From the NCBI GenBank assembly GCA_015272165.1, contig JACYMF010000012.1, forward strand, positions 1 through 64,000: a DNA stretch of 64,000 nt, given 5' to 3'. Source of the DNA: Cyanobacterium sp. T60_A2020_053 (GTDB lineage Bacteria; Cyanobacteriota; Cyanobacteriia; Cyanobacteriales; Cyanobacteriaceae). The position numbers and the translations under genes were made by a program. The notes under the pieces were generated by a model. That model was not told the DNA's origin. It searched no databases and was given only the letters and a program-made list of their open reading frames with translations. Positions 1 to 64,000 of the stretch are shown piece after piece (the first letter of the stretch is position 1; every line of letters starts with the position of its first letter).

Positions 1-77
1 AAGTTTATGAGAGATTGTCACTTATTTTAAAAAGGTCATCGCCTTTAATATTACAGTTGTTTCAACCTATCAGAAAA

Positions 78-116
78 TTGCACATCATCCCGCAATGATG
101 CAACGCCGTTTTTTTT
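78..116 (+). terminator. possible rho-independent terminator
   Basis: TTGCA-c-ATCAT pairs with ATGATGCAA with one bulged base, and eight T follow after a short GC-rich spacer. It would end a plus-strand transcript entering from outside the window. The rest of the first 229 bases shows no convincing gene. Confidence 0.4.
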
Positions 117-229
117 ATAATACCACCTGATAATTAGCCTTTGATCAAAAAGTGTTGTTGTGAGGGCAAATTGACAATGGATAATTGATAATTTAGGATT
201 TACGCACTGATTATTAAATATTAAAACTT

Positions 230-260
230 CATAATTCATAATTCATAATTCATAATTCAT
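230..260. repeat. CATAATT heptamer array
   Basis: About 4.4 direct copies of the heptamer CATAATT. The last copy abuts the stop codon of purK (TTA on this strand at 260-262). The same array type recurs next to three other genes in the window. Confidence 0.9.
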
Positions 261-1381
261 TAATTCCAGATTGCTTCAATCTGTTTAATAATATCTTTTG
301 CTTCATCTTCAATATTTTCACTATGTAAAATAATAGTAATATGACCTAATTTTCTTCCTAACCTAGTTCCTTTTTTATTATACCAATGAATAAAACTATG
401 GGGAATTTTTGACAGTTGATTTAACTTTAATTCATAATCAGTATCAGGGTTATTATGACCTAATAAATTAACCATCAGCGCCCCTCGCCCCAGTAAATTT
501 AACTTGGTAAAAGGCTTCCCCGTAACCGCTTGTAACTGTAAAGCAAATTGAGAAGTAATACAACCATCAAGGGTATAATGTCCAGAATTATGGGTGCGGG
601 GTGCTGTTTCATTAACTAAAATATTACCTTCTTTAGTTAAAAATAATTCAATACCCATTACGCCAACATAATCCAGCGCCCTCAACAAAGTTTGAGCAAT
701 ATTTTCTACGGTTTTTTGTTGAGATAAACTAAGTTTAGTAGGGGCGATTACCCAATGACAAATTTGATTTTTTTGGTAAGTTTCCACCACAGGATAAATC
801 ACAATTTCCCCCGTCACACTACGCGCGGCTATCACCGCCAATTCCCTCTCGAAAGGGATAAATTCTTCAATTAATACATCTGTATGGTGTAACTGAGCCA
901 AAGCAGAATTTAACTCAGTGTTATTTCTAACAACTATTGTACCTTGCCCATCGTAACCATGACGACGAGCCTTCAGCACCACAGGAAAACCAAACTCTTG
1001 ACAGTCACCAGCGCCCTTCAAAGCCTTAAATTTTGGCACGGGTAAGCCCAAATCAGCTAAAAAAGTACGTTGATCATATTTATCCAACAAAGGCGCTAAA
1101 CTCTGTAAAGAAGGACGAAAACAAACCCCCTCATCTGCTAATTTCTGCAATCCCTCCAAATCCACAAATTCATTTTCAAAGGTAATGACATCACAATATT
1201 GAGCTAATTCTTTTGTACCAGAAAGAGAGGTGACGGGCGCTGGGATTATTTTATCAGCAAGACTTACGGCAGAATCATGCTCATCTGGAGTTTGTACCAT
1301 TAATTTTACACCGATGGTGGGCGCTTCTTTTGCCATCATCCAAGCCAGTTGCCCACCGCCAATTACACCTACTGTCGTCAT
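260..1381 (-). CDS. purK: 5-(carboxyamino)imidazole ribonucleotide synthase PurK
   Basis: ATP-grasp enzyme of purine biosynthesis. It carboxylates aminoimidazole ribonucleotide with bicarbonate and ATP to give N5-CAIR, the substrate of PurE. The N-terminus has the Rossmann-like GGGQLA motif, the middle has the ATP-grasp stretch VVLKARRHGYDGQG, and the C-terminal part has NETAPRTHNSGHYT, typical of PurK. The length (373 aa) is normal. I chose the ATG at 1381; an in-frame GTG at 1387 would add two residues. In some Synechococcus strains the 6S RNA gene lies beside purK, but I see no such RNA here. The gene ends in a CATAATT array. Identification is secure. Confidence 0.95.
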   Translation of the reverse strand: MTTVGVIGGGQLAWMMAKEAPTIGVKLMVQTPDEHDSAVSLADKIIPAPVTSLSGTKELAQYCDVITFENEFVDLEGLQKLADEGVCFRPSLQSLAPLLDKYDQRTFLADLGLPVPKFKALKGAGDCQEFGFPVVLKARRHGYDGQGTIVVRNNTELNSALAQLHHTDVLIEEFIPFERELAVIAARSVTGEIVIYPVVETYQKNQICHWVIAPTKLSLSQQKTVENIAQTLLRALDYVGVMGIELFLTKEGNILVNETAPRTHNSGHYTLDGCITSQFALQLQAVTGKPFTKLNLLGRGALMVNLLGHNNPDTDYELKLNQLSKIPHSFIHWYNKKGTRLGRKLGHITIILHSENIEDEAKDIIKQIEAIWN

Positions 1382-1430
1382 TTTCACTGTGCCACTATAA
1401 ATACGCCTAACTATTGTAAAACCTTGTTAA

Positions 1431-1463
1431 CAAAAAAGAGCAAAAGGTGAGAAGATATGCTCT
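1431..1463 (-). terminator. terminator after the ABC ATPase gene
   Basis: Read on the minus strand, AGAGCA and TGCTCT pair around a 15-base loop and are followed by six T. It lies just downstream of the ABC ATPase stop codon and upstream of purK, so the two genes are probably separate transcripts. Confidence 0.6.
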
Positions 1464-1498
1464 CTTTGTATATACACAATTAAATTTATCTTTGCCCT

Positions 1499-2248
1499 TT
1501 AACCGTTTGAAACTCCTACAGCCTTGAGATAAAGTTCGATGGCTTCATTGGTTTCTCCAAGAAAATTAACCGTACCATTTTCGAGCCAAATAGTCTTAGT
1601 ACATAATGCCTGTACATATTCTAAACTATGGGATACAAATAAAATTGTACTGTTATCCTGCCATAATCCATCAATGCGCTGACGAGATTTTTGGGTAAAT
1701 CGAGCATCTCCTACGGATAATACCTCATCTAAGATTAAAATATCTGGTTGTACATCAGTGGCAATGGCAAAACCGAGGCGCGCTTTCATTCCTGATGACA
1801 AACCTTTGACCGGAATATGAGCGTATTCATTTAATTCAGCAAATTCTAAGATAGCAGAAGTGCGCTGTTTCATCTCCTGACGACCATAACCCAATAATAC
1901 CCCGTATAAAATAATGTTATCCTCTACGGTCATATCTTGATTAAAACCCGCTCCCAACTCGATGAGGGGCGCTATATTACCATCAACTCTAACTTTTCCT
2001 TGAGTGGGGTTAAGAATACCACAGATTACTTTTAAAAGTGTCGATTTTCCAGCACCATTAGCACCAATAATGCCAACTTTTTCACCTTTTTCAATGGTTA
2101 AGTTAATGTTATTAAGAACTTTTTTTTTATTTGGTTTAACGTATTTTCCTTCTAAAAAAGCAAAGATGGTTTTTTTAAGATCATAATTAAATTCTTCTTG
2201 AGTGCGTCGCCATAAGGAAACCTGATCTAAAGTAATAATTTCAGACAT
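1499..2248 (-). CDS. polysaccharide-export type ABC transporter ATP-binding protein
   Basis: 249-aa ATPase of the TagH/KpsT/Wzt class, which energises export of polysaccharide or teichoic-acid-like polymers. Walker A GANGAGKST is at residues 62-70, the signature LSSGM at 150-154 and Walker B LILDE at 171-175. The leader before Walker A (about 50 residues with a basic linker) and the stretch IAPLIELGAGF are typical of the class. It lacks the extra C-terminal carbohydrate-binding domain of long Wzt proteins. No permease gene is adjacent: the neighbours are an inositol monophosphatase upstream and purK downstream, so its membrane partner must be elsewhere. Substrate unknown. Confidence 0.85.
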   Translation of the reverse strand: MSEIITLDQVSLWRRTQEEFNYDLKKTIFAFLEGKYVKPNKKKVLNNINLTIEKGEKVGIIGANGAGKSTLLKVICGILNPTQGKVRVDGNIAPLIELGAGFNQDMTVEDNIILYGVLLGYGRQEMKQRTSAILEFAELNEYAHIPVKGLSSGMKARLGFAIATDVQPDILILDEVLSVGDARFTQKSRQRIDGLWQDNSTILFVSHSLEYVQALCTKTIWLENGTVNFLGETNEAIELYLKAVGVSNG

Positions 2249-2279
2249 AGTGACGGTAACAGGTTATTGTGAGTTTTAA

Positions 2280-2400
2280 TCACTCATTATCTTATAAGGG
2301 CGAAGGGCAAAGGGCAAGGGGCAAAAGGGAGAAAAAATGCAGGAAACAATTACTTCTGCCTTCCACATTTTGTATTCTTACCACTATCCATTACCTTCAC
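2280..2400. repeat. intergenic short-repeat mosaic
   Basis: Purine-rich GGGCAAAGGG units followed by an AACAATTACTTCTGCC segment and a TATCCATTACC segment. The same order of modules recurs at about 10.5, 17.85, 18.4, 38.95 and 44.25 kb. Confidence 0.6.
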
Positions 2401-2423
2401 CCAAAATATCTTTTCAGTAATCC

Positions 2424-3248
2424 CTAAACGGAAAAAGAAAATGCTGGAGAATGAGGTGTTTTGGCTAAAGCATCTTGTAATTGCTGATGAATTTTACCAT
2501 TAGTTGCTAGGATACGACCACTGTTAAGATCAAAAATACTACCATCATAAGCAGTGATATTTCCTCCAGCTTCTCGCAGAATAACCACCCCGGCGAGTAA
2601 ATCCCAAGGGCTTAAACCTCTTTCCCAATAACCATCCAAGCGCCCTCCAGCCAAGTCACAGAGATCGAGGGAAGCACTACCAGCGCGCCTCACCCCTTGC
2701 GTCAAATGGGTAAGATAACAAAATTCAGCATAATTATTATCAGTAGTTTCGCGCCTATCATAAGCGAAACCCGTTACTAAAAGGCTGTTTTTTAACTCCG
2801 TAGTATCAGAAACTTGGATGGGGATATTATTCAAAGTAGCGCCCATACCCACACCGGCGCACCACAACTCATCACGCATGGGATTATAAACCGCCCCTAC
2901 CGAAGGAATACCATCAATGATCAAACCTACTGAAACCCCTGCTTGGGGATAGCCATGGGCGTAGTTAGTCGTACCATCTAAAGGATCAATTACCCACTGA
3001 AAACCGTTATTAGAGGCACTCAGCCCCGACTCTTCTGCTAGGATACCATGGTCTGGACAATGACGTTTAATCGTGGCAATTACTTCTTTTTCCGAATTGC
3101 GATCAACTTCCGTGACTAAATCCCCAGCGTGCCCCTTCTCGGTAATAGATAACTGTTTACCCCAATAATGTTGTAAAACAGCACCCCCGGCGCGCGCCGC
3201 CATTTGAGCAATATCCAGATAAACAGGGATGAAGGAATTAGATGACAT
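2424..3248 (-). CDS. inositol monophosphatase family protein
   Basis: Mg-dependent, Li-sensitive phosphatase fold acting on inositol-1-phosphate or related sugar phosphates. Counting from the ATG at 3248, metal ligands appear as AEESG (about 71-75), DPLDGTTN (88-95) and the C-terminal SPWDLLAG with W-D at 215-216. The 274-aa length fits the family. A GTG start at 3272 would add eight residues (MITNSPKK), but that region is a copy of the ssrA promoter region and has no ribosome binding site, so I prefer the ATG. The exact substrate cannot be read from sequence; cyanobacterial members include SuhB-like and histidinol-phosphatase-like enzymes. Confidence 0.88.
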   Translation of the reverse strand: MSSNSFIPVYLDIAQMAARAGGAVLQHYWGKQLSITEKGHAGDLVTEVDRNSEKEVIATIKRHCPDHGILAEESGLSASNNGFQWVIDPLDGTTNYAHGYPQAGVSVGLIIDGIPSVGAVYNPMRDELWCAGVGMGATLNNIPIQVSDTTELKNSLLVTGFAYDRRETTDNNYAEFCYLTHLTQGVRRAGSASLDLCDLAGGRLDGYWERGLSPWDLLAGVVILREAGGNITAYDGSIFDLNSGRILATNGKIHQQLQDALAKTPHSPAFSFSV

Positions 3249-3265
3249 TTTTTTTGGTGAATTAG

Positions 3266-3310
3266 TTATCACTTTTAAAAATAACAGTTATGGTTAAGAA
3301 TAGATCAAGA
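3266..3310. repeat. direct repeat of the ssrA promoter region (copy A)
   Basis: About 42 bases nearly identical to 3525-3567 just before ssrA: TTATCA, a run of A/T, AATAACAGTTA, then TAAGAATAGATCAAG. The two copies flank a degraded gene piece. Confidence 0.75.
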
Positions 3311-3359
3311 AACTTTAAATTTTCGCTAACATTAATATTTAGCCATAGATGATGAAGAA

Positions 3360-3497
3360 ATGAGCATTTTAAAGCATGGATGCTATCATCATTATGAATC
3401 CATAGCGCCCACCAACGTTTATGATAACGGTTTGATTTGGGGCGATTATTTTTTCATTGATGCTTTACAGACTTACCAGAGATTAAGTCAAAAATAG
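3360..3497 (+). pseudogene. C-terminal remnant of a GH88-like glucuronyl hydrolase
   Basis: A 45-codon open stretch includes LIWGDYFFIDALQTYQRL before its stop. This resembles the C-terminal end of unsaturated glucuronyl hydrolases (glycoside hydrolase family 88), which end in WGDYFYLEAL-like sequence. The open frame extends only a few codons upstream to a TAA, so the catalytic domain is missing and this is a leftover fragment. It sits between the two direct-repeat copies upstream of ssrA. The family assignment rests on one motif recognised from memory. Confidence 0.5.
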
Positions 3498-3525
3498 TGT
3501 TTTACCAATTTTGTCTGAAAATTAA

Positions 3526-3554
3526 TTGTCATTTTTAAAAATAACAGTTACGAT
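3526..3554 (+). promoter_or_regulatory. putative ssrA promoter
   Basis: TTGTCA (3526-3531) and TACGAT (3549-3554) are separated by 17 bases and lie 14 bases before the mature tmRNA 5' end, leaving room for a short leader removed by RNase P. Confidence 0.45.
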
Positions 3555-3567
3555 AAGAATATATCAA

Positions 3568-3956
3568 GGGGCTGTAACGGTTTCGACAGGTTAGTGAAAG
3601 CTGACCCGTGATACAGGTCGAGAGTGAATCTCCTCTCGTAAATAAAAGATTCAAAAAAAATAGTAAATGCGAACAACATCGTTCCTTTTGCTCGTAAAGC
3701 CGCTCCTGTAGCTGCCTAAGACCAAAAAACTTGGTTCGAGCGCTTATAGTGTGACTCCGTTAAACATTATAGGCAACCCTTAACGGATGCCCTCTCATAC
3801 TGTTTTCAGTCAGTTAAAGAGTTAAGATAATACTGGAAAATCCTGCTATCAGGGATAATTGATAGTTCCCGCCTGATGGACTAGAAAGGCTAAACCTGTG
3901 AATGAGCGATAGGTAAATAACTAATTTGGACAGCAGTTCGACTCTGCTCAGTTCCA
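3568..3956 (+). ncRNA. ssrA: transfer-messenger RNA (tmRNA)
   Basis: One-piece tmRNA that rescues stalled ribosomes by trans-translation. The 5' end GGGGCTG pairs with CAGTTCC at the 3' end, and the T-arm GTTCGACTC is present near 3936. The resume codon is GCG at 3669. The tag reads ANNIVPFARKAAPVAA followed by TAA at 3717-3719, a typical cyanobacterial degradation tag ending in small hydrophobic residues. CCA is not encoded. Length is about 389 nt. Confidence 0.97.
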
Positions 3957-3968
3957 TATAAGAAGGGG

Positions 3969-3992
3969 GGCGCTAGATATGGCGCCTTTTTT
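3969..3992 (+). terminator. ssrA terminator
   Basis: GGCGC and GCGCC form a stem around a short loop, followed directly by six T. It lies 13 bases after the tmRNA end. One arm contains an AGCGCCC-family motif. Confidence 0.75.
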
Positions 3993-4620
3993 CTTGTGTA
4001 AAATATAGCAAAAGTATTTTAGCTTGTATTGGATTGAGCTTGTAGAAGAATACAAGATTACATCTGATACGTTTATGCAGAATAAAACGGCATATACCGT
4101 AATAAACTGCAATAGCATTTGAGTAAAATACTCAAAAGGAGGTATCCCTCAAAGCCTTAAAAAATATTTTTAAGACACTTATGTTATCTGATTTAACAGA
4201 CTGCTTCACCCACGGAAGCGTTAATAGTATTACTATCCTATTTTTGTAAGGTACTTCCCCAAAAGGGGCAACCAAAATCTCCCTTTATCGTACATCAAAT
4301 ATTACTTTTCTGAAACCGAAATCGAATACTTTCACAAACTTTTTATTTATTTGTCCTTTTATGTCATTTTAGATCCGTTTATATAGAAAATCTAAGATTT
4401 AGTAAATCTCTTACACGAAGATACTAAAACCTACCTCGTAATTGTCAATTATCCATTATCAATTTGCCATCTCAGGTTAATTAGCATAAGTCTTTTTCTT
4501 GATAAGTTACTAATTATCTTAATTTTTTTTACTTCAAATTTGCTCTTGAATTTATGTGGTTAAGCTAGAATAAAAGATTGAGACTTCAACACATTAATAT
4601 TTAAGTATTCACCACCCATA
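3993..4620. other. gene-free region with consecutive small hairpins
   Basis: No credible reading frame. Between 4018 and 4270 there is a run of short perfect inverted repeats: CTTGTA/TACAAG (4023-4056), ACGG/CCGT (4087-4100), TTTGAGTA/TACTCAAA (4118-4136), GAGG/CCTC (4139-4150), CTTAAAAA/TTTTTAAG (4156-4174), GCTTC/GAAGC (4203-4219), ATAGTA/TACTAT (4224-4236) and CCCC/GGGG (4257-4268). From 4440 on it holds ATTATCCATTATCAATT-type repeats and then the cdsA leader. Confidence 0.6.
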
Positions 4621-5511
4621 ATGCCCTATACCAGAACCATTAGTACCATTGTTGCCATTGCCCTTGCCCTGATTATGATTGTGGTAGGAGGATGGTACTT
4701 TGCCATCGCTTTTGGTGTTTTAGTTTTTTTGGCTCAATCAGAGTATTTTCGCTTGGTAAAAGCCAAAGGTATTGAACCGGCTATCAAAACTACCATGATA
4801 GTATCGCAGTTGTTGTTAATTTGTGCCACGTTAACTCCTCGTTTTACCGATGCCATGTTTGCTTTAGGAGGGGCGCTGATTTGTTTTTATTTACTTTTTC
4901 AGCCTAAGTTAGCCACTATTGCTGATATTTCTACCTCTATTTTGGGCTTATTTTATGCTGGTTATTTACCTAGTTATTGGATTCGTTTACGGGTGAGTTT
5001 GGATAAGGAAAATTATTCTCATATTATTCCCAATATCCATAATCTACCTTTAGATGGTTATTTTCCTCTTCATCCGTTGGATTTTAATACTTTTCCTGAT
5101 GCTTTAAAAATAACTTTTGTGGCCATGGCTTGTATTTGGGCGGCGGATATTGGTGCTTATTTGATTGGTAAAAATTTTGGGAAAACTAAGTTATCGGAAA
5201 TTAGCCCGAAAAAAACTGTTGAAGGTTCTTTATCTGGTGTTGCTGGTAGTATTATCATTGGTTTACTTGGTGCTTGGTTGTTACAGTGGCATTGGTGGGG
5301 AGTGACAGGCGCCCTCCTCGGCTTTCTAATCGGTGTCGTGAGTTTATTAGGTGATTTGATGGAATCGATGATGAAACGAGATGCTGGAGTTAAGGATTCC
5401 GGCGCCCTCATCCCCGGTCATGGTGGTATCTTAGATCGTACTGATAGTTATATTTTTACAGCGCCCGTCGTCTATTATTTTATTACTCTGTTTTTGCCTT
5501 TATTTACTTAG
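4621..5511 (+). CDS. cdsA: phosphatidate cytidylyltransferase
   Basis: Integral membrane enzyme that makes CDP-diacylglycerol from phosphatidic acid and CTP, the branch point to phosphatidylglycerol. The 296-aa protein has about eight hydrophobic segments. The family signature lies near the C-terminus: [18 protein letters not shown] followed by ILDRTD, with the conserved Lys-Asp, His-Gly-Gly and Asp-Arg residues. The ATG at 4621 follows a non-coding leader of several hundred bases. The next gene, cysK, is on the same strand after a repeat-filled gap, so co-transcription is uncertain. Confidence 0.95.
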
Positions 5512-5565
5512 AGAAGGGGAGAAGGGGAGAAGGGGCAGAAAGGGAGAAAGGGAGGCAAAAAATGA
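5512..5565. repeat. purine-rich GAAGGGGA tandem repeat
   Basis: Five to six degenerate copies of an 8-9 base unit of the GAGAAGGG type follow the cdsA stop codon directly. Similar purine runs occur at 11295 and 18360. Confidence 0.7.
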
Positions 5566-5577
5566 TAATTTATAGTT

Positions 5578-5646
5578 CATAATTCATAATTCATAATTCA
5601 TAATTCATAATTCATAATTCATAATTCATAATTCATAATTCATAAT
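5578..5646. repeat. CATAATT heptamer array running into the cysK start
   Basis: Almost ten perfect direct copies of the heptamer CATAATT. The cysK start codon (ATG at 5645) lies in the last copy, so the array takes the place of a ribosome binding site. Confidence 0.95.
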
Positions 5647-6577
5647 GAAAGTCGCACAAAATATCACCGAATTAATCGGTAAAACTCCCCTCGTCAAGTT
5701 AAATCGCATTCCTCAAAGTGAAGGTTGTCAGGCAGAAATTTTAATTAAATTAGAAGGCATGAATCCTTCTGCTTCGGTGAAAGATAGAATCGGTGTCAAC
5801 ATGATTAACTCTGCTGAAAAAGCCGGATTAATTAGCCCCGATAAAACTATTTTAGTTGAACCGACTTCTGGTAATACAGGCATCGCTTTAGCTATGGCAG
5901 CAGCAGCTAAAGGTTACAAGTTAATTTTAACCATGCCTGAGACTATGAGCTCGGAGAGGCGCGCTATGTTAAGAGCTTTTGGGGCAAAATTAGAGTTAAC
6001 GCCGGGTAGCGAAGGGATGCGCGGTTGCATCGAAAGGGCGCAGGAAATCGTGGAAACCATCCCCCATGCTTATATGTTACAACAATTTAACAATCCTGCT
6101 AATCCAGAAATTCACCGCTTAACCACGGCTGAGGAAATTTGGGCGGATACTGATGGCAAAATAGATTTTTTGGTGGCGGGTGTTGGCACGGGTGGCACAA
6201 TTACGGGCATAAGTGAAGTAATTAAGAGTAAAAAGACGAATTTTAAAGCTATTGCGGTTGAGCCTGTCAATAGTGCGGTATTATCAGGAAATAAGCCCGG
6301 TTCTCATAAAATACAGGGTATCGGAGCTGGTTTCATTCCTGAAGTGTTACGGGTTGATTTAATCGATGAAATTATTACTGTTACTGACGATGAGGCTATC
6401 GGTTACGGGCGCCGTTTAGCACGGGAAGAAGGGATTTTAGCGGGAATTTCTACGGGAGCAGCTTTGGCGGGGGCGCTGAAATTAGGCAAAAGACTAGAAA
6501 ATAAGGGTAAATTAATTGTTATGATACAACCTAGCTTTGGTGAGCGCTATTTAAGCACTCCATTATTTCAAGATTAA
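5645..6577 (+). CDS. cysK: cysteine synthase (O-acetylserine sulfhydrylase)
   Basis: PLP enzyme that makes L-cysteine from O-acetylserine and sulfide. Lys46 in [10 protein letters not shown] is the Schiff-base lysine, and the substrate loop TSGNTG is at 74-79. The glycine-rich phosphate-binding loop reads [10 protein letters not shown] and the C-terminal part has GISTGAA. The length of 310 aa matches CysK rather than the longer cystathionine beta-synthases. The start codon is embedded in a heptamer array and no Shine-Dalgarno sequence is visible, so copy-number change in the array could affect expression; that is inference. Confidence 0.95.
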
Positions 6578-6599
6578 TAAAAAGGGCAAAGGTAGTTTT

Positions 6600-6675
6600 T
6601 TTACTATCTTGGCTAAAGTCTTTAATTTATAATCATTTCACCTGAAACCTGACACCCGAAGCCTGACACCTCTTT
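6600..6675. repeat. CCTGACACC-type short repeats
   Basis: A TAATTTATAATCATTTC module followed by CCTGAAACCTGACACC and related units. The same order recurs at about 9140-9180 and 41970-42013. Confidence 0.6.
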
Positions 6676-6766
6676 GCTTTTGTCGGGTATAATCCCAAAA
6701 GGGAACATTTACCTTTAATTCAACGACCACAACTCTAAATTTTCTTTTTATCATATATTTACTGTC

Positions 6767-7540
6767 ATGATTAATCGCCGTCATTGGATTCGCTTAACGG
6801 GATATGGAGTTTTAACCAGTCTTCTTGCTACTCGATATACTCCCGTTGTTGCTCAAAATAATACAGGAGTAATGATAAAATGGTTAGGTCATAGTTGTTT
6901 TCTGTTTACGGGAGATAACTTGAAGGTTTTGAGTAATCCTTTTCAACCTCTCGGTTGCACGGCAAGTTATCCAGCGCCCCTCGCCGTAGCTGATGCAGTG
7001 ATGATTAGTAGTCGATTACTGGATGAGGGCGCTGTGACGGATTTACCTAATAACCCTCAGTTAATGATCGAATCTGGTACTTATGAAGTAAAAAATACTC
7101 GCTTTCAAGGCATTAAAACTTTTCATGATCGAGAAAGAGGCAGAAGATTTGGGGAAAATTTAGTGTGGCGTTGGAATCAAGGTGGGGTAAATATTGTACA
7201 TCTTGGCGGTATTGCTTCCCCTATTGATATTGAACAAAGAATCTTGATTGGCACTCCTGATCTTGTTTTTATCCCTGTGGGGGGGGGCGCTAAAAATTAT
7301 AATCCCCAAGAAGCTATGGATGCCATTCGGGTATTAAATCCTAAAATGATTATCCCCACTCAATATTTAACACCCCAAGCTGATCCTAGTAGTTGTGAAC
7401 TAGCACCTGTAACCGATTTTGTTAAACTAGCTCAAGCACAGGGCATGAATATTCGCATCTTGTCCACAAATCAAATTACTGTTAAGCCCCAAGATTTGCA
7501 ACAACAAGGTACATTAGTAAGAGTGTTCTCTTTTAAGTAA
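6767..7540 (+). CDS. exported metallo-beta-lactamase-fold protein lacking the usual metal motif
   Basis: The 257-aa protein begins with two arginines and a hydrophobic stretch (residues 4-30, ending VVAQ), so it is probably exported, perhaps by the Tat route. The body resembles the UlaG-like branch of the metallo-beta-lactamase superfamily: IKWLGHSCFLFTG near 38-50, a later GGIASPIDI, and IPVGGGAKNY then IIPTQY. Where relatives carry the zinc motif HxHxDH after the second strand, this protein reads VMISSRLLDEG. It may therefore not bind metals in the standard way. It is followed ten bases later by the next gene, a likely operon. Function unknown. Confidence 0.65.
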   Translation: MINRRHWIRLTGYGVLTSLLATRYTPVVAQNNTGVMIKWLGHSCFLFTGDNLKVLSNPFQPLGCTASYPAPLAVADAVMISSRLLDEGAVTDLPNNPQLMIESGTYEVKNTRFQGIKTFHDRERGRRFGENLVWRWNQGGVNIVHLGGIASPIDIEQRILIGTPDLVFIPVGGGAKNYNPQEAMDAIRVLNPKMIIPTQYLTPQADPSSCELAPVTDFVKLAQAQGMNIRILSTNQITVKPQDLQQQGTLVRVFSFK

Positions 7541-7550
7541 TTTTACTTCT

Positions 7551-8243
7551 ATGTCCATAAATAATTCTCTAGTTTTAGTTAGTAAATTAGTATTATTTGA
7601 GCAAGGAAAATATGTCGTCAAAGTGACGGCAAAGCAAAATCAACAGATTTTGGGTACAGCTATGGGGGCTGGTGATACGGTGGAGGGCGCTGAAGACAAG
7701 GCACGAGAAAGGGTGTTAAAATTTATTAATGCTTCCTCTATTACCCTTCATCAAGCATCCTCTGCTACTATTACAACAAATCCAGCGCCCATCACCCCGA
7801 CCATACAACCTGTAAAAAAAGTCGAATCGAAATCAGTTAATTTACCCCTCACCAAAGTAGAAAATACAACTAATTTTCCCTTAGAAAATTATTTAAAAAA
7901 AGAAAATCAAAGTATTGAAGAAGAAAATAATTATGTGCCAGAAATAATCGAAAATAAAGAAGAAGAAATTACCATTAGCCCAGAAGAAGATCAAATCAAC
8001 TTAGAATTACCCCTAAATTTAGAAAAATCAGCACCCGACAACTATCAAAACCCTTCTTTTGACTTAAACGAAACCGTTGATTTTACCCAAGTTATTGATC
8101 AAACTACCATAGAATTAAAGCGCTTAGGGTGGACTCAAGAACAGGGAAAAAAATATCTATTGGAAACCTATGGCAAAAAATCCCGCCATCTCCTTGATGA
8201 TAATGAGTTGATCGAGTTTTTAAATTATTTACAAAGTATATGA
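7551..8243 (+). CDS. conserved cyanobacterial protein of unknown function
   Basis: 230 aa with two conserved ends and a variable acidic middle. Residues 1-60 form a small domain (LVSKLVLFEQGKYVVKVTAK, then an alanine- and glutamate-rich helix). Residues 65-165 are low-complexity, rich in E, N and P. The C-terminal 55 residues (IELKRLGWTQEQGKKYLLET, then GKKSRHLLDDNELIEFLNYL) form a helical module that I recognise from the C-termini of other cyanobacterial proteins, some linked with DNA metabolism. That link is recall, not proof. It probably shares a transcript with the preceding gene. Confidence 0.6.
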   Translation: MSINNSLVLVSKLVLFEQGKYVVKVTAKQNQQILGTAMGAGDTVEGAEDKARERVLKFINASSITLHQASSATITTNPAPITPTIQPVKKVESKSVNLPLTKVENTTNFPLENYLKKENQSIEEENNYVPEIIENKEEEITISPEEDQINLELPLNLEKSAPDNYQNPSFDLNETVDFTQVIDQTTIELKRLGWTQEQGKKYLLETYGKKSRHLLDDNELIEFLNYLQSI

Positions 8244-8312
8244 GTAGGTAATCAAAATTAATTATATTTTTATAGTCGTAAAATTTATTAAATGGCGGTG
8301 AAGGGCGCTGGA

Positions 8313-9014
8313 TTATTGCACTCCCACAGCGCGCCCCCCCGAACCAAAAACCAGTAGACTATTCTGTCCAAAAGGCTCCCAACCCACCTGAAAACCTCGT
8401 TTAATCGCTTCTTCTCTAGCTGCGCGAAAAGTCGAAAAACTATCAGGACGCACGATGAAAGCAATATAATCAGTATGGGGGTCTAACGCTTCTAAAAAAC
8501 CAATAAAACGAGAATTTTCCTCCTGTAATTGCTTATTACCTTCTCCCACCGCTTGGCTATTTGGTTCATACCGAATCGAACCATCATTGATAAAAGTAAC
8601 CACATATTCACCATTATCAAAATAAAAATTACCCAATTCTCGACTAATTGTATTGGTACAATTTCTATATCTCGTTACCTGAGCCAAATAATAATCATAT
8701 AAATATTGACTCATGCGTTCTGGTATTTCAGGTAACTCACAGTCGGGTAAACGGTCAAATAATTCACTAATTTTACGCTCAATTTCAGGATTACTGACAT
8801 AAAAAACCTGTTGCCCTCTTAATTCAAAAAATTTTCCCTCTTTTTCCGTTTCCGCACGCAGAGGAGTTTTGATAATTCTCTCCACATCAACACTTAAAAG
8901 ACTAACAAATAAGCTAATAAACATTAAAACGCCAACCGTATTAGTTAAAACATCTAAAAAAGAATCTAAATTTTGGCTAGGTTGATTTACTTTTCTCTTT
9001 CTTCTATGGCGCAT
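8313..9014 (-). CDS. ExbD/TolR-like single-span membrane protein
   Basis: 233 aa. A basic N-terminus (MRHRRKRKVN) precedes one membrane span (about 20-42, with SFLDVLTNTVGVLMF), followed by a long periplasmic domain. The layout and the Asp at the start of the span recall ExbD/TolR and similar conserved cyanobacterial proteins. No ExbB/TolQ partner lies nearby. The C-terminal part contains FIVRPDSFSTFRAAREEA, like the periplasmic domain of ExbD relatives. The gene is alone on this strand, facing the plus-strand unit at 6.8-8.2 kb. Role unknown. Confidence 0.55.
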   Translation of the reverse strand: MRHRRKRKVNQPSQNLDSFLDVLTNTVGVLMFISLFVSLLSVDVERIIKTPLRAETEKEGKFFELRGQQVFYVSNPEIERKISELFDRLPDCELPEIPERMSQYLYDYYLAQVTRYRNCTNTISRELGNFYFDNGEYVVTFINDGSIRYEPNSQAVGEGNKQLQEENSRFIGFLEALDPHTDYIAFIVRPDSFSTFRAAREEAIKRGFQVGWEPFGQNSLLVFGSGGRAVGVQ

Positions 9015-9054
9015 AATACGGCTCTATTACTTTGAGTATGATAAATTATCGATG

Positions 9055-9213
9055 GGTATAGGGCAAAGGTTTTAAAAGGGCAAAGTTAAAGGGGCAAAGG
9101 GCAAAGGTTAAAAAAGGGCAAAGGTTTAAAGGCTTAACTCTTTAATTTATAAGCATTTCTCCTGACACCTGACACCTCCCCTCACTAAAATACTTTTTCA
9201 GCACCACCTATTT
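9055..9213. repeat. intergenic repeat mosaic
   Basis: GGGCAAAGG units (9060-9130), the CCTGACACC module (9152-9178), then CACTAAAATACTTTTTCAGC, a dispersed module also seen at 42008, 51265 and, inverted, at 56790. Confidence 0.65.
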
Positions 9214-10434
9214 AGTAAATAATTTAAAATAAATTGTATTACTAATTTCCTTGATAGGAAAAGCAAAATAAGTTAAAGGATTTATGGTAACAATAATATT
9301 CCTAAAATCCCTTTGAGCAAGGTTAACAATTTGTTGTGCTACCCAATCTGCTGACATCACGCCAATAGGGTTAAGATTACTTTTGAAAGGTCCTAAAATT
9401 AACTTACGAATTACACAAGGCGCATTAATGCGTTTGAGAGTAACAATTTCTCCCATGGTGCGCTTACTAAGCTCATATAATGGACTAAATGCTGGATTTA
9501 CCTCCGCTTCAGAGGTATTCACCCAAATTTCTTTAATGGCTTTATCACGGTTGGTTTTAACGGTTTGCAAAAACAATTCCATCAAACGCCATCCCGAAAA
9601 AGCATTTATTTCATAGGATGATTGCACCGCAATAGCGCCCTTCGCCCCATGCACATTAATACCGTGATTAATAATCAAAATATCGATGTTAGCCAGTAAA
9701 TCGCCCAACTTGTCTTCTTCTCCCACTTGCCAAGCAACGGTTTTAATGGGAATTTCTTCACCATTAACCTGAATACTTAAATCTTGATTTTTAGAAGTTA
9801 GGGCAGTTATTTTAGCTCCTTTTTGATGTAATTTAGCCATCAGCGCCCTTCCCAATGTACCACTAGCGCCCGTCACCGCAATTTTTTTCCCTTTCAAAGA
9901 TAAAGCAGTACCCATGATCTTATCAACTAAAGTTAAAGCGCCACAAAAATAAGCATCTTGATTTTCAAAATGATGGCGCCAATGATAAGTACGATTAACG
10001 AATAAACTAGCCGGTAAACTGGTAAAATCCCCTTGACGGTGGGTTAAATCGGTAATTTCATCAGCATAAGGCAAACCAAAACCCCTCGCCACTGCTGCGA
10101 AAACATAACCTAATGTATAAATTGAGCTAATCCAAGCCAACCATTGATAACCAGAAGGCAAAAAATTATTGATGATGACAATTTGAGCAAAAACAATGCT
10201 AAAAACCAACATTACCAAGGATTCAGGTAAATCATTGTACCAATTTGCCTGACGGTAAATTGTCTCACTTTTTACGGACAAATCAGGTCGAAAAATGCGA
10301 TGATGCCAACCATGGAGACGATATAAAGGTTGCCAAACATGGGAAAGCGCATGGTATAAATCCCGTACTATTTCCACCCCAATTAATGATAACAGGACGA
10401 CAAATCCTCCCGTTAACAAAAAATGATTAATCAT
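9208..10434 (-). CDS. sterol desaturase / short-chain dehydrogenase fusion
   Basis: 408-aa two-domain protein. Residues 1-180 form a di-iron membrane hydroxylase of the fatty acid hydroxylase/sterol desaturase superfamily, with histidine boxes HALSH, HGWHH and HWRHH between hydrophobic spans. Residues 183-400 form a Rossmann-fold SDR domain starting IAVTGASGTLGRA, with NHGINVHG in the middle and a YELSK catalytic Tyr-x-x-x-Lys. This fusion occurs in cyanobacteria. The combination suggests hydroxylation followed by oxidation of a lipid (for example a carotenoid or alcohol), but the substrate is unknown. The spans place it in a membrane with the SDR part soluble. Confidence 0.8.
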   Translation of the reverse strand: MINHFLLTGGFVVLLSLIGVEIVRDLYHALSHVWQPLYRLHGWHHRIFRPDLSVKSETIYRQANWYNDLPESLVMLVFSIVFAQIVIINNFLPSGYQWLAWISSIYTLGYVFAAVARGFGLPYADEITDLTHRQGDFTSLPASLFVNRTYHWRHHFENQDAYFCGALTLVDKIMGTALSLKGKKIAVTGASGTLGRALMAKLHQKGAKITALTSKNQDLSIQVNGEEIPIKTVAWQVGEEDKLGDLLANIDILIINHGINVHGAKGAIAVQSSYEINAFSGWRLMELFLQTVKTNRDKAIKEIWVNTSEAEVNPAFSPLYELSKRTMGEIVTLKRINAPCVIRKLILGPFKSNLNPIGVMSADWVAQQIVNLAQRDFRNIIVTINPLTYFAFPIKEISNTIYFKLFTK

Positions 10435-10525
10435 GAAGAGTTATTACATTGGACTTAAAATCGGTGAACTCTTTTAGTTTAACTGATTTTGTGCTTCACT
10501 GAACAGCAAAGGGAAGAAAAAATTT

Positions 10526-10585
10526 AGAATTTAGAATTTAGAAAACAATTAATTCTGCATTCTACATTCTTCATTCTGCATTCTT
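10526..10585. repeat. ATTTAGA / AGAATGC heptamer mosaic overlapping the cobA 3' end
   Basis: Tandem AATTTAGA heptamers, then AACAATTA, then (read on the minus strand) tandem AGAATGC/AGAATGA heptamers that are translated as the last residues of CobA. Confidence 0.8.
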
Positions 10586-11268
10586 GCCATATCACCAATG
10601 ACAATTACGGAAGGGGAAAGCTGAATATTAGCGGTTTCATTGATTACATTGCCCAGATTACTATACCAAATTTGCTGATTACTTCTTCCAGCATTTTTAA
10701 TGATTGTAATGGGTTGAGTTGAAGGGCGCTGGTTTTCGAGCAATTTCTCAATAATTATCGGTAAGTTTTTTCCCCCCATTAAAATAATTAGGGTATCCAG
10801 TTTACTAAGTATATGCCAATCTAAATTGTCGGCATCATGACCACTGATAACGGTAAAATTTTTACTAAGATTTTTTTCCGTTAGGGTTATCCCCGCCAAA
10901 AGTGGCGCCCCCAAAACTGACGAGATACCCGGTATTAATTCCACAGAAGCATTAATACGGTGAAGGGCGCTGATTTCTGGATTAATACGCCCAAATATGG
11001 CAGGATCACCGCTTTTAAGACGAATTACAATATCATATTTAAGGGCGTATTCTGTCAAAATTTTGTTAATACGGCTTTGGGGTGTGCTAAATTTCCCCCC
11101 TCTTTTTCCCACAGGGATTTTGATAGCGGTGGAGGGCGCTAGACTCAAGATACTTTCATCTACTAAGGCATCATAGATAATTACTTCCGCTTTTTGAATC
11201 AAACGGTAGGCTTTAACCGTTAGGTAATCAATGCCACCAATTCCAGCGCCCGTCAAATATACAGTCAT
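10549..11268 (-). CDS. cobA: uroporphyrinogen-III C-methyltransferase
   Basis: SAM-dependent enzyme that methylates uroporphyrinogen III at C2 and C7 to precorrin-2, the entry to siroheme and cobalamin. The 239-aa single-domain form lacks a CysG-type dehydrogenase part. The N-terminal motif is GAGIGGIDYLTVKA where most relatives have GAGPGDPxLLTxKA, and RLKSGDPAIFGR replaces RLKGGDP. The rest (PVGKRGGKFSTPQ, LIPGISSVLGAPLLAGI, TLIILMG) is standard. The final residues (MQNEECRMQN) are encoded by a tandem heptamer repeat and look like an acquired tail. Function is likely despite the motif changes. Confidence 0.88.
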   Translation of the reverse strand: MTVYLTGAGIGGIDYLTVKAYRLIQKAEVIIYDALVDESILSLAPSTAIKIPVGKRGGKFSTPQSRINKILTEYALKYDIVIRLKSGDPAIFGRINPEISALHRINASVELIPGISSVLGAPLLAGITLTEKNLSKNFTVISGHDADNLDWHILSKLDTLIILMGGKNLPIIIEKLLENQRPSTQPITIIKNAGRSNQQIWYSNLGNVINETANIQLSPSVIVIGDMARMQNEECRMQN

Positions 11269-11327
11269 AATTAGGTTTTAGTAATTTAACATACAGGGAG
11301 GAAAGGGAGAAAGGGAGAAGGGGAGAT

Positions 11328-11358
11328 TATAATTCATAATTCATAATTCATAATTCAT
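11328..11358. repeat. CATAATT heptamer array
   Basis: About four copies of CATAATT, preceded by purine-rich GGAGAAAGG repeats. It abuts the stop codon of the minus-strand gene ending at 11358. Confidence 0.85.
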
Positions 11359-11690
11359 TATCGGTTTCCGCAACAAGTGTCAATGCCGAAACTTTTGAGA
11401 ATTAAATCACTAACAGCATTAGCGATGGCAAATTCACTATAAAAACTTTTTTGAAAATCAAACGACTGCATTTCCGTGACAATGGCAATCACTAAACTAC
11501 CCAAATCATTTTCTCCCTCAAGACGCTGACGATTAAAAATTTCTGAGGCACGAATAGCAATAATTTCGTTAATGGCTTCAGGTAAAAATTCCTCATTTAA
11601 CCAATGATGCAAATTCTGTTTAAGCCATGTTTTTTCTGCGTCAGCGTCTTCTACGGGGGGTAAAACAATAGGAAGAATGGGTTGAGACAT
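11358..11690 (-). CDS. conserved hypothetical protein
   Basis: 110 aa, acidic and mostly helical: LPPVEDADAEKTWLKQNLHH near the N-terminus, then a long helical stretch and a C-terminal DTCCGNR with a Cys pair. No signal peptide or membrane span. I do not recognise a named family; the composition and clean frame argue that it is real. It is divergent from aat, sharing a 58-base intergenic region, so the two promoters probably overlap. The stop codon lies against a CATAATT array. Confidence 0.55.
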   Translation of the reverse strand: MSQPILPIVLPPVEDADAEKTWLKQNLHHWLNEEFLPEAINEIIAIRASEIFNRQRLEGENDLGSLVIAIVTEMQSFDFQKSFYSEFAIANAVSDLILKSFGIDTCCGNR

Positions 11691-11748
11691 GATTAAATAT
11701 TATATGTAAACTATTGCCTATTGAAAATTATAAGGATTTTCCGCCATT

Positions 11749-12321
11749 ATGATAGATATTCCCGCCATTATTCAGGGATACGCCCACGGTAATTTTTTGA
11801 TGGCTGATGACTATAATAATTTGGGGTGGTACTCTAGTAATGAACGCACTCTAATCCCCCTAGATGAGCGTTTCCGCTATCCAAAGTCTCTACAACGAGT
11901 TTTGAATCAAAATCTCTTTTCTATAGCCATTAGTCGTGATTTTCTGGGAGTATGTTATGGTTGCGCTAATCGAGAACAAACTTGGATTTCCCCAGAGTTA
12001 ATCGAAATTTACTGGCAGTTGCATCAGGCGGGATGGGCGCATAGTTTCGAGACTTGGCAAGGGGATAAGTTAGCTGGTGGTATTCTCGGTATCGTCATTC
12101 GTGGTGCTTTTATTGGGGAATCGATGTTTTTTAATATCCCTAATGCTTCTAAGGTGGCAATGGTAAGACTGGTACAACACTTACGGGAGCGTCAATTCGT
12201 GGTTTTTGATGCCCAAATGCAAAACCCTCATCTGGAGCGATTTGGTTCTTATATTGTTGATAATCGTAACTATATGAAGCTATTGGCAAGGGCGCTGGAT
12301 ACCCCCTCTCAGTTTCTTTGA
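11749..12321 (+). CDS. aat: leucyl/phenylalanyl-tRNA--protein transferase
   Basis: Transfers Leu or Phe from its tRNA to N-terminal Arg or Lys of proteins, creating N-degrons for ClpS/ClpAP. The 190-aa protein is slightly short but complete. Family motifs: GYAHGNFLMAD at the N-terminus (usual form GYxxGxFPM), WYSSNERTLIPL, HSFETWQGDKLAGGILGIVI with the invariant GGxxG, FIGESMFF, and FDAQMQNPHLERFG near the C-terminus. The start ATG gives MIDIPAIIQGY, normal for cyanobacterial members. Confidence 0.93.
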   Translation: MIDIPAIIQGYAHGNFLMADDYNNLGWYSSNERTLIPLDERFRYPKSLQRVLNQNLFSIAISRDFLGVCYGCANREQTWISPELIEIYWQLHQAGWAHSFETWQGDKLAGGILGIVIRGAFIGESMFFNIPNASKVAMVRLVQHLRERQFVVFDAQMQNPHLERFGSYIVDNRNYMKLLARALDTPSQFL

Positions 12322-12628
12322 TTACGGCGGAGGGCGCACTCCACCCTACAATTAAATTAATGTCAGTGCCAATGATTTATGTTTGATAATATTTGTAAAT
12401 TTTTAGCGGAAAATGACGATTAATTAAGGTAGTTATTTTTTGCAAGACGAGCAAAACTATAAAAAATTATAGTCTAGTATTGCTTCATTTTCTTATGGAG
12501 TAAATGCCCTACATTATCGATCAATATCTGAGTTTTGGTATAAAGATAATTCCTAAAAAATCTAAGAATGAACAGTCTATTAAATTAACTAAAAATTAAT
12601 GCAAACGTCATATTTATAAATAGAAAGA
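12322..12628. other. intergenic region with a degraded gene piece
   Basis: Begins with a variant of the dispersed motif (GGCGGAGGGCGCACTCC), then a short remnant described separately at 12379. The rest is AT-rich without a credible gene, promoter or hairpin. Confidence 0.5.
12379..12423 (+). pseudogene. N-terminal remnant of an Rpn/DUF4351-type nuclease gene
   Basis: ATG followed by codons for MFDNICKFLAENDD and a stop. MFDNICKFLAE is how many cyanobacterial Rpn-family (recombination-promoting nuclease, often annotated DUF4351) proteins begin. Nothing after the stop continues the family sequence in an obvious way, so this looks like the residue of a deleted gene. Only eleven residues support this. 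Confidence 0.4.
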
Positions 12629-13021
12629 TTATTTGTGAAATTTAAAATGTTGTAAAATCATATCCAAAAATGATTTATCCCAATAATCATAATGAGCAAT
12701 AATTAAATTATTTTCTACTTTTAAAACACTTCTACCCGATACAGAAATAAAGGGTTGCCAAGGTAATGGACTATTCCAAGACATGGTCCAAAGAGTATTA
12801 ATTTCCTGTTCATTTTCATTGATTTCGTGTAATTCAAGGTGAAGATTAGCAAACCATTTCCTCAAAAAACCAATCATTTCTTGATATTTTTTTAAGCCTG
12901 TAAAATCATAAACTGGGTCTTTGAAATGGACATTTTCAGCATAGATATTATAAGTTTGATTCTCAGGAAAATTCTGATAATCTTTTTTGATTATTTCCAT
13001 TAAGTTATTCATTTTATCCAT
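12629..13021 (-). CDS. DUF2358 family protein
   Basis: 130 aa of the NTF2-like fold found in cyanobacteria and plant plastids. Diagnostic stretches are YAENVHFKDPVYDFTGLKKY, WTMSWNSPLPWQPFISVSG and AHYDYWDKS near the C-terminus. Its start codon overlaps the stop of the upstream kinase gene by eight bases (ATGGATAA context), so the two are translated from one message. A second ATG three codons in (13012) is possible. Molecular function unknown; the coupling to a kinase is notable. Confidence 0.75.
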   Translation of the reverse strand: MDKMNNLMEIIKKDYQNFPENQTYNIYAENVHFKDPVYDFTGLKKYQEMIGFLRKWFANLHLELHEINENEQEINTLWTMSWNSPLPWQPFISVSGRSVLKVENNLIIAHYDYWDKSFLDMILQHFKFHK

Positions 13022-14525
13022 AAATTTCCATAGTTTGAGATTTTTCTAATTGTAATAAAATTTTGGGCTTCATCATTTCAAAATCCTGTTGTAATTTTCT
13101 TTTACTGATTTGAGATTGACGACTATCTTGAACATTTAACATTTTTCCTACCGATAACCACTGTTTGATATTCGTGCGCTGTTTGAGCATTACTTTACAG
13201 GGGATGAAGTGATGACATTTACCATTTTGCTCAAGAGGGAAAAATAAAATATAATATCTTTTAACTTCACTTAATAAACTGGCAATTTGTTCTCCCATGT
13301 TGGTTTTCAAATCAAGGTAGCAAGGCAACCAGCGCGCGCCACACTCAGCATTATATAACACTGTAATCCATAAAATCATGGGATGAGGATAACTTTGAAA
13401 AATAAACTGATTGTAACGAATATCATTTTTTCTTTTTTCAATATCTTCTCTTTCTAGCATCGTGCAAAGAGTAGCAATTTTTTCATCTTCATAGCTACTG
13501 AGGCGAGGAAAAACAATTTTTTTTTCTGGTTTATCTTTAGGCCATCTCATATTTAATAAGAAAGTATCTAAATCAATTTTTAGGTCTTCATTGGCAAAAT
13601 AATAATTATTACTACTACTAATAGTCTGTACTAAATTAATTTTTAAAATATTTCTAGCAATATTATCTAATTTTTGAGCAATTTCTCCAGTATTTCTCGG
13701 TCTTTTTGAGGGAGATTTTTCTAAACACTGCATGATTAAATCATTTAATTCATCAGGAAGATTTAACTCATAAGGTAAAGGTTGAGGAGGTATTTCTACA
13801 TGAGCTTTAAACCATTCTCCAACGGAATTATGTTCTGTTGTCCAAGGTAATTTTTGCGTTAACATTTCATATAAAATAACTCCTAAGCTGTATATATCAG
13901 ATCGGTTATCAAGTTCATGTCCTTGTAGTTGTTCTGGAGAACAATAACGAGGTGTGCCAACAAATTCTTCGGAATAATCATTTTCACTTTGTGCTATTTT
14001 TGCAATACCAAAATCAAGCACTTTAATCTGCTCTTTTCCGTCTTGATTTTCAATCACAAATATATTAGTAGGCTTTAAATCACGATGAATAATAGGACAG
14101 ATTTCTCCTCGAAAAAAGATACCATTATGAGCAGTTTCCATGGCGCTGCAAATTTGTCGGGCAAATTCAAAAAATGTTGGTAAACTAACAGTGTGAATGT
14201 CAATAACTTCGCTTAAATTTTCCCCTTGTAATAGTTCCATCACATAAAAAGGAACTTTATTTTCGTCCACCCCATAATCCATAACTTTGACAATATTTTC
14301 GCATCTTTCCGCAAGAAGGGCGCTGACGGTAGCTTCTCTTTGGAAACGCTCGATCATTTTCATATCGTCAAGAGATCGAGTTAAAATTTTCACAGCTACT
14401 TGATTTTTAGGGGAGGCTTTATCCAGCGCCCGATAAACTTTACCCATCGCCCCAGTGCCGACTACTTCTAATAATTGGTAGCGTTGCACCAACAATTTTT
14501 CGGCGGATAAGTCGCTACTACTCAT
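13014..14525 (-). CDS. serine/threonine protein kinase with conserved C-terminal domain (kinase A)
   Basis: 503 aa. Hanks-type kinase at residues 16-290: glycine loop GTGAMGKV (23-30), Lys46, HRDLKPTN (147-154), DFGIAK (171-176) and activation-segment GTPRYCSPEQ. No membrane span. Residues about 330-490 form a second domain containing KKIVFPRLSSYE, PHPMILWITVLYN and RWLPCYLDLKTN. The same domain follows the kinase encoded at 40.3-41.8 kb, so the two are paralogues. I do not recognise this domain from a named family. The gene is translationally coupled to a DUF2358 gene. Targets unknown. Confidence 0.88.
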   Translation of the reverse strand: MSSSDLSAEKLLVQRYQLLEVVGTGAMGKVYRALDKASPKNQVAVKILTRSLDDMKMIERFQREATVSALLAERCENIVKVMDYGVDENKVPFYVMELLQGENLSEVIDIHTVSLPTFFEFARQICSAMETAHNGIFFRGEICPIIHRDLKPTNIFVIENQDGKEQIKVLDFGIAKIAQSENDYSEEFVGTPRYCSPEQLQGHELDNRSDIYSLGVILYEMLTQKLPWTTEHNSVGEWFKAHVEIPPQPLPYELNLPDELNDLIMQCLEKSPSKRPRNTGEIAQKLDNIARNILKINLVQTISSSNNYYFANEDLKIDLDTFLLNMRWPKDKPEKKIVFPRLSSYEDEKIATLCTMLEREDIEKRKNDIRYNQFIFQSYPHPMILWITVLYNAECGARWLPCYLDLKTNMGEQIASLLSEVKRYYILFFPLEQNGKCHHFIPCKVMLKQRTNIKQWLSVGKMLNVQDSRQSQISKRKLQQDFEMMKPKILLQLEKSQTMEIYG

Positions 14526-14937
14526 ATTTTTACCCTTTGGTTATCTATTTCCGATGTTCTTTATTATACAAGGTGCTTTCTAGCATAAACCATTGAGGAT
14601 TGCCATAGACTAAAATAAGGTAATAAAGAGTAGCGGTGAACTACTGTTCAAATTATCTTTTTACGAAGGTTGTCTTTTTCCCTAATTTCTAAAATTAGTC
14701 TGTGCCAATTTAGAAAGTGTCACAGGTAAATAGTGAAGGGCGCTGGATTTAGTATTAAATGTTATTTGAGTGAGGAGTGAAATAAGAAAGCCTTCGGAGT
14801 CGAAACAAGGAAAGACGCCCGAAGGTTTTTTTTTGGATTTGTAAGAATAATACTTTTTTAGCAATCCCTAATTAATTGAAGATCGACAAAGAATGATGAA
14901 TAATAAATAATGATTCTTTGAATATGAGTAATAGATA
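14526..14937. other. intergenic region between kinase A and gcvH
   Basis: Holds a dispersed motif copy (GTGAAGGGCGCTGG at 14733), a GTGAGGAGT element (14770-14778) and the hairpin at 14791. Short minus-strand frames here are not convincing. No glycine riboswitch consensus is visible upstream of gcvH. Confidence 0.5.
14791..14834 (+). terminator. terminator-like hairpin with no gene before it
   Basis: CCTTCGG and CCGAAGG pair, followed by nine T on the plus strand. No plus-strand gene precedes it, so it either ends an unseen small transcript or acts as an attenuator before gcvH. Confidence 0.5.
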
Positions 14938-15336
14938 ATGACCTTAGAATATCCTGACGATTTACAATATCTCGATACCCATGAATATGTGCGCCTCGAA
15001 GAAGACGACATGGCAACCATCGGTTTAAGTGCCTTTGCCCTTGAAGAATTAGGAGATGTGGTATTTTTAGAACTGGCGGAAGCCGGTGATACCATCAGTG
15101 CTGGAGATCAAATTGGTACGATTGAATCAGTAAAAGCCGTTTCGGAAATCTATTCTCCCGTTACTGGTACAGTAATTGATCGTAATGAAATGTTGATCGA
15201 GCAACCAGAAGCTATCGTAGATGATCCTTATGGAGAAGGTTGGTTATTAAAAGTGCGTCTTGATGATCCTAACGAAGAATTAGAAGATACTCTTAGCGCC
15301 CTCCAATATCGCTCTTTAGTTGAACCAGAAAGCTAA
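14938..15336 (+). CDS. gcvH: glycine cleavage system H protein
   Basis: Lipoyl carrier of the glycine cleavage complex, shuttling the methylamine group between P, T and L proteins; in cyanobacteria it serves photorespiratory glycine breakdown. 132 aa. The lipoylated Lys66 lies in GTIESVKAVSEIYSP. Other family features are THEYVRLEEDDMATIGL and the C-terminal ENEGWLL-like stretch YGEGWLLKVRL. The acidic C-terminal tail is slightly extended. The gene stands alone; gcvP and gcvT are not in the window. Confidence 0.95.
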   Translation: MTLEYPDDLQYLDTHEYVRLEEDDMATIGLSAFALEELGDVVFLELAEAGDTISAGDQIGTIESVKAVSEIYSPVTGTVIDRNEMLIEQPEAIVDDPYGEGWLLKVRLDDPNEELEDTLSALQYRSLVEPES

Positions 15337-15395
15337 TAATTAATCACCATCACCAAAAATTATTGTTAATTATTTCTTAACTAATTACTCAAATT

Positions 15396-15409
15396 GTATT
15401 TACTTATAC
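15396..15409 (+). promoter_or_regulatory. putative NtcA site upstream of amt
   Basis: GTA, eight bases, TAC: an exact match to the NtcA palindrome core. AT-rich -10-like sequence (TATGAAT) follows about 20-22 bases downstream, close to the class II spacing at NtcA-activated promoters. It lies about 180 bases before the amt start, implying a long leader. Confidence 0.5.
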
Positions 15410-15586
15410 AGAAAAGACATGGTGAAAAGTATGAATATTTATCAGTCATAAACATGACCTGTAAAATTCAAAAATCACATCATCGACTTGTATTAATTTC
15501 ATCAGTAATTGATGTAAAAAAAATAGTATGAGGAACGTGGTGAGGAGTGATCCTTCTTAGTCAAAGGAATTAACAATCTAAAAACG

Positions 15587-17113
15587 ATGGTGATAATGTC
15601 AAAAAAAATACAATCAAAAACGTCTCGGTCCAAAAATCAGGACAGTGTTATATTAAATGCTATTAATTGGTTTCGTAACCTTTTTTCCCCTTATTGGTTA
15701 GCTTGTATCCCTCTTAGCGCCCTGATCGTGGTAGTTTGGAATGCGGCGGCGGGCGCTCAGGGTTTTAGTCAACCAGAAGATGTTGCTCAATTAAAAATAG
15801 TAGTTGATTCCATTTTTCTTTTAATAACTGGAATTCTCGTGGTTTTCATGAATGCTGGTTTTGCGATGTTAGAAGCTGGTTTTTGCCGTCAAAAGAATGC
15901 TGTCAATGTCTTGGCGAAAAACTTAATCGTTTTTGCTATTGCTTCTTTAGTTTATTGGGCTATTGGTTACGCCTTAATGTATGGCAATGGTAATGGTTTT
16001 ATCGGCTTCAGTGGATTTTTCTTTGGTGGTAGCAGTTTACCTTACAGTGATGCCGAACATTTTGAGATAGTTCGACAAATGGTTGATGGTCAAGAGGTAG
16101 AAATTAAAACCTTAACAAAAGTGCCTGAATCCATTTCCTTCTTCTTCCAAATGGCATTTGCTGCTACTGCCGCTACCATCGTATCTGGTGCTGTAGCTGA
16201 AAGAATCCGTTTTGATGCGTTTTTAGTTTTCAGCGTTTTATTAGTTGGTATCGCTTACCCTATTACTGGTCATTGGATTTGGGATGGTGGTTGGTTAGCT
16301 AGTATGGGATTCCGTGACTTTGCTGGTTCTACTGCTGTTCACTCCGTTGGTGGTTGGGCAGCGTTGATGGGTGCAGCTATTCTCGGTCCTCGTCAAGGGA
16401 AATACTCTAGTGACGGCAAAGCTAACGCTATTCCCGGTCATAATATGAGTATTGCGACTTTGGGTTGTTTAATTCTTTGGATTGGCTGGTTTGGTTTTAA
16501 CCCCGGTTCAGAATTAGCAGCTACTGCCAATGTTCCTTACATTGCTTTAACTACTAACTTAGCTGCCGCTGCTGGTGGTTGTACCGCTACTGCTACTTCA
16601 TGGATTAAAGATGGTAAACCAGACCTTTCTATGATTATTAACGGTGTCTTAGCTGGATTAGTTGGTATTACGGCGGGGTGCGGTGATGTTACCTATTTTG
16701 GTGCCGTAATTATTGGTGCTATTGCTGGAGTTTTAGTGGTATTTTCCGTTGGTTTCTTTGACCAAGTTCTGAAAATTGACGATCCGGTGGGCGCTACTTC
16801 TGTTCACTTAGTTTGTGGTATTTGGGGAACTTTAGCAGTTGGTATCTTTAGCACTAATGGTCATAGTTTCTTTACTCAGTTAATTGGTGTTTTGACGGTA
16901 GGCGGTTTTACAGTGGTTGTCAGTACCATCTTCTGGTATGCCATTAAAGCAACTATCGGTATCAGAGTTCATGAAGAAGAAGAAATTAAAGGTTTGGATA
17001 TTTCTGAACATGGTATGGAGGCTTACAGTGGCTTTGTCAAAGAAGCTGACGTTCTCAGTGGTGGTTTTGCCAGTTCTATGAGTGGGGAAGTTTCTTCTGG
17101 TATGGAAAGTTAA
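15587..17113 (+). CDS. amt: ammonium transporter (Amt family)
   Basis: 508-aa inner-membrane channel for ammonium/ammonia. After a variable N-terminus it has an extra hydrophobic segment (36-56) ending AAAGAQ, probably a cleaved signal-like helix, then about eleven spans. Conserved features are [33 protein letters not shown], the twin-His region [11 protein letters not shown] and [18 protein letters not shown]. An alternative ATG at 15596 would begin MSKKIQ and has a GGTGAT stretch before it. The long leader carries an NtcA-like site and a GTGAGGAGT element, consistent with nitrogen control. It ends at a strong bidirectional hairpin shared with recR. Confidence 0.95.
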
Positions 17114-17144
17114 TTTTCCCAAAACCTTTGTAATTTCTAAGTTT

Positions 17145-17178
17145 AAGTCTTCTCCCATAAAGAGAAGACTTTTTTTAT
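17145..17178. terminator. bidirectional terminator between amt and recR
   Basis: AAGTCTTCTC and GAGAAGACTT form a perfect 10-bp stem with a 7-base loop, followed by T on the plus strand and preceded by AT-rich sequence on the other. It serves both convergent genes. Confidence 0.85.
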
Positions 17179-17771
17179 TGATCTAATTCTCGGCGCCCGG
17201 ATAGCGCCCGTGCCAAGGTAACTTCATCTGCATACTCCAAATCACCGCCCATGGGTAATCCGAAGGCAATTCTAGTTACTTTGGTAAAAGATTTTAATAG
17301 TTGTCCTACATATAAAGTAGTGGTTTCCCCTTCTACACTAGGATTAATAGCTAAAATAACTTCCTGAGTTTTTTCTCTATTTACTCTTTCCACTAAGGCT
17401 TTAATATTTAATTGTTCTGGTCCAATGCCATCAAGGGGCGAAATAACCCCTCCCAATACATGGTACTTGCCTTGATATTCTCTAGTTTTTTCTAAGGCAA
17501 TGACATCTTTAGAGTCTGTGACGACACAAATGGCGGTGTTATCCCGTTGTGGATTACTGCATATATTACAAATTGGTTCTGCTGATAAATGGAAACAGCG
17601 CTGACAAAAGCCTACTTTTTGCTTGGCTTCTAATATTGCCTGAGCCAAATTTTCTGCATCTTGGGGAGGGCGCTTGAGGATATGTAAAGCCAATCTCTGT
17701 GCGCTTTTTGGACCTACCCCCGGTAGTTTTTGCAGTTGTTCAATTAATCGAGCTAGAGGCGGAGTATAAAT
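17175..17771 (-). CDS. recR: recombination protein RecR, apparently starting at ATT
   Basis: RecR loads RecA with RecF/RecO during recombinational repair. The helix-hairpin-helix [12 protein letters not shown] is at 15-26, a four-Cys zinc finger has Cys at 56, 59, 68 and 71, and the Toprim domain starts near [14 protein letters not shown]. The homologous N-terminus ([17 protein letters not shown]) extends 26 residues upstream of the first usable ATG/GTG/TTG (a TTG inside the protein). The only near-cognate codon before it is ATT at 17771, with an in-frame TAG four codons further up. Starting there gives 198 aa, the normal RecR length. Confidence 0.88.
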
Positions 17772-17827
17772 AGCTTTTACCTAATCAAATTTTCAACCAA
17801 GTGATCATATCATTATTGTGAGTCTTG

Positions 17828-17935
17828 GTCAAAGAGCAAGGAGCAAAGGGCAAACAGGAGAAAAAATTTAGAATTTAGAATTTAGAAAACAATTACTTCT
17901 ACATTCTTCCCACTATCCATTGTCAATTTTGTGCT
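17828..17935. repeat. intergenic short-repeat mosaic
   Basis: GAGCAAGG/GGGCAAA units, AATTTAGA heptamers, AACAATTACTTCTACATTC and ATCCATTGTCAATT in the same order as at 10.5 and 44.25 kb. Confidence 0.65.
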
Positions 17936-18008
17936 ATATTGATTTTGGTTAATGACCCACCTAACTGAAAGATATTCGGAAATAAATAGCAAAGTAAAAA
18001 TATATATC

Positions 18009-18353
18009 ATGAACAAAGGAAAAGGATTTGGCTTGGGTTTAGGTAAGATGAAGGAACTTGCAGAAGCCTTCAAAAAAGCTCAAGAAGTACAAGAGGGAGC
18101 GAAAAAACTCCAACAAGAGTTGGAAACTATGGAAATTGAGGGCAAAAGTGAAGACGGTTTAGTTACAGTAGTAATGAGCGGTAATCAAGAGCCTTTAAGA
18201 GTTATCATCAGTGATGAAGCGATGGGGAAAGGCTCAGAAGCTCTTTCTGCTAGTGTCACCAGCGCCCTCCAACAAACTTATCAAATCTCCACCGATACCA
18301 TGCGCCAAAAAATGGAAGATTTAACCGGCGGTTTAGGTTTACCCGGAATGTAA
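18009..18353 (+). CDS. YbaB/EbfC family nucleoid-associated protein
   Basis: Small dimeric DNA-binding protein of the YbaB/EbfC family, usually found near recR and dnaX. From the ATG at 18009 it is 114 aa, the family length: a glycine-rich start ([13 protein letters not shown]), a long helix with [20 protein letters not shown], then the strand region [21 protein letters not shown] longer frame from 17952 would add 19 atypical residues and is rejected. It is divergent from recR across a repeat-rich gap, so the common recR-ybaB operon is not kept here. Confidence 0.88.
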
Positions 18354-18359
18354 GGGAGA

Positions 18360-18530
18360 AGACAAGGGGAAGCAGAGGAGAAAGGGGAAGAAAATTTAGA
18401 ATGTAGAATTTAGAATTTAGAAAATAAAGTTAATTCAATATTTTTTAGTAATATTTTATTTATAATGAGTTGTTTAGCATTCTACATTCTGCATTCCTTC
18501 AATTATCCATTGTCCATTATCCATTGTTTT
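18360..18530. repeat. intergenic short-repeat mosaic overlapping the mazG 3' end
   Basis: Purine-rich GGGGAAGCAGAGG units, TTTAGAA heptamers, TTCTACATTCTGCATTCC, then ATTATCCATTGTCC, whose complement encodes the last residues of MazG. Confidence 0.7.
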
Positions 18531-19309
18531 GCTTTCTGCCATAATGCTTCTAATTCCATAATGTTATGTTCGGATAACGGGCGCTGGGCATATTTTTCCA
18601 TCACGGCTAAACGCTTAATAAAGCGATGGTTTGTGCCTTGTAGCGCCCTTGTGGCATCCAAATCATACCATCGAGCTAAATTAATTAGAGTGAAAAAAAG
18701 ATCGCCTAATTCTTCTTCTGCATGGTTTTGATTATTTTCCTCAATGGCTTCTTGAAATTCTCCCAACTCTTCATGGAATTTCTCCCAAACGCCCTCGATA
18801 TTTTCCCACTCAAATCCAGCTCGCGCCGATTTTTTACTGATTTTTTGACCTGCCATCAAGGGTGGTAAACTACGATGATATTGTGTTAGTTGATCACTTA
18901 AAAAGGCTGATTCTTGACGGGAAGCCTTTTCTTGAGCTTTAATTTTTTCCCAGTTTTCATGGATTTGAGTATCATCGGTTATTTTCACATTGCCAAATAC
19001 ATGGGGATGACGACGAATTAATTTCTCGGTGATATTTTGCGCCACATCTTCGAGGCTGAAATGTCCTTCATCTTGGGCAATTTGTGCTTGTAAAACAACT
19101 TGTAGCAGTAAATCTCCTAATTCATCGGCGATTTGTAGTTGATTTTGACTGCGAATAGCATCAACTACTTCATAGCTTTCCTCAATAATATAAGGTATCA
19201 AAGATGTTTGAGTTTGAGCTAAATCCCATGGGCAACCGGTGGAGGGCGCTCTTAATTTTGCCACCACTTCTATTAATTCTTGAATTGCTTTTAAGGTTTT
19301 GTTTTCCAT
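18503..19309 (-). CDS. mazG: nucleoside triphosphate pyrophosphohydrolase MazG
   Basis: Hydrolyses NTPs and dNTPs to monophosphates, cleaning the nucleotide pool. 268 aa from the ATG at 19309; a TTG at 19324 would add five residues. It has two MazG-type domains: the first with CPWDLAQTQTSLIPYIIEES and EVVDAI metal-binding acidic residues, the second with GFEWENIEGVWEKFHEELGE and EEELGDLFFTLINLARW. The last five residues (IMDNG) are encoded by a dispersed ATTATCCATTGTCC repeat, an acquired tail that should not harm the fold. Upstream of the start is a gap with weak repeats. Confidence 0.93.
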   Translation of the reverse strand: MENKTLKAIQELIEVVAKLRAPSTGCPWDLAQTQTSLIPYIIEESYEVVDAIRSQNQLQIADELGDLLLQVVLQAQIAQDEGHFSLEDVAQNITEKLIRRHPHVFGNVKITDDTQIHENWEKIKAQEKASRQESAFLSDQLTQYHRSLPPLMAGQKISKKSARAGFEWENIEGVWEKFHEELGEFQEAIEENNQNHAEEELGDLFFTLINLARWYDLDATRALQGTNHRFIKRLAVMEKYAQRPLSEHNIMELEALWQKAKQWIMDNG

Positions 19310-19691
19310 TAAGTTATCGTGCAAAATTAATTGTATATAGGCAAGGGGCTAACAAGGGGCGCACATCCCCTTCCCTTCCTCTGTTATCATAACTTTGAGA
19401 AAAATAAAAATCGCAATTAATTTTGCTTACCGACTCACCTGTGGCAGTTTTTATTTCTTTCAACCCGACTTTAGATTATCACAAAAATTCCCTTTGCGTC
19501 TTCGTGCCTTTGCGAGAAACACCTCTCCAGAAATACAAGCAAGATGCCTGTTTCACTGTGCAAAAATTCTAATTGTTGGAGATGTCTAATCAAGATTTGT
19601 GTAATGGTTAATGGTTTAAATTCGAGTTTTTGCTATAAGCTATGTAGTTAAGTTATAGAAAATATTGAGATTGTGTGAGGAAGTATTAAAA
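19310..19691. other. divergent intergenic region mazG-glmM
   Basis: No gene seen. It includes CTTTGCGTCTTCGTGCCTTTG (a common repeat also echoed near 37388), a GGAGATGTCTAATC module also found near 26167 and, inverted, near 33443, and the AT-rich promoter region of glmM. Confidence 0.5.
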
Positions 19692-21083
19692 ATGGTTTTA
19701 TCTATAGATGCACCGAAACAAAAACTACCGAGTAAACTATTTGGCACTGATGGCATTCGGGGCAAAGTGGGAGATTTATTAACCCCCGATTTAGCTTTAA
19801 ATTTAGGTATCGCTGCCGGAATGGTGTGGCAAGGAATGAATAAAATTAATCATAGGGTGGTGATTATTGGGCAAGATTCCCGCAATTCTAGCGATATGTT
19901 GTCTATGGCTATGGCTTCGGGTTTAACTGCTACGGGTTTGGAAGTGTGGAATATCGGTTTATGTCCTACCCCTTGCGTATCCTATTTAGCTAGGACTACG
20001 GGCGCTATGGGCGGTATCATGATTTCAGCTAGTCATAATCCACCAGAGGATAATGGTATCAAGTTTTTTGGTCAAGATGGCACGAAATTAAATCCCCACA
20101 TTGCCCAAGAAATTGAAACTATTCTGAGACAATTATCGGGAAGTTATCATGGCACAAAATATGGGAAAAGTTATCATCGTCATCAGTTAACGGATAACTA
20201 CACTCGTTTTTTACAAAATTCTTTACCTCAAAATCTCAATTTTCGGGGTTTGCGCATTGTGTTGGATTTGGCTTGGGGTGCGGCGGTAGAAATAGCGCCC
20301 TCCATCTTTGAAGCCATGGGCGCTGATGTGATTACATTGCATCATCAAGCGGATGGAGATCGTATTAATGTTAATTGTGGTTCGACTCATTTAGAACAGT
20401 TACAACAGGCTGTGAAGCATTATCAAGCGGATATGGGTTTTGCTTTTGATGGAGATGCGGATCGGGTGATGGCCATAGACGGTGAAGGGCGCAAGGTTTG
20501 TGGGGATTATATTCTCTATCTTTGGGGGCAATATTTACAGGAACATGGTCAATTACCTGATAATTTGTTGGTAGGCACGGTAATGGCTAATTTAGGTTTT
20601 GAGGTGGCATGGCAAAATCTTGGCGGTAAGTTATTGCGCACTGCGGTGGGAGATCAACAGGTTCAAGCGAGAATGTGGGAGACGGGCGCTATGCTAGGAG
20701 GTGAACAATCTGGGCATATTCTTTGTCACCATCATCATTTTTCAGGGGATGGCATTCAAACGGCTTTACATTTAACGGCTTTAGCCCAAGAAAAACAGGT
20801 TAGCTTAACTGATTTAGTGGCAAATAGTTTTACTCCTTATCCTCAAGTGTTAAAAAATGTCAGAGTTGAAGACAGAGAAAAGCGTTTAAATTGGCAAAAT
20901 TGCGATGCTTTGGTTAATGCCATTGCCGAAGCAGAAAGGGCGATGGGCGCTGAAGGTCGTGTTTTGGTGCGCGCTTCTGGCACTGAACCTTTAATTCGTG
21001 TTATGGTTGAGGCACAAAATGAACAATTAGTCAATCATTGGACTGATAATTTGATAGCTGTGGTTACTCAAAACTTTGCATAG
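19692..21083 (+). CDS. glmM: phosphoglucosamine mutase
   Basis: Converts glucosamine-6-phosphate to glucosamine-1-phosphate for UDP-GlcNAc and cell wall synthesis. 463 aa from the ATG at 19692, which has GAGGAAG about 12 bases before it; a TTG frame start at 19665 is less likely. Phosphoserine loop ISASHNPP has Ser114, the metal loop DGDADR is at 253-258, and the C-terminal phosphate loop is [14 protein letters not shown]. The N-terminal LFGTDGIRG separates GlmM from phosphomannomutases. Housekeeping gene, probably monocistronic. Confidence 0.95.
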
Positions 21084-21145
21084 TTAAACAATTGCTCAAA
21101 AGGGCAAAGGTTAAATAAATATTGAGTATTTAAACTTATTTTTTC

Positions 21146-21253
21146 CTCAGCTTCCCCTTCTACCTCAGCTTCCCCTTCTACCTCTGCTTCCCCTTCTACC
21201 TCTGCTTCCCTTTCTACCTCTGCTTCCCTTTCTTCCTCTGCTTCCCTTTCTTC
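21146..21253. repeat. 18-bp pyrimidine-rich tandem repeat
   Basis: Six adjacent copies of an 18-base unit (CTCAGCTTCCCCTTCTAC and variants with CTCTG or TTTCTTC). It fills the leader of the following gene up to 17 bases before its ATG. Confidence 0.93.
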
Positions 21254-21270
21254 TTTCTTGTATAAAAAAT

Positions 21271-22986
21271 ATGACTAGCATAAGCGCCCGTCGCCGTCAA
21301 CAAAAAACTGTCAATAACGAAGTAAAATCTCTCAGTGTCAAAGACAAACTAGCGCTGAGAAAACAACAACGCAAAGCTCGACAAAAATTGTTTTTGTCAT
21401 GGGCGCTATCTCTATCCTTGGGAATATTAGTAACTTTGTTCGCTCTTTTCCTGACGGAAGTTAAATTGGCGGTGGGCGCTGGTGTTGCCACTATCTGTTT
21501 AATCTTGTCTTATTTTTATCCCCGTTCCGCATTGTGGGTATTTTTAATTTATATGCCTTTCGGAGGCACGATTACCTATTGGTTAGCCGATGGAAAGCTA
21601 ATATTTCAAATTGCTAAAGATGTTTTTTATATCCCCGCCCTATTAGCTTTGTTGGTGGATTGTCAACGGCGCAATAAGCCGATTTTTGTAGCTAAACAGT
21701 TATTACCTACTTTTAGTTTTTTGGTGGCAATTTGTGTAATGATTCTGTTTGCCATTAACGCTAGATTAGAATTATTTGCGCCCACCTGCACATTTTTAAG
21801 TGAAACTGCCTCCACGGGTATTTGTCGTGATGGTCAAACCTTTCTACAGGGTATTTTAGGCTTAAAAGTTTTTCTCGGTTATATTCCTCTCATTTTCTGT
21901 GCTTACTATCTCATTGAAGATAAAAAAACTCTATTAACTTTAGGTCGAGTTCTCGCTATTTTAGCTATTATTTGTTGTACTTTAGCTTTTATTCAATATA
22001 CTTTTCTTAAAACCGGGCGCTGTCAGGCTACCAGTGCATTGACGGAGGGCGCTGGGCTATTTCAAGCCAGTTTGGACGCTAAATGCTTTGTGGGTGGTTC
22101 TCTCCTTTATACTCCAGAACAAAATCAAATTCGTTTACCCGGTACGTTTGTTTCACCTTGGCATTGGGGTTGGTTTCTCATTGCCAACAGTGCGATTTGT
22201 TTTACTGTTGCCTTTTTTGAAGTATCTTTCTTTTGGCAGTTAATTGGTTTCGGTGGCTTGGGTTTAATTTTCATCAATGCCGTTATTTCAGGGCAACGGG
22301 CTGCTTTAATTGGCGTTCCAGCTTTCACTTTAGTAATGTTAGTGTTAACAGGTCAAATTGTGCGGTTGAAGCGTTTTCTTCCCATTGCTTTAGGTATGGC
22401 GTTAGTTTTAGTTATTTTTGCTTCTCGTAATCCCGATTTTATTCAGCAGCGTATAGATAGCACCATCGGGCGCTGGAAGACAGCGCCCCCCCAAGAGTTT
22501 ATTATCCGTCAATGGAATTGGGCTGCTCAAAATGGCGTTTCCTATGGAGGAATACTATTGGGTAAAGGCTTGGGAAGTGCAACCAATTCAGGAAGAGCTT
22601 TTGGTTCAACGGCATTTTTAGAAACCTATCACCCCAAAGTGTTATATGAGGTGGGTTATTTGGGTTTAATTGCTTTCCTAGTTTTTATTACCCATTTACT
22701 CCTTTATACCTTCAAAATTTATCGATCTTTACGAGACCCTGTTTTAAAAAGTTTTGCGGGCGCTTTCTGGATATTTATGTTAGTAATTGGTTATTTTCCC
22801 TATTGGTATCCTCTTGATACTGATCCCGTTGCTATTTATTATTGGCTATTTGCCGGAGTATTAATTAAGTTACAAGCCATTGATAAGGAAGAAAGAACTA
22901 AAGAAATTGAACAAATAACTATTAGTAAACCGATTAAGCGTAAAAAGGGCAGACTAATTTCCAAAAGAACAAGTTTTAATAACTGA
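21271..22986 (+). CDS. O-antigen ligase/polymerase-like membrane protein (HpsL-like)
   Basis: 571 aa: a basic cytoplasmic N-terminus (residues 1-38, many R and K), about eleven hydrophobic spans, a large loop between spans in the second half (around 400-450, with TIGRWKTAPPQEFIIRQWNW) and a basic tail. The layout and the GxGLGSATN-type stretch resemble O-antigen ligase/Wzy polymerase proteins. The N-terminal LSVKDKLALRKQQRKARQK reminds me of HpsL of the hormogonium polysaccharide set; that is a weak match from memory. No other polysaccharide genes adjoin. The leader is a pyrimidine-rich tandem array, and a hairpin terminator follows. Confidence 0.65.
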   Translation: MTSISARRRQQKTVNNEVKSLSVKDKLALRKQQRKARQKLFLSWALSLSLGILVTLFALFLTEVKLAVGAGVATICLILSYFYPRSALWVFLIYMPFGGTITYWLADGKLIFQIAKDVFYIPALLALLVDCQRRNKPIFVAKQLLPTFSFLVAICVMILFAINARLELFAPTCTFLSETASTGICRDGQTFLQGILGLKVFLGYIPLIFCAYYLIEDKKTLLTLGRVLAILAIICCTLAFIQYTFLKTGRCQATSALTEGAGLFQASLDAKCFVGGSLLYTPEQNQIRLPGTFVSPWHWGWFLIANSAICFTVAFFEVSFFWQLIGFGGLGLIFINAVISGQRAALIGVPAFTLVMLVLTGQIVRLKRFLPIALGMALVLVIFASRNPDFIQQRIDSTIGRWKTAPPQEFIIRQWNWAAQNGVSYGGILLGKGLGSATNSGRAFGSTAFLETYHPKVLYEVGYLGLIAFLVFITHLLLYTFKIYRSLRDPVLKSFAGAFWIFMLVIGYFPYWYPLDTDPVAIYYWLFAGVLIKLQAIDKEERTKEIEQITISKPIKRKKGRLISKRTSFNN

Positions 22987-23020
22987 TCTGTGGGAGCGAT
23001 GACCCAGTTTTCCGATGATT

Positions 23021-23051
23021 AGAGAGTTTATCCAGCAATATCTCTCTTTTT
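23021..23051 (+). terminator. terminator of the HpsL-like gene
   Basis: AGAGAG and CTCTCT pair around a 15-base loop and run into five T, about 35 bases after the stop codon. Confidence 0.55.
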
Positions 23052-23097
23052 CGATCTACTGAATTTGCCCTCAGGATTTCAATAATGAGTGCAAAAC

Positions 23098-23475
23098 CTA
23101 CTTAAAAGCGCCCTTCACCGTAGATAATAAGTTTATACTAAGTTGTAGTGTTCCTTGCCAATGTTGAGTAATGGTGGAGGCTTTCATTGATTTAGTCTGG
23201 GGTTGTTTGGCGGTGGCAAAAAATAATAAATCTGTGTGCAAAAGACGGAGATAACGATGGGTTTCCGTTTGCCATGATTGCCACAATCTTTGGTTTTCAC
23301 TGTCTAAATCATCGAAAGATAAAGGTAGAATTTTTTTTTGTAAAAACTGCTGAATCTTTTGCCATTCTTCACTAAGATGATAAGCCTGTTGATTTTGGCT
23401 TTGCCACTCATCTCCAAATTTTTTTAGTAACAATATCCAGTCTTGCACAAGTTCAAAATGTAATTTTGATAACAT
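23098..23475 (-). CDS. PatD-like conserved cyanobacterial protein
   Basis: 125 aa, all-helical by composition, no signal peptide or span. The C-terminal half (SWQTETHRYLRLLHTDLLFF, then ATAKQPQTKSMKA) resembles the cyanobacterial PatD family, named for heterocyst frequency control in Anabaena but also present in unicellular strains where that role cannot apply. The match is from memory of the helical RLL..DL.F...A.QP pattern. The AGCGCCC motif at its 3' end supplies codons near the stop (STVKGAFK). Function in this organism unknown. Confidence 0.5.
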   Translation of the reverse strand: MLSKLHFELVQDWILLLKKFGDEWQSQNQQAYHLSEEWQKIQQFLQKKILPLSFDDLDSENQRLWQSWQTETHRYLRLLHTDLLFFATAKQPQTKSMKASTITQHWQGTLQLSINLLSTVKGAFK

Positions 23476-23811
23476 TTTTATTCTATTACGTTACAATAAT
23501 AAGAATTAAGAATTTTTGACTATACTTAGATCAACGAGTAATCATACTTAGATTAGACTTAGTGAAATTACTCTGATATAGCAATTTGTATTTACGGTAA
23601 TATTTTACCTTAATTTTACCTTTCCTTGTTTAATTTAGAGAGGTAATATATTCCTGATATTTCTCTATTACAATCTTGATAATTTTGAGTAAATACTAAC
23701 TTTTTTAGTAATTTATTTAATAACCTAAAAACTTCAACTAAGCAATATTATAATTTGAATAAGTAATTAAAACTAATAAAAAAATAACCGTTGTTATCAC
23801 TAATAAAACCT
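23476..23811. other. AT-rich leader of rel
   Basis: Low-complexity AT-rich sequence between two divergent genes. I see no small gene, hairpin or known repeat beyond a TTAGATTAGACTTAG direct repeat near 23550. Confidence 0.4.
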
Positions 23812-26052
23812 ATGACTATTACCATTCCTAACCACGAAAAGCAAAAAAAAATTCACCTTCCTGAATGGCTAAATCGAAGTATCATTGGAGACCAAAACGA
23901 TCCCGATAATAACTTAATTTGTCGAGCTTTTGAGTATGCTTATAATCTTCATGACGGGCAGTATCGCAAGTCAGGTGAGGCTTATATCATACACCCTATC
24001 GCTGTGGCAGAGTTATTACGAGATTTAGGGGGAGATGCAGAAATGATCGCAGCTGGTTTTCTCCATGATGTAGTAGAAGATAATGAAGATGTCAAACCTG
24101 AGCATATCGAGGAGTTATTTGGCAGTAATGTTAGGCAATTAGTGGAAGCCGTTACAAAATTATCAAAATTTAATTTTTCTAACAAAACCGAAAGACAAGC
24201 CGAGAATTTTCGGCGAATGTTTTTGGCAATGGCTCAAGATATTCGAGTCATTGTGGTAAAATTGGCGGATAGATTACATAATATGCGCACCCTTGATTTT
24301 TTGCCCCCTGATAAGCAAAAAGCCATCGCCAGAGAAACTAAGGAAATTTTTGCGCCCCTCGCCAATCGATTAGGAATGTGGCAATTTAAATGGGAATTGG
24401 AAGATTTAAGTTTTAAGTATTTACACCCGGAAGATTATCAAGAAATCCGTAATTTAATTGCTGAAAGAAGAAGCGACAGAGAAGCAAGAATATCTCAGGT
24501 AATGGAGAAGGTAAATGAAGGTTTACAACAATACAACGTAACACCTCTGGAAGTCAAAGGGCGCCCGAAGCACCTCTACGGCATCTATGAGAAGATGCAA
24601 AGACAAAATAAAGAATTTGACCAAATTTTTGATATTGCCGCGCTAAGAATAATCGTGAACACAAAGCAGGAATGTTATCAAGCCTTAGCAGTAGTGCATG
24701 ACGCTTTTCGACCGATTCCGGGTAGGTTTAAAGATTATATCGGTTTACCCAAAGCCAATTTATATCAATCCTTACATACAGCAGTAGTCAGTTTGAACGG
24801 GCGCCCGTTAGAAATCCAAATTCGCACCCTGGAAATGCACCACATCGCCGAATATGGTATCGCTGCGCATTGGAAATATAAAGAAGCAGGAAATTCTAAA
24901 AATACTTTCTTATCCAATGATGAACAAAAATTCACTTGGTTAAGACAATTATTAGACTGGCAAAAGGATTTAAAAGACGCAGAAGAATATGTAGATAACC
25001 TCAAAGAAAATTTATTTGATGATGATATTTATGTTTTTACCCCTCAAGGAAAACTAATTTCCTTACATCAAGGTTCAACTGCCGTTGATTTTGCCTATCG
25101 TATTCATACAGAAGTAGGTAATCATTTGAAGGGTGTGACTATTAACGGGCGCTGGTCAGCATTAGACCAAGTATTGAAAAATGGTGATATTGTAGAGATA
25201 CTCACCGCTAATAATGCTCATCCTAGCCTAGATTGGTTAAACTTTGTTAAAACTCCCAGCGCCCGTAACCGCATCCGACAATGGTATAAATTATCTCATC
25301 GGGATGAAAATATTGCTAGAGGCAGGGAATTATTAGAAAAAGAATTAGGAAAACATGGTTTAGAGTCTCTGCTAAAATCCGATACCATGTTCAAAGTTGC
25401 TCAAAAATGTAACTTTCATAAAGTGGATGATATGCTAGTGGCATTAGGTTACGGTGAAATTACCTCCACTCACGTCATCAACCGTTTACGAGAAGAAAAT
25501 AAACAACAACAACCCCCAGAAAATAAACCCACTACCCTACAAGAAGAAACTCAGTTAACCAATACTCATTTCAAACCATTTAAAGAAAGTGATAGTAGTA
25601 AATATCCCATCGCTGGAATTGAAGGATTAGAGTTTCATCTCGCTGGTTGCTGTCGCCCTTTACCCGGCGAAAATATCATCGGAGTTGTCACCCATTTGCG
25701 CGGTATTTCCATTCATCATCATGATTGCCCCAACCTTCGTAACCTCAAAGGAGACCGTTTTATCCCTGTAAGATGGAACAATAATGAAAAATCAAGCCAC
25801 AATGTTGCCTATCCTGTAGATATGATTGTTGAAACTATCGATAGAGTGGGAATTTTTCGAGATGTTTTAGGCAGACTTAGCGATTATCATGTTAACGTTA
25901 GTAACGCATGGGTGAAAACTAATCCGGGTAAACCAGCCTTCATTCATCTTACCATCGATGTGAGAGACTCTGAACAGTTAGGCAGTGTGATGCAAAAAAT
26001 CCGTAATATTAGCGATGTTTTGAATATTCGCCGTATTAGTGACGTTAATTAA
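23812..26052 (+). CDS. rel: bifunctional (p)ppGpp synthetase/hydrolase
   Basis: Rel/SpoT-type stringent response enzyme, 746 aa from the ATG at 23812 (a TTG at 23791 would add seven). Domains in order: HD hydrolase with IIHPIAVAELL and FLHDVVED; synthetase with GRPKHLYGIYEKMQRQ, DIAALRIIV and KDYIGLPKANLYQSLHT; TGS domain starting DDIYVFTPQGKLI; a helical and zinc-finger-like region with HLAGCCRPLPG; and a C-terminal ACT domain. All hydrolase and synthetase motifs look intact, so it should both make and degrade (p)ppGpp. Confidence 0.95.
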   Translation: MTITIPNHEKQKKIHLPEWLNRSIIGDQNDPDNNLICRAFEYAYNLHDGQYRKSGEAYIIHPIAVAELLRDLGGDAEMIAAGFLHDVVEDNEDVKPEHIEELFGSNVRQLVEAVTKLSKFNFSNKTERQAENFRRMFLAMAQDIRVIVVKLADRLHNMRTLDFLPPDKQKAIARETKEIFAPLANRLGMWQFKWELEDLSFKYLHPEDYQEIRNLIAERRSDREARISQVMEKVNEGLQQYNVTPLEVKGRPKHLYGIYEKMQRQNKEFDQIFDIAALRIIVNTKQECYQALAVVHDAFRPIPGRFKDYIGLPKANLYQSLHTAVVSLNGRPLEIQIRTLEMHHIAEYGIAAHWKYKEAGNSKNTFLSNDEQKFTWLRQLLDWQKDLKDAEEYVDNLKENLFDDDIYVFTPQGKLISLHQGSTAVDFAYRIHTEVGNHLKGVTINGRWSALDQVLKNGDIVEILTANNAHPSLDWLNFVKTPSARNRIRQWYKLSHRDENIARGRELLEKELGKHGLESLLKSDTMFKVAQKCNFHKVDDMLVALGYGEITSTHVINRLREENKQQQPPENKPTTLQEETQLTNTHFKPFKESDSSKYPIAGIEGLEFHLAGCCRPLPGENIIGVVTHLRGISIHHHDCPNLRNLKGDRFIPVRWNNNEKSSHNVAYPVDMIVETIDRVGIFRDVLGRLSDYHVNVSNAWVKTNPGKPAFIHLTIDVRDSEQLGSVMQKIRNISDVLNIRRISDVN

Positions 26053-26392
26053 TTAGGTTTTTTGCATTAGACCTTTCCAATAATTATTTTAGTAATCAAT
26101 ATGAGTATTGTTTTTAAAAATTACTAATAATTTATTAATGATCCCTGTCGATAAACTAAAATTTCTGGAGATGTCTATAAACATATTTTATGTTAATTTT
26201 CTTCTCATAGAATCAGCGCCCTCCGCCATATCTTACTCCCTTCTCCTGTGGTGAAGGGCGCTGGGAGTGAAGGTAGTATCATTTAATATCGTCTTGCTTA
26301 AATATATTCAAGGGATTGATTTTAATTCATCATACGGTGAGGAATAATGGTGGAGGGCGCTTGAATATTTATAAATAATAAGATTAATAACA
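26053..26392. other. left boundary of the toxin-antitoxin island
   Basis: Contains the GGAGATGTCTATAA module (26167), the left 38-bp direct repeat (26214-26251), an inverted pair of AGCGCCC motifs (26215 and 26254) able to form a stem, and a further motif copy GGTGGAGGGCGCT (26349-26361) just before the first toxin-antitoxin pair. No gene seen. Confidence 0.6.
26214..26251. repeat. 38-bp direct repeat, left copy
   Basis: Starts CAGCGCCCTCCGCCATAT and ends TTCTCCTGTGG. It matches 28439-28476 at 36 of 38 positions. The two copies flank three toxin-antitoxin pairs. Confidence 0.85.
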
Positions 26393-26731
26393 ATGGAAAA
26401 AAAAATCTTAAACAATAAAAAAATAAGCATAATAACAGAAAGATTAAAAAAAGAACTTGAACTTATTTATAGTAATAAATTGAGTAGGTTAATTTTATTC
26501 GGTTCACAAGCAAGAGGGGATGCAAATATTGATTCTGATATTGATATATTGGTGGTATTAAAAGGAGAAGTTAAACAAGTTAATGAGATTATGAAAAATA
26601 GCTATCTAATTAGCAATTTATGTTTAGAATATGATGCTTTAATTAATTGCTTTTATATTTCAGAGGAAGCCATGAATAGTCAAAATAAATCTTTAATTCA
26701 AAATATTAATAAAGACGGTATATTAATATGA
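26393..26731 (+). CDS. mntA: MNT-domain nucleotidyltransferase antitoxin
   Basis: 112 aa. The minimal nucleotidyltransferase motif GSQARGDANIDSDIDILVV (near 42-60) has the GS and both catalytic Asp residues. In characterised pairs MntA AMPylates the HEPN RNase toxin to silence it. Its stop overlaps the start of the HEPN gene by four bases (ATGA), the classic arrangement. The first 25 residues are Lys-rich and helical. The start ATG follows an A-rich leader. Confidence 0.85.
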   Translation: MEKKILNNKKISIITERLKKELELIYSNKLSRLILFGSQARGDANIDSDIDILVVLKGEVKQVNEIMKNSYLISNLCLEYDALINCFYISEEAMNSQNKSLIQNINKDGILI

Positions 26732-27114
26732 TTGAAGAAGTCAAAAATCTTTTAATTAAAGCTGAACAAAGTTTAGAAGCATCGAAACTACTATTAGATG
26801 CAAATTATCCTGACTTTGCAGTTACGAGGGCTTATTACACAATGTTTTATGTTGCTTCTGCTTTTTTACTAGCAGAAAAAAATATGACGTTTTCTAAGCA
26901 TTCCGCTGTTATTTCTGCCTTTGGACGAGAATTTGCTAAAACAGGTTTAATTCCTCGAAAATATCACCAATTTCTCAAACAAGCTCAAGATTTAAGACAT
27001 TTGGGAGATTATGGAGATGTTAATGTTATTCAACAACCAGAAGCCATAATACAAATACAAAACGCTGAAGATTTTTTATCATTTACAATTAACTATTTTC
27101 TTAGTAAAAGTTAG
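26728..27114 (+). CDS. hepT: HEPN-domain toxin
   Basis: 128 aa, four-helix HEPN protein paired with the preceding MNT gene. The region ALLLAEKN-type FLLAEKNMTFSKHSAVISA and the tail QDLRHLGDYGD follow the HEPN pattern. The usual catalytic R-x4-6-H is less clear: the sequence offers RKYHQ and RHLGDY, so this may be the divergent COG1895-like branch rather than the HepT branch with RxxxxH. Ends six bases before an AGCGCCC motif. RNase activity is inferred from the family only. Confidence 0.78.
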   Translation: MIEEVKNLLIKAEQSLEASKLLLDANYPDFAVTRAYYTMFYVASAFLLAEKNMTFSKHSAVISAFGREFAKTGLIPRKYHQFLKQAQDLRHLGDYGDVNVIQQPEAIIQIQNAEDFLSFTINYFLSKS

Positions 27115-27120
27115 TGATAA

Positions 27121-27155
27121 AGCGCCCTCCACCTCAAACCGTGCGCCCTTCACCA
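27121..27155. repeat. motif pair between two toxin-antitoxin cassettes
   Basis: AGCGCCCTCCACC at 27121-27133 and a variant TGCGCCCTTCACC at 27142-27154, both in the same orientation, fill most of the gap between the MNT-HEPN pair and the HicBA pair. Confidence 0.8.
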
Positions 27156-27224
27156 CAACCCAGCCTTCTGTTGAATATGTTACGATAATTGGGGTATTCG
27201 GCATAAACGCAAATGAGAATATAG

Positions 27225-27467
27225 ATGAAAAAACTAATCAAACTAACCATTGAAAAATTAGTGGAAAAAGAAGAAGAATACTTCATTGCCACCAGTGAAG
27301 ATTTACAAGGATTAGTCGCAGAAGGAAAAACTATACCAGAAGTCATTGAAATTGCACAGGATGTGGCGAAAATTCTCTGGGAATTAGAAAAAGAAAATAA
27401 CTATATTCAGTCAAATATTTCAGATTTTCCCTCTACGTTTGAATATCCTTTAATTTTGGAGGTTTGA
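27225..27467 (+). CDS. HicB-like (DUF1902-type) antitoxin
   Basis: 80 aa. The N-terminal half forms a partial RNase-H-like HicB fold: LTIEKLVEKEEEYFIATSED, then LQGLVAEGKTIPEVIEIAQD. The C-terminal half is short and has no evident ribbon-helix-helix, as in DUF1902 members. It precedes the HicA-like toxin with the stop and next start sharing one base (TGATG), so they are coupled. Identification by the GLVAEGKT pattern and its partner. Confidence 0.8.
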   Translation: MKKLIKLTIEKLVEKEEEYFIATSEDLQGLVAEGKTIPEVIEIAQDVAKILWELEKENNYIQSNISDFPSTFEYPLILEV

Positions 27468-27688
27468 TGGGTAGATTATCTGGTTTCTCTTACTTACAAG
27501 TAGCTAAAAAAATGAAAAAACTAGGATTTCAGTTTTATAGAAGCGCAAAAGGAGATCATGAAATCTGGTTTAATGCAGACACAAAACAAAAAACGGTTAT
27601 TCCTCATCATCGAGAATTAAAAGAAGGTACTTTAAGAAACATATTAAAACAGGCAAGTATTGATATTGATCAATTTCTTAATAGTTAA
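27467..27688 (+). CDS. hicA: HicA-like mRNA interferase toxin
   Basis: 73 aa, dsRNA-binding-like HicA fold. The motif GFQFYRSAKGDHEIWFN contains the His (GDHEIW) aligned with the catalytic histidine of HicA. Further on are KTVIPHHRELKEGTLRNILK, with the typical PxHxxELxxGTLxxILKQ pattern. The ATG at 27467 has GGAGG six to ten bases upstream inside the antitoxin gene; a TTG one codon earlier is rejected. Expected to cleave mRNA when free of the antitoxin. Confidence 0.88.
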   Translation: MGRLSGFSYLQVAKKMKKLGFQFYRSAKGDHEIWFNADTKQKTVIPHHRELKEGTLRNILKQASIDIDQFLNS

Positions 27689-27727
27689 CCCATAGAGTAT
27701 TAATAATATGTTTTTTTGAGAAAACCC

Positions 27728-27740
27728 AGCGCCCTCCACC
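27728..27740. repeat. motif between HicBA and PIN cassettes
   Basis: AGCGCCCTCCACC, identical to the copy at 27121, lies in the 77-base gap between the convergent hicA and PIN genes. Confidence 0.8.
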
Positions 27741-27765
27741 ATAAACCACTCTCGGTGGTTTAATT

Positions 27766-28191
27766 TTAATTAAAAGGATTAATAATTGTTAGTTTTTTCT
27801 CTATCGTTAATTTGTGTTGCATATCTTCTGAATAGAAAATATTTACATCAGCAAATAAAGCGGATGCAATAATTAAACTATCCCAAAATGAAAAGCAATA
27901 TTTCCCTCTGACATTAGAAGCTAATTCATAGATATTTTGATTAAACTGTATAATTTGATAACGATTATAAAAAGAGTTAATTAAATTTAAGATACTACTT
28001 TCATCTAGTTTGTGTTTTTTAAATAGATTAAATGATACTTCATTAACCACTTGTGTACTAATTACTATTTCCTTTTCTTGGATAAGTTGTTTCGCTAAAA
28101 TTCTTTTATTTTCTTCTTTATCATTGGTAGAAAAAGCATAAAGCCAAATATTAGAATCAACAAAACAAAGAGATGTGTTATTCTCTGTCAT
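27766..28191 (-). CDS. PIN-domain toxin (VapC-like)
   Basis: 141 aa. Acidic residues of the PIN nuclease site are visible: FVDSNIWLYAF (Asp11), VVNEVSFNL (Glu in the second motif), SFWDSLIIASALFA and YSEDMQ near the C-terminus. This order matches VapC-type toxins, which cleave tRNA or rRNA. Its start overlaps the antitoxin stop by 14 bases. The gene converges on hicA across a short gap holding the dispersed motif. Target unknown. Confidence 0.85.
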   Translation of the reverse strand: MTENNTSLCFVDSNIWLYAFSTNDKEENKRILAKQLIQEKEIVISTQVVNEVSFNLFKKHKLDESSILNLINSFYNRYQIIQFNQNIYELASNVRGKYCFSFWDSLIIASALFADVNIFYSEDMQHKLTIEKKLTIINPFN

Positions 28192-28375
28192 AAATTTGAT
28201 CTCGTGTCATAAATTGTAAATTATCTACTGCTAAAGGATTCTCTAATAAATGATTAATCATATCAAATTTTAATTTCTTTTCATCTGATTTATTTTTAGC
28301 TTTTAATGCTGATATAATTTCCTCAATATATTTAATTTGTTCAGGTTTTAACTCAGATATATTAATAGTTTTCAT
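28178..28375 (-). CDS. antitoxin of the PIN pair
   Basis: 65 aa from the ATG at 28375; a longer frame to 28420 adds a Lys-rich, non-conserved stretch and is rejected. The protein begins MKTINISELKPEQIKYIEEI and has a basic middle followed by ENPLAVDNLQFMTRDQIYDR. The C-terminal part likely wraps the toxin, the N-terminus binds DNA. I do not recognise the DNA-binding family with certainty. Position and 14-base overlap with the PIN gene support the role. Confidence 0.68.
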   Translation of the reverse strand: MKTINISELKPEQIKYIEEIISALKAKNKSDEKKLKFDMINHLLENPLAVDNLQFMTRDQIYDRE

Positions 28376-28438
28376 CGTCGTTAACTTTTTAGATAATTTG
28401 TACTTTAAATTATAAATCAATTTCTCATTGTTAAAACC

Positions 28439-28476
28439 CAGCGCCCTCCGCCATATTTTACTCCCCTCTCCTGTGG
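28439..28476. repeat. 38-bp direct repeat, right copy
   Basis: Matches 26214-26251 at 36 of 38 positions. It continues directly into a hairpin module of the GTGGGAGAGGGGTTGGGG type (to about 28498). Confidence 0.85.
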
Positions 28477-28502
28477 GAGAGGGGTTGGGGGTGAGGGTAT
28501 CG

Positions 28503-28560
28503 CCGTGTAATGAATTTCACGGCTACCGTGATGCCGTTTAATAAATTAAACTCTTGAGGA
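28503..28560. repeat. degraded piece of the three-hairpin element
   Basis: CCGTGTAATGAATTTCACGG followed by TTTAATAAATTAAACT is recognisable as two mutated hairpins of the element found at 37.2, 41.8, 51.1, 61.9 and 63.4 kb. Confidence 0.5.
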
Positions 28561-28599
28561 AAAGCACCTCTTCACTGTTTTACTTTTTAGTTAAATTTT

Positions 28600-28881
28600 T
28601 TATAAAAAAATTGCTTCTTTTAATACTTGATTTTTGATTATTTCATGAAGATTATGAGGTTTTACTATATCAACTTTTATTCCTAAATAATCCTCTAATT
28701 CTTGCTTTAAGGCAATGGTATTTAAAAGGCTTTTTCCTTTGATTATATCCATTAATAAGTCTAAATCACTATTTTTTGTTGCTTCTTTTCTTGCATAAGA
28801 GCCAAATATTCTCACATTATAACCTTCATATTTAGCACAAATTTTTAATATTGTTTGTTTTTTCTCACTATCTAATATCAT
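28600..28881 (-). CDS. solitary MNT-domain nucleotidyltransferase
   Basis: 93 aa. The motif IFGSYARKEATKNSDLDLLM (near 25-44) has GS and the two Asp of minimal nucleotidyltransferases; the C-terminal part LGIKVDIVKPHNLHEIIKNQ, with the third acidic residue, is typical of MntA antitoxins. No HEPN gene is adjacent on either side, so it may be an orphan antitoxin or the survivor of a degraded pair. It lies just outside the right direct repeat. Confidence 0.78.
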   Translation of the reverse strand: MILDSEKKQTILKICAKYEGYNVRIFGSYARKEATKNSDLDLLMDIIKGKSLLNTIALKQELEDYLGIKVDIVKPHNLHEIIKNQVLKEAIFL

Positions 28882-28981
28882 TGTTTTTAATATTTGTTAG
28901 TTGCTGCAATCTATCTTATTTTAATTCATTACACGGTTGGTAAGGTTGTGTTTTCAATATTTTTTGAAAATGATCAATCTG

Positions 28982-30523
28982 TTACAAATCATATAATATA
29001 AATAATAAAATAATAGAAGGAATTAACCAAATAAAAAATTCAATTATTTTGAATCTTAATTTTTTATCTCTAAAGAGAATATAACGATAAATATAATTAA
29101 GTAAATATGGTAGTATTATTACGCAAAAAATATCAAAGAATGATGTTGAATTATAATAATCTGATTCCTTTAAAAATAAATTATCATCAGCAGCTAAAAA
29201 AATTAACCCAATCATGTGAAAATTAAACAAAGGTAAATTAGCAATTATTGGAAAAATAACAAGCACTTCATTAATATTGAAAAAAGTAATAAAAATTACC
29301 CACCATATCATCATCCAAGCAAAACAATAGAACATTTCCTTTCGGAAAATATTAAATTTTTTCAACCTAAAATTATCAGTATTTACAATTATCTTTTGGA
29401 TAATATTAATATCTTTATCTCTCAAAATTTCCTTCTGCTGAAAAATGCTCGAATTTGCCTGAATTCTTGTTAAAACCCTTTGTTTCGCAGTGGACTTTAT
29501 TCCCGATGGTAACTCAAATATATCAATGCCTAAACTATTTTTACGCGCGCACCAAGAACAAATCTGATCCTGCGCATAATGAATATGACTATCCACTTGA
29601 CTACAAATCTTTAAATCATTCACCGCCTGACTAAGCGCATAATACCAATCTTGCGCGCTTGGACGTGCCGAAGGATTACCATGTCCATCATTAAAACACC
29701 TCAGAAAACAGTTTCTCAGCAAAGGATGAATTATACTTAAAGGCATAGTATTTGGGCTATGGCTTAAAAAATTTTGGTTTCCTTCCAACCAAATACCCCG
29801 TTTAATTAATTCGTTCATATCTGGTTTATCTCCCGATTGCCAAATACCTGAACCAAAAGGATGATAACTAAACAATAATTGATAGATTAACACCCCTAAA
29901 CGGAAGTTATCATGGGCGTAATTTTGTTCTGCTTGATGGAAGTCTTCACCGATTAACTCTGGGGGTGTATAGCCTTCTGTGCCTACCACACAGCGATAAA
30001 TTTCTCCAGTTTGAGGATTTTTGACTTGAAAGGAATCCACATCAATAAAAGTGGGTAAGGCTTGGCTATTAACGAGGATATTTTGCGGTTTGATGTCACC
30101 GATAACATAACCTTCTTGATGAATTACCGCCACGATGGAGGAGATATTGAGGGCGAGATAATGGAGAAAGTGCCAATCAATTTCTAATTTTTTGAGTTTG
30201 CGCCGTTTGGGGTTATAAATATCAATCAATTCCACTGTATCTTTAATGTGATACATCAAAAAACCGACTAATTGTCCTTTATTGTCTTTAATCAGTGATT
30301 GGGGAAAGGTAAAGGAGTGATGATTTTTAGCTTGATTAGGGTCTTGTGGTTGATGGGCGATCATTACCCCTAATTTAACAAATTTTTCGGCGCTGGGCTG
30401 GTGATAAAGTTTGGCTAACATTCCATTCCAGTTAGTTGTCCAAACTTCACCTTCTCCGCTATGGGCGATTTGCTGTATTAAGTTGATGGTTTGATTGGTA
30501 GTGGCGCAAAATAATACTTTCAT
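28982..30523 (-). CDS. YegI-like protein kinase with C-terminal membrane spans
   Basis: 513 aa. Divergent protein kinase domain, residues 20-310: glycine loop SGEGEVW, Lys38, GDIKPQNIL with catalytic Asp143, and DVDSF (161-165) where classical kinases have DFG. A CxxC pair (CSWC, near 329) suggests a small zinc knuckle. From about residue 400 there are roughly four membrane spans. This is the kinase of the vWA-PP2C-kinase (TerY-P/YegL-YegK-YegI) set, with both partners directly upstream on the same strand. The family acts in stress-linked phosphorylation; targets here unknown. Confidence 0.82.
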   Translation of the reverse strand: MKVLFCATTNQTINLIQQIAHSGEGEVWTTNWNGMLAKLYHQPSAEKFVKLGVMIAHQPQDPNQAKNHHSFTFPQSLIKDNKGQLVGFLMYHIKDTVELIDIYNPKRRKLKKLEIDWHFLHYLALNISSIVAVIHQEGYVIGDIKPQNILVNSQALPTFIDVDSFQVKNPQTGEIYRCVVGTEGYTPPELIGEDFHQAEQNYAHDNFRLGVLIYQLLFSYHPFGSGIWQSGDKPDMNELIKRGIWLEGNQNFLSHSPNTMPLSIIHPLLRNCFLRCFNDGHGNPSARPSAQDWYYALSQAVNDLKICSQVDSHIHYAQDQICSWCARKNSLGIDIFELPSGIKSTAKQRVLTRIQANSSIFQQKEILRDKDINIIQKIIVNTDNFRLKKFNIFRKEMFYCFAWMMIWWVIFITFFNINEVLVIFPIIANLPLFNFHMIGLIFLAADDNLFLKESDYYNSTSFFDIFCVIILPYLLNYIYRYILFRDKKLRFKIIEFFIWLIPSIILLFILYDL

Positions 30524-30559
30524 CTTTTTCTGGTGTGTTGTAAAAAATTGATGCCCCCT

Positions 30560-30663
30560 AAACCCCTCCTAACCTCCCCTTACAAAGGGGAGGAATAAGA
30601 AAAGAATTGTTTGTTTCTTCCTGTTTACCCTCACCCCCAACCCCTCTCCCACAGGAGAGGGGA
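30560..30663. repeat. CCCCTCTCC hairpin module between kinase and phosphatase genes
   Basis: Contains CCTCACCCCCAACCCCTCTC followed by CCACAGGAGAGGGG. CCCCTCTCC and GGAGAGGGG can pair. A related but different module (CCCCCTAAACCCCTCCTAACC) lies just before it. Confidence 0.75.
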
Positions 30664-30678
30664 GAAAAAAGGGGAGAA

Positions 30679-31455
30679 TTATTCTTCTTCAAGAAGTGCA
30701 AGTAATAAGGTTTTGTCATCGGTGGTGCGCGCGTTTAAGCGCTCGGAGTTGAGAAAGTCTTGAATATAATTATCTTGATCTGTTTCTGTGGTTTCTCGCA
30801 AATATTCTTCTAAGGGATTAAAGAAAGGGAGAAAGGGTTGTTTATTTTTGTATTGAATGGCGACTTTTTCTAAGCCATCGGTCGATGCACAGAGAAAATA
30901 TGGTTTAGTTTCTAATATTTTAACCTGCATTTCTGCCACAGCATTACTTGAGGTTACAAAAGTAGTTTCGTTAATATATTCCCCTTTATCGGCATCAAAG
31001 ATAAGATTAAGATCACCGTCTGAGGTTTTGTAAACCATAAAACCATCACCGATTTGCATAGCGAGAAGCCATTGGGGAGTGGCTACAAATACCATCAATG
31101 TACAAGCTAAATCTTGATCACTACAGTTTAAATCTTCTGCTTTTTTGTCAATATTAATCAATATTTCATTTAATAAGTTGATAAAATGATCTTTGGCTTG
31201 TGGTAGTTTTGGTGGGTGAGAATTACCATTTAAGCCTTTTTGCTGACATAGTTTACGAAAGTAAGATAAAGCAGTTTCTACGGCAACTCCAGCGCCCTCC
31301 GCCGAGTGAAGAGCGCTACCTGCGCCATCCGCCACCGCACCGACTATGACATCAGAAGTTAATAATGCAAAATTACTATAATCTTGACAAGGTTGCTGGG
31401 TGTGGTGATGGGCGCTACCGATGGCACAATGGGCAATAGCTTTCCATTTTTTCAT
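30679..31455 (-). CDS. PP2C-type protein phosphatase
   Basis: 258 aa, PPM-family phosphatase of the YegK type. Metal-binding Asp residues: QDYS (Asp25), VADGAGSA (Asp43), QIGDGFMVY in the middle and DDKTLLLALL near the C-terminus. It is short of N-terminal extensions and has no membrane span. It lies between the vWA and kinase genes and is expected to reverse the kinase's phosphorylation. Start ATG at 31455; the space upstream to the vWA gene is filled with tandem hairpins. Confidence 0.87.
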   Translation of the reverse strand: MKKWKAIAHCAIGSAHHHTQQPCQDYSNFALLTSDVIVGAVADGAGSALHSAEGAGVAVETALSYFRKLCQQKGLNGNSHPPKLPQAKDHFINLLNEILINIDKKAEDLNCSDQDLACTLMVFVATPQWLLAMQIGDGFMVYKTSDGDLNLIFDADKGEYINETTFVTSSNAVAEMQVKILETKPYFLCASTDGLEKVAIQYKNKQPFLPFFNPLEEYLRETTETDQDNYIQDFLNSERLNARTTDDKTLLLALLEEE

Positions 31456-31493
31456 AGAGATTTTTTATCGTGATGTAAAATTTAATCCAATAG

Positions 31494-31679
31494 CCCCTCT
31501 CCTGTGGGAGAGGGGTTGGGGTGAGGGTAATTTCTCCTGTGGGAGAGGGGTTGGGGTGAGGGTAATTTCTCCTGTGGGAGAGGGGTTGGGGTGAGGGTAA
31601 TTTCTCCTGTGGGAGAGGGGTTGTGGGGTGAGGGTAAAAAAATAGCCCCTCTCCTGTGGGAGAGGGGTTGGGGTGAGGG
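31494..31679. repeat. 35-bp tandem hairpin array inside the vWA-PP2C gap
   Basis: Five copies of a unit with TCTCCTGTGGGAGAGGGG and GTTGGGGTGAGGG. Copies start at 31498, 31533, 31568, 31603 and 31650 (period 35, then 47). The first and last also have CCCC before the unit, giving longer stems. The array begins 39 bases upstream of the phosphatase start and ends two bases from the vWA stop codon. Confidence 0.93.
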
Positions 31680-31681
31680 CA

Positions 31682-32344
31682 TTAAGTAGAAACACTCCCC
31701 CAACCAACGGGAGGTAATGACACAGCCTCGCCAATTTTACCAGTGGAAACGCGCTTCATGGAACTACTCAACCACACAAATAATTCTCTAAAGTCTAACC
31801 CATTAAGCAAGATCGGAGGGCGCTGTGGTACAGCAATTTGTTTTAAAATATTCATATTAGCGCCCTCCACCGCCACCGCAAAAAATGAACAACGTCTTTG
31901 AGATTCTGCTTCATGGAGTCTCTTAACCACAAATTGCCAATCATCCGTAGGCGCACCATCGGTAATCAGAAAAATCCAAGGACGATAATAAGCGATACCA
32001 TTATCCTTGTAAGTTACTTTCCTTTCCTCTAATAAATCTAAGGCTTTATCGATGGCTTCTCCCATGGGAGTGCGCTCACCAGCTTCTAAAACGGGCGGAA
32101 TAAATTCATCAATGGTAGTAAAATCTTGGATTTTTTGCACACCATTACAGCCAAAAGTAATGATAGCTAATTCAATGCTGAGGGTTGCCTGAGTGTCTTT
32201 TAAAACGTCCTGTTTAAAAGTGTTAATACCCCTATTTAACTCTTGTATCGGTTGCCCAGACATCGATCCTGACGTGTCTAAGAGCAGAATTACGGGGCAA
32301 CGGTTTTCGGGGTTATCGGCAAATTCTGGTAATCCTATGGGCAT
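31682..32344 (-). CDS. vWA-domain protein of the TerY type
   Basis: 220 aa, a stand-alone von Willebrand A domain. The MIDAS metal site is complete: DTSGSMSG (23-30), Thr92 in ERTPMGEA and ITDGAP (127-132). It starts MPIGLPEFADNPENRCPVIL, like E. coli YegL and TerY proteins. First gene of the vWA-PP2C-kinase unit. In the Ter-associated systems described by comparative genomics this protein is thought to organise metal- or stress-dependent complexes. No terC/terD genes are in this window. Confidence 0.87.
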   Translation of the reverse strand: MPIGLPEFADNPENRCPVILLLDTSGSMSGQPIQELNRGINTFKQDVLKDTQATLSIELAIITFGCNGVQKIQDFTTIDEFIPPVLEAGERTPMGEAIDKALDLLEERKVTYKDNGIAYYRPWIFLITDGAPTDDWQFVVKRLHEAESQRRCSFFAVAVEGANMNILKQIAVPQRPPILLNGLDFRELFVWLSSSMKRVSTGKIGEAVSLPPVGWGSVST

Positions 32345-32428
32345 AGCTCAAAATAGTAAAAATTTATGCTCTATTTTAGCATTGAGTATTAGAGCTTTTT
32401 TATATTTATTACTTGATTGGAGGGCGCT

Positions 32429-32974
32429 TTATAAAGTCGCTGTAGGGAAAAGAAAGCGCGCTAATGCTAACAATAAAGCTATGACAATTCCACCGCCAAT
32501 AGCGCGCGCAATAAATTCTAAATTTGATAGTCTTTTATCTAATCCTTCAAACTTATCTTTAAGACTGGTTTCTGCATTATCAAATTGAGTACCTACATTA
32601 TCAAATTTAGTGTCCACATTGGCAAATTTGGTGTCCACATTGGCAAATTTAGTATTCATTTTTTCTTCTAAACTGGCAAAACGAGTATTAATATTTTCTT
32701 CTAAACTGGCAAAGCGATTATTAATACTTGCCTCCATACTGACAAAGCGATTATTAATACTTGCTTCCAAACTGCCAAAGCGATTATTAACACTTGTTTC
32801 TAAATTGTTTAATCTTTCATCGAGTTTAGCAACATCTATTTTTACTTGATTAATTTCATGAGATAAATAATCAATTTTATCTTCTACTTTATCAATTTTG
32901 TTTTCTAATTTATCCATCTTAGACTCTAAACGAGTCAAAAAATCAGCGATATTAACTTCAATAGTTTGATTCAT
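32429..32974 (-). CDS. coiled-coil protein with C-terminal membrane anchor (long paralogue)
   Basis: 181 aa. Starts MNQTIEVNIADFLTRLESKM, then a continuous coiled coil, then one C-terminal span (GGGIVIALLLALARFLFP). The coiled coil contains four 11-residue repeats (NNRFxSLEASI type, residues about 63-106) followed by four 7-residue repeats (TKFANVD type, about 107-136). The DNA repeats accordingly with 33- and 21-base periods. It is a paralogue of the next gene, with near-identical ends. It lies 84 bases upstream of the vWA gene on the same strand. Function unknown; tail-anchored topology is inferred. Confidence 0.75.
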   Translation of the reverse strand: MNQTIEVNIADFLTRLESKMDKLENKIDKVEDKIDYLSHEINQVKIDVAKLDERLNNLETSVNNRFGSLEASINNRFVSMEASINNRFASLEENINTRFASLEEKMNTKFANVDTKFANVDTKFDNVGTQFDNAETSLKDKFEGLDKRLSNLEFIARAIGGGIVIALLLALARFLFPTATL

Positions 32975-33035
32975 ATATAATTAACTCCCAATTTTTATTT
33001 TTATCATATCATTTTGGCATGAGGTGAAGGGCGCT

Positions 33036-33299
33036 TTATAACGTTGCTGTAGGGAAAAGGAAGCGCGCTAATGCTAACAATAAAGCTACCACAATTCCAC
33101 CGCCAATAGTACGCGCAATAAATTCTAAATTAGATAGTCTTTTATCTACACCATTAATTTTTTCATCAAGTTTACCAACATCTACTTTTACTTGGTTAAC
33201 TTCATTGGATAAATGGTCTATTTTATCGTCTAATTTATCAATTTTGGACTCCATACGAGCCAAAATATCAGCGATATTAACTTCAATAATTTGATTCAT
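33036..33299 (-). CDS. coiled-coil protein with C-terminal membrane anchor (short paralogue)
   Basis: 87 aa. N-terminal 45 residues (MNQIIEVNIADILARMESKI onward) and the C-terminal 35 (KRLSNLEFIAR, then the GGGIVVALLLALARFLFP span) are almost the same as in the neighbouring 181-aa protein; the 11- and 7-residue repeats are absent. It is probably the ancestral form of a tandem duplication, and the long copy expanded by repeat slippage. First gene of a co-directional run leading into the vWA-PP2C-kinase unit. Confidence 0.73.
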   Translation of the reverse strand: MNQIIEVNIADILARMESKIDKLDDKIDHLSNEVNQVKVDVGKLDEKINGVDKRLSNLEFIARTIGGGIVVALLLALARFLFPTATL

Positions 33300-33633
33300 A
33301 ATTTATTTCTGCTCATTTTCACTTTCATTAAATCATTTTAACATCAAGCATAAGGAGTCGGGCATTCGTAGGGGTTGAATAAGATTCAACCCTTGCAGAC
33401 TTCAGCCATTAAAATCGCCACTGTTGCAGATGTTTAATAGACATCTCTAAAAAATATTATTTTTTCACCGTATTTCCGACTTCTAACCCGAATCTAGTCG
33501 AAATCTCATATTTAATTTTTTATGGGCAAAATGTCAATGTTGACTATAAAAATAAGGTAGAATAGTGCTATGATAAAAGATTAGTTAATTCTAATTATAG
33601 CCACCCATAACCCAATTCGTTTTCAATACCTTG
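33300..33633. other. intergenic region before rnc
   Basis: Contains a perfect hairpin GGGTTGAATAAGATTCAACCC split as GGGTTGAA/TTCAACCC (33374-33393) and an inverted copy of the AGAGATGTCTA module (33440). No gene seen. The divergent promoters of the coiled-coil genes and rnc must lie here. Confidence 0.5.
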
Positions 33634-34365
33634 ATGATTATCGCCGATTCTCGCCGTAAAATAGAATTACAGAAATTGTTGCTAAAACTGGGTTTAAACA
33701 ATGATTCTGCCGTTGATTGGACTCTGCTGGATATTGCTTTGACTCATCCTAGTTTTTCACCCGTTAACAATTATGAACATTTAGAGTTTATCGGTGATGC
33801 GGTGATTCGTTTAGCTGCTGCAGAGTTACTAAAGGAAACCTATCCTCATTTACCCGTGGGAGATTATGCGGCCATTCGTTCGGTAATAGTGAGTGATCGT
33901 TTTTTGGCGGAAATTGCCCAGCAGTATGGTTTAGAGTTATATTTGTTAATATCTCCCAATGTTAAGGGAGATCGTTTAGGGCGTATTTCTCGTTTAGCAG
34001 ATGCGTTTGAGGCAATTTTGGGAGCGCTTTATCAAAGTACCAAAAATATGGATTTAGTGCGCCCTTGGCTTGATCCTATCTTACTAGAAAAAGCGAGACA
34101 AGTTCATGCTGACCCCGCTCGTCAAAATTATAAGGATGCTTTGCAAGAGTGGACTCAACGCCTTTACAAATCTTTACCTACTTACATCGTAGAAGAAAAT
34201 AAACTGGCGAGGGGCGCTGATGATGAGCGCTTTATTGCTCAAGTATGGCTCAAAGATCAGTTATTGGGCGAGGGAAAAGGTTCAACGAAAAAAGCCTCTC
34301 ACCAAGCGGCGGCGAAACAGGCTTTTTATGCCTTTGTTAATCAGGAAAAGATTTCTTCGGTTTAA
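33634..34365 (+). CDS. rnc: ribonuclease III
   Basis: Double-strand-specific endonuclease for rRNA and mRNA processing. 243 aa from the ATG at 33634 (a TTG one codon earlier is possible). The catalytic motif is YEHLEFIGDAVIRLAAAELL, with Glu and Asp conserved, followed by the second metal-site region ADAFEAILGALY. The C-terminal double-stranded RNA-binding domain ends with GKGSTKKASHQAAAKQAF. Domain order and length are normal. Cyanobacteria often carry a second copy; only this one is here. Confidence 0.93.
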   Translation: MIIADSRRKIELQKLLLKLGLNNDSAVDWTLLDIALTHPSFSPVNNYEHLEFIGDAVIRLAAAELLKETYPHLPVGDYAAIRSVIVSDRFLAEIAQQYGLELYLLISPNVKGDRLGRISRLADAFEAILGALYQSTKNMDLVRPWLDPILLEKARQVHADPARQNYKDALQEWTQRLYKSLPTYIVEENKLARGADDERFIAQVWLKDQLLGEGKGSTKKASHQAAAKQAFYAFVNQEKISSV

Positions 34366-34400
34366 CAATAATTTGGTGGGCAATGCTCACCCTACTTATA

Positions 34401-34961
34401 CTATGAATCAGCGCCCTCCACCGCCTCATTTTCACGGCGTTTTTTCGCATAAAGTTGAATGCTAACAGCCATCAAAATAACAGCGCCCACCACCAACCAA
34501 GTGGTAATATCGAGGGGTAAACTATCTTTAAAAGTAGCTAACAAGACAATAACTAAAAGTAAGACGGTGGGCGCTTCATTAAAAGCTCGAAATTGTTGCC
34601 CAGTCCAATTATTTTCACCCTTAGCTAATTTATCCATGATTCTGCCACACCAAAAATGGTAAATCAACAATAAACCCACAAACAAAAATTTAATATGTAG
34701 CCATCCAGATTTCAAAATTTCAGGCTCAGTAGTAATCAAACCCACCGCCATAGCTACCGTCAAAATCATACCCGGAGTAGTGATGATATTATAGAGACGT
34801 TTCTCCATAATTTCATACTGCTTTTTTAAGATACTCTGTGCTGGTTCACTTTGTTGTTGCGCTTCCGCATGATAAACAAACAATCTTACCATGTAAAATA
34901 ATCCAGCAAACCACACTACAATACCAATTAGATGAAATGCTTTATACCAATAATAAGCCAT
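34401..34961 (-). CDS. hemJ: protoporphyrinogen oxidase HemJ
   Basis: 186-aa membrane protein that oxidises protoporphyrinogen IX to protoporphyrin IX, the step before the heme/chlorophyll branch; it is the usual enzyme in cyanobacteria. Four to five spans. Signature stretches: YYWYKAFHLIGIVVWFAGLF with the heme-ligand His, KRLYNIITTPGMILTVAMAV, and GWLHIKFLFVGLLLIYHFWC with the second conserved His. The tail contains the AGCGCCC motif in codons for EAVEGADS. Convergent with rnc. Confidence 0.92.
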   Translation of the reverse strand: MAYYWYKAFHLIGIVVWFAGLFYMVRLFVYHAEAQQQSEPAQSILKKQYEIMEKRLYNIITTPGMILTVAMAVGLITTEPEILKSGWLHIKFLFVGLLLIYHFWCGRIMDKLAKGENNWTGQQFRAFNEAPTVLLLVIVLLATFKDSLPLDITTWLVVGAVILMAVSIQLYAKKRRENEAVEGADS

Positions 34962-35109
34962 TTTTTAACATAAATTTATTTTTTATCTCATCTATTTTAC
35001 CTAAAATTAATTATCCATTGTCAATTGTCCATTATCCATTATTCACTACCTACAAAGGTTATAATAAATTTTTGAATTGTAATTTTGCCCTAAAATATCA
35101 GTTATTGTC

Positions 35110-35958
35110 ATGAATCAACCGCCCAATCCTAACCCTAAACTCGACTGGTATGGTATTGCCTGTAAAATACGGGCAAAATATGAAGCGCAACAACAAAAAT
35201 TGACAGATTTAGAGCAATCTTTGGTAGGTTATCAAAAGGAATTAGTCAAAAAAGATACTCAAATTCAAGAACAAAAAAATATTATCATTAGCAAACAAAG
35301 TAGTTTAAAAAATGCTCAAATTAAATTAAATCAACAGAAAAGTGTTTACGAAAAACAACAACTTTTATTAGAAAAACTAACCCTTGAACTGCAAGAATCT
35401 CAACATCAAAGGGCAAAATTAGAAAGGGAATGTTCTTCGTTACAGGATCGCTTTTGTCAAAAAGAATATGAGTTAAAAGAAAAAGATCAAGAAAATAAAC
35501 AATTACAAGTTAGACTGCAACGGCAACAGCGTTCAACCTTAGAATATAAAAGCACTTTAGATAAAGTTTTAGAAAACAAAAACTCTGAGAAGTTACCCTT
35601 ACCATCTTCATCACCGCAAATCGAATCTTGGGGAAAATCATCTTTAAATGAGGTACAAAGTAAGAAAAATGACGATTTAGCGAATAAAGATAGTGATACT
35701 TTTGAAGCTAAAAAAGAAATTTTAAACCCAACAAAAATAGAAAATGAAAACTTAGTTAATAAACAAGAAAAAACTATTTATGAGCCTCAACTAAAACCTA
35801 ATATCTCTCCTTCTTTAGAAGATTTAGCTATCAAAAAACCTTCAGAAAATAGCAGTCAAGAAGCAGTAAAAAAGGATGTAGAATTATCATCAGAAAAAAA
35901 CCCGAAAGGAGATAAAAAGAAAAAAGGATTAATTCAGCTACCTAATTTTTTGAAATGA
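35110..35958 (+). CDS. coiled-coil protein of unknown function
   Basis: 282 aa without signal peptide or membrane span. Residues 15-155 form a long coiled coil rich in Q, K, E and L. Residues 160-265 are low-complexity, polar and probably disordered. The basic tail is KGDKKKKGLIQLPNFLK. The N-terminus MNQPPNPNPKLDWYGIACKI with WYGIACKIR is the most distinctive part and may be a conserved cyanobacterial motif. The last 17 bases overlap the convergent next gene. Function unknown. Confidence 0.6.
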   Translation: MNQPPNPNPKLDWYGIACKIRAKYEAQQQKLTDLEQSLVGYQKELVKKDTQIQEQKNIIISKQSSLKNAQIKLNQQKSVYEKQQLLLEKLTLELQESQHQRAKLERECSSLQDRFCQKEYELKEKDQENKQLQVRLQRQQRSTLEYKSTLDKVLENKNSEKLPLPSSSPQIESWGKSSLNEVQSKKNDDLANKDSDTFEAKKEILNPTKIENENLVNKQEKTIYEPQLKPNISPSLEDLAIKKPSENSSQEAVKKDVELSSEKNPKGDKKKKGLIQLPNFLK

Positions 35959-36415
35959 TAATTTTTTGTAAGGCTTGATACCATTGATCGGCTAAACTAA
36001 TTTGGGTAAAAGGTATAGTTACTACTTGATCATTTTGACAGATAAATTGTAAACTAGCTTCTCCTTGAGATGGTAACTGATCTGGTGAAGTAACTTGGTT
36101 TTTCACTAAAATATTAATGGTGATAACATCATCTAGGGAAAAGTTACTTTCATTGATAACTCCTTTCGGAGTTGGTTTTCCCCAAGTGAGGATGTTGCCT
36201 TTTCTGCCCAAAACGGCGTAAATGTCATATTTAGATGTGTCAAAGTTTTCTGCCCATAGTTTATAGTTTTCTAATTTTTGATATTCATTTTTGCCACTGT
36301 AGACTAACCAAAAGAAGAGAATTAGTAAGGGAAGCCAAATTAAACCACGTTCCATGTTATTATATGCAACTAAAATCAAAATTAGACTACCATAGAACAA
36401 GATCGAATTGATCAA
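35942..36415 (-). CDS. small membrane protein of unknown function
   Basis: 157 aa from a TTG start: two N-terminal hydrophobic helices (1-18 and 24-40), then a cytoplasmic domain with YDIYAVLGRKGNILTWGKPT and a beta-rich C-terminal part (DVITINILVKNQ, QVVTIPFTQISLADQWYQAL) that resembles a PH-like fold. An ATG at residue 21 (MERGLIWLPL) would leave only one helix. It converges with the coiled-coil gene, overlapping it by 17 bases, and is divergent from the DUF3318 gene. Not recognised. Confidence 0.55.
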   Translation of the reverse strand: MINSILFYGSLILILVAYNNMERGLIWLPLLILFFWLVYSGKNEYQKLENYKLWAENFDTSKYDIYAVLGRKGNILTWGKPTPKGVINESNFSLDDVITINILVKNQVTSPDQLPSQGEASLQFICQNDQVVTIPFTQISLADQWYQALQKIIISKN

Positions 36416-36446
36416 AGCTATAGATAATTTAAGTACATAAAACTAT

Positions 36447-37142
36447 ATGACATCTTATACAACTTCTTCAGCGCGCGCCGAAATGAATGAATTAAGAAGA
36501 CTGAAAACCCTTTTACCCCCTGAGTTGCAAAGCTGGGTAATGGTGGAATCTTCTACGGAAGTAAACCCTCCTTTAATTCGCAGTGAGGAGTTAGGTAAAG
36601 ATGAGGTGGAGATTCAAATTGATTTGGCTAAGTGGGAAAATTTAGCTATCGACCAACGTAATTTGATGTTTTGGCATGAAGTAGCAAGGATTCAGAATGA
36701 TACTATCCCCAAAGAAGGTTGGGAAATGGCAGCGTTGGCTATTGGTTTGGGGGGCGCTGTGGGTGAGTTGTGGGTGCAAGATGGTTTATTATTGCTTTTA
36801 GCTTTGTCTCTTTGTAGTATTTCTGGTTATCGTCTTTGGCAGAAAAATAATGGTGAAAAGAATTTGAAAGAAGCCATGGAAGCTGACGAAAAAGCCATTA
36901 TTCTTGCTACCCGTTTTGGTTACACCCTCAAAAATGCTTATCAGAGTTTAGGTAGCGCCCTCAAAACTTTAATTGAACAAACGCCGAAACGGAATCAACG
37001 GAAGAAGTATGAGGAAAGATTACAGGCTCTGCGCCGTAGCGCTTCTAAAGCTAAACAAAAAGAACAGGATGGGGGGGGAAATCAACCTTTACAAACTCCT
37101 CCTCCTCGCTCTCGTAGCAGTGCTAGAATGCGCAATATTTAA
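36447..37142 (+). CDS. DUF3318 family membrane protein
   Basis: 231 aa, a family found mainly in cyanobacteria. Residues 1-70 are soluble with ELRRLKTLLPPELQSWVMVE, followed by a WHEVARIQND stretch, one or two hydrophobic helices (about 95-130), and a helical basic domain with ADEKAIILATRFGYTLKNAY that ends in a disordered R/S-rich tail. The GFGTL-like region is probably membrane-peripheral. Function unknown. It is followed by a three-hairpin element. Confidence 0.75.
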   Translation: MTSYTTSSARAEMNELRRLKTLLPPELQSWVMVESSTEVNPPLIRSEELGKDEVEIQIDLAKWENLAIDQRNLMFWHEVARIQNDTIPKEGWEMAALAIGLGGAVGELWVQDGLLLLLALSLCSISGYRLWQKNNGEKNLKEAMEADEKAIILATRFGYTLKNAYQSLGSALKTLIEQTPKRNQRKKYEERLQALRRSASKAKQKEQDGGGNQPLQTPPPRSRSSARMRNI

Positions 37143-37174
37143 GGGACAATTGACAATGGATAATTGATATAGTC

Positions 37175-37327
37175 GTTTTATATCAAGTCTGTTTGATCAG
37201 CCGAAGGCTGCCGCTGCGCGATCACTTACAAGTTAGTAAGATCAATATCTTAGTTCAATTTATTGAACGAAAAACTATTAGTTCCGTGTAATTCATTACA
37301 CGGTGGGTAAATTACGAAGATATAGTC
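37175..37327. repeat. three-hairpin element, copy A
   Basis: Left end TATCAAGTCTGTTTGATCAG, right end GGTGGGTAAATTACGAA. Internal inverted repeats: AGCC-GAA-GGCT, GTTCAATTTATTGAAC and CCGTGTAAT/ATTACACGG. The 9-base GATATAGTC occurs on both sides (37166-37174 and 37319-37327), a possible target duplication. Lies between two convergent genes. Confidence 0.85.
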
Positions 37328-37434
37328 TTTATGACTCCTCCTTACTCCTGTCAAATAAATTCGGAGAATCACTGACAACAAAACTTTGTGCCTTTGCGCA
37401 TCGAGGCGAGACATTTAATCAGAGATGATATTAT

Positions 37435-38652
37435 TCAACCGATTATTTGATTAATAATTTCATGGGCTAGTTTCAATTTGCTACCGTAGGGAAAAGCCAC
37501 TTTTATGCCATTTTTACTGATGAAAATTCCTTCATTGGTATCCACACCAAAACCACGATTAACTTGATCAACGGCATTGGCAACAATGGCATCTAAACCC
37601 TTACGCTGTAACTTTTCCAGCGCCCTCCCCTCTATATCTCCCGTTTGGGCGGCAAAGCCAATAATTTTTTGATGCGATTGTTTGCTAGAGGCTAACTGCG
37701 CCACAATATCGGTGACGGGCGCTAATTCCAAATGAGAAGATAAAGAATCTTTGCTAATTTTTTCCGAAAAATACTGTTTTGGTTTTACATCAGCCACCGC
37801 TGCCGCCATAATTAACCAATCAGCGCCCTTAAACTGTGCAGAAAGTGCCATTTCCATTTCTTCCGCCGTCACCACGGGCATAAAATTAACGGGGGGAAGT
37901 AAATTAACCAAATTTTCTGCAATGTTTGCCCCCACGAGGGTAACATTTGCACCTCGATAATGACAGGCACAAGCTAAAGCAATGCCCATTTTTCCTGTGC
38001 TAGGATTACCAATAAATCTCACCGGGTCTAAAAATTCCCTTGTACCACCGGCACTAATTAACACTTTTCTACCCACTAAATCACGCTTTCCTGCGGTTAT
38101 GATAGTTGACTGTAAAGCTGTCAAAATTTCCTCTACTTCTGCCATTCTTCCAGTGCCCTGACGATCACAAGCTAGTAAGCCTGTATTAGTATGTAAAGGA
38201 ATAAAACGAGGATGATTGCCTAGCCGTTGCCAATTTTCCTGCACCGTAGGCTGTTGCCACATTTCTGTATTCATAGCTGGAGCAACTAAAATAGGACACA
38301 AAGAAGCTAAAACCGTATTAGTGAGTAAATTATCCGCCATACCATAAACTAATTTAGCTAGAGTGTTGGCGGTGAGGGGCGCTATTACCATCAAATCTGC
38401 CCATTCCCCCAATTGAATATGTAAAGGTTTTGGTTGAGGGCGCCAAAACTCATCATCGGTATAAGCCTGATGACGAGATAAAGTTGCCACCGTTAAAGGG
38501 GTAATAAACTTTTCAGCGCCCTTCGTTAAGATCACCCGTACTAAAGCTTCTCGCTGAAATAGCTGAGAAATTAAACCACAAACCTTATAACTAGCGATTC
38601 CTCCCCCAATACCCACCAGAATTTTTTTGCCCTGCCAATCATGATTCGTCAT
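37435..38652 (-). CDS. coaBC: phosphopantothenoylcysteine decarboxylase / phosphopantothenate--cysteine ligase
   Basis: Bifunctional coenzyme A biosynthesis enzyme, 405 aa. CoaC flavoprotein half (1-185): GGGIASYKVCGLISQLF, PLTANTLAKLVYGMADNLLT and active-site region APAMNTEMWQQPTVQEN. CoaB half (190-400): VLISAGGTREFLDPVRFIGN then PSTGKMG, and IMAAAVADVKPK. Its first 14 bases overlap the end of the DUF2555 gene, so the two are co-translated. Several AGCGCCC motifs fall within it. Confidence 0.95.
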   Translation of the reverse strand: MTNHDWQGKKILVGIGGGIASYKVCGLISQLFQREALVRVILTKGAEKFITPLTVATLSRHQAYTDDEFWRPQPKPLHIQLGEWADLMVIAPLTANTLAKLVYGMADNLLTNTVLASLCPILVAPAMNTEMWQQPTVQENWQRLGNHPRFIPLHTNTGLLACDRQGTGRMAEVEEILTALQSTIITAGKRDLVGRKVLISAGGTREFLDPVRFIGNPSTGKMGIALACACHYRGANVTLVGANIAENLVNLLPPVNFMPVVTAEEMEMALSAQFKGADWLIMAAAVADVKPKQYFSEKISKDSLSSHLELAPVTDIVAQLASSKQSHQKIIGFAAQTGDIEGRALEKLQRKGLDAIVANAVDQVNRGFGVDTNEGIFISKNGIKVAFPYGSKLKLAHEIINQIIG

Positions 38653-38863
38653 AAGCCTGAATATCCAACAGGTGAATATAAGGCTCGACTAATTCTTCAC
38701 GGTGAAAAGCAATAGCCCTTAATTTATGCCAATCTTGTAAACCAGCGAAGGCGCTATCATAGTCATCTGATTCTAAACGAGAGGCAATTTCTGCCACTTC
38801 TTCGGCAGTAATGTTGGCAAAGTCTTCTTCTCGGTAAGTTGCCTTATAGTTCAATGTGGTCAT
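38639..38863 (-). CDS. DUF2555 family protein
   Basis: 74 aa, an all-helical cyanobacterial family. Diagnostic sequence: ITAEEVAEIASRLESDDYDS, then AFAGLQDWHKLRAIAFHREE and the ending LVEPYIHLLDIQAYDES. It overlaps coaBC by 14 bases. Gene order DUF2555-coaBC suggests a shared transcript, but no biochemical link to CoA synthesis is known to me. The start ATG has GGAGG about 6-10 bases upstream. Confidence 0.85.
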   Translation of the reverse strand: MTTLNYKATYREEDFANITAEEVAEIASRLESDDYDSAFAGLQDWHKLRAIAFHREELVEPYIHLLDIQAYDES

Positions 38864-38929
38864 AACCGAACCTCCTTTAATACTGCTTAATTATCCTCAA
38901 TACCATATTATCATTGAATGGACAATGGA

Positions 38930-39005
38930 TAATGGAAGGAATGTAGAAGTAATTGTTTTCTAAATTCTAAATTTTTTCTTCCCTTTGCCCTTTTGTCTCA
39001 ACCAA
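38930..39005. repeat. intergenic short-repeat mosaic (inverted orientation)
   Basis: ATTATCCATTGTCC, GTAATTGTTTTCTAAATTC and purine/pyrimidine CTTTGCCC units: the same modules as at 17.85 kb in reverse orientation. Confidence 0.65.
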
Positions 39006-39030
39006 AAATTTTATAATCAAACAACCTTGA

Positions 39031-39897
39031 TTAGCGCACGGGGGTGATAATGGGGTTTAATCCAGCGCCCTTCAACGGTTGAGCAGCATTATCGGCATTT
39101 TGACGATTGCTAAATACTCCTATCTGCCACAGGGTTTGACCTTGATGAGTGGTGCGAAAAGCATTAGGATAAAGAGATTTTAAACGGGTTTCTTCACTAC
39201 TATTTTTTACCCCCACTAACACTCGAAAAGAACCACTCAAATTATTATTGCTAACTCGACTTTGGCGATGTTGTTCGATAACTTCTGGCGATACGGTAAT
39301 AGTATCAAATACTAAAATTTCTTTTAAATCACGCCGTTGATTGGTATTGCGAGGGGCGCTGGAATTTGGTCGAGGAATTGCATTACTGGGTGCGGTTTGA
39401 GGCACATTCACCGTGGGAGTTGCCACCGTAGGATTATCAGAGGGAGTGTAATCGTAGGGGGAAGCATCGGCTGAAGGAGTTATTTGAGGCAAAACCGAGG
39501 CTGGTTGAGTATTGGTAATGGTGGCGCGTGAGGGAGTTTGATTTGATGGTGATACGCTGGGAGGGGCGCTGTAAGGTTCACTCAAACGAGGGGGAGATGG
39601 TAAATTTTGTTGAGAATTAACCATCTTTCCTGTGATTGGGGCGACGGGCGCTGGTCTTGAATTACCTTCTATTACTAAAGTATCTCTACTGGGAAGTTTT
39701 TGCGGTAAAGGAGGCACAAAATCAGGGCTAAGATTAAAAGAATCATCATCGGTAGGAGTTTGATTGTAAGGGGAAATATCGATGACTTGAAGATTTTGTG
39801 CTGATAGTGGTTGATAATTTACGCCGATAAAACCCATCATGGTTAAACAGGGAAGGGATAAAGTTAGTTTGCTGATGGTGAGTTGTCTTAATCTCAT
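39031..39897 (-). CDS. secreted protein with C-terminal SPOR-like domain
   Basis: 288 aa from the ATG at 39897, which gives a signal peptide MRLRQLTISKLTLSLPCLTM with cleavage near SAQ (about 35). A longer frame to 39984 is not needed. Residues 40-190 are a P/S/T/N-rich, presumably disordered linker. The C-terminal 75 residues (SGSFRVLVGVKNSSEETRLK, then GQTLWQIGVFSNRQNADNAA) match the SPOR fold, which binds denuded septal peptidoglycan. Likely periplasmic and perhaps involved in cell wall or division; that role is inference. Confidence 0.7.
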   Translation of the reverse strand: MRLRQLTISKLTLSLPCLTMMGFIGVNYQPLSAQNLQVIDISPYNQTPTDDDSFNLSPDFVPPLPQKLPSRDTLVIEGNSRPAPVAPITGKMVNSQQNLPSPPRLSEPYSAPPSVSPSNQTPSRATITNTQPASVLPQITPSADASPYDYTPSDNPTVATPTVNVPQTAPSNAIPRPNSSAPRNTNQRRDLKEILVFDTITVSPEVIEQHRQSRVSNNNLSGSFRVLVGVKNSSEETRLKSLYPNAFRTTHQGQTLWQIGVFSNRQNADNAAQPLKGAGLNPIITPVR

Positions 39898-40259
39898 GAT
39901 TTTATCGGTAAATAATGAACAATAAATGATTGATAATTTTAATCTGTTGTTCCCTTGATGTGATGGGACATTATTTTCACTCAATTAATGGTATCAAAAA
40001 AAAAAGAAAATGGCTCTATGACTTTGAGTACGATAAATTATTTGTTGGTTTTAGGTGTCAGGTGTCGGGTGTTAGGTGTTAGGTTAAAAAATTGACAAAA
40101 AACTTATGTTTATTGAACTTTCCCTAATTAAGTTTGTTATTTGTCAACATAGCAAATATGTTAAGCTAATATCAAAGCTAATTAGCTTAATTTAATCACT
40201 TTTTGATTTGTTTGTTTTGAGTGATTAAAAACCCTATTCCTAACATCGCAATACTTGTT
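39898..40259. other. divergent region before kinase B
   Basis: Holds GGTGTCAGGTGTCGGGTGTTAG-type repeats (40052-40085), a piece related to the 193-bp element (AAACTTATGTTTATTGA), and an inverted TTATTTGTCAACATAGCAAA region. No gene seen. Confidence 0.5.
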
Positions 40260-41753
40260 ATGTTTAAACCTATTTCTGACCTAGTAAAATCTCTCAACAA
40301 AGACTCAGGAGAGTTATTGGCAAATCGCTATAAGATAGGCAGTATGGTAGGGAGGGGCGCTATGGGTCAAGTATATAAAGCAGAAGACCAAAATTTCAAT
40401 GGCACTATAGTAGCAGTTAAATTTCTCTCTCAAGCCCTCTTAGATGATAAAATGCGCGAACGTTTCCAGCGAGAGGCAAGAATCAGCGCCCTCCTCGGTG
40501 AGCAAAGTCCCCACATTGTGAGAGTAAAAGATTATGGTTTAGATCAAAGTCAAGTACCTTTCTATGTCATGGAATATTTGGAAGGATATGATTTAGACCA
40601 ATTAATCAAAAATAAACCTCTTTCCTTAGCTAAATTTTTATCTTTAACACGACAAATTTGTTTAGGTTTGGAGTGCGCTCATAATGGCATTTTAGTCAAT
40701 AATGAATTAGCGCCCATCATCCATCGAGACATCAAACCAAGTAATATTTTCCTCGCCAAAGACCCTCAAATAACTCATTTTGTCAAAATACTTGATTTTG
40801 GTATCGCTCAAATTCACAACCCAGAAGAAACACAAAGTCAAAAAAGTTTTATGGGCACACCGCAATATTGTTCTCCTGAACAAATGGCAGAAGATGAGTT
40901 AAAACCCACTTCCGATATTTATAGTTTAGGGGTGTTGATGTATGAAATGTTGACCCAAACAACTCCCATCGAATCGGAAGCCCATAACTTTCAAGCATGG
41001 TATCGGGCGCATAACGAATTTACCCCCAAAAAGTTACCCAGTTACTTAGAATTACCTCAAGATTTATCCACGATGATTATGGCTTGTTTGGAAAAAAAGC
41101 CTCAAAATAGACCTCAAAATATTGGAGAAATATTACGTCTAATTACTGCCTTAGACAGAGAGTTTAATCAATCAAAAAATACACAAACAAATAAAATATT
41201 ATCTCCTTTAGAAACTATTTATAATCAGAGTAAATGGCCCGATGATAAACCACAGAAAAAAATTGTTTTTCCTACCATTACCGAAGCACAAGAGGGAAAT
41301 TTTGCTAGTCTTTGGACAATGTTAGAAACCCAAGAAGTTAATATATTTCAAGAAAAATCAACCTTTTGTTTTACTCATTTTATGTGTCAGGAAAATCCTC
41401 ATCCGATGATTCTATGGGTTAATCTACTGTATAATCGTCAATATGAACCAAAATGGTTGCCTTGTTATTTAGATATAAAAACTGATTTAGGTTATCAAAT
41501 TGCTACTACTTTAGTTAATCAAAAAAGATACGATATTCTATTATTTGAGTTAGGAAGAATCAATCGATATAAAGAAAAATTACCGATAAAAATTAGTGCA
41601 GAAAAGTTAAAACAATTACAAGGGTTTTTGTTAAAAACTTCTTCTTGGCAAGGGAAAAAACAACCCGATGCCAGTAAAATTCTTTTGAAAAAGCAATTTG
41701 AATCAGTTAAAACTACTATTCTTTCTGCGGTGTCTCGTCGTAAGTTCCATTAG
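40260..41753 (+). CDS. serine/threonine protein kinase with conserved C-terminal domain (kinase B)
   Basis: 497 aa from the ATG at 40260; a GTG frame start at 40221 is rejected for lack of a ribosome binding site. Kinase domain: GRGAMGQVY loop, Lys54, HRDIKPSN (155-162), DFGIAQ (179-184), GTPQYCSPEQ. No membrane span. The C-terminal domain (about 320-480) has KKIVFPTITEAQ, PHPMILWVNLLYN and KWLPCYLDIKTD, the same pattern as in kinase A at 13-14.5 kb. The two differ by many substitutions, so the duplication is not recent. Targets unknown. Confidence 0.88.
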   Translation: MFKPISDLVKSLNKDSGELLANRYKIGSMVGRGAMGQVYKAEDQNFNGTIVAVKFLSQALLDDKMRERFQREARISALLGEQSPHIVRVKDYGLDQSQVPFYVMEYLEGYDLDQLIKNKPLSLAKFLSLTRQICLGLECAHNGILVNNELAPIIHRDIKPSNIFLAKDPQITHFVKILDFGIAQIHNPEETQSQKSFMGTPQYCSPEQMAEDELKPTSDIYSLGVLMYEMLTQTTPIESEAHNFQAWYRAHNEFTPKKLPSYLELPQDLSTMIMACLEKKPQNRPQNIGEILRLITALDREFNQSKNTQTNKILSPLETIYNQSKWPDDKPQKKIVFPTITEAQEGNFASLWTMLETQEVNIFQEKSTFCFTHFMCQENPHPMILWVNLLYNRQYEPKWLPCYLDIKTDLGYQIATTLVNQKRYDILLFELGRINRYKEKLPIKISAEKLKQLQGFLLKTSSWQGKKQPDASKILLKKQFESVKTTILSAVSRRKFH

Positions 41754-41792
41754 TTGACACTCCCACAATTAGGATTTTTGCACGAGAACTTT

Positions 41793-41933
41793 TCTTTGCA
41801 ATTGACCCACCGTGTAATGAATTACACGGAACCAACAGTATCTCGTTCAATGAATTGAACTAAGATTATTTTTAATTGATTTATAAGTGATCGCGCAGCG
41901 GCAGCCTTCGGCTGATCAAACGAACTTGATATA
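41793..41933. repeat. three-hairpin element, copy B (reverse)
   Basis: Reverse orientation relative to copy A. CCGTGTAAT/ATTACACGG at 41810-41829, GTTCAATGAATTGAAC at 41849-41864, AGCC/GGCT near 41903. Located between the convergent genes for kinase B and AccC. Confidence 0.85.
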
Positions 41934-41969
41934 ACTGTTGATTTGGAAGAAGGAAATACAGTATTTAAG

Positions 41970-42050
41970 GATTTCACCTGACACCTGAAGCCTGACACCT
42001 GAAGCCTGACACCTCTCCTCACCAAAATACTTTTTCAGCAGACCCTAATT
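41970..42050. repeat. CCTGACACC repeats and CAAAATACTTTTTCAGC module
   Basis: Four CCTGACACCTGAAGCCTGACA-type units then CACCAAAATACTTTTTCAGC and AGACCCTAATTA, abutting the accC stop codon. Same order as at 9.15 and 51.26 kb. Confidence 0.7.
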
Positions 42051-43391
42051 AAGGAAATTTCGCTCCACAAAGTTAGTATAAACATTCCCCGCCAAAAACT
42101 CAGGATGATCTAAAATCTGACGATGAAAATCAATGGTGGTAGGTACACCAGTAATAGCGCACTCCCTCAGCGCCCGTTTCATACGTTTAATAGCTGTTTC
42201 TCTGTCTTTACCCCAAACAATCAATTTGCCGATGAGAGAGTCATAATAAGGGGGGATTTCGTAGTCAGGATAAACAAATGAATCCATGCGCACTCCCGGA
42301 CCGCCGGGGGGTAAATAAGCGATAATTTTGCCCGGATGAGGTCGAAAATCATGGTTTGGATCTTCGGCATTAATACGACATTCAATAGCATGACCTCTTA
42401 ATTCTACGTCTTGTTGACGAAAAGATAAACGTTCTCCTTGCGCAATGGTGATTTGTTCTCGAATTAAGTCTAATCCCGTAATCATTTCCGTGACGGGATG
42501 CTCTACTTGGATACGGGTATTCATTTCCATGAAGTAGAAGTTATTGTATTTATCCACCAAAAATTCTACCGTACCAGCGCCCACATAATTGATTGATTTA
42601 GCCGCTTTCACTGCAGCATTACCCATTTTTTGTCTTAATTTGGGATTGAGAACGGCGGAGGGCGCTTCCTCCAATAATTTCTGATGTCTGCGCTGAATCG
42701 AACAATCCCTTTCCCCTAGATGAACCACATTACCATAACTATCCGCCAGAATTTGAAACTCAATATGGCGCGGTAACTCGATAAATTTCTCTAAATAAAC
42801 TCCCCCGTTACCAAAAGCAGCCTCTGCTTCCCCTTGCGCGGCATTAAATAACCTGACTAAATCAGCTTCTTGTTTCACGAGGCGCATTCCTCTACCCCCT
42901 CCCCCAGCCGTGGCTTTGATAATGACGGGGTAGCCAATTTCTGCCGCTACTCTGAGGGCTTCCTGTGCATCGGTTAGTAAGCCTTTACTACCGGGAATGG
43001 TGGGAACTCCGGCTTGTTGCATGGTTTTTTTTGCGGTGGATTTGTCTCCCATGGCAATAATGGATTCAGGACGAGGACCAATAAAATGGAGTTGGTGATC
43101 TGCACAAATTTGGGCAAAACGAGCATTTTCAGCGAGGAAACCATAGCCGGGATGGATAGCTTCAGCGCCCCTCGTCAAGGCAGCAGAAATAATGTTGGGG
43201 ATATTGAGATAACTTTTATTACTAGACGGTGGCCCGATACATACGCTTTCATCTGCTAATTTAACATGGAGAGAATGGCGGTCGATGGTGGAATGTACTG
43301 CCACGGTAGCTATGCCCATTTCTTCACAACTGTGAATAATTCGTAAGGCGATTTCGCCTCGATTAGCAATGAGGATTTTTGAAAACGACAT
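42045..43391 (-). CDS. accC: acetyl-CoA carboxylase biotin carboxylase subunit
   Basis: ATP-grasp enzyme that carboxylates biotin on AccB, the first step of fatty acid synthesis. 448 aa. Starts [19 protein letters not shown] loop [32 protein letters not shown]; catalytic region [20 protein letters not shown]. Length and motifs are standard. accB is not adjacent, as is usual in cyanobacteria, where acc genes are scattered. No anomaly apart from several dispersed AGCGCCC motifs. Confidence 0.96.
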
Positions 43392-43485
43392 TTATATCAG
43401 GGTCTTTAATCTAATAACCTTTGTATCTTACGACTTTTTGGCAATTCTGCAAAGGCTGTTTTCACTCATGAGAAGAGGAAGTAAG

Positions 43486-43521
43486 AATTAAGAATTATGA
43501 ATTATGAATTATGAATTATGA
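43486..43521. repeat. ATTATGA heptamer array
   Basis: Five copies of ATTATGA (the complement of the CATAATT-type array), followed by GCCCCTTGCCC pyrimidine repeats. Lies between accC and the WcaF-like gene. Confidence 0.85.
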
Positions 43522-43572
43522 ATTTCCTTTGCCCCTTGCCCCTTGCCCTTTGCCCTTTTAACCCATTATCAA

Positions 43573-44169
43573 TTAATTTAAAGACCTTTTCTGTCTGACT
43601 TGACAAGGGCTACCCCACGCTATGACTTCATGGGGAATATTTTTTAATACCGTACTTCTTGCCCCAATTACAGTATTAGCACCAATTTTGACACCCGGGG
43701 CGATAAAACAATCACTGGCTACCCAGACACCGTTACCAATGGCGATGGGCGCTGTGGTTAAACTAAAGTGAATATCGTTAATGTCATGGCTTCCTGTGCA
43801 GAGATAGCTATTTTGAGAAATAACGCTATGACAACCGATTTTGATTTCATTTAAGCTATACAAATAGACGTTATCGCCAATCCAACTGTAATCGCCTATT
43901 TCGACTTTCCACGGGAAAAGGATACGGGCGCTGGGGCGTATCACTACTCCTTGCCCAATTTTTGCTCCAAATAATTTTAATAATCCTCTTCTAATGCCAT
44001 AAAAGTTATGGGGAGTAAGGGGAAACACAATACCTTCAATTAACCACCATAAAAATATAAACCACTGAGGGCGCCCACGGTCAAAATTTGGCTGTCGATA
44101 TTGGCTCAAATTAATATATGGTTTGGCATCTAAAATTGGTTCGGCAGAATCGCTCAGATTTTCAGACAT
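43573..44169 (-). CDS. WcaF-like hexapeptide acetyltransferase
   Basis: 198 aa from the ATG at 44169; upstream codons to 44238 look like intergenic repeat. Left-handed beta-helix transferase: hexapeptide repeats from about residue 70 (IGQGVVIRPSARI, VEIGDYSWIGDNVYLYSL, IGCHSVISQNSYLCTGSHDI) and the C-terminal VKIGANTVIGARSTVLKNIP. The pattern, including GSHDI and the SPAK-like ending WGSPCQVR, fits colanic-acid type WcaF and other sugar O-acetyltransferases. Substrate unknown; no polysaccharide cluster is next to it. Confidence 0.82.
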   Translation of the reverse strand: MSENLSDSAEPILDAKPYINLSQYRQPNFDRGRPQWFIFLWWLIEGIVFPLTPHNFYGIRRGLLKLFGAKIGQGVVIRPSARILFPWKVEIGDYSWIGDNVYLYSLNEIKIGCHSVISQNSYLCTGSHDINDIHFSLTTAPIAIGNGVWVASDCFIAPGVKIGANTVIGARSTVLKNIPHEVIAWGSPCQVRQKRSLN

Positions 44170-44214
44170 GGTAATTAAAGTTTGATGACAAAGTGTAGTC
44201 GTGAGGGAAAAGGG

Positions 44215-44470
44215 CAAAGTGAAAAGGGCAAGAGGCAAAGGGAAGAAAAAATTTAGAATTTAGAATTTAGAAAACAATTAGGGTCTGCTGAATAAATCAA
44301 AACCCTTATTAAACAAAGGTTTAAAGTCTATTCTACATAACAAAAAGTGTCATAAATTGACTTTTTTCTCTAAAAATACTGTACTTTTTCTATCCCAACC
44401 AAAAATTCTACATTCTTCATTCTTCATTCCTTCCATTATCCATTGTCAATTGTCAACTTGCCTTCACCGT
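44215..44470. repeat. intergenic short-repeat mosaic
   Basis: GGGCAAGAGGCAAAGGG, TTTAGAA heptamers, AACAATTA, GGGTCTGCTGAATAAATC, TTGACTTTTTTCTCTAAAAA (also at 51199) and CATTATCCATTGTCAATTG. No gene in the 319 bases between the acetyltransferase start and petG. Confidence 0.7.
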
Positions 44471-44488
44471 TACCCCATGAAAAAACAT

Positions 44489-44605
44489 TTATTCTACACC
44501 AATTTCATTGGTACGTTTGTATTGACGATACGCCGCCACAAATAATCCCATCAGGGTGACAGGAATTAAACCTAAAACAATACCGAGTAATAAAGGCTCA
44601 ATCAT
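44489..44605 (-). CDS. petG: cytochrome b6-f complex subunit PetG
   Basis: 38-aa single-span subunit of the cytochrome b6f complex in the thylakoid membrane. Reading the minus strand from the ATG at 44605 gives [20 protein letters not shown] followed by [18 protein letters not shown] and TAA. This matches the PetG pattern VEPLLxGIVLGLxPVTxxGLFVxAYxQY. It is essential for complex assembly in characterised organisms. Too short for usual ORF length limits, but the match covers the whole protein. The start has TAATAACAAA upstream and no clear Shine-Dalgarno. Confidence 0.95.
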
Positions 44606-44941
44606 TTTGTTATTAATTATTTAATAGTTGATTATCTTTGTTAGGTTAACATCTTACCAGATTTGTTCACGCTACTGAGAACGAGGACACAAAATCTCTC
44701 AATGAAAGGGAGTTTTTTGCAAAGTCTGCATCAAAATTGATTTATAAGGTGTCAGGTATCAGGTCGCAGGTATTAGGTTAAATTCAAACTGTTGATTTAT
44801 AGTAATTATATTTTTAAAAGACTCAAAGTCATACTGACTTTGTTAAAATTCTCTATCAATTGTCCATTATCAATTGTCAATTATCCATTACTCTCACGAC
44901 ACTAAGTTTTTATCAACAAAATATAGAAAAGATTGCTATTT
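44606..44941. other. region between petG and parA
   Basis: AT-rich petG promoter region, then GGTGTCAGGTATCAGG repeats (44750-44780) and ATTGTCCATTATCAATTG repeats (44858-44892). No gene seen. Confidence 0.5.
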
Positions 44942-45844
44942 TTAGTTTTTATTAATTTTTGTCAAAAAGTCTTCTGTTAACTTAACAAAGGCTTTCGAGG
45001 CTGAGGTGGAGGGCGCTGATAACACGACAGGGGTAAACATATCTACGGCTTTAGCGACATTAACATCCATGGGAATGTCGGTGGCAAAAATTTTATTTTG
45101 AGTAAAATCTTGTTCAACTCTCTTTTTAACTTGGGAGTAATAACGATCTGATCTACCGAATAGTCCTGTTTCTGATAAAACAAAAACAATACCTAATAAT
45201 TCTAAACTGAGAGGGTCTCTTTCTTCATGACTTTTTTTCAAGTTCTTAATACGGCGCTCTAATAGCTGAATCCCAACGAGAGAGAGTGGTTCGGGGCGCG
45301 CTGGTAACAAGTAAAAATCGCTGGCGGCAAGGGCGCTACGGGTTAAAAGATTATAACCGGGGGCACAATCCATAATGATAAAGTCATATTCTTCTACGAC
45401 TGGGTGAATAATCGTATCAATTAAAACCCGTTCAAAATTATTCCAAACTCGCTCGAAGTGATCAGTTTTTCCTGCCTCTACTGCTTCTTTATGTAGCATT
45501 TCCGATACCAAGAACTCGTCATATAGTTCAATGTCACCCGGTAATAATTCTAGGGTATCAACTTCACACACTGATTTAGTGATAATATCCTGAACGGTTA
45601 ATTTGGCATAGGGATTCGGCTGAATTACCCCATCTATTAGGTAACTGAGGGTTTTTCTTTTTTTGCGTAGCTGTCCAAATTCTTGGGGAGGTAATAAGCT
45701 GAGAGTGGCGCTGATTTGTGAATCTAGGTCTAAAACAAGAACTTTTTTCTTAAAATTATTGGCTAAACAAGTGGCGAGGTTAACCGTTAAAGTTGTTTTA
45801 CCTACTCCCCCTTTCATATTTACTGTGCTGATAATGTAACCCAT
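44942..45844 (-). CDS. ParA-family ATPase
   Basis: 300 aa from the ATG at 45844, so the deviant Walker motif NMKGGVGKTT lies at residues 9-18; a longer frame to 45979 adds unrelated residues. Further motifs: VLVLDLDSQISATLSLL (switch I region) and YDFIIMDCAPGYNLLTR (Walker B). There is no ParB or parS-like site next to it, so a role in chromosome partition cannot be assumed; orphan ParA/MinD relatives position carboxysomes, pili or other cargoes. The insert RKKRKTLSYLIDGV is typical of plasmid-type ParA. Confidence 0.83.
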   Translation of the reverse strand: MGYIISTVNMKGGVGKTTLTVNLATCLANNFKKKVLVLDLDSQISATLSLLPPQEFGQLRKKRKTLSYLIDGVIQPNPYAKLTVQDIITKSVCEVDTLELLPGDIELYDEFLVSEMLHKEAVEAGKTDHFERVWNNFERVLIDTIIHPVVEEYDFIIMDCAPGYNLLTRSALAASDFYLLPARPEPLSLVGIQLLERRIKNLKKSHEERDPLSLELLGIVFVLSETGLFGRSDRYYSQVKKRVEQDFTQNKIFATDIPMDVNVAKAVDMFTPVVLSAPSTSASKAFVKLTEDFLTKINKN

Positions 45845-46457
45845 AAAACTCAGAGAAATACTATTGCTAACTAATCTTATGACATAACAGTTCATCTTCT
45901 GCACTTTCTGAGAAAATCTATAATCTATTGAAAGGTTGCTGAAAAGTATTGTGGGTCTTGCTAAGGAAACGGAAGACAAAGGGAGATGATTAATTATCCA
46001 TTATCTCCACGATTCCACTTCTCCATCAAACCCTAATTATTTTTTCAGCGCCCTCCCCGTTTATTTTCATCAAAATATGGGCATCATGATAAGTAAAAAA
46101 ATAATCAAATCTTAAAAAAACATTAAGAAAAATAAAGAACCGAATTTATAGCGTTCGGTAATTACTGAAAAGATAGCCTTTTATACTAACTCAAAATGAG
46201 TCATCATATATAATAACAGTTAAGAAATCGTCATATTTTGAGGCGGACTCCATTGTAAACGACAGAAAGGACGTTAATTTATAAAAAAACTAACAAATGT
46301 GAACTTTTTTTAATCAGTTGCCGTCTATAAAGTCAGTAAAATAAAGAGGATAGCCAAAAGAGAAGTCCCAAAGACTTCTGACCGATATAAGAATTGTTAT
46401 CCAGTAACAATCTTATCACAAAAAAAACGCGCTTGAAGTTAGGAGAAGATTAGCCCT
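45845..46457. other. long leader upstream of the sigma factor gene
   Basis: 613 bases without a gene. It holds a TTGCTGAAAAGTATTGTGGG module (45928), an AGCGCCCTCCCC motif (46049), an AT-rich promoter-like stretch with TTTTATACTAACT (46171), and a perfect hairpin AGAAGTC/GACTTCT with a 5-base loop at 46360-46378 about 80 bases before the start codon. The long leader suggests post-transcriptional or multi-promoter control. Confidence 0.5.
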
Positions 46458-47444
46458 ATGCCCACCGCAAAAGTTAATGCAATGGACAAGAAAAAAGTTA
46501 ACACCGTTGATATGGTGCGGACTTATTTACAAGAAATTGGCAAAGTACCCCTTTTAAGTCATGAGCAGGAAATTGTCTTCGGCAAACAGGTGCAGATGAT
46601 GATGTCTTTGTATGGTGAGAAAGAAAGTCTTGCTGAAAAGTTAGATAGAGAGCCGACTTGGGAGGAGTGGGCAGAGGTTGTCAATCAAACTCCTGCGGAC
46701 TTGAAAAAGTTAATTTATCAGGGTAAACGCGCCAAACAAAAAATGATTGAGGCGAATTTGCGTCTGGTGGTTGCCATCGCTAAAAAGTATCAAAAGCGCA
46801 ATATGGAATTTTTGGATTTGATCCAAGAAGGTAGTCTTGGTTTGGAAAGAGGGGTAGAAAAATTTGATCCTACTAAGGGTTTTAAGTTTTCTACTTACGC
46901 TTATTGGTGGATTCGTCAAGCCATTACCCGTGCGATTGCCCAACAAGCGAGAACTATTCGCCTACCTATTCATATTACTGAAAAATTAAATAAAATTAAG
47001 AAAACTCAACGGGAGTTATCTCAAAAGTTGGGTAGAAGCCCCAATCAAGCTGAAATAGCAAGGGCGCTGGATTTAGAACCTGCTCAAATTCGTGAGTATT
47101 TCAGTATTGCCCGTCAACCTATTTCCCTTGATGTAAAAGTGGGGGATAATCAGGATACAGAATTATCTGAGTTGTTGGAAGATGAGGGTTTATCTCCTGA
47201 TAAATATATTACTCAGGAATCTATGCGCCATGATCTACACCGTTTGTTGGATGAGTTAACACCCCAACAGCAGGAAGTGGTAAAACTTCGTTTCGGTTTA
47301 GATGATGGCAGGGAGCTATCTCTTGCTAAAATTGGTCAGAGAATGAGTATTAGTAGAGAAAGGGTAAGACAGTTAGAGCAACAAGCATTGGCTCACTTGC
47401 GCAAAAAGCGCGGTAGTGTGAAGGAATATATCGTTACTGCTTAG
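46458..47444 (+). CDS. group 2 sigma-70 factor (RpoD/SigA family)
   Basis: 328 aa. Region 1.2 begins VDMVRTYLQEIGKVPLLSHE; region 2 is intact with EANLRLVVAIAKKYQKRNME and KGFKFSTYAYWWIRQAITRA; region 3 has RLPIHITEKLNKIKKTQREL; region 4.2 has the helix-turn-helix LAKIGQRMSISRERVRQLEQ. The short N-terminus without region 1.1 makes it a group 2 (non-essential, stress or circadian) factor rather than SigA. The start of region 1.2 reminds me of SigD, but the subgroup is uncertain. Group 2 factors in cyanobacteria respond to light, carbon and nitrogen status. Confidence 0.9.
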   Translation: MPTAKVNAMDKKKVNTVDMVRTYLQEIGKVPLLSHEQEIVFGKQVQMMMSLYGEKESLAEKLDREPTWEEWAEVVNQTPADLKKLIYQGKRAKQKMIEANLRLVVAIAKKYQKRNMEFLDLIQEGSLGLERGVEKFDPTKGFKFSTYAYWWIRQAITRAIAQQARTIRLPIHITEKLNKIKKTQRELSQKLGRSPNQAEIARALDLEPAQIREYFSIARQPISLDVKVGDNQDTELSELLEDEGLSPDKYITQESMRHDLHRLLDELTPQQQEVVKLRFGLDDGRELSLAKIGQRMSISRERVRQLEQQALAHLRKKRGSVKEYIVTA

Positions 47445-47466
47445 TTTTATCTATTCTTCCATATCA

Positions 47467-47495
47467 GCCCTTCTCCTTTGGGAGCAGGGCGTTTT
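47467..47495 (+). terminator. terminator of the sigma factor gene
   Basis: GCCCT-T-CTCC and GGGAG-C-AGGGC form an imperfect stem with loop TTT, followed by GTTTTC. It lies 22 bases after the stop codon. Confidence 0.55.
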
Positions 47496-47627
47496 CATTC
47501 TCAAAAATGTTAGTTTCTCAAACTAGCCAATAATCTGAAATTCAGAGGTTTTTAACTACTAATAAATCAATTAATAGTAAAAAATCCTCCTGTCTCCCTG
47601 TCAACCTGTCTTCTTGTCAAAAACAAA

Positions 47628-47897
47628 TCAATTTTGATCCTGACTTTGAAAACGCCCTGCTTTGGGAGGGGGTTTTTGTTTGCTTGACCACTGCCCGTGA
47701 ATGCTCACAAAATAGGGTATTATGTAGCTAAGGAGGGCGCTAGTCCATCTTTCTTGGTTCATTTCTCCTTTGATTAATGCTGTGCCATGGTTAATCATAA
47801 ATAAAGTTGTACCCACGAATAAAGCGACAGGAATGGCTTTTTTGGCGCACTGAGGGTTAATTAAATCTTTGCCATAGCTGATTATTTGTTGTTTCAT
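47628..47897 (-). CDS. NrtS-like small membrane protein
   Basis: 89 aa with two membrane spans (about 20-38 and 52-70). The pattern AIPVALFVGTTLFMINHGTA, then NQERWTSALLSYIIPYFVSIHGQ, matches the NrtS family, whose two-subunit form in marine Synechococcus acts in nitrate/nitrite uptake. Here there is a single gene without a partner, so it could form a homo-oligomer. The hydrophilic tail (SSKQKPPPKAGRFQSQDQN) is not conserved. Identification rests on the INHG and PYxVS pattern. Confidence 0.65.
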   Translation of the reverse strand: MKQQIISYGKDLINPQCAKKAIPVALFVGTTLFMINHGTALIKGEMNQERWTSALLSYIIPYFVSIHGQWSSKQKPPPKAGRFQSQDQN

Positions 47898-47940
47898 ATC
47901 AAATTAAGGTGGTGCTGACAATTTAGTTTAATTGACTAGA

Positions 47941-47964
47941 ATCGGGCTAGAAGACCGAAATACG
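47941..47964. repeat. GAATCGGGCTAGAAG hairpin, degraded copy
   Basis: AATCGGGCTAGAAGACCGAAATA. The related intact hairpin TCGGGCT/AGCCCGA is at 54694-54710. Both lie just 5' or 3' of minus-strand genes. Confidence 0.55.
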
Positions 47965-47995
47965 GGGAAAAGCAAAACGCTGTGATCTTTATAAA

Positions 47996-48709
47996 CTAGC
48001 TGACTACTTTAATTTTTCCACTGCATAATAGATGATTTTTGTCAATTATTAATTTTTCTAATTCCACATCATTGCCTAGATTAATTACAAAATTACTGAT
48101 GGTTTTATTATTAATTTCCTCAATACCTTCAATATATAAGGAATCAAATAATAACTTTTGGCTGTTATCAATCATTAATTTAGTTTTGATGGTTATTGAT
48201 TTTTCCTGAGAGGAAGTCTTAATTATGTTACCATTTAAAGTAATGAAATTATGTTCTAGGTTAATATAATTCCACTTAATATTATGATTAAATATTTCTG
48301 TTTCTATGATAGCTTCATGTTGTAATAATAATTTAACAAAATCTGTTAAACCTTGTGTTAGAAGATTTGATTTTAAAGATTCCTGTAGGTCTTTTTCATT
48401 AAGATTGATTTCTCCTACAATATAAATAGGATGTAATAATTTTAAAGGTTTTCCTCGCAATATACTTCCTAAATTAACTTCAATATTTATAGTATTTAAT
48501 AGGGCTTGATTAACACAAATTCCTTTATAAATTACTTGTTTGGCTTCAATGGTTACGCTTTTAATTTTTCCTTTTAGTATATCTCGATCTTTTGCTTCAA
48601 TGTGGATGGAAAAATCTTCTAAAGAATCTAATTGAGACCTTACCCATAGTTTAATGGCTGGGGAAAGAAAACGGGCAATGAGATCGGATTTTTTTTGATG
48701 ATTACTCAT
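47996..48709 (-). CDS. DUF2993 family protein
   Basis: 237 aa without an N-terminal signal. The N-terminal half SNHQKKSDLIARFLSPAIKL, then VRSQLDSLEDFSIHIEAKDR, and the later ILRGKPLKLLHPIYIVGEIN match DUF2993 proteins, which adopt a lipid-binding-like fold; the mycobacterial relative LmeA works in lipomannan elongation. Cyanobacterial members are uncharacterised. It is followed upstream (on its strand) by nothing close. High A/T content with many I and N is usual in this genome. Confidence 0.72.
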   Translation of the reverse strand: MSNHQKKSDLIARFLSPAIKLWVRSQLDSLEDFSIHIEAKDRDILKGKIKSVTIEAKQVIYKGICVNQALLNTINIEVNLGSILRGKPLKLLHPIYIVGEINLNEKDLQESLKSNLLTQGLTDFVKLLLQHEAIIETEIFNHNIKWNYINLEHNFITLNGNIIKTSSQEKSITIKTKLMIDNSQKLLFDSLYIEGIEEINNKTISNFVINLGNDVELEKLIIDKNHLLCSGKIKVVS

Positions 48710-48749
48710 TAAAATAATGATAAAGTTCCTTAATAAATGTAATGGTTTG

Positions 48750-48783
48750 CCCTCACCCCAACCCCTCTCCCACAGGAGAGGGG
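48750..48783. repeat. CCCCTCTCC hairpin module
   Basis: CCCTCACCCCAACCCCTCTC and CCACAGGAGAGGGG, one copy, between the DUF2993 gene and the fructosamine kinase family gene. Confidence 0.8.
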
Positions 48784-48791
48784 CATATTTT

Positions 48792-49643
48792 TTAAATAAT
48801 CTGATTAATCATAGCTTGTGCTTGGGCGCTGTAAGTTGAGCCAAAAAGGTTAAAGTGATTGAGGATGTGATAGAGATTATAAATGATTTTGCGCTGTTGA
48901 TAACCTTGATTTAACGCCCATTGTTGATTATACCCTTGATAAAAAGCCGGGGGAAAACCGCCAAATAATTCTGTCATGGCTATATCTGCTTCTCTGTCTC
49001 CATAATAAAAGGCAGGATCGTAAATTAATGGTTCATTTGTACTTAAAAATCCAGCATTTCCTCCCCATAAATCCCCATGTAGTGGGGAAGGTTGGGGTTG
49101 ATGGGTTGAGAGTTGATTATATACAGCGTTGATAATTTTTTCAGTATTACCAAAACCGGCGCCCTTCACCCTAGCGAGTTTTAATTGATAACCAATTCTT
49201 TTTTCGGCAAAAAATTCCGCCCAATTATGATGATAATCGTTAATTTGGGGAGTAGTGCCGATGGTGTTATTTTCCCCCCAGCCAAATTCAGCGCCCTCCA
49301 CCCGATGCAAAAGTGCTAAATTTTGCCCCATTTTCTGCCACCCTTGACTATTACCTTTAGTCATATCCAACCATTGCAAAATAAGATAACTATGTTTATC
49401 GGTAGCACCCCAACAAATGGGTTGTGGTACTTTTATAGTATCGGTGTGATATATTTCTTGTAAAGCAAAGGCTTCCACCCTAAACATATCAACGGCGGAA
49501 GGCTGATTTAGTTTGACAAAATAGCTGTTATTCTTGCCCTGTAAACGGTAGGCTTGATTGATACAACCACCACCAACGCTGATGGTTTTTACTAATTCAA
49601 AATCAGTATAACGGTGAAGGGCGCTGATAATTTCTGTCCACAT
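48792..49643 (-). CDS. fructosamine kinase family protein
   Basis: 283 aa from the ATG at 49643 (a TTG four codons earlier is possible). Small-molecule kinase fold related to aminoglycoside and choline kinases: SVGGGCINQAYRLQ nucleotide loop, YFVKLNQ with the ATP-binding Lys, LHGDLWGGN catalytic loop with Asp, and YDPAFYYGDREADIAMTELF. These match fructosamine-3-kinase (FN3K) relatives, which repair glycated proteins by phosphorylating ketoamines; ribulosamine kinase activity is common in bacteria. Substrate not tested by sequence alone. Confidence 0.88.
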   Translation of the reverse strand: MWTEIISALHRYTDFELVKTISVGGGCINQAYRLQGKNNSYFVKLNQPSAVDMFRVEAFALQEIYHTDTIKVPQPICWGATDKHSYLILQWLDMTKGNSQGWQKMGQNLALLHRVEGAEFGWGENNTIGTTPQINDYHHNWAEFFAEKRIGYQLKLARVKGAGFGNTEKIINAVYNQLSTHQPQPSPLHGDLWGGNAGFLSTNEPLIYDPAFYYGDREADIAMTELFGGFPPAFYQGYNQQWALNQGYQQRKIIYNLYHILNHFNLFGSTYSAQAQAMINQII

Positions 49644-49769
49644 GATGAAAAACAAGTTTTAAAAACACATTTATTATAATTCGTAAGGCAAGGGGTTTAA
49701 ATTCTTGTTGAGAGAAAAGGTAAAATAGTCAAAACTATAATTACCTTCAAAATACTATTTTAAAATCAA

Positions 49770-50207
49770 ATGATGAATGAAAATCCAGCGCCCTCTACCC
49801 CATCTCCATTAGAGTATAATTTATCATTAATTTATCTAGGTATATTATCACTAGAAATAGAGACAAGATTAAATGTAATTCCTCAGAATAAAACTGACTT
49901 AAATTTTGTCGTTGATAATGTGATTAAACTTTTAAAAAAAAATCAAGAATTACTTTATAGAGTAGTTTCTTTGTGGGAACAAATCGAAACTTTGCAGTCA
50001 GATCAAGAATATTATGGCACTATAAAAGATTATATAGAAAACTTTAAAGAATCAGTGGAAAATTACGAAAAATTTAAACTAAATTTACCCTCTGATAAAA
50101 TCAAAGACATTGCACTTAATACTTTAACAGAATTACTATTTTATAGCGGTATATCAGGAGAAAAGTTATTAAGGAATAAATTAGAAAATCTATTACCACA
50201 AGGATAG
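49770..50207 (+). CDS. hypothetical helical protein
   Basis: 145 aa, acidic, helical, no signal peptide or span. A short P/S-rich start (MMNENPAPSTPSPLEYN) precedes helices such as YLGILSLEIETRLNVIP and KDYIENFKESVENYEKFKLN. A dispersed AGCGCCCTC motif encodes PAPST near the start. Not recognised. The next gene starts 100 bases downstream on the same strand, so they might share a transcript. Confidence 0.5.
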   Translation: MMNENPAPSTPSPLEYNLSLIYLGILSLEIETRLNVIPQNKTDLNFVVDNVIKLLKKNQELLYRVVSLWEQIETLQSDQEYYGTIKDYIENFKESVENYEKFKLNLPSDKIKDIALNTLTELLFYSGISGEKLLRNKLENLLPQG

Positions 50208-50306
50208 ATGATAAAATAGTTATCTGTAATAATTGATTTATGATGAATTATTTAAGACTACTATATAAATACCAATACCTAAAATTATTCTTAACATTAA
50301 ATTATT

Positions 50307-51122
50307 ATGTGGTCTAAACTTTTCTTAGGAGTATTTTTTTCTATCTTCTTCGGTATATTTAATCCGGTGAAGGGCGCTGAAACTATCGAAATGACTTACA
50401 CGCCCTTGAGTTTTTCCCTTGATATTAGTAGTTTAGAAAATTTTGCCAACACAGGAGAAATTAATGCACAATTAAGACAATATACCAAGTCTTTAGACAA
50501 GGAAAGTTTAGCAGTTAATCAACTTAGTAATTTGTCGGCGGAGGATTTAACCGCTAGTTATGGCAAAAATCCCCCTGTGGCAATTATTCCCCCTCGTTTA
50601 AATCCTCCTGATAGTCAAAGTCAATCTATTATTGACGATATTAAGTCAAAGGGGGTGTTAAAGGTAGCTTTTCCTCAAAATACCCCTCCTTTTGGTTTTG
50701 TGGATGGTGAAGGGCGCTGGGGGGGATATTGTGGCTTTTTAACCAGAGAATTTACTACTTATTTACAAGAGAAATTAAACCTTGATTTTGAGCTTAATAT
50801 TTCTCATTTTCCTGTTAGTAGTACCAGTAATTTTAATTTAGTTAAAAATAATCAAGTTCATTTTGAATGTGGTACAAATGTGATTGATAGTCAACAAGAT
50901 AAAGTTGCTTTTTCTGTACCTTTTTTTGTTACGGGTAATAAATTTTTAGTATCTAATACTTCTAACCTTAATCCTAATCAATCTCTCAACAATTATAATA
51001 TTGCTGTGGTTAAAAATTCTCGTCATAATAATTTTATTAGGGCAAAATATCCCCAAGCAAAAACTACTTTTAAAGATTGTATCTTCGCAATTTACCCACC
51101 GTGTAATGAATTACACGGCTAA
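50307..51122 (+). CDS. solute-binding protein truncated by a three-hairpin element
   Basis: 271 aa. A signal peptide (1-24, ending VKGAE) and an N-terminal linker precede a family-3 extracellular solute-binding domain from about residue 110: IKSKGVLKVAFPQNTPPFGF and WGGYCGFLTREFTTYLQEKL. The domain breaks off after KNSRHNNFIRAKYPQAKTTF: the last 15 or so codons (ending PPCNELHG) read into a repeat element, so the second lobe is shortened. A normal family-3 protein would continue with further strands and helices. Probably a degraded or altered gene. Confidence 0.7.
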   Translation: MWSKLFLGVFFSIFFGIFNPVKGAETIEMTYTPLSFSLDISSLENFANTGEINAQLRQYTKSLDKESLAVNQLSNLSAEDLTASYGKNPPVAIIPPRLNPPDSQSQSIIDDIKSKGVLKVAFPQNTPPFGFVDGEGRWGGYCGFLTREFTTYLQEKLNLDFELNISHFPVSSTSNFNLVKNNQVHFECGTNVIDSQQDKVAFSVPFFVTGNKFLVSNTSNLNPNQSLNNYNIAVVKNSRHNNFIRAKYPQAKTTFKDCIFAIYPPCNELHG

Positions 51123-51195
51123 TAGCCCAATCGTTCAATAAATTGAACTAAGATTATCTTTAATTAATTTATAAGTGGTCAAACAGACTTGATAT
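51075..51195. repeat. three-hairpin element, copy C (reverse, internal deletion)
   Basis: CCGTGTAAT/ATTACACGG at 51099-51118 and GTTCAATAAATTGAAC at 51133-51148 are present; the AGCC-GAA-GGCT hairpin and about 25 bases around it are missing compared with copies A, B, D and E. It overlaps the 3' end of the solute-binding protein gene. Confidence 0.85.
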
Positions 51196-51198
51196 ATT

Positions 51199-51298
51199 GA
51201 CTTTTTTCTCTAAAAATACCGTATTTTTTCTTCCCTATCAAAAATGCTACATTCTAAATTCTCTCCCCTCACCAAAATACTTTTTCAGCAAACCCTAC
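51199..51298. repeat. TTGACTTTTTTCTC and CAAAATACTTTTTCAGC modules
   Basis: TTGACTTTTTTCTCTAAAAA (same as 44358), CTACATTCTAAATTC, then CACCAAAATACTTTTTCAGC and AAACCCTACC. Confidence 0.7.
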
Positions 51299-51358
51299 CT
51301 AGCAACTTAAATGCAAACTAACCTATAATCACCATAAAATTATGATAATTAATTGAAG

Positions 51359-52252
51359 ATGAATAAAAATCAAATTGCCTTTTTAGGTTTAGGGGTGATG
51401 GGCGCCCCTATGACCATCAATTTAGCTAAAAATGGTTACAATATCAAAGCATGGAATCGCACGGAAAAGCGCCCTTCAACCCAGTTAGTAAAGGAAAAAG
51501 GAATCACCGTCACAGCAACCATTGCCGAAGCCGTGGCGGATGCAGAAATAATTTTTACCTGCTTAGGAGACGTGCCGGATGTGGAAGAAGTTATATTTAA
51601 TAGAGGGGGAATTACGGAAAATGCCCCAGCCAAAAGTTTAATCGTTGATTTTAGCACCATTGGCTCCCAAGGAGCGAAAAATATCGCCCAAGGTTTACAA
51701 GAGAAAGGTTTTAGGTTTCTCGATGCGCCCATTTCTGGGGGTGATATTGGCGCACAAAATGGCACTTTAACTGTTATGGTGGGAGGAAAAGAAACAGATT
51801 TTCAGCAATGTTTACCCTATTTTCAAGCAGTGGGCAAAAATATCGTTTATTGTGGCGACACAGGAAGCGGACAAGCTGTCAAATTGTGTAATCAAGTGTT
51901 AGTATCGTTATATATGGTGGGCATTTGTGAAGCGTTACAACTGGCAAAAACACAAAATATTAACCCCCAGTTGGTGGTGGATGTTTGTGGCACTGGTGCA
52001 GCCGCTTCATGGGCGTTAAGTAATCTTGCCCCGAAAATCATTGCCGAAGATTATCAACCCGGTTTTATGATTCAACATATTTTGAAAGATTTACGTCTAG
52101 TAGCAGAAATTTCGGGAGATGACGTTTCCTCTTTAGGCACAAAATTAGCCCGTCAATTATTCCAAAAAGCTGGTGAATTAAATGACGGGCAAGGTTTACA
52201 AGAAGGCACTCAAGCAATGATGAAGGCTTATTTAACTGACGTTACGCACTGA
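51359..52252 (+). CDS. NAD(P)-dependent beta-hydroxyacid dehydrogenase
   Basis: 297 aa from the ATG at 51359 (a TTG two codons earlier is weaker). Rossmann loop FLGLGVMGAPMTINLAK; substrate motif FLDAPISGGDIGAQNGTL; catalytic Lys in GSGQAVKLCNQ. The family includes 3-hydroxyisobutyrate, tartronate semialdehyde (GlxR) and succinic semialdehyde reductases; cyanobacterial members are often assigned to succinic semialdehyde reduction. The C-terminus AYLTDVTH and the TGA stop are supplied by a 193-bp inserted element; the original end was probably AYLD. Confidence 0.9.
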   Translation: MNKNQIAFLGLGVMGAPMTINLAKNGYNIKAWNRTEKRPSTQLVKEKGITVTATIAEAVADAEIIFTCLGDVPDVEEVIFNRGGITENAPAKSLIVDFSTIGSQGAKNIAQGLQEKGFRFLDAPISGGDIGAQNGTLTVMVGGKETDFQQCLPYFQAVGKNIVYCGDTGSGQAVKLCNQVLVSLYMVGICEALQLAKTQNINPQLVVDVCGTGAAASWALSNLAPKIIAEDYQPGFMIQHILKDLRLVAEISGDDVSSLGTKLARQLFQKAGELNDGQGLQEGTQAMMKAYLTDVTH

Positions 52253-52427
52253 TTCAAATGTTAAGTTAAGGGAGGTTTCAGGTAGCAGGTTTCAGGTTTA
52301 AAACCCTTCCCTAAATAGACTCTTGTACAAGAAAAAGATCAATAAACATAAGTTTCTTGTCAATTCTTTAACCTAACACCGCGACACCCGACACCAACAA
52401 TTAATTCTATTTTTGCGTAACATCAGT
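52235..52427. mobile_element. 193-bp miniature inverted-repeat element, copy 1
   Basis: Ends ACTGACGTTACGCA and, inverted, ACTGATGTTACGCA. TATTTA occurs on both sides (52229-52234 and 52428-52433), a target duplication. It carries the stop codon of the dehydrogenase gene and abuts the stop codon of the convergent DUF3134 gene. No coding capacity. Nearly identical to 56856-57048. Confidence 0.9.
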
Positions 52428-52430
52428 TAT

Positions 52431-52682
52431 TTAGATTAAATCTTCATCGTCATCTAAATCATCGTCTAAATCAGCATCAAAGTCATCGTCTTCCCCGTCA
52501 ATCAATTCTGAAATTTCTTCATCTTCTGAAGCTGGTAAGAGGATGACTTTTTCTTCTTTTTCTTCTCGGTAAATGATTCGATTATTACTTTCTAGCCATT
52601 CTAGCAGAGAACCTTCTTGTTTTAATGGGATGACGGGCGCTGGTTCGTAGCGTTTTTCTTGTCGTAGAGCAGGGTTTTTCAT
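52431..52682 (-). CDS. DUF3134 family acidic protein
   Basis: 83 aa. Starts MKNPALRQEKRYEPAPVIPL, then SLLEWLESNNRIIYRE, which is typical of this small cyanobacterial family. The last 25 residues are almost all D, E and L (DDDFDADLDDDLDDDEDLI). Soluble and strongly acidic. Its stop codon lies in the target duplication of the adjacent 193-bp element, so the coding region is still intact. Function unknown. Confidence 0.82.
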   Translation of the reverse strand: MKNPALRQEKRYEPAPVIPLKQEGSLLEWLESNNRIIYREEKEEKVILLPASEDEEISELIDGEDDDFDADLDDDLDDDEDLI

Positions 52683-53051
52683 AAACGAAAGCCATAATGG
52701 TTTTTGATCACAGTCTTATATCTTAGCAAATTTGCTCCTCTCTGCCAAGTTCAAAATATGAATTAGGCTTTGCTGAAAAAGTGGTGTCGTTAAGAGAAGT
52801 GGGAAGTGGATAGTGGGCAGTGGATAGTGAGTAATGGGTAATGAGTTAACTAACCCCTAATTCCTAGTTAGGTGGTTTTGATTTATTCAGCAAATAGGAC
52901 TTATGAATTGATAATTTCCTTTGCCTTTTGCTCAATTATTAATTATCCATCTTCCATAGAAAACTGCTATAATATAGAATTTGGCAGTAATTAACCTTGC
53001 TTCTTTAAGTAAAGGAAGCCATTTTTTGTCCACAAGGAGATTTTTAAGAGA
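52683..53051. other. region upstream of rpsF
   Basis: Contains GCTTTGCTGAAAAAGTGG, a run of GTGGATAGTG-type repeats (52800-52850), and the rpsF promoter. No gene seen. Confidence 0.55.
52965..52973 (+). promoter_or_regulatory. extended -10 promoter for rpsF
   Basis: TGCTATAAT (TGnTATAAT) lies about 80 bases before the rpsF start codon; no good -35 is visible, as expected for an extended -10 promoter. A ribosome binding site AAGGAGA follows at 53034-53040. Confidence 0.55.
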
Positions 53052-53492
53052 ATGACTGTAACCTATGAATTAATGTTTATTTTGCGCCCTGATTTAAGTC
53101 AAGAGCAAGTAAACCAACAAATGCGCAAATATCGTGATTTACTCAAGCAGTTTGGTGCCGACAAAGTATCCATGGAAGTTTGGGGTAAACGCCGTTTAGC
53201 TTATGAAATTAACCGTTTTCAAGATGGTGTTTATATCTTATGTTACTTTACAGGGGATGGTACACAAGTAGCGCCCGTCGAACGAGATATGCGTCTAAGT
53301 GAGGAAGTAATTCGTTACTTGACTACTAAACATGAAAAAGGTTTAGAATTTGAGGAAAAAGATGTTCCTGAAGCACCAGAAGCGGTTGCACCTCCGACAG
53401 CGCCCGTCACCCCTACTGAAGCACCCGAAAGTAGCGAGGAAACCACCGTAGAGGAAGTAACCGAAGCAGATAGCAATTCCGAAGAAGAATAA
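53052..53492 (+). CDS. rpsF: 30S ribosomal protein S6
   Basis: Small-subunit protein that pairs with S18 at the platform. The core (residues 1-98) is standard: TVTYELMFILRPDLSQEQVN, WGKRRLAYEINRFQDGVYIL, DMRLSEEVIRYLTTK. It continues with an acidic, P/E/T-rich tail of about 45 residues, longer than in many bacteria but common in cyanobacteria. rpsR is not adjacent. A clear AAGGAGA ribosome binding site and the extended -10 promoter upstream fit high expression. Confidence 0.95.
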   Translation: MTVTYELMFILRPDLSQEQVNQQMRKYRDLLKQFGADKVSMEVWGKRRLAYEINRFQDGVYILCYFTGDGTQVAPVERDMRLSEEVIRYLTTKHEKGLEFEEKDVPEAPEAVAPPTAPVTPTEAPESSEETTVEEVTEADSNSEEE

Positions 53493-53509
53493 TTTTCAGG
53501 GGGTAGATT

Positions 53510-53866
53510 TTGCTCAAAAAAGGTCAAGGATGGCGCTTAGGATGGCGAGAAGATGATCGTCTTTACCCGGCTTTGATCGGCTCTGATACATGGGCGCTAG
53601 AATTGACTAAAGCAGAAATGACTGATTTTTGTCGTCTTTTACCCCAGCTTTCTGATAGTATGTCAGCCATGACAGAATACCTCATGGCAGAAGAAACTAT
53701 TTCCTGTGAAGTAGAAACCCCTTTGATGTGGTTAGGTGCTGATGGTTATTGTCATCATTTTTCCGTAAGAATTATTTTGCATACAGGGAGGGGCGCTGAA
53801 GGTTATTGGGAAGCAAAAGCTATCCCAGAATTACTCAGCGCCCTTCAATGCTTAAAATCTTACTAA
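53510..53866 (+). CDS. DUF1818 family protein
   Basis: 118 aa, a cyanobacterial and plastid family. Starts LKKGQGWRLGWREDDRLYPA; then WALELTKAEMTDFCRLLPQL, SCEVETPLMWLGADGYCHHF and the ending GAEGYWEAKAIPELLSALQ. The start codon is TTG at 53510, supported by GGGGG six bases upstream and the conserved N-terminus right after it. It lies 17 bases after rpsF, so the two probably form an operon. Function unknown. Confidence 0.82.
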   Translation: MLKKGQGWRLGWREDDRLYPALIGSDTWALELTKAEMTDFCRLLPQLSDSMSAMTEYLMAEETISCEVETPLMWLGADGYCHHFSVRIILHTGRGAEGYWEAKAIPELLSALQCLKSY

Positions 53867-53868
53867 CC

Positions 53869-53898
53869 TTGACAAAAAGTGATTGTAAGTGCTATAAT
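53869..53898 (+). promoter_or_regulatory. tRNA-Pro promoter
   Basis: TTGACA (53869-53874), 18-base spacer, TATAAT (53893-53898): both hexamers match the sigma-70 consensus exactly. The tRNA begins 21 bases downstream. Confidence 0.85.
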
Positions 53899-53918
53899 AG
53901 TTCACTGTTGTAAAACAA

Positions 53919-53992
53919 CGGGGCGTAGCGCAGCTTGGTAGCGCACCACTTTGGGGTAGTGGGGGTCGTGGGTTCAAATCCCGCCGCTCCGA
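53919..53992 (+). tRNA. tRNA-Pro (anticodon GGG)
   Basis: 74 nt. Acceptor CGGGGCG pairs with CGCTCCG (one G-T), D-arm GCGC/GCGC, anticodon stem CCACT/AGTGG with loop TTGGGGT (anticodon GGG, reading CCC and CCU), T-loop GGTTCAAATCC. CCA is not encoded. Strong own promoter. Confidence 0.95.
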
Positions 53993-54129
53993 TATAATAA
54001 ATTAAGTTTTAAACTTGTGGACACCTAGTACATCAAAGATGAATCCTTCTCTTCTGTTACTCTAACTAGGGTCTATTAAATAACAAACCTCATAATTGTC
54101 AATTATCCATTGTCAATTGTCAATTTAAG

Positions 54130-54531
54130 CTACTTACTAGCTTCGGCGGTGGCAGGTTCTTCTTCAAATTGTAATAGTTTACGGTAAAATTGCTGCGAAA
54201 AATCAACGTGTCGATTTTTTTTAAAATTTTTAATTAATAAAATTAAGTATTGTACAAATTGAGAATTAGATAAATTAATTTCATAATTCAAATCAGCACT
54301 ACCATCGAATTGTAAGCGACAACGAGTTAATTCTGATGGTAAACGGGAAACATACCAAATCGCCACAAAAGGAATACTTTGATTCCCCTCAATTACTCTT
54401 TCCCCCTCTAAATAGCCTTGTTGATAGAGACTTAGGGCATAAGGTAAAGTTTCATGCTGATCTTTTCCGTAATAAGGCTGATACATTAAAGTATCTCCTT
54501 TACTCGCTGGTTGTAGTTTTTCGATGGACAT
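54130..54531 (-). CDS. conserved hypothetical protein
   Basis: 133 aa, soluble. Pattern QPYYGKDQHETLPYALSLYQ, GYLEGERVIEGNQSIPFVAI and IKNFKKNRHVDFSQQFYRKL, with a short acidic tail (EEEPATAEASK). I think it is a conserved cyanobacterial protein but cannot name the family. It starts at an ATG preceded by a TTATCCATTATCC repeat. No operon partner on its strand. Confidence 0.55.
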   Translation of the reverse strand: MSIEKLQPASKGDTLMYQPYYGKDQHETLPYALSLYQQGYLEGERVIEGNQSIPFVAIWYVSRLPSELTRCRLQFDGSADLNYEINLSNSQFVQYLILLIKNFKKNRHVDFSQQFYRKLLQFEEEPATAEASK

Positions 54532-54685
54532 GGTGTCTTAATGGATAATGGATAATTGAATAGGTTAGCTAACTTAATTCTCGGTTATATTCGACTTGTT
54601 GTGAGTTAAATATCTGCGTATGTGAAACCCTGATTAAATAAAGGCTAAATTTTGTAAAAAACCTATTCCGCAATAACTTTATCTT

Positions 54686-54715
54686 ACATCGCCAAGAATC
54701 GGGCTAGAAGCCCGA
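54686..54715. repeat. GAATCGGGCTAGAAG hairpin, intact copy
   Basis: TCGGGCT-AGA-AGCCCGA forms a 7-bp stem. It lies downstream of the minus-strand gene that ends at 54757 and may end its transcript, although no T-run follows. Confidence 0.6.
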
Positions 54716-54756
54716 AATAGAGTGAAAGGGTTTTAAACTCTCCATGATGGTTCAGT

Positions 54757-55356
54757 TTAGCTAATTTTTTTGACAGAGGAAGAAAACTTTAATTTTTGAG
54801 CAATTAAAACATTATGAACTACCATTAATGCTATAGTCCATAAAGCATTAACAGAGAAAACTTGCCACAATACAGCAAGATTAAAACCGTGTAAACCACC
54901 TAAAACAGCGCCCCCCACCCAAATCATGGCTTGATAAGCGATGTAACCAATCATGAGAGAGGCAAATATAGAAATAAGATACTGACGGAAACTACTACTA
55001 TATCGCTCAAATCGAAATAAACCAAACATAGTGGCTAATAATCCCCCCAATAAAATTACGACTCCCCAGGCAAAGGTACTAAAATCTAAAGGATAATCGC
55101 GCATGGTAAAACCAATTACTTGATTGACTAACCACATCAATAAAATTGTGATGATGGCTTTGCTCTTAGAAAGACTGGTGGATGCTAACGCACCAAAACC
55201 CACTAGAGGCAAGGCACAAGTAAAAACCACATTACTGAAACTACCCAAAGCAAGAAGACTAAAAAACCATATACTACTGTTGTTAACTGTCTTTTGACAA
55301 TTTACCCAGTTAATTTTATCAGCATCATCGGGAAATCTGGAAATGGAAAGAGTCAT
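54757..55356 (-). CDS. membrane protein of unknown function
   Basis: 199 aa with about six spans and a soluble N-terminus (MTLSISRFPDDADKINWVNC). Spans include IWFFSLLALGSFSNVVFTCA, AIITILLMWLVNQVIGFTMR, TFAWGVVILLGGLLATMFGL and YLISIFASLMIGYIAYQAMI. The start has GAGGT eight bases upstream. I do not recognise a named family; it could be a transporter component similar to ECF S-proteins, but no ATPase or riboswitch is next to it. It stands alone. Confidence 0.6.
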   Translation of the reverse strand: MTLSISRFPDDADKINWVNCQKTVNNSSIWFFSLLALGSFSNVVFTCALPLVGFGALASTSLSKSKAIITILLMWLVNQVIGFTMRDYPLDFSTFAWGVVILLGGLLATMFGLFRFERYSSSFRQYLISIFASLMIGYIAYQAMIWVGGAVLGGLHGFNLAVLWQVFSVNALWTIALMVVHNVLIAQKLKFSSSVKKIS

Positions 55357-55604
55357 ATAAAATACCTCATTGATAATATTTGTGTAAAAATTTCCCTTAT
55401 TCGGTAGGGAGTTGTGAAAGTTGGGGTAAAGTTGAAAAAAGGATCAGCATCATTGATTATACAATTAATCAGGATAGTAAGACTAGGATAAGCTAAGACG
55501 CATTTAACTCCCATTGTTACCTAATTTTTTAGTAGCTCAAAATCTTAATTATTGCCTTTTGCCCATGCTCATTTAATGACTCAAAGGCAAACTGGCTAAT
55601 GATT

Positions 55605-56066
55605 TTATGGGGTGACGCCAATTTCCTGCATTTTTGCCACTCGGATAGTAAAGTCACCTCCTCCGGTAAGAGCAAAAGAGCGCACCCTAATGATATATTT
55701 TCCCTCAGTGGTAATGGTAGTAAATAAAAGGGAATTAGTTGAGCCGTCAGGTGCATCGTCATTTTCAGCTACAGTTTGACCATCTTCTGTCATTAAAATT
55801 ACAATAGTATCAAATTGATCTGAAATTATCTCAATTAAGATTCGGTCTTTTTCTTTCAGGTTAACAGCGTAATCCCTCGCAAATCCCCCATCCCCAGTGG
55901 GAATGTCTTGGTTAGAGAGTTTATCCTCAACAGTTTCTCCTAAAATAATTGGTAAAGGTTGATACACTCTAGGCGGTGGTAATTGAGCGTTGGCATTAGT
56001 GATATTAATTAACCCTAGATTGGCTAAAGTGAAGATTATCAGTAAAGGGTGACGGGCGCTGGGCAT
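55605..56066 (-). CDS. secreted protein with PPC-like beta domain
   Basis: 153 aa from the ATG at 56066: signal peptide MPSARHPLLIIFTLANLGLI ending near ANA, then a proline-rich linker and a beta-sandwich resembling the bacterial pre-peptidase C-terminal (PPC) domain: DYAVNLKEKDRILIEIISDQ, DTIVILMTEDGQTVAENDD and YIIRVRSFALTGGGDFTIRV. A longer frame from GTG at 56096 overlaps the DUF3067 gene and is not needed. PPC domains aid secretion of proteases, but here it is the whole protein. Role unknown. Confidence 0.7.
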   Translation of the reverse strand: MPSARHPLLIIFTLANLGLINITNANAQLPPPRVYQPLPIILGETVEDKLSNQDIPTGDGGFARDYAVNLKEKDRILIEIISDQFDTIVILMTEDGQTVAENDDAPDGSTNSLLFTTITTEGKYIIRVRSFALTGGGDFTIRVAKMQEIGVTP

Positions 56067-56083
56067 AAAGTTTTGTTTATTTA

Positions 56084-56392
56084 TTATAAAATCCACTCAG
56101 AAACACGATCTCCCAAATCTAAGTTAATACTAATTGCTTTGCCTAAACGGGGTCTATTTTTGCTTTCGAGGATACCTGTTTCCACTTGTGCCACTACTCC
56201 CCAAGCGTTAAGATAAGTAGTGATTTGTTCTAGATGGGCATAATATTCTGTTTCGCTAAGGGGAAAAGAGTTTTGTTGTAGATACTTCCACATGACTTGA
56301 AAATAAATACGGTCTTTAATTTTTAACACCTGTACATCATAAGAATAGCCCCATTTATCAAAAATTAACCGATGTAAGTCTTCACCTGTCAT
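56084..56392 (-). CDS. DUF3067 family protein
   Basis: 102 aa, shared by cyanobacteria and plastids. Pattern: MTGEDLHRLIFDKWGYSYDV, KIKDRIYFQVMWKYLQQNSF, then YYAHLEQITTYLNAWG and the C-terminal GKAISINLDLGDRVSEWIL. All features agree with the family. Function unknown. It lies 36 bases downstream of cutA on the same strand, so the two may be one transcript, continuing into the PPC-like gene. Confidence 0.85.
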   Translation of the reverse strand: MTGEDLHRLIFDKWGYSYDVQVLKIKDRIYFQVMWKYLQQNSFPLSETEYYAHLEQITTYLNAWGVVAQVETGILESKNRPRLGKAISINLDLGDRVSEWIL

Positions 56393-56428
56393 ATTTACCC
56401 ATTAAAAATTTAGAAGTTAGTCAATATT

Positions 56429-56764
56429 TTAACCTTCTTGGGTCGTTTGTACGGAATTTTTTAACCACTGCAAATAAGCCATCGAACCATTAACGATGGG
56501 TAAGGCAATGATTTCTGGGACTTCATAACTATGTATTTCTCTAATTTTAGCGGCAAGGGCGCTAAATTTACTTAAATCAGTCTTGATGGTTAATTGCCAC
56601 TCTTCATCACAGCATAATTTCTCTTGCCATTTATAAACGGAGGTGACAGGATAAAAATTAACACAAGCCGCCAAATTATCTTCAATTAGTGCTGATGAAA
56701 CTTTATGGGCTTCTTCTTCTGAGGCTACCGTTACTAATACTATGCCTAAATTTTTAAATTCCAT
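56429..56764 (-). CDS. cutA: divalent-cation tolerance protein CutA
   Basis: 111 aa, trimeric ferredoxin-like CutA1. Pattern: VTVASEEEAHKVSSALIEDN, LAACVNFYPVTSVYKWQEKL and IKTDLSKFSALAAKIREIHS, then YEVPEIIALPIVNGSMAYLQ. The invariant ACVN and the YExPEIIALP stretches are present. Linked to copper tolerance in E. coli, but the true role in cyanobacteria is unclear. First gene of a likely unit with DUF3067. Confidence 0.93.
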   Translation of the reverse strand: MEFKNLGIVLVTVASEEEAHKVSSALIEDNLAACVNFYPVTSVYKWQEKLCCDEEWQLTIKTDLSKFSALAAKIREIHSYEVPEIIALPIVNGSMAYLQWLKNSVQTTQEG

Positions 56765-56855
56765 GTTATGTCAAGTTCGGATAATTAGTTAGGGTTTGCT
56801 GAAAAAGCATCTTGGGTGTTAGTAGGGCAAGAGGCAAAAGGGAAGATAATTAATT

Positions 56856-57048
56856 ACTGACGTTACGCACTGATTCAAATGTTACGTTAAGGGAGGTTTC
56901 AGGTAGCAGGTTTCAGGTTTAAAACCCTTCCCTCCATAGACTCTTGTACAACAAAAAGATCAATAAACATAAGTTTCTTGTCAATTCTTTAACCTAATAC
57001 CTAATACCTGACACCAACAATTAATTCTATATTTTGCGTAACATCAGT
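56856..57048. mobile_element. 193-bp miniature inverted-repeat element, copy 2
   Basis: Same length and inverted ends as the copy at 52235; internal differences are few (for example CCTCCATAGAC for CCTAAATAGAC). TAATT occurs on both sides (56851-56855 and 57049-57053). Located in the gap between cutA and a secreted protein gene, about 25 bases from the latter's stop codon. Confidence 0.9.
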
Positions 57049-57072
57049 TAATTATCAATTGTCAATGATCCG

Positions 57073-57480
57073 TTATTTATCAGTTATGGTGAGGGTAAAA
57101 GGAAATTCAGCGCCCTCCGCCTCCCCTACATATATTTTATACTGCCCAGCCGTCCAAACGCCCTTCATTTCTGGTAATTTTCCAGCGCCCACATCCCCTA
57201 AAATACAAAAACGATCATTACTTTTTGGACCTATAATCAAAAGAGTAGGTTTTCCCCCAGAGGCTTGAAGTCGCACATTGAGTTTGTAAGACTTTTGAGA
57301 TAAATTAATAATATGATTGGGTTGTGACGAAATATAACCGCAATCGCCACTGTTAACTTTTCCGCCTGTTTTACCAGTAATTTCTTGCATGGGTATAGCA
57401 AAAAGGGGAAGGGCGCTGATTATTACTCCCACACTTAACACTGTGGAAGTGATAAAAAGGGAAAAAACTTTACTTTTCAT
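57073..57480 (-). CDS. secreted protein of unknown function
   Basis: 135 aa. A signal peptide (1-28, MKSKVFSLFITSTVLSVGVI then ALPLFA) is followed by a small beta domain with two Cys (SGDCGYISS and DRFCILGDVG), possibly a disulfide. GVWTAGQYKIYVGEAEGAEF and the ending PFTLTITDK resemble a PPC-like beta-sandwich and similar cyanobacterial secreted proteins. Periplasmic or outer-surface location is inferred. AGCGCCC motifs in both coding strands (57110, 57183, 57410) place G-A or A-G residues. Confidence 0.6.
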   Translation of the reverse strand: MKSKVFSLFITSTVLSVGVIISALPLFAIPMQEITGKTGGKVNSGDCGYISSQPNHIINLSQKSYKLNVRLQASGGKPTLLIIGPKSNDRFCILGDVGAGKLPEMKGVWTAGQYKIYVGEAEGAEFPFTLTITDK

Positions 57481-57565
57481 GATCGTTCACCTGTTTTTTT
57501 GCTGTCTTCTATCCTAGACTAGAAAGTGTCGTAAAAAGTTCTCACCAATTTACAAATCCATTACA

Positions 57566-57997
57566 ATGTCTTTAAATTCTACATCTCAACCCGAAAAATT
57601 AGCCAAAATTGTTGACAAATTTAAACGTAGAGATAATCCCAAACAAAAATACGAACAGTTACTTTGGTATGCCAAAAAATTAACTCCCCTTCCCGAAGAA
57701 GCTAAAACCCCAGAAAATAAAGTCAGTGGTTGTGTCTCTCAAGTTTATGTTACTGCGGAAATGAAGGAAGGTAACATTTATTATCAAGGGGATTCTGACG
57801 CGCAATTAGTGAAAGGTTTAGTGGCTTTTTTAATTGAAGGTTTAAATGGCGCTACTCCCCAAGAAATTATTAATCTCAATCCTGATTTTATCGCCGAAAC
57901 TGGATTACAAGCTAGTTTAACTCCTTCTCGCGCCAATGGTTTTCTTAATATTCTCAAAAAAATGCAACAGTTAGCGCTTAATGAGACAATTATTTAG
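57566..57997 (+). CDS. sufE: SufE family sulfur acceptor
   Basis: 143 aa. Accepts persulfide sulfur from the SufS cysteine desulfurase for Fe-S cluster assembly. The active-site Cys56 is in NKVSGCVSQVY; other family features are YEQLLWYAKKLTPLPEEAKT, GLVAFLIEGLNGATPQEI and SLTPSRANGF. Length and pattern are standard for cyanobacterial SufE. sufS and sufBCD are not in the window. The start lies 85 bases from the divergent secreted-protein gene. Confidence 0.93.
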   Translation: MSLNSTSQPEKLAKIVDKFKRRDNPKQKYEQLLWYAKKLTPLPEEAKTPENKVSGCVSQVYVTAEMKEGNIYYQGDSDAQLVKGLVAFLIEGLNGATPQEIINLNPDFIAETGLQASLTPSRANGFLNILKKMQQLALNETII

Positions 57998-58065
57998 AGT
58001 GTAATGCTAAAGTTTTGTAATCGATTATTGAGCAATCATGAATTTATTTAAGAAGAAAAATAAGA

Positions 58066-58302
58066 ATGATTAGTAATAAACAAGAATTATTGAATAGGAT
58101 AACGTTTAATCCTCAACAATGTGGCGGTAAACCTTGCATTCGAGGCATGAGAATTAGAGTTTCTGATATTTTAGAAATGTTAGCTTTAAATATAGAAAAT
58201 GACGAAATTTTAACAGATTTTCCTGATTTGGAATTGCAAGACATTCAAGCCTGTCTTATTTTTGCTCTACAATATACTAATATTCCACGATTGACGGCAT
58301 GA
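58066..58302 (+). CDS. DUF433 antitoxin
   Basis: 78 aa, DUF433 helix-turn-helix domain: RITFNPQQCGGKPCIRGMRI then VSDILEMLALNIENDEILTD and FPDLELQDIQACLIFA. The GGKPCIRGxRI stretch is diagnostic. The stop overlaps the start of the DUF5615 gene by four bases. In this widespread pair DUF433 is taken to be the antitoxin and DNA-binding regulator. Not part of the 26-28 kb island. Confidence 0.88.
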   Translation: MISNKQELLNRITFNPQQCGGKPCIRGMRIRVSDILEMLALNIENDEILTDFPDLELQDIQACLIFALQYTNIPRLTA

Positions 58303-58649
58303 AGTTTTGGATTGATGCACAATTACCACCACAGTTAGCTGATTGGCTAAAAGAAACTTTCTTGGTAGAGGCTTTTTCTCTGAGGGATTTGGGTTTAAGA
58401 GATGCCGAAGATAGAGAAATTTTTGAAAAAGCAAAATCAGAAGAAGTTATCATAATTACGAAGGATAGAGATTTTTTAGAGTTAATTAATCGTTTTAATT
58501 CTCCTCCTCAAATTTTATGGGTTACTTGTGGTAACGTAACTAATCGCAGTTTAAAAATCATTTTTGCTGAAACGTTTGTTTCCGCTTTGGAGTTATTTAA
58601 ACAGGGAGAAAAGATTGTAGAAATTGGAGATAAGTATAATCAAATATAA
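58299..58649 (+). CDS. DUF5615 PIN-like toxin
   Basis: 116 aa, Mut7-C/PIN-like nuclease fold (DUF5615). Acidic residues: FWIDAQLPPQLADWL (Asp5), GLRDAEDREIFEKA and IITKDRDFLELI with the Asp pair, then LWVTCGNVTN. This matches toxins coupled to DUF433 antitoxins. It overlaps the antitoxin by ATGA. Expected RNase activity is inference from the fold. Confidence 0.87.
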   Translation: MKFWIDAQLPPQLADWLKETFLVEAFSLRDLGLRDAEDREIFEKAKSEEVIIITKDRDFLELINRFNSPPQILWVTCGNVTNRSLKIIFAETFVSALELFKQGEKIVEIGDKYNQI

Positions 58650-58677
58650 ATACAAAAAAACCCGAAGTTACATACAA

Positions 58678-59460
58678 CTACTTTTGTTTCAAATCATATT
58701 CCATCAATTTAATTGATAGTAATAACTCTACAAAGGTGCGCTGAAATGTGTAATATAAACCGCGCCAACCGTCAAAAATTAATTGTTTATAAAACAGACA
58801 ATAAAAAAAGATGATGAAGGGCGCTATTACTTTACGTTGACGAATTTTATCCCTTAAATCTAATTCAGTGCTTGATGTTTGCCTTAATTTCTCTGTTTCT
58901 AGGTTTAAATATCTATCCTGCGCCCACAACCAGCGCCCGACTGACTTGCGGTCATCATGATATATGATTGATTTTAGTGTGCCATACTCTCCCTGTAGTT
59001 GCAAAATTTGAGTGTGACCATCATCAATATAGCGCCCTTCACCGTTTTTAAATAAGACGATGCGAGGGGTTAAGTTATCTTTGCGTAAAGGATGCCCAAA
59101 TACACAGTATTTAAAACCCACACTGTAACCGTTGTCAGAGGATGATGGGCTAAAAGATTTTAATTCAGTTAATAATTCTTCACTGAGAATATAATCAGCA
59201 TCAAGAGTTAATACCCATTCGGTTTTTACTTCATCTAAGCCAAAATTCCACTGTTGGGCATGGGTGTCAAAGGTGCGCTGAATAACCCGACATTGAGGAT
59301 ATTGGGCAATAATTTCTAAGGTTTTATCGTTACTGTAACTATCAATAATCACAATTTCTTTTGCCCATGTTAGACGTTGCAAAGTGCGCTGGATATTCGC
59401 TTCTTCGTTGTAAGTTAGAATTAGTGGGGTAACGTGATCGAGAAATTGTGTTTTATTCAT
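58678..59460 (-). CDS. glycosyltransferase family 2 protein
   Basis: 260 aa, GT-A fold. N-terminal PLILTYNEEANIQRTLQRLT and IVIIDSYSNDKTLEI bind the nucleotide sugar; LDADY (87-91) carries the DxD metal motif. Later WLWAQDRYLNLETEKLRQ and a hydrophobic C-terminal stretch (IAPFIIFFYCLFYKQLIF) suggest membrane association. It resembles the WaaE/KdtX-like branch acting on lipopolysaccharide cores, but substrate is uncertain. Divergent from arsM. Confidence 0.83.
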   Translation of the reverse strand: MNKTQFLDHVTPLILTYNEEANIQRTLQRLTWAKEIVIIDSYSNDKTLEIIAQYPQCRVIQRTFDTHAQQWNFGLDEVKTEWVLTLDADYILSEELLTELKSFSPSSSDNGYSVGFKYCVFGHPLRKDNLTPRIVLFKNGEGRYIDDGHTQILQLQGEYGTLKSIIYHDDRKSVGRWLWAQDRYLNLETEKLRQTSSTELDLRDKIRQRKVIAPFIIFFYCLFYKQLIFDGWRGLYYTFQRTFVELLLSIKLMEYDLKQK

Positions 59461-59558
59461 CGTTGATTCTGATAGCTTTGTCAGGTTAATTTAAGATTAA
59501 ATTAAGCGATATTCACTTAAACTATAAATTATTGCTAGTTCATTATAGGTGAGATTGT

Positions 59559-60725
59559 ATGGGATACGATGTAGAAACTTCGGTAATCAAGAGATATGAG
59601 GAGGGCGCTAAACAGCCTCAACCTAGTTTATGTTGTCCAACTCAATATGATGATCAATATCTCCAGATTATCCCTGATGAAATTATCGCCAAAGATTATG
59701 GTTGTGGTGATCCCACTCGCTACGTTAATCCGGGTGAAATTGTCCTTGATTTGGGATCGGGCGCTGGAAAAAACTGCTATATCATAGCTCAAAAGGTGGG
59801 CGCTACTGGTCAAGTAATCGGTGTTGATTTTAATGATGAAATGCTTAATCTTGCCCGTAAATATCAAGATCAAATTGCTGATCAATTAGGATACCATAAT
59901 GTGCAGTTTGTCAAGGGTAAAATTCAAGATTTAAAGTTACCTTTAGCCAAAGTTGAAGAATATTTATCTAATCATACTATTGCTAATTTAGACCAGTTAA
60001 GAGAGTTTGAGGGGATGGGCGCTTTTTGGCGTGAAAATGAGCCTTTAATTAATGATAATTCTATTGATGTGGTCGTTTCTAATTGTGTTTTAAATTTGGT
60101 TAAATCAGATGATAAAAGACAACTTTTTAACGAAATTTATCGAGTCTTAAAAAAAGGTGGTCGGGCAGTTATTTCTGATATAGTTTCTGATGAAAATATC
60201 CCCCAAGAAATGATGAATGATCCTGATCTATGGAGTGGTTGTTTGGCGGGCGCTTTTCGGGAAGATTTATTTTTGAAAATGTTTGCTGATGCTGGTTTTT
60301 ATGGTATAGAAATTATTGATCGTCAAGACACTCCTTGGCAGGTAATTAATGGTATTGAATTTCGATCTTTAACTGTTAGGGCTTATAAAGGTAAAGAGGG
60401 AGAATGCAAGGAAAGAAATCAAGCGGTAATTTATAAAGGTCCTTGGCGTAAGGTAGAAGATGATGATGGTCATGTGTTTTATCGGGGGGAAAGAATGGCG
60501 GTTTGTGATAAAACTTTTAATATTTTAACTGAGGAAAATAGCCCTTATCAAAATAGTATAATTCCTGTCTCTCCTTTACAAGAAATACCTTTAGAAAATG
60601 CTACTGATTTTAATTGTCAAACTAACAGAAGGGGGCAGAAAAAAGCAGCTTTAAGAAGTCCTCAAGAAACGAAAGGAAATTATTATATTGATAATAAAAT
60701 CGAGAGTAAACCTTCTTGTTGTTAA
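59559..60725 (+). CDS. arsM: arsenite methyltransferase (arsenosugar type)
   Basis: 388 aa. SAM-dependent methyltransferase with Cys25-Cys26 (LCCPTQ) at the N-terminus, YGCGDPTRYV with Cys49, SAM loop LDLGSGAGKN, VSNCVLNL and WSGCLAGAF, the conserved cysteines that bind As(III). The C-terminal third (AVIYKGPWRKVEDDDGHVFY then MAVCDKTF) is the extension of ArsM proteins paired with ArsS, and the last residues are PSCC. It methylates arsenite to dimethylarsenic, used for arsenosugars. The arsS gene follows 103 bases downstream. Confidence 0.92.
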   Translation: MGYDVETSVIKRYEEGAKQPQPSLCCPTQYDDQYLQIIPDEIIAKDYGCGDPTRYVNPGEIVLDLGSGAGKNCYIIAQKVGATGQVIGVDFNDEMLNLARKYQDQIADQLGYHNVQFVKGKIQDLKLPLAKVEEYLSNHTIANLDQLREFEGMGAFWRENEPLINDNSIDVVVSNCVLNLVKSDDKRQLFNEIYRVLKKGGRAVISDIVSDENIPQEMMNDPDLWSGCLAGAFREDLFLKMFADAGFYGIEIIDRQDTPWQVINGIEFRSLTVRAYKGKEGECKERNQAVIYKGPWRKVEDDDGHVFYRGERMAVCDKTFNILTEENSPYQNSIIPVSPLQEIPLENATDFNCQTNRRGQKKAALRSPQETKGNYYIDNKIESKPSCC

Positions 60726-60734
60726 TATCGCAGG

Positions 60735-60805
60735 TTTACCCTCACCCCCTCTGCCATAAAAAATTTACCCTCACCCCCAACCCCTCTCCCATAGGAGAGG
60801 GGAGT
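60735..60805. repeat. CCCCTCTCC hairpin module between arsM and arsS
   Basis: Two partial units: CCCTCACCCCCTCTGCC and CCCTCACCCCCAACCCCTCTC with CCATAGGAGAGGGG. CCCCTCTCC can pair with GGAGAGGGG. Placed between two genes that act together, as at 31.5 kb. Confidence 0.8.
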
Positions 60806-60828
60806 AATATCTCAAGCAAATAAAAAGA

Positions 60829-61818
60829 ATGATTTTAACTGAAAAAAAAGTAACTAATTTTAAGAACAAAGTAAAGCAATTAAAAAAAGATAAGATAACA
60901 GTATTACAAATTAATTTAGGGCGTAAATGTAATCTTAGTTGTAGTCATTGTCATGTGGAAGCATCGCCCATAAGAACAGAAGATTTAAGCGATAAAGTGG
61001 TTAATCAATTATTAGCGATAATTGATAAATTTCCACAAATTCAAACGGTGGATTTGACGGGGGGGGCGCCGGAAATGCACAATGGTTTTAGAGAGATTGT
61101 CATTCTAGCGAACAAAAAAAATAAGGAAGTTATTGTTAGGTCAAATTTAACTATTTTTTATGCTAATAGTTATGAAGATTTACCGCAATTTTTTGCTAAA
61201 AATAAAGTGAGAGTAGTGGCTTCTTTACCTTGTTACTTGGAGGATAATGTAGATAAACAGAGAGGAAAAGGTGTTTATCATGATTCTATCAGCGCCCTCC
61301 AAACTTTAAACAAACTTGGCTATGGTAGCAAAAAAGATTTGGTAATTGATTTAGTTTATAATCCACCATTACCGAAAGATAAAAATTTCAGGTTAACACC
61401 GAATCAACAACAACTAGAAAAAGATTATAAAAAATATTTACTGGATAATTTTGGTATTAAATTTAACCAACTATTAACTATCACTAATTTACCTATTGGT
61501 AGAACAAAGTTTTATTTAGATAAACATAATTTAACCGATAGTTATTTAGAATTTTTAGAAGATAACTTTAACTCAGCAACATTACCATTTTTAATGTGTA
61601 AAAATCAGTTATCGGTGGATTATTTAGGAAATATTTATGATTGTGACTTTAATCAAGTGACAGGAGTTAATTCTCTTAATGAAAAAAGAGAAAAAATCAC
61701 TTTAGAAACAATCTTAAAAGAGAATAATCTTGATATAATTAAAACAATTCAAACTCCCAATCATTGTTATGGATGCACCGCAGGGAGTGGCTCTAGTTGT
61801 GGGGGCGCTATTATTTAG
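60829..61818 (+). CDS. arsS: arsenosugar biosynthesis radical SAM protein ArsS
   Basis: 329 aa. Radical SAM iron-sulfur motif CNLSCSHC with Cys34, Cys38 and Cys41 inside LQINLGRKCNLSC; then DLTGGAPEMHNGFREIV and a C-terminal cysteine-rich region CYGCTAGSGSSCGGA. It transfers the 5'-deoxyadenosyl group onto dimethylarsenite, the step after ArsM in arsenosugar formation. Pairing with ArsM supports the assignment. It ends close to copy D of the three-hairpin element. Confidence 0.93.
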   Translation: MILTEKKVTNFKNKVKQLKKDKITVLQINLGRKCNLSCSHCHVEASPIRTEDLSDKVVNQLLAIIDKFPQIQTVDLTGGAPEMHNGFREIVILANKKNKEVIVRSNLTIFYANSYEDLPQFFAKNKVRVVASLPCYLEDNVDKQRGKGVYHDSISALQTLNKLGYGSKKDLVIDLVYNPPLPKDKNFRLTPNQQQLEKDYKKYLLDNFGIKFNQLLTITNLPIGRTKFYLDKHNLTDSYLEFLEDNFNSATLPFLMCKNQLSVDYLGNIYDCDFNQVTGVNSLNEKREKITLETILKENNLDIIKTIQTPNHCYGCTAGSGSSCGGAII

Positions 61819-62206
61819 GTAGGCGTGAATTTAAGTCGTTAGCTGAAAGTAGGCAATAGGTGAGCGTTTAAGTCATAAGGCAAGTTAAGTTAGATCAAGT
61901 CCATTTGATCAGCCGAAGGCTGCCGCTGCGCGATCACTTACAATTCAGTAATATCAATATTTTAGTTCAATTTATTGAACGAAAAACTGTTGGTTCCGTG
62001 TAATTCATTACACGGTGGGTAAATTGCGAAGATGCAATCTATTTATAACTAATTATCCGAACCTGATATTATATCCGTCTTAGCTTAGTTTTAATGAGAC
62101 AGAAAAGAAATCCACACCAAAATAGAGCAATTACCGTTAATAGTTATCAAAAATAATCTTTTAAAATATAACTAACAAAAGGAATTTTTCAGGAGCATAA
62201 AGAATT
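61819..62206. other. region between arsS and the site-2 protease gene
   Basis: Holds copy D of the three-hairpin element (listed separately). From 62041 to 62206 is an AT-rich leader with AGGAG near 62190, a ribosome binding site for the next gene at slightly long spacing. No gene seen. Confidence 0.6.
61891..62040. repeat. three-hairpin element, copy D
   Basis: Same orientation as copy A. TTTGATCAGCCGAAGGCTG then CCGCTGCGCGATCAC, GTTCAATTTATTGAAC (61964-61979) and CCGTGTAAT/ATTACACGG (61996-62015), ending GGTGGGTAAATTGCGAAGAT. Confidence 0.88.
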
Positions 62207-63325
62207 ATGAACGGTAACATCAGGGTAGGCAACTTATTTGGTATTCCCTTCTATATCAATCCCTCATGGTTTTTAGTATTAGGTTTAATGACACTCACCT
62301 ATGGGGGACAATTAGCATATAGTACAAGTCTATCAGGAATTTTCCCTTGGGTAGTGGGTTTAATGGCATCCCTACTGTTATTCGCTTCAGTATTAGCGCA
62401 CGAATTAGGGCATAGTTTCGTGGCAATTTCTCAGGGAATAGAAGTAAAATCCATCACTTTATTTATTTTCGGTGGTTTAGCATCTTTAGAAAGAGAGTCA
62501 AAAACTCCTGCGGGCGCTTTTTTTGTTGCCATTGCTGGACCTTTAGTTAGTATAATTCTATTCGGTTTATTTACCGCTATTCAAGTAACTACTCCTTTAC
62601 CAGTTGCTTTATCGTTAGTGGTATCTTTATTAGCTTACATTAATTTGATTTTGGCATTATTTAACATGATTCCGGGTTTACCCCTTGATGGTGGTAATGT
62701 CTTAAAAGCCATTGTCTGGAAAGTTACGGGAAATCCTCAAAAAGGTGTTATTTTTGCCAGTCGTTTTGGTCAATTTTTTGGCTGGAGTGCTGTGGTGGTG
62801 GGCGCTTTAGGCACTTTAGGCGTGATTCCTTTTGGTAATTTTTGGACTGTATTTATTGGTTGGTTTTTGTTACAAAATGCTGGAAATGCAGCCCAATCAG
62901 CACAGTTAGAAGATCGTTTAAACCACTATACAGCAGAAGATGCTCTTACTCCAGAAAGTCCAGTAGTTAAAGATAGCTTAACTTTGAGAGAATTTGCTAA
63001 TAATTATATTATCGGGAAGCAACCTTGGCGCAAGTTTTTAGTCACTGATGATAACGGTATTTTATCGGGAGTAATGGATATTGAAGATTTGAAGTCAACT
63101 TCTACTCATCTTTGGAATGAAACCCTGGTTAAGGATTTAATGAAATCCACTGAAGATGTTAAAACCGTTCACCATAACGTTACCCTGTTAGAAGTAGCCA
63201 AAATATTAGAACAACAAAAACAAACTGAATTAACAGTTATCAGGGAAGACGGTAGTGTTTTAGGGTTAATTGAGAAGCAAGGTATTATGAAATTTCTACA
63301 AACTACGGCGAAGGGTAATGGATAA
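62207..63325 (+). CDS. site-2 protease family protein with CBS domains
   Basis: 372 aa intramembrane metalloprotease (M50). The zinc motif HELGH is at 65-69 in ASVLAHELGHSFVAIS and the third ligand in NMIPGLPLDGGNVLKAIVWK. Six spans in the first 230 residues, then a CBS pair (about 245-370: DALTPESPVVKDSLTLREFA and VLGLIEKQGIMKFL) that may sense adenine nucleotides. This architecture is common in cyanobacteria and archaea, distinct from RseP because PDZ domains are absent. Substrates unknown. Confidence 0.9.
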   Translation: MNGNIRVGNLFGIPFYINPSWFLVLGLMTLTYGGQLAYSTSLSGIFPWVVGLMASLLLFASVLAHELGHSFVAISQGIEVKSITLFIFGGLASLERESKTPAGAFFVAIAGPLVSIILFGLFTAIQVTTPLPVALSLVVSLLAYINLILALFNMIPGLPLDGGNVLKAIVWKVTGNPQKGVIFASRFGQFFGWSAVVVGALGTLGVIPFGNFWTVFIGWFLLQNAGNAAQSAQLEDRLNHYTAEDALTPESPVVKDSLTLREFANNYIIGKQPWRKFLVTDDNGILSGVMDIEDLKSTSTHLWNETLVKDLMKSTEDVKTVHHNVTLLEVAKILEQQKQTELTVIREDGSVLGLIEKQGIMKFLQTTAKGNG

Positions 63326-63342
63326 TGGCAAACTGTTTACAT

Positions 63343-63468
63343 CCCACCGTGTAATGAATTACACGGCTAATACTATTTCGTTCAATAAATTGAACTAAGA
63401 CATTGATATTACTAATTTCTAAGTGATCGCGCAGCGGCAGCCTTCGGCTGATCAAGCGGATTTGATAT
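63343..63468. repeat. three-hairpin element, copy E (reverse)
   Basis: CCCACCGTGTAATGAATTAC at the left, GTTCAATAAATTGAAC in the middle and GCAGCGGCAGCCTTCGGCTG at the right. Between convergent genes for the site-2 protease and TsaD. The left end differs from the others after CCCACC. Confidence 0.85.
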
Positions 63469-63518
63469 GACATTTACTACACGGAAATAGTAAAACTTTA
63501 TAATTATCCATTGTCTTC

Positions 63519-64000
63519 CTAAGCTATGAAGAAATAAAGCTCATTAACTTTCTCCAGATTCATCCTCGATGATACTTCTAAAGTGAGAGAAGAGCGTTGC
63601 TGACGGCTAAAATGATCGGCGCCCGCACAAGCAATCATGGCGGCATTGTCAGTACAATATTTCAACGGGGGAAAATAAACAGCTAAATTATGTTGCGCAC
63701 AATGGTGCTGTAATTCTTCCCGTAAACCACTGTTAGCCGCTACTCCTCCCCCTACGGCAATGGTGTCTAAACCTAAATCAAGACACGCACGAATAGCTCT
63801 TTTTGTCAAGGCTTGAGCAACAGTTTTTTGAAAACTCGCACATAAATCAGCAATGGGTAAATTATCTTTTCCCTCCGACTTCTCCAGTTGCTTAACTAAT
63901 CGTAACACAGCCGTTTTTAAACCGCTAAAGCTGGAATCATAGGGGTGAAAGCCTTGATTATTAGGTAAAGAAACGCGCCCTTCTGGCAATTTAAAGGCTT
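63519..64000 (-). CDS. tsaD: tRNA N6-adenosine threonylcarbamoyltransferase TsaD, 3' part
   Basis: Cut by the window edge; about 160 C-terminal residues are visible, in frame to base 64000 (the first complete codons read AFKLPEGRVSLP). TsaD, with TsaB and TsaE, makes t6A37 in ANN-decoding tRNAs. Family stretches: FSGLKTAVLRL, DLCASFQKTVAQALTKRAIR, IAVGGGVAANSGLREEL and YCTDNAAMIACAGADHF, including the ATP-binding GGGVAAN. The end is intact at the TAG/TAA region near 63519. The N-terminal metal site is outside. Confidence 0.93.
   Translation of the reverse strand, partial: AFKLPEGRVSLPNNQGFHPYDSSFSGLKTAVLRLVKQLEKSEGKDNLPIADLCASFQKTVAQALTKRAIRACLDLGLDTIAVGGGVAANSGLREELQHHCAQHNLAVYFPPLKYCTDNAAMIACAGADHFSRQQRSSLTLEVSSRMNLEKVNELYFFIA

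Follow-up and report, generated by a model that had tools for sequence, protein, structure and literature searches.

Five genes lie in one orientation at positions 28982 to 33299 of the window, by which we mean the whole 64,000-nucleotide stretch of Cyanobacterium sp. T60_A2020_053 that was analysed. All five open reading frames were confirmed, every one on the minus strand, as the initial annotation had it. In the direction of transcription they are CC2 (33036..33299, 87 aa) and CC1 (32429..32974, 181 aa, with in-frame repeats at 33-nt spacing), both tail-anchored coiled-coil proteins and probably neighbours outside the triad; a YegL/TerY-like vWA protein (31682..32344, 220 aa); a PphC/YegK-type PP2C phosphatase (30679..31455, 258 aa); and a YegI-type Ser/Thr kinase (28982..30523, 513 aa).

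A vWA-PP2C-kinase triad with intact sequence motifs

The assignment of the last three genes to these families, also proposed from the sequence in the initial annotation, was borne out by profile matches, by identity to the E. coli proteins and by gene order, which is that of E. coli yegL-pphC-yegI. The vWA protein matched Pfam VWA (7.9e-10), showed 55% identity to YegL and retained the MIDAS residues D23-S25-S27...T92...D129, which were invariant in 15 sequences, while the phosphatase matched PP2C_2 (1.2e-50), showed 31% identity to PphC and retained the metal-binding residues D43, D137, D193, D246 and D247, invariant in nine. The kinase matched Pkinase (5e-13) and showed 30% identity to YegI over 358 aa; within its head (aa 1-340), K38, D143, D161 and D163 were invariant in 26 kinases including YegI, as were C307-H313-C322-C325. 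Behind its catalytic domain the kinase thus carries a putative C-terminal zinc-binding segment, and the three genes are adjacent and co-directional, both being traits of YegL-PphC-YegI and TerY-P triads. The AF2 model of the kinase head reached block means of at least 91 and aligned with solved protein kinases at Z ~20 over ~250 residues, and the 60 best of the 406 matches of the kinase sequence to solved structures were all to general kinases; neither the vWA protein nor the phosphatase had a sequence match to a solved structure at E <= 0.01. Kinase matches at E <= 1e-10 occurred in 42 of 80 genomes (matching the tail only in G008 and G014) and vWA matches in 40 of 80, the window's own genome being counted in both.

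The gaps between the five genes, which the initial annotation did not mention, measure 61 nt (CC2-CC1), 84 nt (CC1-vWA), 226 nt (vWA-PP2C) and 155 nt (PP2C-kinase). A dispersed C-rich repeat of ~35 nt, present there in about five copies (31489..31679, minus strand), fills the longest gap and includes a terminator-like hairpin (31667-31646, minus strand), and an inverted copy (30625..30662, plus strand) lies between the phosphatase and kinase genes. Genome-wide, the repeat has at least 44 matching places, this locus counted. The triads of G004, G011 and G013 have spacings of 3-12 nt between their genes, as expected of an operon, with a vWA-PP2C gap of 9-12 nt. Together with the position of the hairpin, which has nine pairs and lies ~15 nt past the vWA stop codon, this could indicate a partly decayed triad, in which repeats have split the operon so that the vWA gene is no longer coupled to those of the phosphatase and kinase. 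We regard such decay as improbable, given that all three frames and their motifs are intact, that hairpins were not more frequent than in shuffled sequence (three found, 3.5 expected), and that the corresponding gap in G032 is also longer (123 nt) with intact frames.

A variable tail on a conserved kinase head

The initial annotation gave the kinase four membrane spans. Hydropathy identified three in the tail (aa ~346-513) at the cut-off used, 409-427, 465-483 and 493-511; a fourth is likely from alignment with homologues showing four or five, so the number four is plausible without being firm. The AF2 model is of low confidence in the tail (blocks 39-76), and we claim no fold for it.

The tail is not a constant feature of this kinase family. 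In the window's genome it is a membrane module of three to four spans common to non-kinase proteins, and in other genomes the corresponding region is WD40, TPR, GUN4, FGE, PQQ or ARC6-IMS. Even among close relatives the tail differs while the head is conserved up to the invariant C-H-C-C site at its end; the kinases of G032 and G058, for example, differ in their tails although their heads are almost the same. These patterns suggest, tentatively, that the cyanobacterial triad kinase may be a receptor with a fixed head and an exchangeable tail, in which membrane bundles, WD40, TPR, GUN4, FGE, PQQ propellers and other modules, here the membrane module that non-kinase proteins use as well, would be swapped between close relatives directly behind the C-H-C-C site, and the vWA-PP2C pair would be the constant read-out of changing inputs. 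The locus thus points to a better question: what makes this kinase retain a constant head, the C-H-C-C site and the same two partners when the tail changes.

Distribution of the coiled-coil genes

CC1 and CC2 are coiled coils with one hydrophobic segment each, at the C-terminus. They are tail-anchored paralogues, as the initial annotation described, and recent tandem duplicates, sharing a 146-nt stretch that is 88% identical and extends 11 nt beyond the stop codon. Their Pfam and NCBIfam matches were coiled-coil models, nearly all under their cut-offs, the exceptions being that CC1 just reached the cut-off of Baculo_PEP_C and passed those of Sec3_CC and Prefoldin_2; we took such matches as reflecting composition, not homology, and adopted no family name from them. 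XhlA (PF10779), one of 84 families matching coiled-coil members, many of them coiled coils, scored 20.7 bits with CC2 and 27.2 bits with CC1, both below the Pfam gathering score of 34.7, and matched 15 of 30 family members at E <= 1e-3 (best 3.4e-8). A literature search aimed at the family found nothing on it among the titles listed, which is no proof of its absence from print.

From their fixed direction and proximity, the initial annotation had suggested that the coiled-coil proteins form a membrane scaffold for the signalling unit, and had proposed their co-occurrence with the triad in other genomes as a check. That co-occurrence was not seen. The comparison covered 29 other vWA loci, 1.3 kb or more of upstream sequence being available at 27 and contig ends cutting the remaining two. 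No coiled-coil gene of this type lay upstream of the vWA gene at any of them, and a by-eye reading of the open reading frames listed there revealed no small tail-anchored coiled-coil frame. Nor did the wider flanks of the triads in G002, G010, G012 and G020 and in G004, G011 and G013 contain such a gene. Conversely, a signalling gene was found within ~1.5 kb of only one of 41 other coiled-coil loci, and that gene is a different kinase. A scan of genome contigs with CC1 yielded one relative (L022), with no triad within the 8 kb covered there. Over 80 genomes, presence of the coiled-coil family was uncorrelated with that of the kinase (11/18/25/26, Fisher p 0.36). The family is scattered, with 15 intact copies in this genome; 12 further copies inspected in it share no constant neighbour or orientation, so the fixed direction does not hold beyond this locus, and tandem pairs or triples also occur at L064, L068, L069, L076 and L077, all lacking a triad. 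By loci, genome counts and flanks, we therefore rejected the coiled coils as a component of the triad; their proximity to it is most likely a chance neighbourhood.

Two other partnerships were considered. The positions of PF00069 matches in 14 genomes were compared by eye, among the matches listed, with those of the coiled-coil genes. Besides the triad, one directly adjacent pair was found, on contig C25 of the window's own genome (G000), where a coiled-coil gene precedes the gene of a different Ser/Thr kinase by 207 nt, both on one strand; the next nearest pairs among those matches were ~1.9 kb (G005, C103) and ~2.9 kb (G020, C105) apart. Within the set, L071 is most closely related to the C25 copy, yet its flanks contain no kinase. 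A general partnership with Ser/Thr kinases was rejected as a rule. Conserved association with hemJ/rnc was likewise rejected, no copy being present at 10 of 11 hemJ loci (~1.5 kb of flank, less at contig ends) and the exception being the window's own; in G011 a coiled-coil gene lies 824 nt from hemJ.

A narrower form of the scaffold idea is that only this lineage took up the pair, to dock the triad at the membrane. CC1 lies 84 nt upstream of the vWA start and shares its strand, which would allow read-through at this locus; CC1 and CC2 were duplicated recently, and a further copy stands upstream of another kinase, so that two of the 15 copies in this genome precede one. The genus is sampled by only five genomes (one 63% complete), among which the window's genome alone has both genes together, and a lineage-specific adoption would go unseen in relatives; a diverged scaffold could also be missed because coiled-coil similarity is hard to detect. 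Nevertheless, the lack of recurrence at the 29 other vWA loci, the absence of any such gene near the triads of G004, G011 and G013, the scattered family with its tandem arrays away from triads, and the kinase's own membrane tail make such a dock very improbable. Because that tail already gives membrane attachment, the kinase needs no separate scaffold. With this, the coiled-coil scaffold that had been suggested as a new component drops out of a signalling triad which is widespread but little understood.

Proposed function and comparison with known systems

We conclude that 28982-32344 very probably encodes a reversible phosphorylation switch of the YegL-PphC-YegI (TerY-P) type with a self-anchored kinase, and that the coiled-coil genes, which come from a scattered family with many copies and no relation to the switch, lie upstream by chance. 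Beyond the motifs, homology and gene order established here, the proposed activity, partners and substrates follow by analogy from E. coli YegI/PphC and the TerY-P literature. The kinase, which its C-terminal spans anchor in the membrane, would phosphorylate itself and/or targets; the phosphatase would undo this phosphorylation, in the way that passages of PMC13232886 describe PP2C reversing kinase autophosphorylation in E. coli; and the vWA protein, through its MIDAS metal site, may be an adaptor or a target.

The triad might instead be an anti-phage or stress-defence module of the TerY-P type, not a housekeeping signal pathway. Passages of PMC11090510 tie TerY-P triads to restriction systems and, citing Gao et al. 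2020, report similar modules active against phages. The triad of G004, a genome of the same genus, has type III-B Cmr/Cas10 genes on one side and CARF-RelE/Csx3 genes on the other, a diverged triad in G002 adjoins a protein that is helicase-like and fits the MkoA defence model, and toxin-antitoxin genes flank the triad here and in G011 (the tested proteins being picked by eye). Toxin-antitoxin genes are, however, common in such cyanobacteria, and triad flanks vary among genomes. The window's kinase matched defence-system kinase models such as mad6 (1.3e-9), though as a kinase, and we read its PADLOC matches as general kinase similarity; the vWA protein matched the PADLOC TerY model at 0.0085 only, and the phosphatase matched none. 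The operon lacks a nuclease or other effector. A defence role is thus unlikely, if deserving of some weight, and we retain the phosphorylation switch as the preferred reading.

Among known systems, yegL-pphC(yegK)-yegI of E. coli K-12 agrees with the window's triad in all three families and in their order, and the YegI head, including its C, H, C and C residues, is homologous to that of the window's kinase. The two differ in that the E. coli cluster has yegJ between, which the window's triad lacks, and in the catalytic loop, GDIKPQN here, closer to ordinary Ser/Thr kinases, versus GDVNQNS in YegI. The tails showed no similarity in our comparison, although YegI too is described as membrane bound in passages of PMC13232886, so a membrane-bound kinase is nothing out of the ordinary in this family.

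The TerY-P triad (Anantharaman et al. 2012) differs in that no ter, nuclease or CoCoNuT genes were seen beside the window's triad, the genome's three TerD genes all lying on other contigs (C79, C65 and C37), and in that the window's kinase ends in membrane spans. According to passages of PMC11090510 and PMC4978471, it likewise combines a vWA protein and a PP2C with a Ser/Thr kinase that has a zinc-binding segment behind it. Finally, passages of PMC2176072 and PMC1262709 already describe domain shuffling in cyanobacterial Ser/Thr kinases, and kinases that carry WD40, TPR, GUN4 or DUF323 domains, features shared with the triad kinase family; these passages mention neither the vWA-PP2C triad nor an exchange point following a C-H-C-C site, and the term "von Willebrand" is absent from PMC2176072. 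Since such shuffling has been published before, the three genes are, as judged from sequence, the cyanobacterial form of an established three-gene switch for protein phosphorylation, an ordinary member of its kind with a notable kinase tail.

The vWA-PP2C-kinase triad

Five minus-strand open reading frames lie precisely where the initial annotation had placed them, which confirms the observation: in 5' to 3' order, the coiled-coil genes CC2 (33036-33299, 87 aa) and CC1 (32429-32974, 181 aa), followed by genes for a vWA protein (31682-32344, 220 aa), a PP2C phosphatase (30679-31455, 258 aa) and a kinase (28982-30523, 513 aa). The last three had been correctly named as a triad, matching E. coli K-12 yegL-pphC-yegI gene for gene and in the same order, with 55% identity to YegL over 213 aa, 31% to PphC over 262 columns and 30% to YegI over 358 columns. 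The MIDAS residues D23, S25, S27, T92 and D129 were unchanged across 15 vWA proteins, including that of E. coli and one diverged copy, as were D43, D137, D193, D246 and D247 across nine PP2Cs. Similarly, K38, D143, D161 and D163 together with C307, H313, C322 and C325 were unchanged across 26 kinases, comprising that of the window, YegI and 24 of the 29 other loci (L032, L042, L046, L047 and L048 were omitted as cut or near-duplicates of another row). Adding three non-kinase relatives of the kinase tail for structure prediction reduced the number of invariant columns, as expected. We read the Cys/His quartet that ends the kinase head (aa 1-340) as a putative zinc-type site, consistent with the zinc ribbon that the available text of PMC11090510 attributes to TerY-P kinases. 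The AlphaFold2 model had block means of at least 91 in the head, which among the 50 matches listed aligned with solved protein kinases at Z 19.8-21.2 over 241-270 residues (rmsd 3.1-4.3).

Kinase matches (E ≤ 1e-10) were present in 42 of the 80 genomes compared, with G008 and G014 matching solely in the tail, and vWA matches in 40, both counts including the window's own genome. Diverged triads in G002 (L121, 1129-7401) and G010 (L122, 868-7757) are followed by a gene for a large protein of ~1,130 aa, which in G002 resembles helicases and gave a match to the defence model MkoA.

Coiled-coil genes and intergenic repeats

The initial annotation had also proposed that CC1 and CC2 form a membrane scaffold for the triad, a role that its own proposed check, co-occurrence in other genomes, does not support: the pairing did not recur at the loci compared. 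From 46 vWA match rows we obtained 30 loci, and none of the 29 outside the window had a coiled-coil relative (E ≤ 1e-3) among the nearest upstream ORFs (up to three, covering at least 1,326 nt in 27 of the 29; L084 and L087 are cut by contig ends). For the triads of G004, G011, G013, G002, G010, G012 and G020, broader flanks were inspected and likewise contained no relative. Conversely, among 41 coiled-coil loci outside the window pair (13 in the own genome and 28 elsewhere, the best per genome; ~1.5 kb per side, less at contig ends; the ORF chosen for L062 is probably antisense), only one had a nearby signalling gene, defined as an E ≤ 1e-6 match to the triad proteins or to other kinases of the own genome. 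This coiled-coil gene, on own-genome contig C25 (L155, 1743-2015), is followed on the same strand, after 207 nt, by a gene for an ordinary Ser/Thr kinase (from 1536 down), distinct from the triad kinase. The next nearest pair of coiled coil and triad, found by comparing match lists by eye, is 9.7 kb apart on opposite strands (G071, contig 84). At the level of whole genomes, kinases (E ≤ 1e-40) occurred in 36 and coiled coils in 29, with both in 11 versus ~13 expected (Fisher p 0.36), or in 10 when the own genome was left out (p 0.34).

CC1 and CC2 are tandem duplicates, each with a single hydrophobic segment at its end and with the head, neck motif and tail common to the whole family. This family was matched (E ≤ 1e-6) in 29 of the 80 genomes, own included, and has 15 intact genes in the own genome, namely the window's two and 13 other loci, as well as one ORF-less remnant on C34. 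Orientation and neighbours vary among these copies, with a petC-like and a chlB-like gene, suggestive of a cyanobacterial source, among the neighbours read by eye, and tandem pairs or triples without a triad occur at L064, L068, L069, L076 and L077. As CC1 (32429-32974), L017 and L009 illustrate, paralogues vary chiefly in the length of a repeat-rich middle, often in steps of 11 residues by eye, the head and tail being more constant.

Transcription signals were close to chance, with 19 promoter-like sites versus 18.5 and three terminator-like sites versus 3.5; the best terminator-like site, a nine-pair hairpin with a T run behind it, is located ~15 nt past the vWA stop. The gap between the vWA and PP2C genes is filled by about five tandem copies of a C-rich repeat of ~35 nt (31489-31679), with an inverted copy past the PP2C gene (30625-30662), and at least 44 places in the own genome, this site included, matched it in the subset of candidates scored. 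Triads of G004, G011 and G013, with spacings of 3-12 nt, are too tightly packed for such inserts, and in G032 the vWA-PP2C gap measures 123 nt. What may be split in this genome, if anything, is the triad itself.

Variable kinase tails

Counting that of the window, 30 kinase loci were compared, and behind the conserved head their tails differ. In 19 of the 29 others, analyzed with Pfam, eight kinases had an above-cut-off tail domain, of six kinds: ARC6-like IMS (L025), WD40 (L026, L031), TPR (L033, L039), FGE-sulfatase (L034), PQQ propeller (L035) and GUN4 (L040); the remaining 11 had none. Only 10 of 55 pairs with heads at least 60% identical had similar tails (E ≤ 1e-3), a count influenced by L032, whose tail is cut at a contig end, and L024, a short, probably frameshifted ORF. 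Some tails are kept between close heads, for example those of L041/L042, L044/L046/L048 and L045/L047/L039.

The clearest apparent tail exchange is between G032 and G058, which belong to one genus and share the same membrane-protein gene upstream. Their kinases (L146 and L147) have heads 91% identical and unrelated tails, TPR by Pfam in G058 and WD40 repeats read by eye, up to the contig end, in G032. DNA identity of 88.7% stops at L146:5490, near kinase codon 338 and ~12 codons beyond the C-H-C-C site, counted from its last Cys.

The window kinase ends in a membrane module (aa ~346-513) of three to four spans, where the initial annotation had counted four. Its relatives, at 45-53% identity over 122-146 columns, are the C-terminal parts of three proteins of 404-418 aa (L118, 3685-4899; L119, 5612-6868; L120, 4085-5299) in which a search found no kinase head, and L118 matched no Pfam family. 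Remoter relatives (31-35% identity) are free-standing proteins of 146-148 aa (L124, 4400-4840; L125, 4583-5029). A 2007 study (PMC2176072) had already described domain shuffling among the Ser/Thr kinases of cyanobacteria (WD40, TPR, GUN4, DUF323), so that the pattern of tail exchange is known in part; its link to the triad and the position of the breakpoint were not found in the available portion of that account.

Gene neighbourhood and comparison with known systems

The main functional rival to a signalling unit of the E. coli type is that the triad is a defence module. In G004, of the same genus, the triad (L114, 657-14514) lies between type III-B CRISPR genes (Cmr4, Cmr3, Cas10b) and CARF-RelE and Csx3-AAA genes, and toxin-antitoxin genes adjoin the triads of G011 and of the window, where 26393-28881 holds a nucleotidyltransferase with HEPN, a HicA toxin gene preceded by its partner, and genes for a PIN protein and for another nucleotidyltransferase. 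Anti-phage action is also reported for TerY-P-like modules in the accessible text of PMC11090510, but the window vWA and PP2C proteins gave weak or no matches to PADLOC models and the operon lacks a nuclease.

For signalling of the E. coli type, the likelier reading, the path from motif to activity is our inference. The kinase would be held at the membrane through its own tail, similar to YegI, which is membrane bound, and would be opposed by the PP2C, as PphC dephosphorylates YegI (both from the available text of PMC13232886), with the vWA protein a likely metal-dependent adaptor. The kinase tail is a modestly interesting feature of an otherwise known type of system.
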